Made by a program: the position numbers and the translations under genes. Below, piece after piece: positions 1-40,347 of a DNA stretch of 40,347 nucleotides. This DNA comes from Bacteroidota bacterium (GTDB lineage Bacteria > Bacteroidota > Bacteroidia > Bacteroidales > JACABE01). Within the stretch, counting starts at the first letter, position 1. Each line of letters opens with the position of its first letter. Under the pieces are notes generated by a model, which did not search any database, was not told the origin of the DNA, and saw only the letters and a list, made by a program, of their open reading frames with translations. The stretch is from the NCBI GenBank assembly GCA_013377005.1, contig JACABE010000034.1:1-40347 (forward strand), in the 5' to 3' direction.

Positions 1-134
1 TTATTAACATATTCATTTGTAATTCAATTAATTATGTGTTTTGTCATCTACTAAAAAAATTTCATTTAAATAAGACTTTCCCTTTAAGAATATATTTTAT
101 TAGCAAAAATAGTTTTTTGATTATAATTTAGTTG

Positions 135-1124
135 CTATTGTATTATTAATTTCCCGTAACCAATTATTTCTTTAGTGTCGTTGTTTATTTTGTAAAAATA
201 AGTTCCATTAGATAAATTCAAATTCAAATTTTCTTTTTTCGAAATTATTGTTTGATAATATACTTTCTGACCTATGATATCGTAAATATTTAATTCTCCT
301 TTTGTAAATCTAGAATCAGAAATTTCTATGGTTGTTGAATTATGAAAAGGATTGGGAAACAAGCTAGCCCTATTACTTTGCGAAAGTTGAATATCATTAA
401 TTCCGCTATAAATTTGATTGATTTCCTGAGGAGATAAAACTTTATTATAAATTTTTAATTCGTCAACATCACCAGTAAATGAAACATTTCCTGCATTGGG
501 TCTTCCCGTTCCAATTCTTAAACCTATAGCTGAGTAAAGAATATTTCCATTTACATATTTTGTTCCCTGTAATTTTCCATCAATGTAAAATTTCAGAGAA
601 TCACTTCCAAATGTCATTGCAAAGTTAGACCATTGATTTAACTGTACCTGATTTAAACTATATAGTTTTGCATCACTGATATTCGAGGTGCTGATAGTTG
701 CAAGCCATTTTTGCAAGCCATTTTGATTATCTAAGAAAATGCCATAAGAAGTATAGGGTTGATAATAATCATCATTCCGTTTGCTGAAAATATGAGGAAA
801 CATAATTAAATAATTATTATCTGTATATTTCGCCCAAACAGTAACCGAAAAATTATTGACAGGTTCATGATTGGTTACATCGAGTGTTTGAACATAAGAA
901 TATGGTGGATTTAGATCACCTGTGAAATGAATAGCACTATTTGCATTTCCCCATCTGTCATTAGTAAAATAAGCTCCGTAAGATACGCCATTTACTTGGT
1001 AAATAGAAGTATCATTGCAATTACCTGAAAATTCATAATCAGCTAATAAACTTTGGGCATCAATTACTTGATTAAAATTGTTTAATGTAATAATAACTAA
1101 AAAAGTGAGCAATTGTTTTTTCAT
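135..1124 (-). CDS. LamG-domain protein with T9SS type A C-terminal sorting domain
   Basis: This is a secreted or cell-surface protein of 329 residues. Residues 1-23 are a hydrophobic signal peptide. Residues about 28-240 look like a concanavalin A/LamG jelly-roll domain of the kind common in Bacteroidota (conserved DRWGNANSA motif, then a strand pattern ending in the DVDELKIYNKVLSPQEI motif), often linked to carbohydrate or protein binding. Residues about 255-329 are a type A T9SS tail, starting LFPNPF and ending in a short basic beta strand (GKLIIQ). The ligand is unknown. Its whole 5' leader is the repeated 62-base element also found at 33977-34038. It diverges from the nitroreductase gene across a gap holding a long inverted repeat. 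It shares its LamG subfamily with the domain buried in the 23562-27236 protein. Confidence 0.9.
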   Translation of the reverse strand: MKKQLLTFLVIITLNNFNQVIDAQSLLADYEFSGNCNDTSIYQVNGVSYGAYFTNDRWGNANSAIHFTGDLNPPYSYVQTLDVTNHEPVNNFSVTVWAKYTDNNYLIMFPHIFSKRNDDYYQPYTSYGIFLDNQNGLQKWLATISTSNISDAKLYSLNQVQLNQWSNFAMTFGSDSLKFYIDGKLQGTKYVNGNILYSAIGLRIGTGRPNAGNVSFTGDVDELKIYNKVLSPQEINQIYSGINDIQLSQSNRASLFPNPFHNSTTIEISDSRFTKGELNIYDIIGQKVYYQTIISKKENLNLNLSNGTYFYKINNDTKEIIGYGKLIIQ

Positions 1125-1144
1125 AAAATTGATTTTTTGTTTTC

Positions 1145-1206
1145 CCTACTTGTTTGGCTTTTCGGTATTGCCTCGTTTTTTAAAGTGGTTACTGATCTCC
1201 ACTATT
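1145..1206 (-). promoter_or_regulatory. repeated structured 5' leader element, copy 1
   Basis: This 62-base segment aligns without gaps to 33977-34038 with about 50 identities. Read on the minus strand it holds AGTGG (1203-1199), a 10-base loop with a conserved CAG, CCACT (1188-1184), an A-rich linker, then CGAGGCAATACCGAAAAGCC, in which GGC and GCC can pair around a loop. It ends 20 bases before the start codon of the LamG gene and starts 14 bases after a -7 box, so it fills nearly the entire predicted 5' untranslated region. There is no T-run after the hairpin, so it does not look like a terminator. Function unknown. Confidence 0.65.
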
Positions 1207-1220
1207 CGATTTTTTAAACA

Positions 1221-1228
1221 CAAATTTA
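1221..1228 (-). promoter_or_regulatory. -7 promoter box for the LamG gene
   Basis: On the minus strand this reads TAAATTTG, matching the Bacteroidota TAnnTTTG box. A start of transcription about 7 bases downstream would place the 62-base leader near the 5' end of the mRNA. No clear -33 TTG at usual spacing was found. Confidence 0.5.
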
Positions 1229-1288
1229 AAACTCATACTAAATAAAAATTTGTGTTGAAAAATCAATGCAATATTACAACTTTTTTTA

Positions 1289-1322
1289 TTTAGGATAAAA
1301 AAAATCATTTTTTTATCCTAAA
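1289..1322. repeat. perfect 15-bp inverted repeat in divergent promoter region
   Basis: TTTAGGATAAAAAAA (1289-1303) is followed by a 4-base spacer and then its exact reverse complement (1308-1322). It sits between the divergently oriented -7 boxes of the LamG gene (1221-1228) and the nitroreductase (1377-1384), 54 bases or more from either box. It may be a binding site for a dimeric regulator, or a transcript hairpin or cruciform. No regulator gene is adjacent. Confidence 0.5.
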
Positions 1323-1376
1323 AGCAAACAATTTTTTATTTGTTGAGAAAATCAAATCGTTGAATGTTTTTAAAAC

Positions 1377-1384
1377 TATATTTG
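1377..1384 (+). promoter_or_regulatory. -7 promoter box for the nitroreductase gene
   Basis: The sequence TATATTTG matches TAnnTTTG. It lies downstream of an upstream ATG at 1364, so a transcript from it cannot use that ATG. It therefore supports the ATG at 1418 as the true start. Confidence 0.5.
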
Positions 1385-1417
1385 TTTAATCATGCTAATT
1401 ATAAAAAAAATGATTTA

Positions 1418-2038
1418 ATGAATATATTAGAAAATTTAAACTGGAGATATGCCACAAAACGTATGAATGGCGAACAAGTGGCTAATGAAAAAATAAACAC
1501 CATACTTGAAGCTATCCGCTTAGCTCCTTCTTCAATGGGCTTACAACCTTATAAAGTTTTGGTTGTTAAAGATAAAGCTATACGTGAAAAAATTAAGGAA
1601 GTGTCATATAATCAACCTCAAATCACAGAATCAGCTTATTTACTTGTATTTGCTGTTTGGAAAGACGGTTATGAAGAAAAAACTGAAAACTTTATACAAC
1701 TTATTGCAAAAACAAGAAATCAACCGTTAGAAAGTTTACAGGATTACAAAAATCGAGTTTTAGGATTTTTCTCAATAGTTGATAAAGTTTCTTGGGCTTC
1801 TCGTCAGGCTTATATTGCTTTAGGGTTTGGGCTCACTACTTGTGCTATGCTTAAAGTTGACAGTACTCCAATGGAAGGTTTTGTTAATGAAGATTTAGAC
1901 AAATTACTCGAACTGGATAAACTTGGTTTAAAGTCAGTTGTTATGATGGCTATTGGAAATCGTGATGAAACAAAAGATTATTTGACAGCACTTCCAAAAG
2001 TAAGAAGAGCCGAAAAAGATTTATATATATATCTTTAA
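1418..2038 (+). CDS. nitroreductase family FMN oxidoreductase
   Basis: This 206-residue protein belongs to the nitroreductase family (NfsB-like fold, FMN-dependent NAD(P)H oxidoreductases of the cytoplasm). Visible family marks are NWRYATKRM near the start, which contributes phosphate contacts to FMN, the APSSMGLQPYKVLVV segment, and the C-terminal GLGLTT/AIGNRDE-type region (GFGLTTCAM, MAIGNRDETKDYL). Its substrate cannot be told from sequence. An ATG at 1364 would add 18 residues unlike the family, and the best -7 box lies inside that extension, so 1418 is preferred. It is monocistronic and divergent from the LamG gene. Confidence 0.88.
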   Translation: MNILENLNWRYATKRMNGEQVANEKINTILEAIRLAPSSMGLQPYKVLVVKDKAIREKIKEVSYNQPQITESAYLLVFAVWKDGYEEKTENFIQLIAKTRNQPLESLQDYKNRVLGFFSIVDKVSWASRQAYIALGFGLTTCAMLKVDSTPMEGFVNEDLDKLLELDKLGLKSVVMMAIGNRDETKDYLTALPKVRRAEKDLYIYL

Positions 2039-2465
2039 GGTATTATAAATCATATTTTTTTGTTTTTCTAGAAAGGATGATTCATTTTGTTTTAATAATT
2101 TCTTTAAATATTGTTTTTGACTATCTTATTGTTAGTTTTTTGTTGTAAATTAACATGTTAGTTTTTATAAATAAACGATTTTTAAATATTTTCAATTTTA
2201 AAATAGATTCTTTGTCAAATAGTTCATTAATTGAATTTTTCAAAAACTTATGCTTTATGAGGAATAAAGATGCTCTATAGTTAAAGTGTAGATTTTGAAT
2301 AAAATATACTGTTCTTATATTGATTTTTTCTAAATTCAGTTTTGATTTTCTTATTAACAAATGTGTGTTAATAAAAGATTAAACTAAAAGAATATACTTT
2401 GGCACGAATTTAGTATCTTTGTTCTTGAAATTAAAAAACCATTTATTAACTAAAATTTTTTAAAA
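2039..2465. other. intergenic region without a supported gene
   Basis: This 427-base AT-rich gap holds the -7 box for the downstream outer-membrane protein. A 79-codon minus-strand frame (2121-2360) has no recognisable domain and a composition expected of random AT-rich DNA, so it is not called. No RNA gene was recognised. Confidence 0.5.
2414..2421 (+). promoter_or_regulatory. -7 promoter box for the 2466 gene
   Basis: The sequence TATCTTTG matches TAnnTTTG and is 44 bases before the ATG at 2466. A TTG at 2399-2401 lies only 12 bases upstream, which is short for a -33 element. Confidence 0.5.
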
Positions 2466-3329
2466 ATGAAAAAAAGTTTAATTTTAATCAGTATTGTATT
2501 ATTTACTGTATTTTCAGTAAGTGCTCAGACTTTGGTATCTAAAAAAGGAATACCAATTTTACCACAAAAAGGCGACTTCGCTATAGGCGTAGCTGCAACT
2601 CCATTCTTAGATTTCTTTGGAAATATTGCTAAAATCAATAGCGGTTCAGCTTTTTCTAGCTCTGCTGCTTTTAATGCTTTAACACCAAATGTAATTTATG
2701 GAAAATATTTTTTAACTGACAACATGGCTGTTAGAGGTAAAATTAGAATTGGTAAAAATTCTACTACTAAAACACAATCTGATGTTATTAAAAGTAATCT
2801 TACAGTTCCAACAACTCCAGAATATGTTGAAGATAAATGGACACACAGCACAACTGATATAGTTCTTTCTGCTGGTCTTGAAAAAAGAAGAGGTTATGGT
2901 AGATTACAAGGATTTTATGGTGCCGAAGCTACTATCTCTTTACAAGGTGGTTCTAAAGATTCTTACGAATATGGTAATGCAATAACAAAAGATTTTACTT
3001 CTCCTGCAAGACATGATTTTGGAAGCAATAATTATGGTGGTGGTGCATGGGTAACTGAATCTTCTACTGGAACTCTTTTCGGAATAGGTGTAGGTGCTTT
3101 TGTTGGTGTTGAATATTTCTTTGCTCCTAAAATGTCTGTTGGCGGTGAGTTTGGTTGGGGTATTGGTATTAATCAAGGTTCTAATGTTTCTGGTTCTACA
3201 GAAAAAATTGTTGAAGGTTGGGATGGAACTGCAGTTAAATCTGTAACAATTCCTGGTTCTAAAACAAGTAGTTTTAACATTGATACAAAACAAACTGGTG
3301 GAAATATCTTTTTATTATTCCACTTCTAA
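2466..3329 (+). CDS. outer-membrane beta-barrel protein
   Basis: The 287-residue product has a signal peptide (residues 1-21, cut after VSAQ) followed by alternating beta strands rich in Gly, Ser, Thr and aromatics. Examples are the GDFAIGVAATPFLDFFGN and YGKYFLTDNMAVRGKIRIG segments, with a final strand ending in aromatic residues (NIFLLFHF), as in outer-membrane barrels. The pattern of paired strands and the YFFAPKMSVGGEFGWG motif resemble the small OmpA/OprF-like or porin-type barrels of Bacteroidota. No C-terminal peptidoglycan-binding domain is present. The cargo or role is unknown. It is a single-gene unit with its own -7 box and a strong terminator. Confidence 0.82.
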   Translation: MKKSLILISIVLFTVFSVSAQTLVSKKGIPILPQKGDFAIGVAATPFLDFFGNIAKINSGSAFSSSAAFNALTPNVIYGKYFLTDNMAVRGKIRIGKNSTTKTQSDVIKSNLTVPTTPEYVEDKWTHSTTDIVLSAGLEKRRGYGRLQGFYGAEATISLQGGSKDSYEYGNAITKDFTSPARHDFGSNNYGGGAWVTESSTGTLFGIGVGAFVGVEYFFAPKMSVGGEFGWGIGINQGSNVSGSTEKIVEGWDGTAVKSVTIPGSKTSSFNIDTKQTGGNIFLLFHF

Positions 3330-3350
3330 ACATTTAATTATGTAAAATAA

Positions 3351-3377
3351 AAAAAGAGGAGTTTTACTCCTCTTTTT
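3351..3377. terminator. bidirectional rho-independent terminator
   Basis: AAAAAGAGGAGT (3351-3362) and ACTCCTCTTTTT (3366-3377) form a perfect 12-bp stem with a TTT loop and A/T runs on both sides. It lies between two convergent genes and abuts the stop codon of miaA at 3378. Confidence 0.88.
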
Positions 3378-4295
3378 TTATGCTTCAAAATATAGCTTAA
3401 CGATTTCTTCCACTTTCTCTGTTTCATTTTTCTGCCCATCAATCCAATGTATTTTAAATCCATTCTTTTCCATTCGTCTGAACCATGTCATTTGGCGTTT
3501 GGCAAACTGATGAATGGCTGTGTTTAATAAACCAAACATTTCATCATAACCAATTTCATTGTTAATGTACATGGTAATGTAGCGGTATTCTAAACCATAG
3601 AACTTTAGTTGCTCTGTAGTTAAACCATTTCTTATTAATTGTTCAATTTCTTCAATCATTCCTGATTTTAAACGTAACATTAAGCGTTGGGTTATGCGTT
3701 GACGAATAAATTCTCTTTCAAACCAAATACCTATTAGTGTATTAGTGATTTTGGGAAAATCAAGCATTTCGAAAGAGGTGGTTTCATGATTTATTATTTC
3801 CATAGCTCTTATTAACCGTTCTCTGTTGGATGTATCTGTGATATTGTGCAGGGATTTTAATTGCGAAAGCTGTATTTCTAACTCTTCATTTGTTTTATCT
3901 TTTAAACTCAAACGGAACTCTTCATTAATTGGAGTATTTATTAGTTTGTAGCCAGCCAATACTGACTCAATATACATACCTGTTCCTCCACAAAGAATTG
4001 GAGTATTCCCACGTTGAATAATTTGTTGATAAGCTATTAGAAAATCATTTTGAAATGAGTAAACATTATACTCGGAACCTGCATCTGCTATATCAACTAA
4101 ATGAAATGGTGTATTAATTCCATTTACTATATAATCTTCATAATCCTTGCCCGTACCAATATTCATCCCTTTATATACCTGACGCGAATCGGCACTTATG
4201 ATTTCGCCTTGTAGTTTATTTGCTACTAAAGCTGCTAATCTTGTTTTGCCTGTTGCTGTGGGGCCAGTTATTGTTAAAAGCTTATTCGTATTCAT
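3378..4295 (-). CDS. miaA: tRNA dimethylallyltransferase MiaA
   Basis: MiaA transfers a dimethylallyl group from DMAPP to N6 of A37 in tRNAs that read codons starting with U. The 305-residue length is normal. The P-loop GPTATGKT is at residues 11-18 and the SADSRQVYKGMNIGTGK substrate-binding block at about 34-50. The GGTGMYI motif and the QFAKRQMTWFRR tRNA-contact motif are also clear. Its start overlaps the end of the upstream glycosyltransferase by 14 bases, so the two are translationally coupled in a four-gene minus-strand operon (6954 to 3378). Confidence 0.97.
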   Translation of the reverse strand: MNTNKLLTITGPTATGKTRLAALVANKLQGEIISADSRQVYKGMNIGTGKDYEDYIVNGINTPFHLVDIADAGSEYNVYSFQNDFLIAYQQIIQRGNTPILCGGTGMYIESVLAGYKLINTPINEEFRLSLKDKTNEELEIQLSQLKSLHNITDTSNRERLIRAMEIINHETTSFEMLDFPKITNTLIGIWFEREFIRQRITQRLMLRLKSGMIEEIEQLIRNGLTTEQLKFYGLEYRYITMYINNEIGYDEMFGLLNTAIHQFAKRQMTWFRRMEKNGFKIHWIDGQKNETEKVEEIVKLYFEA

Positions 4296-5505
4296 GTTGT
4301 GGTAGTTTTTGATATTTTTCTTCTACTTCCATCAAATAATTTCTAATGTTATTTAATTGTTCAACGGATAGTTTGTTGAACTCAAATGTATTGTTTAATT
4401 GTAGTTGTATGATTGCATTAGGATAGAATTCTTCAAAGAACTCAAATAAACAAATTTCATCTCTTTTTTGTATAAATGCTTGCGAAGCTTTTAAATATTG
4501 TAATGTTCTTAAACCATCTAGCTTTTCGTAACAAGCATTTACAAAATGAGCTTGGGTTTTAAAGTTCTTTCTTAGCAATAGCCACCATTTATCATTGCGA
4601 AACTGATGGTTCAAAAAATCGGACATTGGTAATTCAATATCACTGGTATATAATTCAGGAAATAAGTAATAGGTTTTTCCTATTATATCGAATAATGAAT
4701 AATGATAGATAGGATAACTACTCCAATCTCCATTATTACCTTTAATCATTGCGGGTCCTGTGCCAAAGAATACCCTGTCGGAGAATCTTGCTGCGGGATA
4801 TACTTTTTCGGGATTCCAATTGAGAATTTTAGCTGTTTTGCAAAACTTTTGCAGAAAATAGAAATCCTCACCACTTTTCATAGGTGATATACCACCTATT
4901 TTCCGATAAGCCCACATAGGAAATGCTATTGCAGAACCCAATGCTGTAAAACTAAATGGACTTGCGATTCTCCATAAATTGATGGCATAATACCGCATAT
5001 AGATTTCATAGCGTAAAATGGCTCTATTGGCAGCTTCATTGTCTGATAACGGATGATAATATGGCACTGAAATTGCCATTGCTTGCTGATGCAATTGAAG
5101 CGAATGAACAATTGATTTAAGATAATTGGAATTAAAGTGTGTATCTGCATCAATACTTACAACTATATCATTTGCATTTGCAACTTTGTTTATAGCGTCC
5201 ATTACTGTTTTGCGAGCCCATCCTACACCAAATTGTTTTCCTTTCCATGCATTCCCTTTACTACTGCAATCAATAATTTCTATAATTATATCTTTTAAAC
5301 CTTTTAAATATTGGATAGATTGTTGATTGTTTTCACAAATATTTCTTTTTTCGGGAATATTCCACCATTCGTCAGGTTGATTTATACAAACGTAAAGAAT
5401 ATAGTTTTTGAATGATTGTTGTTGTAAATCATGAATGAAAAAGGGGAGGTTTTCCAGTTCATTTAAAGCAGGTAGTGCTATATATATTTTCGGGCTTTCG
5501 TTCAT
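4282..5505 (-). CDS. family 2 glycosyltransferase
   Basis: This 407-residue protein has a GT-A nucleotide-sugar fold. Its N-terminus, KIYIALPALNELENLPFFI, is the typical first strand of family 2 enzymes. The DADTHFNSNYL segment supplies the DxD-type metal-binding site, and later SGEDFYFLQKF fits the ED acceptor-base motif. The donor and acceptor are unknown. There are no clear membrane segments, so it is likely cytoplasmic or peripheral. It sits in the operon between a small barrel-like protein (68-base gap) and miaA (14-base overlap). It is not next to the large glycan cluster at 12.7-29.8 kb. Confidence 0.82.
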   Translation of the reverse strand: MNESPKIYIALPALNELENLPFFIHDLQQQSFKNYILYVCINQPDEWWNIPEKRNICENNQQSIQYLKGLKDIIIEIIDCSSKGNAWKGKQFGVGWARKTVMDAINKVANANDIVVSIDADTHFNSNYLKSIVHSLQLHQQAMAISVPYYHPLSDNEAANRAILRYEIYMRYYAINLWRIASPFSFTALGSAIAFPMWAYRKIGGISPMKSGEDFYFLQKFCKTAKILNWNPEKVYPAARFSDRVFFGTGPAMIKGNNGDWSSYPIYHYSLFDIIGKTYYLFPELYTSDIELPMSDFLNHQFRNDKWWLLLRKNFKTQAHFVNACYEKLDGLRTLQYLKASQAFIQKRDEICLFEFFEEFYPNAIIQLQLNNTFEFNKLSVEQLNNIRNYLMEVEEKYQKLPQHEYE

Positions 5506-5573
5506 TAAATTAATAGTTAAAAGTAATTTGAGGGCCTTGAATATTTATAAATTGAAATTTTTAAAATTATCAA

Positions 5574-6170
5574 CTAAAATATCCAACTCATTGATATTCC
5601 AAAGAAATTACCTGCTTTTCCATTTCTGTAAATATGTTTCAACCCAAAATGAGGCGAAATTGAGAATGATTCTGTTGGTTTGAGGTGTAATTTCATCCCG
5701 ACTGATAATGTAATTGTGGAACGTTTATTATCTAATATATTGAAATCAGTTGAAAACGGATTTATAAAAGGTGCTAATTCTAACCATTGGCGAGGATATG
5801 TATGAAAACTAACGCCTTCGGGTATTACAAAAGTAAGGAATAATAAATATGCCCATCCGTCATCGTTGGCACCAGAAGTTAAATAATAAGAATCGGATCG
5901 GAACATTTCAATTAAACCTGCCACTGCTCCCGGAAAATGGATATAGGTATTATTGTTTTGATTGATACCGAAGCTATATTGGTAATTCAAACTAAAATTT
6001 TTATGAACAAAGTACTCTGCTGATAATCCATAAGAGGTAAGTGTTCCTGAATTAAAAAAAGAAACTTCGCTTAGGGCTGCAACTCTAATATCGCCTCTTC
6101 TTTGCGAATAGGAAGCAAAATGTAAGAGTAATATAATTAAGCTTATTAATACAAGTCTCTTTAATTTCAT
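5574..6170 (-). CDS. putative exported beta-barrel-like protein
   Basis: The 198-residue product has a signal peptide (hydrophobic residues about 5-18, probable cut after ASYSQ) and short alternating beta strands such as YGLSAEYFVHKNFSLNYQYSFG. It ends in FFGISMSWIF, a C-terminal aromatic strand as in outer-membrane barrels. No known family was recognised. The frame extends to a TTG at 6194 that would overlap the SDR gene, but the ATG at 6170 gives the better signal peptide and a 7-base gap after the SDR stop, so it is preferred. Its function is unknown. Confidence 0.7.
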   Translation of the reverse strand: MKLKRLVLISLIILLLHFASYSQRRGDIRVAALSEVSFFNSGTLTSYGLSAEYFVHKNFSLNYQYSFGINQNNNTYIHFPGAVAGLIEMFRSDSYYLTSGANDDGWAYLLFLTFVIPEGVSFHTYPRQWLELAPFINPFSTDFNILDNKRSTITLSVGMKLHLKPTESFSISPHFGLKHIYRNGKAGNFFGISMSWIF

Positions 6171-6177
6171 TTTTAGT

Positions 6178-6954
6178 TTATAGTTTTTTATCAATTATGG
6201 TAGCTGCTGCCTGTGATGTTGGCATTATCAGCATATCATTAATATTTATATGTTGTGGCAGAGAGCAAACATAATATACTGCATCGGCAATATCTTCGGC
6301 TTTTAAAGGTGTAAACCCCTTGTAAACATTATCAGCTTTTTCCTGATCACCTTTAAAACGTACTACTGAGAATTCTGTTTCTACGGCTCCGGGTTCTATT
6401 AATGTTACTTTGATGCCATGTTTTAATAAATCTATTCTCATTCCTCTGGTGATAGAATCAACTGCTGCTTTGGTACCGCAATATACATTTCCATTGGGGT
6501 AAGCATCTCTGCCTGCAATGGAACCGATATTTACAATGTGACCTTTTGCATGTGTTATCATCAAAGGACTGATTGCTCGCGAAACATAAAGCAATCCTTT
6601 TATATTGGTATCTATCATGCGTTCCCAGTCTTCGATAAGCCCATCTTGAATGGGATTTAATCCAACTGCCAATCCTGCATTGTTAAGCAGTACATCTATT
6701 TTTTCCCATGCATCAGGCAAAGCCTTGATTTGCTTTTCTACTTCGTTATTATCTCTTACATCCAGTTCCATTTTGTACACTGTAATGCCATAAGTTTGCT
6801 CCAAATCTTTACTTACTTCATCTAATATTGCAGCTCTTCGGCCAGTGAGAATTAAATTGTAATGTTCTTTAGCAAATTTATATGCAGTAGCTTTTCCTAT
6901 ACCGGCTGTAGCTCCGGTAATCATTGCAATTTTATTGATTTTATTTTCAGTCAT
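6178..6954 (-). CDS. short-chain dehydrogenase/reductase, YdfG-like
   Basis: This 258-residue classical SDR enzyme uses NAD(P)H. The Rossmann motif TGATAGIG is at residues 13-20, the NNAG motif at 91-94, and the catalytic Ser145, Tyr158 and Lys162 are all present. TGRR at 37-40 after the second strand suggests NADP(H). The whole sequence most resembles YdfG-type enzymes, which act on 3-hydroxy acids such as serine or 3-hydroxypropionate, but the substrate is inferred. It is the first gene of the minus-strand operon that ends with miaA and has a TACCTTTG box at 6999-7006. Confidence 0.88.
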   Translation of the reverse strand: MTENKINKIAMITGATAGIGKATAYKFAKEHYNLILTGRRAAILDEVSKDLEQTYGITVYKMELDVRDNNEVEKQIKALPDAWEKIDVLLNNAGLAVGLNPIQDGLIEDWERMIDTNIKGLLYVSRAISPLMITHAKGHIVNIGSIAGRDAYPNGNVYCGTKAAVDSITRGMRIDLLKHGIKVTLIEPGAVETEFSVVRFKGDQEKADNVYKGFTPLKAEDIADAVYYVCSLPQHININDMLIMPTSQAAATIIDKKL

Positions 6955-6998
6955 TTCGGTTATTTTATTATTGTGTTTTCGATTTCTTTAATCGGTAT

Positions 6999-7006
6999 CA
7001 AAGGTA
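6999..7006 (-). promoter_or_regulatory. -7 promoter box for the SDR-miaA operon
   Basis: On the minus strand this reads TACCTTTG, matching TAnnTTTG, 44 bases before the SDR start codon. No -33 TTG at normal spacing was seen. Confidence 0.5.
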
Positions 7007-7088
7007 AAAGGAAAATTTTTAATTCATATAAATTTTATAAAGTATTCTTAAAATAAAATTGAATAAACTGTTTTACAAAAAAAAAATG

Positions 7089-7096
7089 TAGTTTTG
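7089..7096 (+). promoter_or_regulatory. -7 promoter box for purL
   Basis: The sequence TAGTTTTG matches TAnnTTTG and lies 34 bases before the purL ATG. Confidence 0.5.
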
Positions 7097-7130
7097 TTAA
7101 AAATTTTAAGTCAAATTTCATCCTTTAAAA

Positions 7131-9359
7131 ATGAATACAAAACACGCAGTTACAGTGGATAACGCAAAAGAGATTGGTTTGCTTCCAAAAGAATTTGAAA
7201 AAATAAAAGAAATTTTAGGAAGAACACCTAATTATACAGAACTCAGTATCTTTTCAGTTATGTGGTCAGAACATGCTTCTTACAAAAATTCTATAAAATG
7301 GCTTAAGACATTACCTCGCACTGGTAAGCAATTGGTCGTAGAAGCAGGGCAGGAAAATGCAGGTATGGTTGATGTTGGCGATGGTATTGCATGTGTTTTT
7401 AAGATTGAATCTCATAATCATCCCTGTGCCGTGGAACCTTATCAAGGTGCTGCTACTGGAGTTGGTGGAATTAACAGAGATATTTTTACTATGGGTGCTC
7501 GTCCGATTGCTCAGCTAAATTCACTCAGATTTGGAAATATTGATATGGATCGAACAAAATGGCTGGTGAATGGTGTTGTAAAAGGAATTGCCAATTATGG
7601 AAATGCATTTGGTGTTCCAGTGGTAGGAGGCGAAGTTTTTTTTGATGATTGTTACTATCAGAATCCATTGGTAAATGCAATGTCTGTGGGATTAATGAAA
7701 ACAGAAAATCTAGTTTCAGCTGTTTCAAAGGGTATTGGTAATCCTGTTTATATTGTAGGATCTGCCACAGGAAAAGATGGTATTCATGGAGCAACTTTTG
7801 CGTCAGCTGATATTACAGAAGATTCAGCAGATGATATTCCATCCATTCAGGTTGGGGATCCTTTTCAGGAAAAATTGTTACTTGAAGCTACACTGGAAGT
7901 AATTAAATCAAAAGCTGTAATTGGTATGCAGGATATGGGTGCTGCAGGTATTATTTGTTCTACATCTGAAATGTCTGAAAAAGGCGGTTGTGGTATGAAG
8001 GTAAACCTAGATAAAGTTCCTTTGCGTCAGAAAAATATGGAACCATTTGAAATTCTATTGTCTGAATCACAGGAACGTATGCTGATTGTAGTTGAGAAAG
8101 GAAAAGAATCTATTGTTGAAGCTATATTTGAAAAATGGGATCTGAATTGTGCTATTATAGGAGAAGTAACAGAAGGAGATCGCTTACATTTTTATATGCA
8201 TGATGAATTAGTTGCGGATGTACCGGCTTCTTACCTTGTATTGGGTGGTGGTGCACCGATTTACGAAAGAGAATACAAAGAACCAAAGTATTATAAAGAA
8301 ACTAAGAATTTTAATATCAATAGTATTCCTGAAACACAAGATTTAAAAGCAATTACAAAACATTTGGCAGGACATCCTAACATTGCTTCCAAACGATGGG
8401 TATATGAGCAATACGATAGTATGGTAGGAACTAAAAATATGACTACTAATGCACCTTCTGATGCAGCAATTGTAAATATTAAAGGCACGAAAAGAGCATT
8501 GGCAATAACTACAGACTGTAATTCACGCTATGTATATTCCGATCCTGAAATTGGAACAGAAATTGCCGTAGCAGAAGCAGCTCGTAATATAAGTTGTTCT
8601 GGAGGAAAACCTTTAGCAATAACAAATTGCTTAAATTTTGGTAATCCTTATAACCCTGAAGTTTTTTGGCAGTTTGTTGGAGCCATTAAGGGAATGAGCA
8701 ATGCCTGTAAGAAATTTGATACTCCTGTGACCGGTGGTAATGTTAGTTTTTATAATCAGGCTTCGATTGATGGAACAATTGAACCGGTTCATCCAACTCC
8801 AACAATTGGAATGATTGGTTTACTCGAAAAAGAACATCAAATGACATTGGATTTTAAGAAAAAAGGAGATATTATTTATTTGATAGGTAGTTCAAAAAAT
8901 GACATCAATTCATCTGAATATTTGTATTCGTATCATAATATAAAACTTTCGCCACCACCTCAGTTTGATTTGAATGAAGAATATGTTTTACAAGCTGTTA
9001 TTCAAAAACTAATCAGACTTGGAATGTTAGAGTCTGCTCATGATGTTTCTGATGGTGGTTTATTTGTAACACTTTTGGAATCAGCAATGCCAAACAGCTT
9101 AGGATTTGATATCCTAACAGAAAGTGATATTCGTGAAGATGCATTTTTATTTGGAGAATCTCAAAGTAGGGTAGTAGTAACTATTAATCAAGAAAAAGAA
9201 GATGAGTTTATTGATTTTATGGTTAAAATTAAATTTCCGTTTTCAGTTATTGGGCATACTACAAAAGGGAAAATTGTTGTTGATGACCAGCATTTTGGTA
9301 TGGTTGATGAATATAAAACTTTGTACGATAATGCCATTGGAAATAAAATGAAGCACTAA
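7131..9359 (+). CDS. purL: phosphoribosylformylglycinamidine synthase, small-type PurL
   Basis: PurL converts FGAR, ATP and glutamine-derived ammonia to FGAM in purine synthesis. At 742 residues this is the small form, which needs separate PurS and PurQ partners; neither is in the window. The N-terminal [13 protein letters not shown] block with His48, the [19 protein letters not shown] block, the GMQDMGAAG block and the [11 protein letters not shown] block of the second AIRS-like half are all present. The gene stands alone with its own -7 box and convergent to the CDF gene. Confidence 0.97.
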
Positions 9360-9380
9360 CTTTTTGAAAAAAATAATTTT

Positions 9381-9424
9381 GATGAAACTCATCATTTAAT
9401 TATATTAATAATCGCTAAGCGATT
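9381..9424. terminator. weak hairpins between convergent genes
   Basis: Two small hairpins lie in the 77-base gap: GATGA-AAC-TCATC (9381-9393) and AATCGC-TAA-GCGATT (9410-9424). They may end purL and the CDF gene transcripts, but T-runs are weak. Confidence 0.3.
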
Positions 9425-9436
9425 TATACCAGAGTA

Positions 9437-10327
9437 TTATAAAATTTTATGATTATTTTCAGGTTCTTCATGAACGTGTACTTCACATTTTTCAATAGAT
9501 GCACAAATTACTTTCTCAACATTATGTGATATTTCATGCGCCTGTTCTATAGTTAGAAGCGGATCTACATGAATATTTATTTCTACAAAAGTATATGAAC
9601 CCGAAGTCCTTATTTTTAGATTATGAAAAGATAAAACATCTGGCATTTCCTGAAGTATGTTATTTATTTTTTTAAGTGTTTCGGGAGAGGTTCTATCTAA
9701 TAATACATCTATAGAACGTTTTCCCAATCGGAAAGCAATAAAAATAACAATAGCTGCTACTATTAGTGCAGAAATTGAATCTGCTAGAAAAAAACCAAAT
9801 TGTGCACATATTAAACCTAACAAAACAACAAATGAAGACCATATGTCTGTTGAAAAATGTAATGCATCTGCCTCCAATGCCTGACTATTATACTTCTTAG
9901 CAACCCTGCTTAATTCACGTGACCTACTAAAATCTATTATAATTGATGCAATAACCACTACATAGCTCCAAACGGAAACTTCAATTTCGGTTTTACCAGT
10001 AATTAAACGATGGCTGGCTTCGTATATAATCCAAAAGCAAGTGATAAACAGTAATAAAGTTTCGACAAATGCTGAAAAATTTTCATATTTTCCATGTCCG
10101 TATTGATGATTTTCATCTGCAGGTTTATCGGAAATTCTTACAGTTAAATAAGTAATAGCTGCTGCAACAAAATCTAGACCTGAATGTAAGGCTTCAGATA
10201 ATATACCTAAACTTCCTGTCAATAAACCAATTATTAATTTACCAATTGTAATTAAAATTGCAGCAAAAACCGACAATAAAGCTACTTTCTTCTTTTCTTT
10301 TTGAGCTAATAAATCTTCAGCATACAT
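9437..10327 (-). CDS. cation diffusion facilitator (CDF) metal exporter
   Basis: This 296-residue inner-membrane protein exchanges a divalent cation for protons. About six membrane segments lie between residues 15 and 200, followed by a cytoplasmic ferredoxin-like domain (residues about 205-290) ending in a His/Glu-rich tail (CEVHVHEEPENNHK). The metal site of the family is visible as His48/Asp52 in TM2 and His157/Asp161 in TM5. An HD-HD quartet usually favours zinc, so zinc or a related metal is likely, though not proven. It is monocistronic, with a TATTTTTG box at 10345-10352. Confidence 0.92.
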   Translation of the reverse strand: MYAEDLLAQKEKKKVALLSVFAAILITIGKLIIGLLTGSLGILSEALHSGLDFVAAAITYLTVRISDKPADENHQYGHGKYENFSAFVETLLLFITCFWIIYEASHRLITGKTEIEVSVWSYVVVIASIIIDFSRSRELSRVAKKYNSQALEADALHFSTDIWSSFVVLLGLICAQFGFFLADSISALIVAAIVIFIAFRLGKRSIDVLLDRTSPETLKKINNILQEMPDVLSFHNLKIRTSGSYTFVEINIHVDPLLTIEQAHEISHNVEKVICASIEKCEVHVHEEPENNHKIL

Positions 10328-10344
10328 ACTTATAGAAATTTGAA

Positions 10345-10352
10345 CAAAAATA
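10345..10352 (-). promoter_or_regulatory. -7 promoter box for the CDF gene
   Basis: On the minus strand this reads TATTTTTG, matching TAnnTTTG, 17 bases before the start codon. The leader would be very short. Confidence 0.4.
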
Positions 10353-10527
10353 ATTTCATTTCTTCAGATAGAAAAGAGTTTTGTAAAAAAGTTATTACCA
10401 AATAAATAATTTGAAATTAATATTTTAGAAAATTAATAAAAGATATTATGAGTTTTAGATAAATTGTTAGACTCAGTTAAGAATTTTAAAGCAGATATTT
10501 TCAACCTAAAGTATTTAATGATAAAGT

Positions 10528-11718
10528 TTATTCATCCAAAGCTTTAAGTAATCTTTTGCAAGCTATATCTATCTCGTTTACAGTAATATTGAGTGGAGGT
10601 ATAATAGATAAAGAATTATGATTAAATAGAAACCAAAAAGTTATTATGCCATTGCTTATGCAGCTTTCTACAATTTTTTCAATTTTTTCAGGTTTATTTA
10701 ATTCTATAGCCATAAAAAGTCCTTTTCCACGAATTTCTTTAATGGCAGGATGTGAAATAAGTTTATTTCTTATTAAATCAGCTTTTTCTTCTACTTTTTC
10801 TAACAAGTTTTCATTAATAATAACATACAGTGTTGCCAGTGAAGCAGCGCAAGAAATAGGATGTCCACCAAATGTTGTGGCATGTCCAAGCAAAGGATGA
10901 TCTCCATTGAGACAATCCATTAGTTTATCGGATGCAATAAAGGCACCCAATGGCATTTCACCTCCCATACTCTTAGCTATGCATAAAATATCAGGTATAA
11001 TTTGATAATGTTCAAAAGCAAACATTTTTCCAGTTCTACCATAGCAGGTTTGTATTTCGTCGAAAATTAACAAAGTACCTGTTTGCTTGCATTTCTTACT
11101 TAAAGCTATTAGAAAATCTTGATTAGCAGGAATTATTCCCTTACCTGATTGTAATACTTCTGTCACGACACAAGCTGTACGTTCTGTAATTTGCGATAAA
11201 TTGCTGATATTATTAAATTCTAATAGTTTAACATCAGGCATTAATGGACGAAAAGGTTGCTTATAACGTTCATCCGACAATAATGTGAGAGCTCCCATAG
11301 TACTTCCGTGATAAGCACCTGAAAAAGCAATAATTTCAGTACGCTGAGTATATTTACGTGCTAATTTTAAAGCACCTTCTATAGATTCGCTACCAGAATT
11401 TACAAAATATGTCATGTTTAGAGAGGATGGAAGGATTTCAGATAACTTTTTTGCAAGTTTTATTTGCGGACTTTCGATAAATTCTCCATAAACCATTACA
11501 TGCATGTATTTATCGAGCTGTTGACTTATGGCAGCCAATACTTTGGGATGGCGGTGTCCGATATTGCTAACCGAAATTCCTGACATCATATTGATATAAT
11601 CTTTTCCTAATCTGTCGTATACATAAATCCCCTCGGCTTTCTCTACTTCTATCTGAAATGGTATGAAATTGGAGGCTTGAGCAATATATTTTTTAAAATC
11701 AGATTTTAAATTATTCAT
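10528..11718 (-). CDS. class III PLP-dependent aminotransferase
   Basis: This 396-residue fold type I aminotransferase resembles acetylornithine, ornithine and 4-aminobutyrate transaminases. The NSGSESIEGALKLAR block (107-121) binds cofactor phosphate, Asp220-Glu221 in LLIFDEIQ holds the pyridine nitrogen, and Lys249 in CIAKSMGGEMPLGAF is the Schiff-base lysine. No arginine-synthesis or other pathway genes flank it, so the substrate is unassigned. It is transcribed alone, divergent from the thioredoxin gene across a 128-base gap. Confidence 0.9.
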   Translation of the reverse strand: MNNLKSDFKKYIAQASNFIPFQIEVEKAEGIYVYDRLGKDYINMMSGISVSNIGHRHPKVLAAISQQLDKYMHVMVYGEFIESPQIKLAKKLSEILPSSLNMTYFVNSGSESIEGALKLARKYTQRTEIIAFSGAYHGSTMGALTLLSDERYKQPFRPLMPDVKLLEFNNISNLSQITERTACVVTEVLQSGKGIIPANQDFLIALSKKCKQTGTLLIFDEIQTCYGRTGKMFAFEHYQIIPDILCIAKSMGGEMPLGAFIASDKLMDCLNGDHPLLGHATTFGGHPISCAASLATLYVIINENLLEKVEEKADLIRNKLISHPAIKEIRGKGLFMAIELNKPEKIEKIVESCISNGIITFWFLFNHNSLSIIPPLNITVNEIDIACKRLLKALDE

Positions 11719-11822
11719 ATTTAATGTTTTTTGAAGACTACAAAATTGATAAAAAATTCATTATAGTACATCATGTTTTATAATTATTTTACAGAAGATT
11801 GATTTTGCATGAATTTTGTTAT

Positions 11823-11830
11823 TATTTTTG
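11823..11830 (+). promoter_or_regulatory. promoter for the thioredoxin-like gene
   Basis: The -7 box TATTTTTG (11823-11830) is preceded by a TTG at 11799-11801 with a 21-base spacer, within the usual range for Bacteroidota promoters. The ATG follows 16 bases after the box. Confidence 0.5.
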
Positions 11831-11846
11831 CAAAAAAACATAATTT

Positions 11847-12407
11847 ATGCGATTTAAAAATATCATTATTATAGCTACTACCTTTATTTTCGGAACTACA
11901 AGTTTTGCTCAGACAAAAATTGATGCTAAATCTTCTGTTATCAAATGGTATTCATTTGAAGAGGCTATGCTTAAAAATCAGCAGTTGCCAAAGAAAAAAA
12001 TATTTATCGACGTATATACTGATTGGTGTGGCTGGTGCAAAAAAATGGATGCAACTACATTTAGTGATCCGGAAATTATTAATTATATGAATGAGAATTA
12101 TTATGCTGTTAAATTAAATGCTGAACGTAAAGATACCATTATATTGGATGGAAAAATGCTTCTTAATCCTAATCCGACAGCTAATCGTTCTACTCACCAA
12201 TTGGCTGAGATGTTACTGAACAATCGTATGTCGTATCCTTCTTATGCTTTTCTAGATGAAATGGGACGATCAATTAGTGTAGTTCCTGGTTATGTTGAAG
12301 CTTCCAGTTTTGAGCCTATTTTGCATTATTTTGGTGAAAATCAATATTTAAAAGTACCTTGGGAAACTTTCCAAAAACAATTTGTAGGGAAAGTGGGAAA
12401 AAAATAA
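11847..12407 (+). CDS. secreted thioredoxin-fold protein
   Basis: The 186-residue product has a signal peptide (residues 1-21, cut after SFAQ) and a thioredoxin fold with a CGWC active site at Cys61-Cys64 in the YTDWCGWCKKMDATTF context. This is the DUF255/DsbD-gamma-like class of periplasmic thioredoxin, which usually reduces or isomerises disulfides in exported proteins. The cis-proline region is probably NRMSYPSYAFLD. It lacks the membrane domain of DsbD, so its electron source must be another protein. It is a single gene, followed by a weak hairpin at 12427-12458. Confidence 0.87.
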   Translation: MRFKNIIIIATTFIFGTTSFAQTKIDAKSSVIKWYSFEEAMLKNQQLPKKKIFIDVYTDWCGWCKKMDATTFSDPEIINYMNENYYAVKLNAERKDTIILDGKMLLNPNPTANRSTHQLAEMLLNNRMSYPSYAFLDEMGRSISVVPGYVEASSFEPILHYFGENQYLKVPWETFQKQFVGKVGKK

Positions 12408-12426
12408 GTTTTTGAATTATACTTTA

Positions 12427-12458
12427 ATATGATAAGGCAATTTTGAAAAATATCATAT
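12427..12458 (+). terminator. possible terminator after the thioredoxin gene
   Basis: ATATGATA and TATCATAT form an 8-bp inverted repeat with a 16-base loop and a T-rich stretch downstream. The stem is AT-only except one pair, so support is weak. Confidence 0.3.
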
Positions 12459-12656
12459 ATTTTCTTTTTTATTTGCACCTTTAAGCTCAATAATTAAGTT
12501 TTAAATCTATTTAAAATATGTTGGTAATTATTTTGCATTCATAATTATTAGAATTTACTAATCAGAATAATGATATCAAAGATATTTAAGTTAAAATAAT
12601 TTATTTAAAAGAAAAGAAAGACTTTTTTGTATATTTACGTTAATCCAATATTTATT

Positions 12657-14171
12657 ATGGGAATTATTATCAGACAAAGTATAAAAGGTTCTATAGTTAC
12701 TTATGTAGGTGCATTTTTGGGATTTATTACCACTGCATTTGTAAGTACATACTTTCTAACATCTGAACAAATAGGACTTACAAGAGTATTATTTGATGCC
12801 GCTTTTTTAGTTTCTGTATTTGCACAATTGGGTTTGTCGAGTTCTATTATAAAGTTTTTTCCGCAATTTAAAACCGAAGATGGTCGTAATCATGGTTTTC
12901 TTTTCTATCTTTTTATTCTTCCTTTCATAGGGTTTATTATTGTTGGCTTATTATATGTGTTGCTTCAACCACAAATTTATAGTTATTTTTCAACCAATTC
13001 TGCTCTATTTGTTAAGTTTTTTTATTGGGTGGTGCCTCTTGCATTGTTTTTAACCTATATGGCTGTTTTTGAGAACTATGCATCAGTATTGTCACGCATA
13101 GTTGTTCCTAAAATTATTAGAGAAGTTGTTGTTAGGGTGCTAACTATCATTTTATTTATTGCATTTTTTGTTGGACAGTTAAGTTTAAATATGTTTGTTG
13201 GGCTTTTTATCTTTATATATGGTATAGCTTTGCTACTTAATTTAATATACATATTTAAAATTAGTACAATTTATCTAAAACCTGATTTTTTGTTTATTAC
13301 TCCTGTATTAAAGCGGCAAATAGTGAACTACTCACTTTTTATAATTGTTGCTTCCATTGGAACCAGTATTGTTGTAAAAATTGATACTTTTATGATTTCT
13401 GCTGCTCTTGGGTTGAAATACGTGGGAATATACTCTGTGGCTTTTTTTATGGCAAATATTATTGAAATGCCCTCTCGTTCAGTAGCTGCTATTATTAGTC
13501 CATTTGTTTCGGAAGCTATAAATGATAACAATTGGGAAAAAGTAAATGATATGTATAAACGAGTTTGTTTGAATCAGTTACTTATCGGTTGTTTTCTTTT
13601 TATTGTGTTATGGGTAGGTGTAGATGATATTTTTAAAATTATACCAAATGGTAGTACTTATGTACAAGGAAAATACGTGATACTTTTTATAGGCATTAGT
13701 AAATTATTTGATGTTGCTACAGGTTTCAATGCCATCATATTGATTTTTTCGCGATATTATTACTATATGTTGTTTTTTATATTTTTTCTCTCAGGACTTA
13801 CCATTGCTACCAATCTTTTGTTAATACCAATTTTGGGTATAAATGGAAGTGCTATTGCCACAGCCATTTCAATATTATTATATAATGTAATTTTAACTTT
13901 TTTTATCTGGTGGAAGCTTAAATCGCAACCATTTTCTTTTAGTATGCTAAAAATTGTTGTAATATTTGTATTTACTTTGGGAGTAAACTATTTTTTATTT
14001 AATATTGCAAATCCATTTATTGATGGTATACTTAGATTGATGATATCCGTTTTAATTTATGGAGTGACGATATTTTTTTTGAAAATTTCGCCCGAATTTA
14101 ATGAATTGCTAAAAGCATCAACTAAGAGTGGCGCAATTAGTAAATTACATATTTTTAATAAAAAATCGTGA
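12657..14171 (+). CDS. Wzx-like polysaccharide flippase (MATE/MOP superfamily)
   Basis: This 504-residue inner-membrane protein has about 12-14 hydrophobic segments across its whole length and starts with the IRQSIKGSIVTYVGAFLG motif seen in polysaccharide biosynthesis proteins of the MOP superfamily. Such proteins flip undecaprenyl-linked oligosaccharides to the periplasm. The frame extends to a TTG at 12627, but the ATG at 12657 fits the family start. It is the first gene of the glycan cluster. No Wzy polymerase or Wzz was recognised among its neighbours; the YfhO-like protein at 20861 is the only other polytopic protein. Confidence 0.88.
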   Translation: MGIIIRQSIKGSIVTYVGAFLGFITTAFVSTYFLTSEQIGLTRVLFDAAFLVSVFAQLGLSSSIIKFFPQFKTEDGRNHGFLFYLFILPFIGFIIVGLLYVLLQPQIYSYFSTNSALFVKFFYWVVPLALFLTYMAVFENYASVLSRIVVPKIIREVVVRVLTIILFIAFFVGQLSLNMFVGLFIFIYGIALLLNLIYIFKISTIYLKPDFLFITPVLKRQIVNYSLFIIVASIGTSIVVKIDTFMISAALGLKYVGIYSVAFFMANIIEMPSRSVAAIISPFVSEAINDNNWEKVNDMYKRVCLNQLLIGCFLFIVLWVGVDDIFKIIPNGSTYVQGKYVILFIGISKLFDVATGFNAIILIFSRYYYYMLFFIFFLSGLTIATNLLLIPILGINGSAIATAISILLYNVILTFFIWWKLKSQPFSFSMLKIVVIFVFTLGVNYFLFNIANPFIDGILRLMISVLIYGVTIFFLKISPEFNELLKASTKSGAISKLHIFNKKS

Positions 14172-14205
14172 TGTGAGAGAAATGAAGTTTATTTATTATC
14201 TCACA
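14172..14205 (+). repeat. hairpin between flippase and methyltransferase genes
   Basis: TGTGAGA (14172-14178) and TCTCACA (14199-14205) form a 7-bp stem around a 20-base loop directly after the flippase stop codon. It may protect or attenuate the transcript; no T-run follows. Confidence 0.35.
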
Positions 14206-14248
14206 GGTTAAAATGTTGTATTTTCAAATTTAGTTCAAAGATTTTAAA

Positions 14249-15127
14249 ATGAATAATATTTTAGACAAACAATACAATGCTCATGAAACGCACTATTTGA
14301 AGTTAGGCAATGATTTAATTCGGCTTGAAAATAAAAATTCAATTGATTTTTGGGGACATGAGAGGATGTATAAACAATTATTACCATTTTTTTCATATTC
14401 ATACAAGTGGTTGACAGTAGGAGATGGAATAGGAACGGATGCTAATTGGTTATTTACGCAAGGAGAGAATGTTGTAGCTTCAGATATTGCAGATTCTGTT
14501 TTAGAAAAAGCAAAAGCAATGGGTTTTATTGATAGATATAGTAAAGAAAATGCTGAAAATTTAAGTTTTGAAGAAAATTCATTTGATTGTATTATCTGTA
14601 AAGAGGCATATCATCATTTTCCTCGTCCATACATTGCTTTATATGAAATGATTAGAGTTGCATCTACCGCAGTGATACTAATTGAACCAATTGATGTTGG
14701 AATAAAAATGCCCTTTATTGTTTTCACGAAAAATATATTAGATAGAATAAATGTAAATCTAATAAACAAAATATGGAAAAATAGATATTCTTTTGAATCT
14801 GTTGGTAATTATGTTTATAAAATATCAGAAAGAGAGATTGAAAAAGTTGCAATGGGTATTGGTTTACCTGCTATTGCCTACAAGGGGATAAACAGTTATT
14901 GGATTGAAAAATTTGACTTAATGCAGCCATTAACAAATAAAAAGCTTTTCAAAAAAGTAAAACGAAAAATAAGAATAAGAGACGTTATATGTAGACTTGG
15001 CATTATTCCATATCAAATGATGTCTTGTGTTATTTTTAAAAAATTACCTACAGAACAACAAATTTTTGAATTAAAGAAAAATGGATACAAATATATTCAA
15101 TTACCAGAAAATCCTTATTTAACGTAA
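14249..15127 (+). CDS. class I SAM-dependent methyltransferase
   Basis: This 292-residue protein has a Rossmann methyltransferase core: motif I is LTVGDGIGTDANWL (residues about 55-68), the acidic post-I end is VVASDIADSVLEKA, and motif IV is DCIICKEAYHHFPRPYIAL. The C-terminal third is basic and lacks a recognised domain. In a polysaccharide cluster it may methylate a sugar or cap a chain, but the acceptor is unknown. It follows the flippase by 77 bases and precedes another methyltransferase by 58 bases on the same strand. Confidence 0.82.
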   Translation: MNNILDKQYNAHETHYLKLGNDLIRLENKNSIDFWGHERMYKQLLPFFSYSYKWLTVGDGIGTDANWLFTQGENVVASDIADSVLEKAKAMGFIDRYSKENAENLSFEENSFDCIICKEAYHHFPRPYIALYEMIRVASTAVILIEPIDVGIKMPFIVFTKNILDRINVNLINKIWKNRYSFESVGNYVYKISEREIEKVAMGIGLPAIAYKGINSYWIEKFDLMQPLTNKKLFKKVKRKIRIRDVICRLGIIPYQMMSCVIFKKLPTEQQIFELKKNGYKYIQLPENPYLT

Positions 15128-15185
15128 CTTAAATATTAATAATGAATAGTGATAGGTTAAAGTATTAACTCTATAATATAAATAA

Positions 15186-15863
15186 ATGACATTTAAAGAG
15201 TTTAAAACAAATATTAGAAAAAAAATAGGTTGGATTGGTATAGGTGAATTTTCAGATGATCCTCTAGCTTCAAACTCTGTTGAGAGTTGGAACACTTTCT
15301 TTAATAATAAACGTTTTTTGAAAAATTATATTGAACCAAAAAGGTTGTCTTTTTATTCAGAACTAGTTTGCAAAATTAACATGAATTTAGAACTTAAAAA
15401 TTCAAAATCATTAATTGATATGGGATGTGGAACAGGGCATTTATTATCTGAAATTCAAAAACATAACCCTCACCTAAAACTTACTGGTTCTGACTTTTCA
15501 GAACAAGCAATTGTTGTTGCAAAGAAAACCCTTCCTAATGCAATATTTTTATCTTGTGATTTATATAATATTTCCGAAGACTTAGTTGGTAAGTATGATA
15601 TTGTTATTTGTACCGAAGTGCTTGAGCATTTATTATATCCTGAAAAGGCTATTGCAAACCTTATGAAGTTATTCAGTAAAGGAAAAGGGTATTTAATTTT
15701 ATCTGTTCCGAATGGAAGACGAGATACTTATGAAGGACATATAAATTTTTGGAGTCCTGAAAGCTGGAGGGTTTTTATTGAATATAATTGTCCTAAAAAT
15801 GAAGTTGAATATAGTCTTATTGATAATAAAATGACAAATTTAGCAATAATAAAACTCTTATAA
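15186..15863 (+). CDS. class I SAM-dependent methyltransferase
   Basis: The 225-residue protein carries a clear SAM-binding motif, LIDMGCGTGHLLSEI (about 76-90), the acidic strand LTGSDFSEQAI, and YDIVICTEVLEHLLYPEKAI as motif IV, which places it in the Methyltransf_11/UbiE-like group. The acceptor is probably a glycan or its precursor, judged only from context. It is 18 bases upstream of the next glycosyltransferase gene and so probably in the same operon. Confidence 0.85.
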   Translation: MTFKEFKTNIRKKIGWIGIGEFSDDPLASNSVESWNTFFNNKRFLKNYIEPKRLSFYSELVCKINMNLELKNSKSLIDMGCGTGHLLSEIQKHNPHLKLTGSDFSEQAIVVAKKTLPNAIFLSCDLYNISEDLVGKYDIVICTEVLEHLLYPEKAIANLMKLFSKGKGYLILSVPNGRRDTYEGHINFWSPESWRVFIEYNCPKNEVEYSLIDNKMTNLAIIKLL

Positions 15864-15881
15864 ATTTCCAAATATTTCTTT

Positions 15882-16829
15882 ATGAAAATAGCACCAATCG
15901 TCCTATTTGTTTATAATCGTCCATTGCACACACAAAAAACAATAGATGCACTTCTGAAAAACAATCTTGCAAGCGAAAGCGAGTTGTATATTTTTTCAGA
16001 TGGATATAAGGATACTGATAAAAATCAAACACAAGTTGAAAATGTTAGAAACTATATAAAAACGATCAAAGGCTTTAAAAATATAATAATTTTTGAAAGA
16101 AAAAAAAACCTTGGTTTATCAAGAAATATAATAGATGGCGTTACAAGTATCATTGATAAATATGGAAAAATAATTGTTTTAGAAGATGATCTACTTACTT
16201 CTACCTACTTTTTGAAGTTTATGAATGAAGCTTTAAGCCTTTATGAGCATCAAGATGAAGTTATTAGTGTACATGGATATATTTATCCAATAAAAGAAGA
16301 ACTTCCTGAAACTTTTTTTATAAAGGGGGCTGACTGCCTAGGTTGGGGGACTTGGAAAAGAGGCTGGGACTTGTTTAATCCAGATGCATCAATTCTATTG
16401 AATAAAATTATTAAAGAAAATAAGACCAAGGAGTTTAACTATGGGAATTCTTATCCATATTTTAAAATGTTAAAAAAACAAGCAGAAGGGAATGTTGATT
16501 CATGGGCGATTAGATGGTATGCTTCTGCATTTCTTAAAGAGAAATTAACTCTATACCCTTATAAATCATTAGTTTTTCATAATGGGTCTGATGGATCTGG
16601 AACGAATTTTCCAGATGATAGGTCGCTTGACGTAAATCTATTAGATAAACCTATTTGCTTGAAATTATTGCCAGTTGAAGAAAATAAAGTTGCAAAGAAA
16701 GCATTTGAAAATTATTTTAGAAAAGTGCATTCCTCTTATTTAAAATTGATTATTCGTAGAATAAAACGAATTATAAAAATTGATTTATATGAAAAAATTA
16801 ATTCGCTTTTTACCTCCAATATTGACTGA
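15882..16829 (+). CDS. GT-A glycosyltransferase
   Basis: This 315-residue cytoplasmic enzyme begins IAPIVLFVYNRPLHTQKTI, the usual first strand and helix of GT2-like transferases that start with VLFVYNRP. The DxD-type site is EDD in IIVLEDDLLTSTYFLKFM. The GADCLGWGTWKRGW segment further on is a known mark of this subfamily, which somewhat resembles GnT-I-type transferases. The sugar is unknown. Its 3' end overlaps the next gene by 41 bases, so the two are tightly coupled. Confidence 0.83.
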   Translation: MKIAPIVLFVYNRPLHTQKTIDALLKNNLASESELYIFSDGYKDTDKNQTQVENVRNYIKTIKGFKNIIIFERKKNLGLSRNIIDGVTSIIDKYGKIIVLEDDLLTSTYFLKFMNEALSLYEHQDEVISVHGYIYPIKEELPETFFIKGADCLGWGTWKRGWDLFNPDASILLNKIIKENKTKEFNYGNSYPYFKMLKKQAEGNVDSWAIRWYASAFLKEKLTLYPYKSLVFHNGSDGSGTNFPDDRSLDVNLLDKPICLKLLPVEENKVAKKAFENYFRKVHSSYLKLIIRRIKRIIKIDLYEKINSLFTSNID

Positions 16830-17595
16830 TCTCTACTTCTTTTATATAAAAAAGAATTTTTTTTCAGGCAATTATACTTCATGGCAATCCGCAGCAGAAA
16901 AATGTATAGGTTATGATTCTGAAATCATCTTTAAAAAAGTTAAACAAGCTACATTATTAGTAAAAAAAGGACAGGCTGTATATGAACGCGATTCTGTTAT
17001 TTTTGACAGTATTCAATACTCATTGCCATTACTTTCCTCATTGTTATTGGCAGCTTCAAAAAATAATGGACATTTATCTTTGGTAGATTTTGGCGGTTCT
17101 TTAGGAAGTTCTTATTTTCAAAACAAAAAGTTTTTAAATGAACTTAATAGTGTAAAATGGAATATTATTGAACAAAAGCATTTTGTTGAATTTGGTCAAA
17201 ACGAATTACAAACGAATGAATTAAAATTTTATAAACAAATTGAAGATTGCTTTCAATACGAAAAGCCTGATCTTTTGCTTTTATCAAACGCCTTACAATA
17301 TATTGAAAATTCTTATGAAGTCTTAGAAAAATTACTTCAGTATAACTTCTATTACATTTTTTTTGATATGTTAACTCTTAGTGATAAATCAGATGATCAA
17401 ATTGTTATTCAAAATGTTTCAAAAAAAATTTACAATGCCAGCTATCCATGTTGGATTTTTAGTTCTAATCATTTTAAACAGAAAATGGAACAAAACTATG
17501 TATTGTTAGAAGAATATGATACCAAAATAAAAGTTGTCTTAAATAGAGAATATTTACAATATAGAAGTTTTTTATTTAAGAAGAAAACTATATAG
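16789..17595 (+). CDS. TIGR04325-type putative methyltransferase
   Basis: This 268-residue protein matches the pattern of the LIC12133/TIGR04325 family of putative methyltransferases from polysaccharide loci. Visible marks are GNYTSWQSA near the start, the YERDSVIFD block, LVDFGGSLGSSYFQN as motif I, and WNIIEQKHFVEFG after it. The reaction is unproven in the family. An in-frame TTG at 16780 exists, but the ATG at 16789 gives the natural MKKLIRFLP start. It begins inside the preceding glycosyltransferase gene with a 41-base overlap. Confidence 0.82.
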   Translation: MKKLIRFLPPILTDLYFFYIKKNFFSGNYTSWQSAAEKCIGYDSEIIFKKVKQATLLVKKGQAVYERDSVIFDSIQYSLPLLSSLLLAASKNNGHLSLVDFGGSLGSSYFQNKKFLNELNSVKWNIIEQKHFVEFGQNELQTNELKFYKQIEDCFQYEKPDLLLLSNALQYIENSYEVLEKLLQYNFYYIFFDMLTLSDKSDDQIVIQNVSKKIYNASYPCWIFSSNHFKQKMEQNYVLLEEYDTKIKVVLNREYLQYRSFLFKKKTI

Positions 17596-17663
17596 TAGTA
17601 ATTTTTTTTCATTAGAATAAATTCATTGATTCGAGTTTACTTTTTAATTTAATTTAATTCAAA

Positions 17664-18629
17664 ATGCAAAACTTTTGTACTTTATTTGATACGGCTTATC
17701 TTCATAAGGGTTTAGCTCTTTATGATTCCCTAAAACAACATATAGAAAAATTTCACTTATATATTGTTGCATGTGACGAGCAAGCATACAAAATATTAAA
17801 ACAACTTAACCTTGAATTTGCTACCACTATTTCTGTTGGCGAAATAGAGAAAATAGATACAGAACTTTTTGCAGTAAAATCAACGCGAAGTAGGGTAGAA
17901 TATTTATGGACAATGACACCATGTATCATTCATTACATTTTTTCAAAATATAAAACTGAAAATTGCACATATATTGATGCTGATATTTATTTCTTTAACT
18001 CACCATTTGAATTAAAAGAACCTATTGATAAGACTTCTGTGACAATTACGCCTCATTGGTACACCCCAAAATATGACCAATCAAAAACTACTGGAATTTA
18101 TTGTGTTCAATATGTATATTTTAGAAACAACATAGAAGGAAATGAAGTCCTTTCTTATTGGCGAAAAAGTTGCATAGAGTGGTGTTATAATCGTAGTGAA
18201 AACGGAAAATTCGGTGATCAAAAATACTTAGATGTTTGGCCTACTCTTTTTCCACAGGTAAAAGTATGCGAACATCGTGGATTTGGAGTTGCTGCATGGA
18301 ATGTTCAGCAATATAATATTATAAATAGCACTAAACTTTTTATTCAGCTAACAAATAAAGAAAAGTATGAGGCTGTATTCTACCATTTTCATTACTTCCA
18401 TTTGCGAAAAAATAATCAAATAGATATTGGGCCTTATATAATAAATAATCAAGCATATCAATATTTTTATAAACCTTATATTGACAAGTTAATAGAAAAA
18501 TGTATCTTTTTAAAAAATAAATTTGGTTTGGAAAATGAATTTATTCTACCTTTGTTACCTATAAAAAAGAAACTTCGTCGAATTATACATCCATGTTATC
18601 GTTTAAATATCAAAGAATACAAAAAATAA
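17664..18629 (+). CDS. GT8-like nucleotide-sugar transferase
   Basis: This 321-residue protein looks like a family 8-type glycosyltransferase. It begins QNFCTLFDTAYLHKGLALYDSL, has the metal-binding DAD of YIDADIYFF at residues 105-107, and carries a late GFGVAAWNVQQYN block and an HFHYFH motif that may bind donor or metal. The donor sugar is not predictable. Its stop codon shares a base with the start of the FdtA-like gene (TAATG), so expression is coupled to synthesis of the 3-amino-dideoxyhexose precursor, which could be its donor. Confidence 0.78.
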   Translation: MQNFCTLFDTAYLHKGLALYDSLKQHIEKFHLYIVACDEQAYKILKQLNLEFATTISVGEIEKIDTELFAVKSTRSRVEYLWTMTPCIIHYIFSKYKTENCTYIDADIYFFNSPFELKEPIDKTSVTITPHWYTPKYDQSKTTGIYCVQYVYFRNNIEGNEVLSYWRKSCIEWCYNRSENGKFGDQKYLDVWPTLFPQVKVCEHRGFGVAAWNVQQYNIINSTKLFIQLTNKEKYEAVFYHFHYFHLRKNNQIDIGPYIINNQAYQYFYKPYIDKLIEKCIFLKNKFGLENEFILPLLPIKKKLRRIIHPCYRLNIKEYKK

Positions 18630-18994
18630 TGGCACATATCATATCTATACCTACTATTACTGATCATCGCGGAAATCTTTCTGTATTAGAAAAAATCTTA
18701 CCATTTGAAATAAAAAGAATGTATTATATTTATGATGTGCCCAACATTAATATTACTAGAGCTGGACATAAACATATAAAAAATATTCAGGCATTGATTT
18801 CTATTGCAGGAAAATGTGAAGTTATCGTCAAAACAAATGAAACATTTACTCAATTTATACTTGATAAGCCCAATATATGTTTGATTTTGAATCCGGAAGA
18901 TTGGCATACTCTCGAAAATTTTGAACAGGGAACTGTTTTGGTAGTTCTTGCTTCAGAATATTTTGATGAGAAAGATTATATTGATGAAATTTAA
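18629..18994 (+). CDS. FdtA-like dTDP-4-keto-6-deoxyglucose 3,4-ketoisomerase
   Basis: This 121-residue single cupin domain belongs to the FdtA/WxcM C-terminal family, which isomerises dTDP-4-keto-6-deoxy-D-glucose to the 3-keto sugar. The family marks are TDHRGNLSVLE near the start, a RAGHKHIKN catalytic block (His47, His49), and NPEDWHTLENFE. FdtA and the related QdtA differ in product stereochemistry and cannot be told apart here. The ATG at 18629 overlaps the previous stop by one base. The transaminase gene follows after 6 bases, which strongly supports the pathway. RmlA/RmlB-type genes are not in the window. Confidence 0.88.
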   Translation: MAHIISIPTITDHRGNLSVLEKILPFEIKRMYYIYDVPNINITRAGHKHIKNIQALISIAGKCEVIVKTNETFTQFILDKPNICLILNPEDWHTLENFEQGTVLVVLASEYFDEKDYIDEI

Positions 18995-19000
18995 TAGCAA

Positions 19001-20083
19001 ATGATACCGTACGAAGATTTAAAACAAAGTAACGCATTTTTTAAAGATAAATACCTAAAAGCTACAGAAAAAGTTATTGATTCGGGTTGGTTTATTTTGG
19101 GTAATGAGGTTAGTGATTTTGAAAAAGATTTTGCGCAATACTGCCAAAGTAATTATTGTGCTGGCGTGGCATCTGGTCTTGATGCATTAATTTTATCTTT
19201 AAAGTCATTAGATTTACAACCGCATGATGAAGTTATTGTACCATCAAATACTTATATTGCGACTATTTTGGCTATTGTTCATTGTGGTTTAAAACCTGTA
19301 TTAGTTGAACCTAATATAGATACTTATAATATTGACCCATTATTAATTGAATCCCAAATAACTCAGAAAACAAAAGTTATAATGCTTGTTCATCTTTATG
19401 GCAAAGCATGTGATATGAACCCAATTATTTATTTAGCAAATAAATACCAACTAAAGATAATAGAAGATTGTGCCCAATCTCATGGTGCAAAATATAACGG
19501 TAAAATGACCGGTACTTTTGGGTATTCTGGAGCTTTTAGTTTTTATCCGACAAAAAATTTAGGAGCCTTAGGTGATGCAGGAGCAGTAATTTCTTCAGAT
19601 AAATTTGTTATTAACCGAATAAAAACATTACGTAATTATGGATCATCTATAAAATACAATAATGTTGAAGTTGGTTATAACTCTCGTTTAGATGAATTGC
19701 AAGCAGCTATTTTAAATGTCAAGCTTTCGTTTCTTGATGAGATTAATAATCACAAGCGTCATCTTGCAACATTGTACTTTGAAGGCTTAAAAGAAGATTT
19801 TATTAAACCATCTCTTAACCCATCTAACTATGATGTTTATCATATTTTTAATATACGTCATCCGAAACGAGATGAATTAAAAAAGTATTTGGAAAAAAAT
19901 GACATTATGACAGAAATTCATTATCCGATTCCTCCTCATCAACAAAAAGCAATGAAAGGTATTATTTATGGAGAATATCCTATATCAACAATAATTCATC
20001 AAACAACCTTAAGCCTTCCTATTTCATATTTTCATACAGATCAAGATATTTTTAAAATCATTGATACCTTAAACAAGTATTAA
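19001..20083 (+). CDS. DegT/DnrJ/EryC1 aminotransferase, FdtB-like
   Basis: This 360-residue PLP enzyme of the sugar aminotransferase family would convert the 3-keto sugar to dTDP-3-amino-3,6-dideoxyhexose. The Schiff-base lysine is Lys185 in FYPTKNLGALGDAG, Asp156 of IIEDCAQSHGA contacts the pyridine nitrogen, and NYGSSIKYNNVEVGYNSRLDE is the usual substrate-side block. Length is normal. It is directly after the FdtA-like ketoisomerase and 2 bases before a family 2 glycosyltransferase, so the four genes 17664-20880 form one unit. The N-acetyltransferase (FdtC-type) expected next is not visible here. Confidence 0.92.
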   Translation: MIPYEDLKQSNAFFKDKYLKATEKVIDSGWFILGNEVSDFEKDFAQYCQSNYCAGVASGLDALILSLKSLDLQPHDEVIVPSNTYIATILAIVHCGLKPVLVEPNIDTYNIDPLLIESQITQKTKVIMLVHLYGKACDMNPIIYLANKYQLKIIEDCAQSHGAKYNGKMTGTFGYSGAFSFYPTKNLGALGDAGAVISSDKFVINRIKTLRNYGSSIKYNNVEVGYNSRLDELQAAILNVKLSFLDEINNHKRHLATLYFEGLKEDFIKPSLNPSNYDVYHIFNIRHPKRDELKKYLEKNDIMTEIHYPIPPHQQKAMKGIIYGEYPISTIIHQTTLSLPISYFHTDQDIFKIIDTLNKY

Positions 20084-20085
20084 TA

Positions 20086-20880
20086 ATGACTCCTTTAATT
20101 AGCATAATAACTGTTGTTTTTAATGGTAAAAATGACATTGAAAAAACAATACTAAGCATTCAAAAGCAAACTTTTACAGATTTTGAATTTATTGTTGTTG
20201 ATGGCGGTTCTACCGATGGAACATTGGATGTAATAAATCAATATAAACATATTATTACCAATTTTAAAAGTGAGCCTGATAATGGTTTATATGATGCTAT
20301 GAACAAAGGAATTAATTTGGCAAAGGGTAAATTTTTATGGTTTATGAATGCTGGCGACGAAATTTATGAAGAAACTACACTTGAAAAATTATTTGCTATT
20401 GATAGTTTTTCGTCCGACATTTATTATGGTGAAACAGCCCTTATTGATGAAAATAGGATTGTCTTAGGAACAAGAAGTGAGCTTAGTAAACGAAAACTTC
20501 CAAAAAAACTCAACTGGAAAAGTCTGCAAATAGGCATGGTAGTTCAACATCAATCATTTATTGTTAGAAAAGAAATCTCACCTTTATATAATCTAAATTA
20601 TAAAGTATCTGCGGATATTGATTGGGTAATAATTTGTCTCAAAAATGCATCAAAAATTGTCAATTCAAATTTAATATTATCTAAATTCCTAACTACAATA
20701 ACTTTAGGAATAAACTATAGTGGTGGCTTTTCTACTAAAAACCACAAATTAGCTTTAAAAGAAAGATTTAAAATATTTACCAAACATTATGGTTTCATCA
20801 CTAACTTATATAACCATGCTTATATAAGCTTAAGAGTATTGAAAAAGTATTTAATGAAACTTATGCCTTTTCCTTCTTGA
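20086..20880 (+). CDS. family 2 glycosyltransferase
   Basis: This 264-residue GT-A enzyme starts PLISIITVVFNGKNDIEKTI and has VDGGSTDGT at residues 38-46. An MNAGDE motif stands in place of DxD, and QHQSFIVRK follows, as in the WcaA/WfgS-like group. The acceptor and donor are not known. It is 2 bases after the FdtB-like gene. Its last 20 bases overlap the 3' end of the convergent YfhO-like gene, so there is no room for a terminator between them. Confidence 0.9.
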   Translation: MTPLISIITVVFNGKNDIEKTILSIQKQTFTDFEFIVVDGGSTDGTLDVINQYKHIITNFKSEPDNGLYDAMNKGINLAKGKFLWFMNAGDEIYEETTLEKLFAIDSFSSDIYYGETALIDENRIVLGTRSELSKRKLPKKLNWKSLQIGMVVQHQSFIVRKEISPLYNLNYKVSADIDWVIICLKNASKIVNSNLILSKFLTTITLGINYSGGFSTKNHKLALKERFKIFTKHYGFITNLYNHAYISLRVLKKYLMKLMPFPS

Positions 20881-23353
20881 AAATAGTATAAAAGATTGCT
20901 GATAAAGCTAATAGTACAAATAAAATAGAACTAAATAATGATACATTTTGGGCTTTGTAATACGAGGCTGGCTCAAAACGAAACTCTATTTTATGATATC
21001 CAGAAGGAATTACTGCAGCCCTTAAAATATAGTTTGCTCTCAAATGAGATTCCTTTTTCCCATCAACATACATATTCCACCCTTTATTTTCATTATAATA
21101 CACTTCTGAAAAGACAGCTAATTTTTTGCAATTACTTATTGTTTGGTAAACAACTAAGTCGGGTTTAATATCAATTAGTTTAATTATTGCTTTAGATGAG
21201 GTATCTTTATTTGATGGCAAATCAGAAAGTAAGTTTGCAAATCTTTTATCAACAATTGCAGTTTTACTTGGATCAAAGTTAATTAAACCAGCTATTTCTT
21301 CATCAGCATTTGCAACTAATTTAGTTTCTTCTACAAACCAAGCATATCCCAATGCATGATTGTTTTTTAATGGTTGTGCTTCAGGATTTATAATTATATA
21401 TTTGGTATTTAACATATTTAGCACTTTCAACTTTGCTAATGCACTATCAATTGCAGCATAACTAACAGGATTCTTGAGAACTGTCTGCAATGAGGCCATT
21501 TCTGGTTGAATAGAATGATCTACTAAATCTTGATATCTCCTCATTTTAGCAGCATGATAACCACCTATTGATTTGTGGAAATAAGAAGTGTGTGATTCGT
21601 TAAATGGATTTTGAGTTAAATTTAGAACTCTATAATCTAAGTCTTTATCTTGTAAAATAAATTCATCAGCTTGAGAAGGGGTAATTAAGTTTGATTTTTC
21701 TCTTTTTGATAGAAAATCATCGTCATTCAAATATCTTTTATCAACCATCCATAAATCAACCAGTATAAGTACAGCCAAAATTCCTAAAAAGTATTTCTGT
21801 CCTAATTTTTTGATATAATAAAAATAGATAGTAACTCCGGCTAATGCAATAAATATTAATGATCTAATAGCATCTGTTCTTAACAATGAATGTCTATCAG
21901 TTGGCAAGGTTTCTTTTAACCAATCGGGTAATTGTGCATCTGAAGGCGAAGTGAAACTAAAAAACGAGCCAGCAAATAATATATAAACCAATAAAACACC
22001 TCCGACAATGTAAGAAGTCATTTTAAAAGCTTTGAGAAATTCTTCTTTTGAAATTTCCTTTTTTAATATTTTATCTAAAGCTAAAATTCCTAGAATAGGA
22101 ATTGCAATTCCTGCAACTACTAATATCATAGAAACAGTTCTAAATTTATTATAAAGCGGAAAATGATCTAAAAAAATATCAGTTATAAAAAAATTCTTTC
22201 CCCAAGCTAACATAAATGATAAAAGGACACAACCTAACAACCACCATTTAATAGAGTCTTTTACAATAAAAATACCCAAAACAAATAGGAAAATGGCAAT
22301 GGCTCCCATATAACAAGGTCCTTCTGTAAAAGGTTGCGGTCCCCAATAAAGTGGAAGCTGAGTAATTATTTTTTTTGCATTTGGAGCATTGTTTTGAACT
22401 AAAAATTTATATGTATCAGAGCTTTCAGGTAAAGCACCACCCGAGGAGCCACCCATAAGGTTGGGAATTAATAAATTCATTGTTTCTCCCACACCATAAC
22501 TCCATGCTGTAGCATAATCTTTATCTAATCCTGAAGTTTTATTTCCAATATTATTCGTTAGTTCTGATTTTCCACGTATAGAATCGGCACTGTATTCATA
22601 AGTAATATATAAATCACGTGTATGTGGTAAAACAGCCAGAAAAAGTGATAAAACAAGTATTGAAGATGAAATAGCAAAATGCTTATAGTTTTTTTCGTAA
22701 ATATATTGGATACTTTTAATAACTACAAGTAAAAGAATCATTAATGCCAAATAATAAGTAATCTGTAAATGGTTTGTGGCAACTTCACAACCTAAAAATA
22801 TAGTTGTTAATAATCCACCCCATAAATATTTTTTATTATATACAAGCAAAATACCAGCAATTACAGGTGGTATAAATGCAATAGCATAAGCCTTTGTAAT
22901 ATGACCTACTCCTATAATAATAATATTATAGGATCCAAATGCAATTATTATAGCTCCTATAAATGCAATCCATTTATTTAGCTTTAAAGAAATGAATAAA
23001 AAATAAGCACCTATTAAATATGTAAAAATTATTGCCATATTCAAATACGGCAAAAGACCAAAAAACGTTAGGATATTATAAAGATAGCTGAATATATTCA
23101 TTGACTTTTCGCCCATTATCTGATAAGTAGGCATCCCTCCAAACATGGATGTCGTCCACAAAGCATAACCTCCTGTTTTGTTATGGTAATCAACAGATTC
23201 CTTTGACATACCTGTGGAATTTACCATATCAGACTGATGTAGAACTTTCCCTTCTATAACCGGTAAAAAGTAAATAGCGGCTAAGGCTAAAAAAATAACA
23301 ACAATTAAGGTATGTTGCCATGCAACGGGTTGTATCTTTATTTTAAAATTCAT
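20861..23353 (-). CDS. YfhO-family integral membrane protein
   Basis: The 830-residue protein has about 12 hydrophobic segments in its first 520 residues plus one at the very end. A large soluble loop of about 250 residues comes before the last segment, ending in a beta-rich GYHKIEFRFEPASYYK motif. This is the YfhO layout. YfhO in Bacillus is a polyprenyl-phosphate glycosyltransferase for lipoteichoic acid; in Bacteroidota the role is unknown, but a GT-C-like transfer to a periplasmic acceptor is plausible. The ATG at 23353 is preferred over a TTG at 23386. It converges on the glycan cluster. Confidence 0.85.
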   Translation of the reverse strand: MNFKIKIQPVAWQHTLIVVIFLALAAIYFLPVIEGKVLHQSDMVNSTGMSKESVDYHNKTGGYALWTTSMFGGMPTYQIMGEKSMNIFSYLYNILTFFGLLPYLNMAIIFTYLIGAYFLFISLKLNKWIAFIGAIIIAFGSYNIIIIGVGHITKAYAIAFIPPVIAGILLVYNKKYLWGGLLTTIFLGCEVATNHLQITYYLALMILLLVVIKSIQYIYEKNYKHFAISSSILVLSLFLAVLPHTRDLYITYEYSADSIRGKSELTNNIGNKTSGLDKDYATAWSYGVGETMNLLIPNLMGGSSGGALPESSDTYKFLVQNNAPNAKKIITQLPLYWGPQPFTEGPCYMGAIAIFLFVLGIFIVKDSIKWWLLGCVLLSFMLAWGKNFFITDIFLDHFPLYNKFRTVSMILVVAGIAIPILGILALDKILKKEISKEEFLKAFKMTSYIVGGVLLVYILFAGSFFSFTSPSDAQLPDWLKETLPTDRHSLLRTDAIRSLIFIALAGVTIYFYYIKKLGQKYFLGILAVLILVDLWMVDKRYLNDDDFLSKREKSNLITPSQADEFILQDKDLDYRVLNLTQNPFNESHTSYFHKSIGGYHAAKMRRYQDLVDHSIQPEMASLQTVLKNPVSYAAIDSALAKLKVLNMLNTKYIIINPEAQPLKNNHALGYAWFVEETKLVANADEEIAGLINFDPSKTAIVDKRFANLLSDLPSNKDTSSKAIIKLIDIKPDLVVYQTISNCKKLAVFSEVYYNENKGWNMYVDGKKESHLRANYILRAAVIPSGYHKIEFRFEPASYYKAQNVSLFSSILFVLLALSAIFYTIFKKEKA

Positions 23354-23561
23354 AATATTATATATTTGTATTTTATAGATTTTCAAAAGAGTTTAGTGAA
23401 ATATTTAGGAAGTTTTATGCAAATATTAAATTAAATAATTTAATATTAAATATTTATAAATAAATAAACGTAAAAAACCACTAAATATATCAGGGTACGA
23501 AGTTATAAAAAATATTTAATTGAAACTTAATTAGATTTATATTTACAATAAAAATTATAGG

Positions 23562-26500
23562 TTAATGCAATAAAGTTACACTTCCATGTAATTGTCGCAT
23601 TCCTTTGTTTTTTCCTTTATTTTCGTATTCAATAAGATAATAATAGACTCCATCTGAACAAAGTTTTCCATAATATAAACCATCCCAAAATGCAGATTTA
23701 CAGAAACCTTCATAAAGTTGATTTCCCCAACGATTATATATATAAAGGGTAATTTTGTCAATATTAGTATAAACTGGAGCAAAGAACTCATTTATTCCAT
23801 CACCATTGGGAGTAAAAATATTAGGAACCGATATTTCAGAACCACATTCATCAATAAAAATAGTATCACTTGAGGAACATAATCCATCAAAAACAATTAC
23901 TGAATAAAAACCTGGATTGCTAACATTCAAATGACTTAAGACAGAACCATCTGACCACAAATACTGACTAAAACCTAAACCAGGCGTAAGAATAATTAAG
24001 TCGCCTGGGCACATAATAGTATCATTTCCTATTGAAATTATTGTTTTTGGAATAGCAATTACATGTATAGTATCCGAACCATAACAATTGTTATTATTAA
24101 CCTGTACCCAATAATCTCCTGCACTTTGAATACTTATAGTTTGAGTATTTAATCCTGTGCTCCATTGGTAATGACTACCGGTATTTCCTGCATTTAATAA
24201 CAATCCATCGCCCTGACAAATTGAAGTATCATTACCAAGATTGACAATAAGATTAGTAATAGAATTAACAATTATTGTATCTCTTGCATAACATCCATTA
24301 CTATTTGTAACTTTTACCCAGTAGATTCCTGAATTAGTAACATTAATCTGCTGATTTGTTGCACTCGTGCTCCAAAGATATGATGCTCCTAAATTTCCTG
24401 CATTCAACATTAAAGAATTTCCCTGACAAATCGTGGTATCATTCCCAAGCATAACAACAGGCAAAGAATCTATATTTACAACTATTGTATCTTTTCCAAT
24501 ACATACATTACTATTCGTAACTTTTACCCAATAAGTCCCCGAAGATGTTACATTTAAAGTTTGTGTTGTTACACCAGTATTCCATAAATAATTACATCCT
24601 GAATTTCCTGCATTTAATAATATCTGATTGCCTTGGCAAATTGTTGTATCATTCCCAAGCGTAACAATAGGCAAAGGAACTGTATTAACAACTATTGTAT
24701 CTTTCCCAATACAACCAATACTATTCGTAGCTTTTACCCAATAAGTCCCCGAAGATATTATATTTAAAGTTTGTGTTGTTGAGCCGGTACTCCATAAATA
24801 ACTACATCCTGAATTTCCAGCATTTAATAATATCTGATTGCCTTGGCAAATTGTAGTATCATTCCCAAGGGTAACAACAGGCATAGGAACTGTATTTACA
24901 ACTATAGTATCTTTCCCAACACATCCATTGCTATTTGTAACTTTTACCCAATAAGTCCCCGATGATATTACATTTAAAGATTGAGTTGTTACGCCGGTAT
25001 TCCATAAATAAGTACATCCTAAATTTCCTGCATTTAATATTATCTGATTACCTTGGCAAATTGTGGTATCAATCCCAAGGTTAACTAATGGTACAGGAAA
25101 AACGCTTATTTTTACAGAATCAATAGCTGAGCAGCTACTATTTGTTACCGTAAAATAATAATTTGTTGTTTGAGATGGAGTAACTGTTATGCTTTGAGTA
25201 CTATCACCTGTTGACCAATGATAAGATAATGAAGTTCCTCCTATTGTATAAAGTTGCAGGACTTCAATGGCTGATAATGTTCTGTTATAAATAAAAATAT
25301 CATCTATTTTCCCTTTAAAAAAATTACCATCATAATTATTATCGTATAATCTACCAAAATAAGTAGTATTATGATAACCTACATTGCTTCCAGTATAGTT
25401 ATAAGTCCCTGCGATAACTCCATTAATATAAATCTCGGAATATGCTGAATGCATCACCCAAACAATATGTTTCCATTGATTTTCCAAGTTTAGATTGTTT
25501 AAAGCCTGTGGAGGATTGGTTCCACTCCAATTAGTAGCCAATGCAAGTTGTGCACCGTTCTTGTCAGCTCTTATTCCAACTGTACTGTCTGTCATACTCA
25601 TATAAAAATCATTTCCCCATGCACTATTCATATCACAAAGGATATTAGAATGGTTATGTCCATTCGTATGATATACCCAAGCTGAAATTGTTAAAGATGT
25701 CATATCAGATAATGGTGCTCTACTTATATAATCATTGATACCATCAAAACTGTAAGCACTATTGTTATTTCCAAATCTATCAGTTGTTAATGTTGCACCA
25801 TTCACAATTCCATTATTTGCATTTCCACTTTCATCATTTGCATTTCCACAAAACGGATAAAGTGCATATAATCCTTGTTGTAGATTCAATGGCAATTGTG
25901 ATTTAGTACATACATTTTGAGAACTAGCAGTACCTGAAAGAACTACACTTTGTCCTTTACAAATTGTAGTATCATTGCCAAGGTTACCAACAGGTACAGG
26001 AACTGTATTTACCACTATTGTATCTCTTGCATAACATCCATTACTATTTGTAATTTTAACCCAATAAGTTCCAGAATTAGTAACATTAATCTGCTGTGAT
26101 GCTGCACCTGTGCTCCAAAGATAGGATGCTCCTACATTACCTGCATTTAATGTTAAAGAATTTCCCTGACAAATTGTTGTATCGTTTCCAAGATTAACAA
26201 TAGGTATAGGAACTGTATTAACAACTATTGTGTCTTTACCTATACATCCACTACTATTCGTAACTTTTACAGAATAAGTCCCCGAAGACGTTACATTAAT
26301 AGTTTGAGTTGTTTGTCCTGTATTCCATAAATATGTGCATCCAGTATAAAAAGCATTTAATTGGACATTGGTTCCTTGACAAATTGATGTATCATTTCCT
26401 AAAAAAGCAGCAATAGGATTAATAATCGAAATTGTTTGAGTAGTTGTATCTGTACAATTATTATTTGTAGTGACAATCAGTTGAACATTATAATTTCCAT

Positions 26501-27236
26501 AATTTGTATATGAATGAGTTGGATTCTGCAAATTAGAAGTAGTACCATCACCAAAATTCCACAACCAACTACTAATAGTCAAAGGGTTAGTAATATTAAC
26601 AAGTGAACCAAAAAAATCAACAGAGCTGTTAATACAATTTTGAGTATAAGTAAAATTTACGATAGGAGGTATTTTAATACCCCAAGTTAAGTTTGTGTAA
26701 TCTTCTGGTGTAGAGGAAAAAACTGTAACACAACTTAATGTTCCTGGAAATTCAAGGATACAATATCCTTCAGTTCCAATTAAACTTGTAGAATTAACAA
26801 ATGTATTACCACCACCATTGAACAGAACCGTATAAGGAGATGAAAAACTTAAAGATACAGAAGTTGAGGAATTTCCAATTGATGCCAATAATAATACAGG
26901 GTTTTGTACAGGAGCGGAAAAACACATTGTAGTTGTTCCACCAGAACCTGCAGCCCAAGTCGTTTTAGGTACGGTTGTATTTGGTGGATTATCAGAAAAT
27001 CCACTAAAATAATTAAAATAAAAAATACTTGGTGTAAACGAAAAATTATAGTTTGCAGTCATTAACATATTAATTGTTTGCCCATTGGAAGTTAGTATAG
27101 CTGTTGCAGTATCTGTTGTTCCCTGATCTGTCCAAACACCCCATGCATAATTACCACATGATGATCTTGAATTAGGTTGAGAAAATAATATACTATAAAA
27201 ACACAAAGAAATTAAAATAGTAATGAATGATTTCAT
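23562..27236 (-). CDS. large repeat adhesin-like protein with PKD, nested LamG and T9SS type B domain
   Basis: This 1224-residue surface protein has a signal peptide (1-19), a 150-residue N-terminal domain of unknown type, and a PKD domain (191-272; WNFGDGTTSNLQNPTHSY). About nine Ig-like repeats of 70 residues then start with LGNDTTICQG and carry YLWSTG (279-1128). A LamG domain (about 449-664) is nested within repeat 3. The T9SS type B/CHU_C tail (1136-1224; VPNIFTPNGDGINEFF) ends the protein. It is probably secreted and anchored or released at the cell surface, perhaps for adhesion or gliding. It lies inside the glycan region but on the opposite strand. Confidence 0.92.
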   Translation of the reverse strand: MKSFITILISLCFYSILFSQPNSRSSCGNYAWGVWTDQGTTDTATAILTSNGQTINMLMTANYNFSFTPSIFYFNYFSGFSDNPPNTTVPKTTWAAGSGGTTTMCFSAPVQNPVLLLASIGNSSTSVSLSFSSPYTVLFNGGGNTFVNSTSLIGTEGYCILEFPGTLSCVTVFSSTPEDYTNLTWGIKIPPIVNFTYTQNCINSSVDFFGSLVNITNPLTISSWLWNFGDGTTSNLQNPTHSYTNYGNYNVQLIVTTNNNCTDTTTQTISIINPIAAFLGNDTSICQGTNVQLNAFYTGCTYLWNTGQTTQTINVTSSGTYSVKVTNSSGCIGKDTIVVNTVPIPIVNLGNDTTICQGNSLTLNAGNVGASYLWSTGAASQQINVTNSGTYWVKITNSNGCYARDTIVVNTVPVPVGNLGNDTTICKGQSVVLSGTASSQNVCTKSQLPLNLQQGLYALYPFCGNANDESGNANNGIVNGATLTTDRFGNNNSAYSFDGINDYISRAPLSDMTSLTISAWVYHTNGHNHSNILCDMNSAWGNDFYMSMTDSTVGIRADKNGAQLALATNWSGTNPPQALNNLNLENQWKHIVWVMHSAYSEIYINGVIAGTYNYTGSNVGYHNTTYFGRLYDNNYDGNFFKGKIDDIFIYNRTLSAIEVLQLYTIGGTSLSYHWSTGDSTQSITVTPSQTTNYYFTVTNSSCSAIDSVKISVFPVPLVNLGIDTTICQGNQIILNAGNLGCTYLWNTGVTTQSLNVISSGTYWVKVTNSNGCVGKDTIVVNTVPMPVVTLGNDTTICQGNQILLNAGNSGCSYLWSTGSTTQTLNIISSGTYWVKATNSIGCIGKDTIVVNTVPLPIVTLGNDTTICQGNQILLNAGNSGCNYLWNTGVTTQTLNVTSSGTYWVKVTNSNVCIGKDTIVVNIDSLPVVMLGNDTTICQGNSLMLNAGNLGASYLWSTSATNQQINVTNSGIYWVKVTNSNGCYARDTIIVNSITNLIVNLGNDTSICQGDGLLLNAGNTGSHYQWSTGLNTQTISIQSAGDYWVQVNNNNCYGSDTIHVIAIPKTIISIGNDTIMCPGDLIILTPGLGFSQYLWSDGSVLSHLNVSNPGFYSVIVFDGLCSSSDTIFIDECGSEISVPNIFTPNGDGINEFFAPVYTNIDKITLYIYNRWGNQLYEGFCKSAFWDGLYYGKLCSDGVYYYLIEYENKGKNKGMRQLHGSVTLLH
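23853..26402 (-). repeat. tandem 210-bp coding repeats, interrupted by LamG segment
   Basis: The coding sequence contains nine units of about 70 codons. Units 1-2 span 25986-26402, unit 3 is split by the LamG insert (25245-25892), and units 4-9 span 23853-25082. Units at 24453-24872 are nearly identical at the base level, suggesting recent duplication. The frame is kept throughout. Confidence 0.85.
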
Positions 27237-27652
27237 TTTAAAAATATTTAAAGGACATTATTTTTTAATTTTTATATTGATTGATTTTAAAATTAGAATT
27301 CGTTAAATAATATTTCATTTTTTCAGATGTAAAATAGATGATAATTATACTACAAAGTAAGCAATAAAAATTGTATTTTTATACAAAAAAAAGACAAAAT
27401 TAATAATAATTTTTTATAAAAACTTCTAGTACATTATGATTAGCAATTACAATAAATGCCATTAAAAAAGAAAATGTTACAAGTTTTTCAATGATGTGTA
27501 TATGCTGTTTTAACTTTTAATAGTTTACTATAATATGACAAATATTAACACAAAAAAAATTCCCAATGCATTATTTTGAATATGATTTTACTGCTCAAAT
27601 CAAAGTTTAAAGAATTTGTTATGAAAAATTCTTTAAAGTAAAATTCCTATAA
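27237..27652. other. AT-rich divergent intergenic region
   Basis: This 416-base gap separates the large T9SS gene (-) from the GT4 gene (+) and should hold both promoters. No TAnnTTTG box was found at a good place for either. It contains the 12-bp inverted repeat at 27606-27637. No small gene is supported. Confidence 0.5.
27606..27637. repeat. 12-bp perfect inverted repeat upstream of GT4 gene
   Basis: TTTAAAGAATTT (27606-27617) and AAATTCTTTAAA (27626-27637) are exact reverse complements around an 8-base spacer. The repeat ends 15 bases before the first possible ATG and 51 before the TTG favoured as start. It could be an operator or a leader hairpin. Confidence 0.45.
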
Positions 27653-28804
27653 ATGTTATACATTTGCTTTTTAAATAGTATTATCAAGTTGAAAAGAGCA
27701 ATAGTTTCTGTAACAAATGATTTATCCACCGACCAAAGAGTGGACAAAGTATGTAAAACGCTTCAAAAATGTGGATTTGAAGTTGTTTTAGTTGGGCGTC
27801 AAAAAAAGGATAGTCAAAAATTAGCAAATCGATCCTACTCTACCAATCGTTTACAGCTTTTATTTGAAAAGGAGGCTATTTTTTATGCTGAATTCAACAT
27901 ACGATTATTTTTCTATCTTTTGTTTAACAAATCAGATTTATTAATTGCTAATGATTTGGATACTTTACTTCCTAATTTTTTAGTAAGTAAAATAAAAGGA
28001 ATTCCTTTGGTTTATGATAGCCATGAATATTTTTGTGGTGTTCCTGAATTAGAAAATAATCATTTAGCACATAAAGTTTGGCTTAGAATTGAAAAATGGA
28101 TTTTCCCGCATTTAAAACATGTTTTTACTGTTAATAATTCCATTGCTAATTTATATAAGAAACAATATAATATAGATGTAAAAGTTGTTAGAAATATTCC
28201 TCTTAGACGAGAAAAGATAATTACAAAAACAAAAACAGAACTTGGGCTTACTGACAATAGAAAAATCATACTGTTGCAAGGTGCAGGAATTAATGTAGAT
28301 AGAGGTGTAGAAGAACTTATTGAAGCTATGCAATGGATAAATAATGCTCTTTTATTAATTATTGGTGCTGGAGATGTAATTGAAGATTTAAAACTGCAAG
28401 CAGTTAAACTTAATTTAAGTAATAAAATCCTTTTTATCCCTAAGCTTCCATTTGAAGAATTATTTAATTATACTGTTCATGCTGATTTGGGATTAACTTT
28501 AGATAAAGACACCAATATAAATTATCGTTTCAGTTTGCCTAATAAATTATTTGATTACATCAATGCAGGAATCCCTGTTTTATCTTCCAATCTTATCGAA
28601 ATCAGGAATATTATTGAAACCTACAATATTGGTGAAATATTGCAAAACCATCAACCAAAAGATATTGCCCAACACATTAACAAAATGCTGGCAGATAAAT
28701 TAAAAATGCTTGAATATAAAAAAAATACACATATAGCTGCCAATGAATTGTGCTGGGAAAATGAAGAAAAGGAATTAATTGACGTTTATAAAAAATATTT
28801 ATAA
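27653..28804 (+). CDS. family 4 (GT-B) glycosyltransferase
   Basis: The 383-residue frame encodes a GT-B fold transferase. The first strand is KRAIVSVTNDLSTDQRVDKV, the N-domain holds LVYDSHEYFCGVPEL, and the donor-binding C-domain has LLQGAGINVDRGVEEL and later SLPNKLFDYINAGIPVLSSN, the region contacting the nucleotide. The donor is unknown. Homologues start with the VSVTNDL strand, so the first 12 residues (MLYICFLNSIIK) look non-native; a TTG at 27689 is a probable real start, giving 371 residues. It leads a two-gene unit with the GT2 gene 38 bases downstream. Confidence 0.86.
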   Translation: MLYICFLNSIIKLKRAIVSVTNDLSTDQRVDKVCKTLQKCGFEVVLVGRQKKDSQKLANRSYSTNRLQLLFEKEAIFYAEFNIRLFFYLLFNKSDLLIANDLDTLLPNFLVSKIKGIPLVYDSHEYFCGVPELENNHLAHKVWLRIEKWIFPHLKHVFTVNNSIANLYKKQYNIDVKVVRNIPLRREKIITKTKTELGLTDNRKIILLQGAGINVDRGVEELIEAMQWINNALLLIIGAGDVIEDLKLQAVKLNLSNKILFIPKLPFEELFNYTVHADLGLTLDKDTNINYRFSLPNKLFDYINAGIPVLSSNLIEIRNIIETYNIGEILQNHQPKDIAQHINKMLADKLKMLEYKKNTHIAANELCWENEEKELIDVYKKYL

Positions 28805-28842
28805 CTTAGTTTCTTTTGCTTAGTTAAGATTAAAAAAAGACT

Positions 28843-29760
28843 ATGATAACAATATGTATTCCTATATATAATTTTGATGTAACGGCATTGGTTACCGATT
28901 TGTCTCAGCAGCTTAAAACTATCAATGTTCCTTGTGAAATTATTCTTATAGATGATTGTTCTATTGAATATTTCAGAAAGATTAACAAGCAAGCTTGCGA
29001 GGGGAATATTTACATTCAATTAGAAAAAAATATTGGTAGGGCTAAAATCAGAAATCTTTTTCCTAGTTATTCAAATTATGACAATTTACTATTTCTCGAC
29101 TGTGATTCTTTGATTGTTTCTTCCGATTTTATTTCTAAGTATATTGAAATCATTAAGCATGAAGCATTTTCTGTTGTTTGTGGTGGAAGAGTTTATGATA
29201 ATAATCGTCCTGAAAGAAATAAACTATTAAGTTGGAAATATGGCATTGAAAAAGAAAGTCAGCCATTAAATATTCGATTAAAGTCACCAAATAAATCTTT
29301 TATGACAAATAATTTTTTGGTCAACCGAAAAATATTTGATCAGATTAAATTTGATGAAAGAATTACTGAATACGGACACGAAGATACATTGTTTGGATTT
29401 ATGTTAAAGAAAAAAGGAATCAATATTACACATATTGATAATCCTGTTTTAAATGGAGGTATTGAAGATAATACAGATTATTTGACAAAAACCGAAAATG
29501 GTATAATTAATTTGATCTATATTTTAAATTATATAGATTATGATAAAGAATTCATCAAGGATGTTGCAATTTTAAACTTTTATAAGAAAATAAGTTCAAA
29601 GAAATTGGCAAGTATTATTAATTTCTTTTTTATTCCATTTAAACCTTTACTAAAATTTCTGCTATTAAAAGGTTATGTTAACCTTAGATTATTTGACTTT
29701 TATAAATTAGGTTTTTTTATACAAAACTTTAAATCTTTAGAAAAGAGAAAAAGAATATGA
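28843..29760 (+). CDS. family 2 glycosyltransferase
   Basis: This 305-residue GT-A enzyme begins ITICIPIYNFDVTALVTDL, has IILIDDCSIEYFR as the nucleotide-contact strand and FLDCDSLIV as the DxD metal site. The YGHEDTLFGFMLKKKG segment carries the acceptor-base ED pair. The C-terminus has a short hydrophobic stretch (SIINFFFIPFKPLLKFLLL) that may associate with the membrane. It follows the GT4 gene by 38 bases and is probably co-transcribed. Donor and acceptor are unknown. Confidence 0.87.
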   Translation: MITICIPIYNFDVTALVTDLSQQLKTINVPCEIILIDDCSIEYFRKINKQACEGNIYIQLEKNIGRAKIRNLFPSYSNYDNLLFLDCDSLIVSSDFISKYIEIIKHEAFSVVCGGRVYDNNRPERNKLLSWKYGIEKESQPLNIRLKSPNKSFMTNNFLVNRKIFDQIKFDERITEYGHEDTLFGFMLKKKGINITHIDNPVLNGGIEDNTDYLTKTENGIINLIYILNYIDYDKEFIKDVAILNFYKKISSKKLASIINFFFIPFKPLLKFLLLKGYVNLRLFDFYKLGFFIQNFKSLEKRKRI

Positions 29761-29836
29761 AAGACTTAATATTTATTAAAAACTCATTTGTTGAATCAAA
29801 CTAAATATTTTTTTTATAATAAAATAAAAGAGAAAA

Positions 29837-30430
29837 CTATTTCTGTATTTCAAAAAAATCTTTAATCTCTGAAAGATTCTTAATTTTACCATTATATCTT
29901 AAATCATTCGCTGAATGAGTAAAATAGCGATGCTCTTCTAAAAAAATGATTTGTAATTGATACCATTCCTTTAAGGTAGAATGCAAATATCCTAATTCGC
30001 CCCATTCGTAACGTAGTTTGTGAGCAATCATAAAAAAATCATCTCTGCCAAGATGATCTAAATCAGCATCACAAAGAATTTTTGCTATCTTGTTTTCAGG
30101 ATTTTGAGGTAAACGTGTAGATGAAATTAAGCTACAAATAATATCTATATCAGCTTGAGTGTAGCCAAACTCAGTAAGAGTGTTTTTGGCTATTTCTATA
30201 GAAGCATCTTCATGCTCCCTGTATTTTTTTATTAAACCGGCATCGTGAAATAGTGCTGCTGTTTTTAACAGCAATAAATCATTCCTATTAATTTTCTCCG
30301 TTTTAGCCAAACGCAATGTTGCATTATAAACGTCAATAGTATGGTCTACAGAATGATAATAAAGTTTAGGACTTAATTCATTGCGTAATTTTTTTAATAT
30401 AAAGCGTTTTGCAGCTAAGAAATTTATCAT
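29837..30430 (-). CDS. HD-domain phosphohydrolase
   Basis: This 197-residue protein has the metal-binding pattern of the HD superfamily: His26 in YYHSVDHT, His62-Asp63 in LFHDAGL, and Asp121/Asp123 in LCDADLDHLGRDDF. Such proteins hydrolyse phosphate esters of nucleotides or signalling molecules; the substrate is unknown. It lacks a RelA/SpoT synthetase domain. It is a single gene with a good promoter upstream (30483-30511). Confidence 0.88.
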   Translation of the reverse strand: MINFLAAKRFILKKLRNELSPKLYYHSVDHTIDVYNATLRLAKTEKINRNDLLLLKTAALFHDAGLIKKYREHEDASIEIAKNTLTEFGYTQADIDIICSLISSTRLPQNPENKIAKILCDADLDHLGRDDFFMIAHKLRYEWGELGYLHSTLKEWYQLQIIFLEEHRYFTHSANDLRYNGKIKNLSEIKDFFEIQK

Positions 30431-30482
30431 GCTATAATTTTAATTAAATTACTATTCTATGTTTTTAGAATTGCTTTTTTTA

Positions 30483-30511
30483 CAAATTTATTTAATTTCC
30501 CCGAAAAACAA
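30483..30511 (-). promoter_or_regulatory. promoter for the HD-domain gene
   Basis: On the minus strand a TTG (30511-30509), an 18-base spacer and TAAATTTG (30490-30483) match the Bacteroidota TTG-N17-23-TAnnTTTG consensus. This is the best promoter match in the window. Confidence 0.6.
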
Positions 30512-30522
30512 GTGTTTTTAAA

Positions 30523-31923
30523 CTATAAATTAAAAGTTTCTCTTAAACTTGGAATCACTATTTGCTTAAATCCATGTTTTTGAAGATGACTGCTATAATT
30601 TTCCTGTACCTTAAGTTCTCCATGTACTAAGAAAATGGTTTTTACTTTCTTCGTATTTTGACAACTCAAAAACCTTGTCATTTCCTCATAGTCACCGTGT
30701 GCCGAATATGATTCTAAATGTTCTATGTCAGCTTTAACTGCATAATGATGTCCGAAAATAGAAACCATTTTATCACCTCTGCTGATTCTGGCACCTAAAG
30801 TAGTCGGAGCACAATAACCAACTACTAAAATTGTTGTTTTGGGGTTTTCAATATTATTGGCCAGATGGTGTTTTACCCTTCCGGCTTCCATCATTCCTGA
30901 TGCTGAAATAATAATACAGGGTTTGCGATTGGTATTGAGTGATTTTGACTGATCAACGCTCTGAATATAATGCAAATGCTTAAACCCGAATGGATCTGCA
31001 TCTGTTTTCATAAATTCAAGTATTTCATTGTTAAAACATTCGGGATGCATCCGCATGATATTGGTTGCATCAGTTGATAGCGGACTGTCAACATATACAT
31101 TTACATCCGGTAATAATCCTTTTGATTTTAATCTGTCAAATGCATATACAATTTCCTGTGTTCTGCCAATACTGAACGAAGGAATAATGAGTTTACCTTT
31201 TTTCTTGGTGCAGGTATCAATAACAACTTTTAAAAGCTTATTTTCTGCATCTTCCAGATTTTCGTGCAAACGGTCACCGTAAGTAGATTCTGTGATAATA
31301 TAATCAGCTTGTGGAAAAGCTTCCGGTTCTTTTAAAATACGCTTACGATAACGACCGATATCACCTGTATAGCATATTCTTGTTGACTTTTCACCTTCTT
31401 TTATTGTTAGGTTAACAGCAGAACTGCCTAATATATGACCTGTATCTGTAAATACAACAGAAATATCAGTTGTAATAAAATACTCTTTGTGAAAAGGTAC
31501 ACTCACAAAATATTGCATAGATGCATGTGCATCTTCTAATGTAAAAATAGGTAGGAGCGGAGGTAAATTGTGGGAAGCTCTTTTTTTATTATTAATATAA
31601 GTATCGTATTCTTGTATTCTACCTGAATCAGCAAGCATTATTGAACATAAATCTCTGGTTGCAGGTGTAGATATTATTGTTCCGTTGAATCCTTTGGTAT
31701 GAATATAAGGAATTAATCCTGAATGGTCGATATGTGCGTGTGAAAGTACTAAATAATCAATTTCATTTGGCTCGAAACCTAAATCTCTGTTCATAGAATC
31801 TGTTTCCATTCCTTTACCTTGATACATACCGCAATCCAACAATATTTTAATTCCTTTATCGGTAGTAATTAAATGTTTGCTGCCTGTAACTTCCTGTGCT
31901 GCTCCTAAAAATTGAATCTGCAT
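30523..31923 (-). CDS. metallo-beta-lactamase/beta-CASP RNA-processing exonuclease-like protein
   Basis: This 466-residue protein has an MBL-fold core with HAHIDH at residues 62-67, the TGDIGRYRK strand and the ESTYGDRLHE motif. A beta-CASP insert (FSIGRTQEIVYAF) follows, and the C-terminal RMMBL block carries YSAHGDYEEM and LVHGE. This is the CPSF73/YSH1-like bacterial group, expected to cut or trim RNA with two zinc ions in the cytoplasm. Its substrate in bacteria is unclear. It is the last gene of the minus-strand operon starting at 33954, 41 bases after the M48 gene, so it may also have its own signals. Confidence 0.92.
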   Translation of the reverse strand: MQIQFLGAAQEVTGSKHLITTDKGIKILLDCGMYQGKGMETDSMNRDLGFEPNEIDYLVLSHAHIDHSGLIPYIHTKGFNGTIISTPATRDLCSIMLADSGRIQEYDTYINNKKRASHNLPPLLPIFTLEDAHASMQYFVSVPFHKEYFITTDISVVFTDTGHILGSSAVNLTIKEGEKSTRICYTGDIGRYRKRILKEPEAFPQADYIITESTYGDRLHENLEDAENKLLKVVIDTCTKKKGKLIIPSFSIGRTQEIVYAFDRLKSKGLLPDVNVYVDSPLSTDATNIMRMHPECFNNEILEFMKTDADPFGFKHLHYIQSVDQSKSLNTNRKPCIIISASGMMEAGRVKHHLANNIENPKTTILVVGYCAPTTLGARISRGDKMVSIFGHHYAVKADIEHLESYSAHGDYEEMTRFLSCQNTKKVKTIFLVHGELKVQENYSSHLQKHGFKQIVIPSLRETFNL

Positions 31924-31964
31924 AATGGTATTGTATTAATAATGAAAAATAATATCTGCTTATT

Positions 31965-32768
31965 TTATTCTGTCTGTTTAATCTGTTCTTTTAATGAATT
32001 CCATTGTTTACCTGACAATAAACTATCCTTTAATATTTCTTTGTTTTTAATATATTCAATAATTTTTAATGAACGTTCTTCCGAATCAGGATGTGTACTT
32101 ATCCAGAATACCTGTTTTGGTAGATTTTTTTCATTTTTTGCCAATCTGAAAAGAAAATTGGCAAAAGGTTCAGGATCAATATTAGCTTTAATTAAATAAT
32201 CCGCTGCAGTTAAATCAGCTTCACTTTCTAAATTTCGGTCATAAGCATTAGAAGATAACAACTTCAATGTTCTCTTTGCCACTTCACCATTACCGCTTCC
32301 TGTTGTCATTGAAACAAGAACGGCTAAACCTACTTCCTTACCCAGTTTTTTCATCACATGCTGCTTTTCCATGTGAGCTATTTCGTGACATAAAACACCA
32401 GACATTTCTGCTTCATTTTCACATTCTTCAATAAGACCTGAATATATAATCAGATGATTGTTAGGTAGTGCAAAAGCATTGATGTCATCCTTTTTTAAAA
32501 TATGTAATTTAATTTTTTTTCTGTCAATATTATTTGCCTGACAGATATGATTCAGTACAATATCAACTTTATAAACAATACTGTCTGAATTGTTTTCATT
32601 TTCAGTTTTTTGTATTATATCCCAGTACAAATCGCCTAGTTTTTCTTCAGTTTTTTTAGTGATTTGTTCTATTTTAAAAAATTTCATCCAATCTACCTGA
32701 TACAATGCAAACCAGCAGGCATAAAATAAAATCAAAATTGTCAGAAACTGTAATATTATCTTTTTCAT
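31965..32768 (-). CDS. M48-family membrane-anchored metallopeptidase
   Basis: The 267-residue protein has one N-terminal membrane segment (residues 4-24) and an M48 zinc peptidase domain. LCHEIAHMEKQH holds His128, Glu129 and His132, and the third ligand is Glu in RNLESEADLTAADYL. The later WISTHPDSEERS is the usual M48 C-terminal block. Such YcaL/LoiP/BepA-like proteases do quality control of envelope proteins. There is no lipobox. Its start overlaps the DUF4870-like gene by four bases. Confidence 0.9.
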   Translation of the reverse strand: MKKIILQFLTILILFYACWFALYQVDWMKFFKIEQITKKTEEKLGDLYWDIIQKTENENNSDSIVYKVDIVLNHICQANNIDRKKIKLHILKKDDINAFALPNNHLIIYSGLIEECENEAEMSGVLCHEIAHMEKQHVMKKLGKEVGLAVLVSMTTGSGNGEVAKRTLKLLSSNAYDRNLESEADLTAADYLIKANIDPEPFANFLFRLAKNEKNLPKQVFWISTHPDSEERSLKIIEYIKNKEILKDSLLSGKQWNSLKEQIKQTE

Positions 32769-33199
32769 CTTGGTTTACAGATTAAGGTTGTTAAATCACC
32801 ATAAAACCACCATTCTATATGTATTCCTTTTCTGGTTTTTATTGCAGTATAAATCGTAGCAATAAATTCTACAATATTAAAAATTAAAATGGTAATAATA
32901 TAAGAAATATATTTCCGTGTAATAACTTCATCGCTAAAAATAATGGAAATAGTCCACCAGAAACCTACACTGTTCATCATTAATACTGTAAATTGCGAAA
33001 GTAAAGCCTGTGTGCAATGCCATCTTACAAAAAATGTATCTTTTCTGTTACCTAGATAAAAAATTATAGTAGCTATAAGATTAATAATAGGAAAGGGGAG
33101 ACCTGCAATAAATGCAAGCAATGACATCAAATAGCTGTTAGAAGCTTTTTCAGCTTCATGTTCACCGGGTATATATGAAAATTCCTGCGTTGTAATCAT
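32765..33199 (-). CDS. DUF4870-like small membrane protein
   Basis: This 144-residue protein has about three hydrophobic segments (residues about 23-48, 68-88 and 96-118) and the RWHCTQALLSQF segment, which resembles the WHxxQAL motif of DUF4870/Tic20-like proteins. Function is unknown. It overlaps both the upstream DUF2752-like gene and the downstream M48 gene by four bases (ATGA-type junctions), indicating tight translational coupling in this operon. Confidence 0.75.
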   Translation of the reverse strand: MITTQEFSYIPGEHEAEKASNSYLMSLLAFIAGLPFPIINLIATIIFYLGNRKDTFFVRWHCTQALLSQFTVLMMNSVGFWWTISIIFSDEVITRKYISYIITILIFNIVEFIATIYTAIKTRKGIHIEWWFYGDLTTLICKPR

Positions 33200-33609
33200 A
33201 ATTCTTTATATATATTCCAAATCCAGTTTGCTAAAATAAGCAAAATAGCAGATATTACTACCCATTTTTTTCTTAAAAAAAACTCTGTTCTGTTGTAAAA
33301 AATCAAAAGTGATGATTTTTTTATTATTACATCAAATAGTATCCAGAAAGGAGAGATCAGCATTATTGCAATAAGTATTATACCTATCGGATTCCAGTAC
33401 AATGATGCCAGAATATCGCCGTTTAAAAAAGACAGAACAGCTCTTGTAGAGCCGCATGAAGGGCAGGGTATATTTGTTATAGTTTTAATGATACAAATTC
33501 CGTATTTTGGAGTTGCTGAAATACGGTTATTATACAAAGTTATTGCAAGCCAAATATACCCTGCGGTGCAAGCCAATAATAATATTGAAAATAACTTGCC
33601 CCTGTTCAT
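33196..33609 (-). CDS. DUF2752 membrane protein
   Basis: This 137-residue protein has three hydrophobic segments and the family hallmark IPCPSCGSTRAVLSFLNGD (residues about 48-66), with a CxxC pair that could bind metal or form a disulfide, followed by NPIGIILIAIMLI. DUF2752 proteins have no known function; they often sit beside TM2 and DUF4870 genes in Bacteroidota. The gene starts 9 bases after the TM2 gene and overlaps the DUF4870-like gene by four. Confidence 0.88.
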   Translation of the reverse strand: MNRGKLFSILLLACTAGYIWLAITLYNNRISATPKYGICIIKTITNIPCPSCGSTRAVLSFLNGDILASLYWNPIGIILIAIMLISPFWILFDVIIKKSSLLIFYNRTEFFLRKKWVVISAILLILANWIWNIYKEL

Positions 33610-33618
33610 CTTATTCTA

Positions 33619-33954
33619 TTATAAATACATTTGTAGTTTTAATATGTTTTTTTCTCTGGTTGCACCCATAATCATAAACCAATCAATAATAGCCCAGATG
33701 CCTAAACCACCACAGGTTAATAGTTTTCCTACGCCCATGCCGGTATCACCAATCATAAATCTGTCAATACCAAGACTACCTGCTAATAATGAAACAATTA
33801 AACTAGTTGTTGGATCTTTAAATTGTAGTGTTTGAATTACAACCCATTTTGAATCATCCAATTGTAATAAACGATCTCTGATTTGAGCTACATGGTGACT
33901 TTCAAAAAACTTGCCATTAGCCATAATAAACATGTCTACTTTTTGTGCTTCCAT
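33619..33954 (-). CDS. TM2-domain protein
   Basis: This 111-residue protein has a 45-residue N-terminal region and a TM2 domain: two hydrophobic segments joined by the GSLGIDRFMIGDTGMGVGK turn, whose DRF and G residues are the family signature, ending in WAIIDWFMIMGATREKN. The family is linked to membranes but its biochemical role is unknown. It is the first gene of a five-gene operon. Its leader is the second copy of the repeated 62-base element, ending 22 bases before its ATG. Confidence 0.88.
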   Translation of the reverse strand: MEAQKVDMFIMANGKFFESHHVAQIRDRLLQLDDSKWVVIQTLQFKDPTTSLIVSLLAGSLGIDRFMIGDTGMGVGKLLTCGGLGIWAIIDWFMIMGATREKNILKLQMYL

Positions 33955-33976
33955 TTTTGTACGTTTTTAATTTAGT

Positions 33977-34038
33977 CCTACTCTTAAGGCTTTTCGGTAT
34001 CGCCCCGTTTTTTTTAGTGGTGGCTGGTTTCCACTATT
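33977..34038 (-). promoter_or_regulatory. repeated structured 5' leader element, copy 2
   Basis: Read on the minus strand this segment starts AATAGTGG, forms an AGTGG/CCACT stem (34035-34031 with 34020-34016), has an A-rich linker, and ends with CGGGGCGATACCGAAAAGCC plus GAGTAGG. It aligns base for base with 1145-1206 (about 50/62). It begins 13 bases after TATTTTTA (34059-34052), a near match to the -7 box, and ends 22 bases before the TM2 start codon. This is the same layout as copy 1. Confidence 0.65.
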
Positions 34039-34073
34039 ATATTTTATGTATTAAAAATAATCTTATTTTGTTA

Positions 34074-35267
34074 TTATTCTCCTTTTACAAATTTTTCTTT
34101 GGTATCAACCGGTATAATGGTTGAACGTTGAATATTACTATCTTCTTTAAATAATTTTCTGTATGTGATATGCTTTTTGGCATATTTTGCGCCTACAGAT
34201 TCATGCAATGCTCTCATTTTTGGATTAAAGTCACCAACCCATGAGAGTTCTAATTCTGTGTACCAAGGTTTGGTTTTCATAACCTGATCCAGATGCCAGA
34301 AAATACCCGATTCTATACCTGATTTCTGAGCATTGGGTACAACACCCATTATGGTAATACGAGCACGTGTAATGGTATGCATTTTTTTAAAATACAAAAA
34401 CTTAAGCTTACTCCAAAGGTTCAATTTTCCATCTAAATGCTTGAGTATTTGATTTACATCAGGGAACATAATTAAAAATGCGATGGGTTGTCCATCCTGA
34501 TAGGCAAACCAAATAAATTCCTCATCAATAACATCCTTGGCATTGAGCATGGTGCGTTTGAGCATATCTTTATTAATAGGTGTAAAGTTTTCATGGAACT
34601 GCCAAGCGGTGTCATACACAGTTTTAAAATCATCAATAAAACGATCTGATTCATTAAAATTGATATGTTCAAATTTATAGATAGGTTTCTGACGTATCCA
34701 ATCGGCTATTTTCCAAAATCTTTCAGGAAAAGGTTGTGTAAGGTCAAGGTGATTGGTTACTTGTTCAAAATAAAATTTAAAGCCGTATTCTTCGAAAAAA
34801 TGCTGATAATAAGGAGGATTGTATTGCATTCCGATACCTGGGTGTGTAAAACCTTCTACTAATAAACCCCAATAATTATCATTTTCTCCAAAATTAATAG
34901 GACCATCCATGGCTTCCATACCTCTGGTTACTAACCACTTTTGACATGCATCAAAAAGCATATTAGCAGCTTCTTTGTTATTGATACATTCAAAAAAGCC
35001 CATACCGCCCGTAGGCTGTACATAATTATATGCCTTGTTTTTATTTATAAATGCAGCTACTCTTCCTATTAACTCTCCTTTATTATCTTTTAAAACCCAT
35101 CGGATGGCTTCACCATTTTTAAAAAACACATTGGTATCGGGTGAGAAGATATTTTCAATTTCTGTTTCTAACTGGCATACCCAATTTTTATCGTTTTTAT
35201 AAACTATTTTAGGAACAAGATGAAAATCTTTAACATCCTGTTTGTTTTTAACTTCAATTATTTGCAT
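34074..35267 (-). CDS. putative GNAT-like acyltransferase, Bacteroidota-conserved
   Basis: This 397-residue protein looks like a family of predicted N-acetyltransferases widespread in Bacteroidota. An N-terminal domain contains KGELIGRVAAFINKNKA, followed by the GMEAMDGPINFGENDNYWGLLVEGF block. A C-terminal GNAT-like half has QPIAFLIMFPDVN and ARITIMGVVPNAQKSGIESGIFWHL, the latter like an acetyl-CoA binding V/A region. Substrate and pathway are unknown. It is probably cytoplasmic. It ends 36 bases before the leader of the TM2 operon, so it is likely a separate unit. Confidence 0.75.
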   Translation of the reverse strand: MQIIEVKNKQDVKDFHLVPKIVYKNDKNWVCQLETEIENIFSPDTNVFFKNGEAIRWVLKDNKGELIGRVAAFINKNKAYNYVQPTGGMGFFECINNKEAANMLFDACQKWLVTRGMEAMDGPINFGENDNYWGLLVEGFTHPGIGMQYNPPYYQHFFEEYGFKFYFEQVTNHLDLTQPFPERFWKIADWIRQKPIYKFEHINFNESDRFIDDFKTVYDTAWQFHENFTPINKDMLKRTMLNAKDVIDEEFIWFAYQDGQPIAFLIMFPDVNQILKHLDGKLNLWSKLKFLYFKKMHTITRARITIMGVVPNAQKSGIESGIFWHLDQVMKTKPWYTELELSWVGDFNPKMRALHESVGAKYAKKHITYRKLFKEDSNIQRSTIIPVDTKEKFVKGE

Positions 35268-35403
35268 AGATTATTATTTAGCTAACGGCTTTTTTTTACA
35301 AACCTACGTATTTTTTTTAGAATGCCAATACAGAATGAAATAAATCTTAAAATATTTATTTTGCTAATTAATTTCCCTTTCTTAGGGTCGAATATCTACA
35401 TTT

Positions 35404-35430
35404 TACTAAGCTATCAAATGAAGCTTAGTA
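35404..35430. repeat. 9-bp inverted repeat between co-oriented genes
   Basis: TACTAAGCT (35404-35412) and AGCTTAGTA (35422-35430) are exact reverse complements around a 9-base loop, in the 235-base gap after the DUF5362-like gene. It could end that transcript, but no T-run follows on the minus strand. Confidence 0.35.
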
Positions 35431-35502
35431 TTTATTTGATATTGTCAAAATTGCACTTAAATACAAAGCTAAGATTAAAACTTACTCAAATGATCTTCAT
35501 TC

Positions 35503-35964
35503 TTAATGAGTAAATAAGTATGAAATAAGGAAGATAAATCCTGCAAATACATATATCGAAAGAACAATAATCATCATGATTCCCATAAATTTAAAATGCG
35601 ATTTCAGGTTTTTAAAGGCTGTTGCCATATCTTCATTATCCTTTTGTTTAATAGCTTGCTTGCAAGAGACTGAAAATTTATACAGATAAATGACGGGAAA
35701 TATATAAATAACAGCCATTACGATGTATATAATACCAATCATAACTGATGGAAAGTTAGAATTAGAATACGGGTATCCCAAGTTGGAAAATAAAGTACTT
35801 GCAAAAATGCCAGCTGCTACCATCAGACCGATTCCGATAAAACCAATAATAGAGAAAAAACTGCTCCATTTTCTTATCTCATTCAAATAAGAAATGGCTT
35901 CTGTTGTTAATTCAATGTTTTCTGTTTTTAATGCATTGTCCTGCATAAGATTTTCTGTTTCCAT
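35503..35964 (-). CDS. DUF5362-like membrane protein
   Basis: The 153-residue protein has a soluble N-terminus (1-33), then three or four hydrophobic segments (about 35-58, 72-98 and 128-150), with the ISYLNEIRKWSSFFSIIGFIGIGLM-type start typical of DUF5362 proteins. No catalytic residues are apparent; its role is unknown. It is a single gene just downstream of the decayed restriction-modification frames. Confidence 0.72.
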   Translation of the reverse strand: METENLMQDNALKTENIELTTEAISYLNEIRKWSSFFSIIGFIGIGLMVAAGIFASTLFSNLGYPYSNSNFPSVMIGIIYIVMAVIYIFPVIYLYKFSVSCKQAIKQKDNEDMATAFKNLKSHFKFMGIMMIIVLSIYVFAGFIFLISYLFTH

Positions 35965-36021
35965 AATTTTTGTTTTTTTTGTTATTAATTATTATTCCTA
36001 ATTCATAATTCATACTAAAGC

Positions 36022-36216
36022 TTAGCTCACAAACCCGAAAAAATTATTTACATATTCCATAAATCTTTGGATGCTTGATTCGCTAAGTCCAAAGTAATTG
36101 TAATTGCTTATATATCTGTTATCTTCGTATCTGTTTTGTATAAATAATTACTGCATAATCGTTTCGGCAACCCTGGCTTTGATGATGTTTTGCGAGTAAT
36201 CTTTTTGTGGGGTCAT
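36022..36216 (-). pseudogene. broken frame next to the R-M remnant, with in-frame stop
   Basis: A 65-codon minus-strand frame starts at ATG 36216, is interrupted by TAA at 36148-36150, and continues in the same frame to TAA at 36022-36024. The first part contains QNIIKARVAETI, like the start of proteins often found in restriction or mobile loci; the second contains NRYISNYNYFGLSESSIQRF. Both parts read as protein-like rather than AT-rich noise. It starts 20 bases after the R-M remnant, in the same direction. The family is uncertain. Confidence 0.45.
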
Positions 36217-36236
36217 AGTTTTTATTTATACTCAAA

Positions 36237-36362
36237 TTATTTATTCTGATCCGTTGCAATACTTTCTATCAAAAACTGCAAATCGCCACGATAACTATGT
36301 TCACGGGAAATTCCGGTTTTGAAACGGGTATTTAGTTTGTCAATATATTCCTGAATAGTCAT
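36237..36362 (-). pseudogene. N-terminal remnant of a type ISP/II restriction-modification methyltransferase
   Basis: A 41-codon minus-strand frame encodes a protein starting MTIQEYIDKLNTRF and continuing KTGISREHSYRGDLQ. In my knowledge this is the characteristic N-terminus of large DNA methyltransferase/type ISP restriction enzymes of Bacteroidota, which run to roughly 1000 residues or more. Here it stops after ATDQNK, so almost the entire enzyme, including the catalytic NPPY-type motif, is missing. A TACATTTG box lies 41 bases upstream. It is either a deletion scar or the stub of a lost locus. Confidence 0.65.
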
Positions 36363-36403
36363 ATAAGGTAGTATTAGTTGTTTTTAAAAAATAAAACTTT
36401 AAG

Positions 36404-36411
36404 CAAATGTA
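36404..36411 (-). promoter_or_regulatory. -7 box upstream of R-M remnant
   Basis: On the minus strand this reads TACATTTG, matching TAnnTTTG, 41 bases before the ATG of the 41-codon methyltransferase stub. It suggests that the original promoter is still in place. Confidence 0.4.
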
Positions 36412-36771
36412 AAAATAAGTTTATTAATATGCATAAAAAAATGTAAAATTTAGAAACATACCAAATAAAAAAGCAAGTTTATGAAAACAGAAAGAATGTA
36501 AATCTTTTAATAAAACAAGTTTTTTATTGAATGAAATGAGTATCTTAAGGAATTAAATAGGTTATTTCTGTTGTAAAGGAAAATACTTATTTTGTTGTAT
36601 TACTATTTATTGATAATATTCTCATAGTGAGGGAAATTTATAAGCTACCAAGTATTAAAATCTTATTATTTAATTATCCGCAGATAGTTTTAAAACCAAC
36701 AAATTACAACATTCTTTGCAGATTTATAGCAATTTAGTTCAGCAATAGTATTTTCGTAAGGATTAAAAGCG

Positions 36772-36779
36772 TATTTTTG
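36772..36779 (+). promoter_or_regulatory. -7 promoter box for bipA
   Basis: The sequence TATTTTTG matches TAnnTTTG and lies 34 bases before the bipA start codon. Confidence 0.5.
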
Positions 36780-36813
36780 CAAATTCAAAAAACAGAGAGT
36801 AAAAAATAATATT

Positions 36814-38616
36814 ATGCAGAATATCAGGAACATTGCTATTATAGCCCACGTCGACCACGGTAAAACTACACTTGTTGATAGAATTTTACATCAGGTAAAA
36901 CTTTTCAGAGACAATCAGGCTATGGGCGATTTAATACTCGACAGCAATGATTTAGAAAGAGAAAGAGGAATTACTATTTTATCAAAAAATGTATCAGTAC
37001 GTTACAAAGGATTTAAAATAAATATTATAGATACTCCCGGTCACAGCGATTTTGGTGGCGAAGTAGAACGTGTATTAAATATGGCCGATGGTGTTTTACT
37101 TTTAGTAGATGCCTTTGAAGGACCTATGCCTCAAACCCGTTTTGTGTTGCAAAAAGCCTTGGCTTTGAATTTAAAACCAATTGTAGTTATTAATAAAGTA
37201 GATAAACCCAATTGCGATCCTGCACTTACCCACGAAGCTGTTTTCGATTTAATGTTTAATCTGGATGCAACCGAAGACCAATTAAACTTCCCAACTGTAT
37301 ATGGTTCTTCAAAGGAAGGGTGGATGTCGGAAGATTGGAAAAACCCAACTACTGATGTTACTTATTTATTAGATACCATTATCGAGCATATTCCCGAACC
37401 AATATACGAACACGGAAGTTTGCAAATGCAAATTACTTCATTAGATTATTCTTCTTATGTTGGCAGAATTGCTGTAGGACGACTTTCAAGAGGTATGCTT
37501 AAGGCAGGGATGAATGTCTCGATGGTAAAACGTGATGGACGTATTGTGAAGTCGAAAGTTAAAGAACTATATGTTTTTGAAGGTTTAGGTAAGGAAAAAA
37601 TAAAAGAAGAAATTTATCCCGGCGAAATATGTGCTTTGCTTGGATTAGATGATTTTGAAATAGGGGATACCGTAGCTGATTTCGAAAATCCTGTGGCTTT
37701 AATTCCAATTGCTATTGATGAGCCTACCATGAGTATGTTTTTCACCATTAATAATTCACCATTTTTTGGTAAAGAAGGTAAACTTGTAACTTCACGCCAT
37801 TTGCGCGACCGACTATTTAAGGAACTTGAAAAGAATCTTGCTTTACGCGTGGAAGAAACCAATTCGCCTGATGCTTACATTGTTTTTGGTCGTGGAATTC
37901 TGCATTTATCAATACTTATTGAAACCATGCGTCGCGAAGGTTACGAATTACAGGTAGGTCAGCCACGTGTAATTACCAAAGAAATCAATGGTATTAAGTG
38001 CGAACCTATTGAATTTTTAACGGTTCATGCACCTGAAATTTCAGCAGGTAAAGTTATCGAATTAGTTTCTCAACGAAAAGGAGAAATTGTACAGATAGAA
38101 ACAAAAACCGACCGTTTACATTTAGAGTTTGCAATACCTTCAAGAGGTATTATCGGTTTGAGAAGTTCAGTATTAACTTTAACTGAAGGTGAAGCCATTA
38201 TGGCACATCGTTTCAAAGCATTTGAACCATGGAAAGGTGATATTCCTACCAAACGCAATGGTTCTTTAATTGCGATGGAATCGGGTATTGCTATTCCTTA
38301 TGCTATTGATAAATTACAGGACAGAGGTAGTTTCTTTGTAAGTCCTAACGATCCTATTTATGCTGGTCAGGTAATCGGAGAACATATTCGTCAGGACGAT
38401 TTGGTAATAAATATTACCAAAACAAAAAAACTAACCAATATGCGTGCTTCGGGTTCTGATGATAAAGTATCTATCGTTCCAGCCACTAAATATTCGTTAG
38501 AAGAATTTATGGAATTTATTATTGATGATGAATACTTGGAAATTACACCATTATCATTACGTCTGAGAAAAATATTATTAGACGAAAACGATCGTAAACG
38601 CCAGAAAAAAAGCTAA
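36814..38616 (+). CDS. typA: ribosome-associated translational GTPase BipA/TypA
   Basis: This 600-residue translation-factor GTPase has the usual length. G1 is AHVDHGKT (11-18), switch I holds RERGITI, G3 is DTPGHSDFGGEV and G4 is NKVDKP. The EF-G-like domains III and V follow, and the C-terminal BipA-specific domain begins around GSLIAMESGIAIPYAIDKLQ and contains TNMRASGSDD. BipA binds the ribosome and helps 50S assembly, especially in cold or stress. It is transcribed alone between its -7 box and a strong terminator. Confidence 0.98.
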   Translation: MQNIRNIAIIAHVDHGKTTLVDRILHQVKLFRDNQAMGDLILDSNDLERERGITILSKNVSVRYKGFKINIIDTPGHSDFGGEVERVLNMADGVLLLVDAFEGPMPQTRFVLQKALALNLKPIVVINKVDKPNCDPALTHEAVFDLMFNLDATEDQLNFPTVYGSSKEGWMSEDWKNPTTDVTYLLDTIIEHIPEPIYEHGSLQMQITSLDYSSYVGRIAVGRLSRGMLKAGMNVSMVKRDGRIVKSKVKELYVFEGLGKEKIKEEIYPGEICALLGLDDFEIGDTVADFENPVALIPIAIDEPTMSMFFTINNSPFFGKEGKLVTSRHLRDRLFKELEKNLALRVEETNSPDAYIVFGRGILHLSILIETMRREGYELQVGQPRVITKEINGIKCEPIEFLTVHAPEISAGKVIELVSQRKGEIVQIETKTDRLHLEFAIPSRGIIGLRSSVLTLTEGEAIMAHRFKAFEPWKGDIPTKRNGSLIAMESGIAIPYAIDKLQDRGSFFVSPNDPIYAGQVIGEHIRQDDLVINITKTKKLTNMRASGSDDKVSIVPATKYSLEEFMEFIIDDEYLEITPLSLRLRKILLDENDRKRQKKS

Positions 38617-38636
38617 ATTAAGTTTATATATTATAT

Positions 38637-38681
38637 AAAAAGAGGGTTTGCAAAGTTCTATACTTTACAAACCCTCTTTTT
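38637..38681. terminator. bidirectional rho-independent terminator after bipA
   Basis: A 19-base arm from AAAAAGAGGGTTTG to AAAG (38637-38655) pairs with CTTTACAAACCCTC and a T-run (38663-38681), with a single mismatch and a 7-base loop. A-run and T-run flank the GC core, so it can serve bipA and the convergent DUF2156-like gene. Confidence 0.9.
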
Positions 38682-38729
38682 ATGTTTCAATTATTTTGTA
38701 TTTTAATAAAAGCAGTGCTTTACTGATAA

Positions 38730-39641
38730 TTATTTAAAAATAAGCTGATAGGCTGGTCGTAATTCAATAGGATAATAGGACTGTTTGGCTTTGCGAAGCC
38801 CCGGAAGATTAATATCTTCTTCTCTGTTAATGAATTTATAGCCCGATTCTAATAGTATGCGGGATGTTTCGTGGTTTATTAGTTGGTAAAGCCCTTTATA
38901 GCTTCGGTCTGCTTTTTCGAAATGAATTACCGCAGTGTCGGGGTTTAATTCTTCAAAAATTGAAAATGCCACAGGTTTATCATCAACCCTTATAACAAGT
39001 CCTTTTTGCTTTAGTTCCGAAAAATTCCGGAGAGTAAAATCGAGTGCAAGCCTTTCGTTCATCAAACCTTCATCTTCTTCAATATGATCATCATGGCAAA
39101 TCTGTTCCAATAGTTCAATGCATTTCGAAAGGCAGTCGTTTTTTATCGGATTGGCTGACCATTGATAAGCATTTTCGGCTTGAGAAATAAGATTTCTTTT
39201 TTTTGCATAGTTTCGGCCCTGCAGTAATGCCAAATCTTCGGCTTTGTAAATATAATTTGCAAAACCGAGGTCATTTATGATTTCAAAATGCGACGTAAAT
39301 TCAGGATGACGTTCTATAAACCGTTCATCAACCCCATAAATTGTGATTGGATAATCTAATTTCTTTATTTCCGAGAGTAGTATTTCCTGATTTTCTTTTG
39401 TAAAGATACCGATGGGTTGTAGCATATAGCGGACATTCTCCTGAGGAATACGTCCACTGATCAACAGCATTTTTTCCTGAAACATAGCCCATTCGTATTG
39501 GAAAATAATTTTCCACGACAAAAGACTTGCCAGTGTATAACCCGAAAGAAGAGGGGGTTCTCTTAAAAGTAGGGGTTCAACCTGGTTTTTATGTGATAGT
39601 TCAATTGGAATAAACTTCAAATTTAAAAAGTTTTCCTGCAT
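38730..39641 (-). CDS. DUF2156/LPG_synthase_C-like protein
   Basis: This 303-residue protein resembles the C-terminal acyltransferase domain of phosphatidylglycerol lysyltransferases (DUF2156, tandem GNAT folds) without the membrane part. Marks are LSWKIIFQYEWAMF, GRNYAKKRNLISQAE (the GxxxxxKRN.I motif), FEKADRSYKGLYQLINHE and YKFINREEDINLPGLRKAKQSYYP near the end. Stand-alone forms have no known substrate. It starts 23 bases after the GNAT gene, and both are probably in one operon. Confidence 0.85.
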   Translation of the reverse strand: MQENFLNLKFIPIELSHKNQVEPLLLREPPLLSGYTLASLLSWKIIFQYEWAMFQEKMLLISGRIPQENVRYMLQPIGIFTKENQEILLSEIKKLDYPITIYGVDERFIERHPEFTSHFEIINDLGFANYIYKAEDLALLQGRNYAKKRNLISQAENAYQWSANPIKNDCLSKCIELLEQICHDDHIEEDEGLMNERLALDFTLRNFSELKQKGLVIRVDDKPVAFSIFEELNPDTAVIHFEKADRSYKGLYQLINHETSRILLESGYKFINREEDINLPGLRKAKQSYYPIELRPAYQLIFK

Positions 39642-39664
39642 TTTTTATTATTTTTCTGCTAAGT

Positions 39665-40081
39665 TTATATAGTAAAAATCATGGGTTTGTAGTCCATCAT
39701 TTCGTTAAATCCGATTTTGGTATAAAAGGCCGAAGTACCCGGTTCGGCAATAAGTGCTATCCAGCCCAATCCATGGCTGAGGCAATAATCTTTTAAATTA
39801 ATTATCAATTGTTTTCCAATGCCTTTGTTTCGGTATAAGTTGCTGATAATTACGTCCTGAATATATCCATCGCTGACGCCGTCGGAAATTACCCTGCCCA
39901 TCCCAATTATTTTGCCTTCGCTGTTTTTGACAACCATAAAGCAAAAACTATTTTGCACCAAATCGGGCAATGTATCCTTTGCTGTAGTAATTTCTTTCCA
40001 CCATCCGCCTTCTTTGTAAAGGGCTATCAGTTCATCGGAATCTGCCGCTTTCACTACCTCGTACCGGATATCATTTTGCAT
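39665..40081 (-). CDS. GNAT family N-acetyltransferase
   Basis: This 138-residue single GNAT domain carries the acetyl-CoA binding motif A, DVIISNLYRNKGIGKQLI (R/Q-x-x-G-x-G/A as RNKGIG), after KIIGMGRVISDG. The C-terminal AEPGTSAFYTKIGFNEM block is motif B. It is most like YjcF/ElaA-type small acetyltransferases with unknown substrates. It is the first gene of a two-gene minus-strand unit with the DUF2156-like gene. Confidence 0.9.
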   Translation of the reverse strand: MQNDIRYEVVKAADSDELIALYKEGGWWKEITTAKDTLPDLVQNSFCFMVVKNSEGKIIGMGRVISDGVSDGYIQDVIISNLYRNKGIGKQLIINLKDYCLSHGLGWIALIAEPGTSAFYTKIGFNEMMDYKPMIFTI

Positions 40082-40347
40082 AGCTTAATTGTTTTGTCAA
40101 TACTGCTTTTAAACGTTTTTATTCTATAAATGTTCTAAACTTTCACAAAAAAAACTAAGTCGTTAAAACTTACTATGCTTTTTGAATTTTAGAAATCAAA
40201 TAATGAAAATTAGAACGCGGATGCTTATTTTTGTAATAATACAACTCAACAAACCATTAACGTAGATGCTATGTAAATACATAAATAATTAATTATATTT
40301 CCTCTATAAATAGTTTGCATCAAAAGGCTTCAATTGAGTATTTTTTG
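40082..40347. other. intergenic edge of window
   Basis: These 266 AT-rich bases upstream of the GNAT gene should hold its promoter. No TAnnTTTG box or gene was recognised before the window ends. Confidence 0.4.

What the first reader, a model, noticed from the sequence alone, without database searches (positions are those of the whole stretch)
33977..34038. Second leader copy ties a five-gene membrane-quality operon to the same control
The second copy lies before the TM2 gene that opens the TM2-DUF2752-DUF4870-M48-MBL operon. If the leader senses a signal, the same signal would govern a secreted LamG protein and a set of small membrane proteins with a membrane protease. This suggests an envelope-related input.
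Basis: inference. Interest (0 to 1): 0.6.

Follow-up and report, generated by a model that had tools for sequence, protein, structure and literature searches.

The report
DUF805 RNA leader before TM2 gene
The repeated leader is a known but unexplained bacterial RNA structure that sits right before start codons; in this genome it precedes exported or membrane proteins, but in some related bacteria it mostly precedes cytoplasmic-looking ones.

Summary
The second leader copy is real (33971-34039, minus strand). Both window copies match Rfam RF03081, "DUF805 RNA" (78.4 and 72.2 bits, cut-off 51.1). The genome holds 13 copies, all over the cut-off. Covariation over 144 leaders supports two hairpins, each with a loop pseudoknot that the Rfam match line does not show. 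The start codon follows 17-22 nt after the leader core in 138 of 196 copies, with no promoter motif at a fixed distance. I read it as a translation-level control module for the next gene; its signal is unknown.

The envelope idea is partly right. By a simple rule 13 of 13 leader genes here look exported or membrane-bound, against 157 of 325 background ORFs (p = 1e-4). But in two related families 25 of 28 look cytosolic (at least one is a missed TM2 protein), so the input is not strictly envelope-related.

The leader does not clearly open the operon: an acetyltransferase-like gene ends 39 nt before its first hairpin. Of nine genomes with the TM2-DUF2752 pair, five show no leader. GGDEF and CsrA are unlikely general partners.

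The parts
33971..34039 (-). DUF805 RNA leader, copy 2 (Rfam RF03081)
   Evidence: 78.4 bits, cut-off 51.1; 80% identical to copy 1
34017..34034 (-). hairpin P1: arms 34031-34034 and 34017-34020 (GUGG/CCAC)
   Evidence: 97.2% of cells paired, changes on both sides in all 4 pairs
34005..34027 (-). pseudoknot PK1: P1 loop bases 34027, 34026, 34024 with 34005-34007
   Evidence: 98.1% of cells paired; two of the three pairs have both-side changes; counts on the wider set
33988..34004 (-). hairpin P2: arms 34002-34004 and 33988-33990 (GGC/GCC)
   Evidence: 99.5% of cells paired
33977..33997 (-). pseudoknot PK2: P2 loop bases 33996-33997 with 33977-33978 (GG of GAGUAGGA)
   Evidence: 98.3% of cells paired; inner pair CG 124, TA 26, TG 26 of 179; outer pair nearly invariant
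33955..33975 (-). 21-nt spacer between leader core and ATG
33619..33954 (-). TM2-domain protein, first gene after the leader
   Evidence: PF05154, E 3.3e-16
33196..33609 (-). DUF2752 protein
   Evidence: PF10825; follows TM2 in eight other genomes
32765..33199 (-). DUF4870 protein
   Evidence: PF09685; found in six of those eight
31965..32768 (-). M48 peptidase
   Evidence: PF01435; found in six of those eight
30523..31923 (-). beta-CASP/RMMBL metallo-hydrolase; in line here, not seen after M48 in L142 and L164
   Evidence: PF10996, PF07521; no tblastn hit at E 1e-5
34074..35267 (-). acetyltransferase-like gene ending just upstream of the leader
   Evidence: PF00583 weak, E 2.7e-4; same order in sister genome G296, L073/L221
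1138..1207 (-). DUF805 RNA leader, copy 1
   Evidence: 72.2 bits
135..1124 (-). LamG protein with signal-like N-terminus and C-terminal sorting domain
   Evidence: PF13385, PF18962

Best explanation
The leader is a DUF805 RNA: a roughly 60-nt RNA module of two hairpins, each closed into an H-type pseudoknot, ending about 20 nt before the start codon. It most likely controls translation initiation of the one gene that follows it. The 3' pseudoknot (PK2) ends at the edge of the little-structured zone around start codons in Bacteroidota, which mostly lack Shine-Dalgarno sites, so a change in its folding or in what binds it would change ribosome access. In this genome 13 copies on 8 contigs mark a dispersed set of exported and membrane proteins that could answer one signal. 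Shown: the family, the copies, the covarying structure, the near-fixed spacing and the downstream genes. Inferred: the translational mechanism and the shared signal. Unknown: the signal, and whether it is a small molecule or a protein.
For: Rfam match of both copies. Thirteen genomic copies. 198 distinct copies collected; of 196 with an ORF, 138 have the ATG 17-22 nt after the core and 178 at 14-27 nt. Tandem pseudoknot: 98.2% of 1711 cells paired against a shuffled mean of 94.6; 59 cells changed on both sides against 9.3 shuffled and at most 27 when slid. One PK1 pair changes from C-G to U-A between the two window copies themselves. No promoter motif at fixed distance. Of 113 leaders whose nearest upstream ORF is co-directional, 18 lie within 50 nt of its stop codon; two successive genes each carry a leader in L015, L016 and L018. 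Spacers are richer in A at -3, -6, -12 and -13 than background (173 against 267 starts), positions tied to efficient initiation in Flavobacterium johnsoniae (PMC6847099; abstract and passages seen).
Against: No expression, probing or binding data. I did not test for alternative folds or for terminators. A short upstream gap does not exclude a promoter inside the upstream gene. The shuffles do not correct for relatedness. The outer PK2 pair hardly varies (171 of 179 paired; 897 of 5000 shuffles reach it). The GUAGGA strand is not a conserved Shine-Dalgarno site: it reads GUAAGA in 27 of 179 (the base at that position) and lies mostly 18-23 nt from the ATG, so plain SD sequestration is unlikely. 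Near-fixed spacing also fits a constitutive enhancer.
Confidence: 0.6

Rival explanations
1. A protein operator: an RNA-binding protein recognises the pseudoknots and represses or activates translation.
For: Many scattered copies with varied genes and one near-invariant core suit a protein-read regulon; with the ATG mostly 14-27 nt away there is little room for a separate expression platform.
Against: CsrA has no match in 39 of 44 leader-bearing genomes, including this one, so CsrA is not the general partner. No other RNA-binding protein was tested. The long conserved loops also suit a small-molecule site.
Confidence: 0.25
2. A constitutive translation enhancer or mRNA stabiliser for well-made proteins, with no sensing.
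For: Near-fixed distance to ATG; spacers with the A pattern of well-translated genes.
Against: Conservation of two pseudoknots with long conserved loops is more than an enhancer seems to need. The background start calls are noisier than the leader starts, which weakens the spacer contrast. No ribosomal protein or chaperone family is among the families shown for the downstream genes (25 commonest of each call only).
Confidence: 0.2
3. One reading: a sensor with an envelope-specific input.
For: 13 of 13 envelope-type genes here; 53 of 64 in named genomes against 156 of 318 neighbours.
Against: 25 of 28 leader genes in families f5 and f6 look cytosolic by the rule, at least one of them wrongly.
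Confidence: 0.3
4. A c-di-GMP sensor of the general kind that controls surface genes.
For: Many copies per genome and surface-biased cargo, as recalled for c-di-GMP riboswitches (recall, not tested); this genome does have one GGDEF match.
Against: 27 of 44 leader-bearing genomes have no GGDEF match at E 1e-3.
Confidence: 0.03

Closest known systems
Rfam RF03081 DUF805 RNA (clan CL00115)
   Same: Sequence, two hairpins, position upstream of ORFs; scores well above the cut-off.
   Different: The Rfam match line shows no pseudoknots (such models cannot hold them, recalled); here two are supported by covariation. The original description (Weinberg et al. 2017, recalled) was not held, so the pseudoknots may already be drawn there.
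preQ1-I riboswitch and other compact H-type pseudoknot riboswitches
   Same: Hairpin, loop pseudoknot and A-rich strand in a very short leader near the start codon (general layout, recalled).
   Different: The preQ1 model scores 16.2 bits against a cut-off of 39; no queuosine gene is among the downstream families shown; here two pseudoknots are in tandem.
c-di-GMP riboswitch regulons
   Same: Many copies per genome and surface-related cargo (recalled).
   Different: 27 of 44 leader genomes have no GGDEF match; no c-di-GMP riboswitch model is among the six matches at 33940-34080 up to E 10.

Membership tests
Rfam RF03081 DUF805 RNA | covariance-model score at or above the gathering cut-off | tested here: met
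   78.4 and 72.2 bits against 51.1
Rfam RF03081 DUF805 RNA | both consensus hairpins | tested here: met
   alignments; pair counts
Rfam RF03081 DUF805 RNA | lies directly upstream of a coding gene | tested here: met
   TM2 ATG 21 nt after the core; 190 of 196 copies within 40 nt
Rfam RF03081 DUF805 RNA | downstream DUF805 gene (the namesake) | tested here: inconclusive
   Not at this site; DUF805 Pfam in 11 of 186 leader genes, one of them at one of the 13 own copies
riboswitch (general) | binds a small ligand directly | not testable with these tools
   no binding data
riboswitch (general) | ligand-dependent expression platform | not tested
   position suggests translational control; no alternative fold tested
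preQ1-I riboswitch | Rfam model score over cut-off | tested here: not met
   16.2 bits against 39
c-di-GMP-responsive regulator | hosts make c-di-GMP (GGDEF) | tested here: not met
   no GGDEF match in 27 of 44 leader genomes; this genome has one match

The most novel reading that the evidence does not exclude
DUF805 RNAs are tandem-pseudoknot translation switches that read one cellular signal and, gene by gene and perhaps also inside operons, set the initiation rate of a dispersed regulon of 13 or more genes in ribosome systems that hardly use Shine-Dalgarno sites. The regulon has been rewired between lineages from envelope proteins to cytosolic proteins, and seems to have been carried with a PixA-type gene into Methylovulum.
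Probability: 0.35. Interest if true: 0.7.

Novelty: new member of a known kind. Interest (0 to 1): 0.45.

Why it matters
I found no known function for DUF805 RNA: of 5.39 million papers searched, 8 hold 'DUF805', none with a title about the RNA, and none holds 'RF03081' (listings only, and the 2017 description is outside the library). This work gives a testable pairing scheme, shows that the RNA is placed for control at the start codon, and lists the genes it precedes in one genome. It also suggests that an envelope-only signal is too narrow, which should guide the search for the ligand or partner.

Tried and rejected
A pairing of CGG (just before P2) with CCG in the P2 loop looked attractive by eye, but covariation did not support it: 1202, 1051 and 2605 of 5000 shuffles reached the observed counts for its three pairs. 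SD sequestration was rejected as the main idea, because the GUAGGA strand reads GUAAGA in 27 of 179 and lies mostly 18-23 nt from the ATG. A fixed upstream promoter was looked for and not found: TAnnTTTG occurred 35 times in 188 upstream regions against a mean of 13.7 in single-base shuffles, but at scattered positions. The CsrA and GGDEF links were tested by co-occurrence and rejected as general partners. A first alignment mixed strands and was dropped. A guessed accession for a sister family was wrong and told nothing.

Rows dropped before counts. In one search, 49 of the 247 hits were rows of alignment A2 and were removed, leaving 198 copies, 196 with an ORF; 186 of these had the ATG within 60 nt and at least 50 codons, and were used for the gene tallies. 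Of the 190 distinct elements, the MI analysis used 179, and one search used 144: the first 150 by fewest mismatches, less 6 that were truncated or had unusual length or P1 spacing. This last choice favours the structure; one search gives the wider set. The named-genome loci came from an exact consensus pattern, so they lean to standard leaders. The matches below the Rfam cut-off were fetched only in part.

Limits of the location test. Exported or membrane calls are simple hydropathy rules, not SignalP; the rule calls the TM2 protein of L164 cytosolic, although it is 79% identical to the window's TM2 protein. A laxer rule gave 13 of 13 against 171 of 325 (p = 3e-4) here, and 54 of 64 against 173 of 318 (p = 3e-6) in named genomes. 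The background of 325 ORFs includes the window itself and so its two leader genes. The f5/f6 split was noticed after looking at the data. The 186 proteins fall into 117 clusters, so counts are not all independent.

Full report
What is there. The leader reported at 33977-34038 is on the minus strand and is 80% identical over 69 nt to the copy at 1145-1213. Both match one Rfam family, RF03081 "DUF805 RNA", a cis-regulatory family: 78.4 bits at 33971-34039 and 72.2 bits at 1138-1207, with a cut-off of 51.1. So the element is a known kind of RNA, not a chance repeat. That DUF805 RNA comes from Weinberg and colleagues (2017) is recalled; the paper was not held.

How many. The genome (3.69 Mb, 92 contigs) has 13 copies on 8 contigs, all over the cut-off. 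In 296 genomes of the phylum, this one included, 58 have a match at E 1e-3 and 44 are over the cut-off (stricter filters). Of 40 relatives, this one included, 20 have a match and 16 are over the cut-off. One relative (G311) has 17 matches at E 1e-3, not all over the cut-off. A consensus pattern found 61 stretches in named genomes.

Structure. From 198 distinct copies, mutual information over 179 of 190 distinct elements pointed to pairs beyond the two Rfam hairpins. Counting a named structure on 144 leaders gave 98.2% of 1711 cells paired (shuffled 94.6), 8 of 12 pairs with changes on both sides (shuffled 2.8) and 59 such cells (shuffled 9.3); sliding the partners gave at most 49.7% paired and 27 such cells. 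PK1 joins the P1 loop to the bases just before P2; PK2 joins the P2 loop to the GG of GAGUAGGA. On the wider set of 179, two PK1 pairs are formed in 164 of 177 and 168 of 179, and the inner PK2 pair in 176 of 179 with C-G, U-A and U-G forms; none of 5000 shuffles reached these three. The third PK1 pair (167 of 179; 3 of 5000 shuffles) rests on few changes. The outer PK2 pair is nearly invariant and gives little evidence (171 of 179; 897 of 5000 shuffles reach it). RNAalifold gave only the two hairpins. The two window copies differ by a matched change in PK1 (U in the loop of copy 1 with A in its partner). The shuffles do not correct for relatedness, so the counts are not probabilities.

Position. 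The start codon lies 17-22 nt after the leader core in 138 of 196 copies and at 14-27 nt in 178. Upstream there is no motif at a fixed distance. The nearest upstream ORF is co-directional in 113 of 191, divergent in 20, and not found within 500 nt or before a contig edge in 58; in 18 of the 113 the gap is 50 nt or less, in 9 it is 30 or less. In L015, L016 and L018 two successive genes each carry their own leader. This points to control at the start codon, gene by gene (inference). The spacer is rich in A at -3 (0.72 against 0.51 in background), -6 (0.64/0.49), -12 (0.77/0.58) and -13 (0.70/0.54). These are positions linked to efficient initiation in F. johnsoniae, where the zone from -20 to +20 is also little structured (PMC6847099; abstract and passages). 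Background start sites were called crudely, so the contrast may be overstated.

The operon. TM2, DUF2752, DUF4870, M48 and a beta-CASP metallo-hydrolase follow in line. The hydrolase family is a soluble type (family knowledge). TM2 homologues with DUF2752 next to them occur in eight further genomes, six of them with DUF4870 and M48 hits too; the other two loci gave none. Rfam finds the leader before TM2 in G296, G218 and G016 as well as here. In G351, G319, G336, G331 and G327 no leader was found by Rfam or by a loose pattern. So the leader is present in four of nine; but G218 and G016 came in through the leader search, so this fraction is too high. In the TM2 search alone, two of seven full-length homologues (this genome and G296) have it, and an eighth, partial match (G315) does not. 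L029 is a shorter TM2 gene with a leader that showed no DUF2752 neighbour. The acetyltransferase-like gene ends 39 nt before the first hairpin here and 16 nt in G296, so the leader may lie inside a longer operon. No transcript data decide this.

Which genes. In this genome the 13 genes are: the LamG protein, three related exported proteins (L015, L016, L018), two copies of another exported protein (L016, L018), five further proteins with signal-like N-termini, a DUF805 membrane protein (L017) and the TM2 protein. By a simple rule 13 of 13 are exported or membrane, against 157 of 325 ORFs in about 440 kb of the same genome (p = 1e-4); exported alone 10 of 13 against 98 of 325 (p = 9e-4). A laxer rule gave 13 of 13 against 171 of 325 (p = 3e-4). 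In named genomes 53 of 64 leader genes are envelope-type, against 156 of 318 neighbouring ORFs (p = 3e-7), and this holds for lengths of 80-250 aa (p = 2e-6). Pfam tallies over 186 leader genes: DUF805 11, Por secretion tail 10, two OMP barrel families 8 each (overlapping), PixA 7, TM2 6, aquaporin (MIP) 5, SCO4226-like 5, DUF1842 4 (only the 25 commonest families of each call were shown).

The limit of the envelope idea. Of 28 leader genes from families f5 and f6, 25 look cytosolic by the rule, among them PixA, DUF1842 and SCO4226-like proteins; one of the 25 (L164) is a TM2 protein that the rule missed. Of the other 158, 129 look exported or membrane and 29 cytosolic. The same RNA therefore serves different kinds of protein in different lineages. 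A signal tied only to the envelope is too narrow; a broader growth or stress state fits better (inference).

Partners tested. Of 44 leader-bearing genomes over the cut-off, 27 have no GGDEF match and 39 no CsrA match at E 1e-3; this genome has a GGDEF match and no CsrA match. This speaks against c-di-GMP and CsrA as the general input.

Verdict. The kind is known; the tandem pseudoknots and the lineage switch of cargo are the parts I have not seen described, with the caveat that the original description could not be read.

Noticed in passing
L101 and L122 (Methylovulum MAG contigs): DUF805 RNA leader before a PixA-type gene, 20-21 nt from ATG, among genes that look gammaproteobacterial by eye; suggests transfer of leader plus gene across phyla, or mis-binning.
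   Followed up: partly
L228, 1749-1781 +: One predicted viral contig (IMG/VR) carries the leader core before an exported-looking protein that by eye resembles the leader gene of L077; I saw no clear virion gene among the ORFs of 90 aa or more in the 10.3 of 17.3 kb held.
   Followed up: partly
L021 1232-1320; L172 around 819: Some leaders carry an extra insertion, possibly an added hairpin, between the first hairpin and the core.
   Followed up: no
L068, 936-1325: A distant relative (28% identity) of the window's DUF5362 gene (35503-35964) lies after a leader-like match below the cut-off in another genome, G328.
   Followed up: no
window 23562-27236 -: A 1224-aa ORF contains repeats of 210 nt period, 63-82% identical to the reference copy.
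   Followed up: no
L045, L049, L050, L140, L159: A leader variant with a shortened P1 loop (GGAGCAG) goes with ACGAGG instead of ACGGGG before P2, in family f6 genomes; L047 and L162 have the short loop without ACGAGG.
   Followed up: partly
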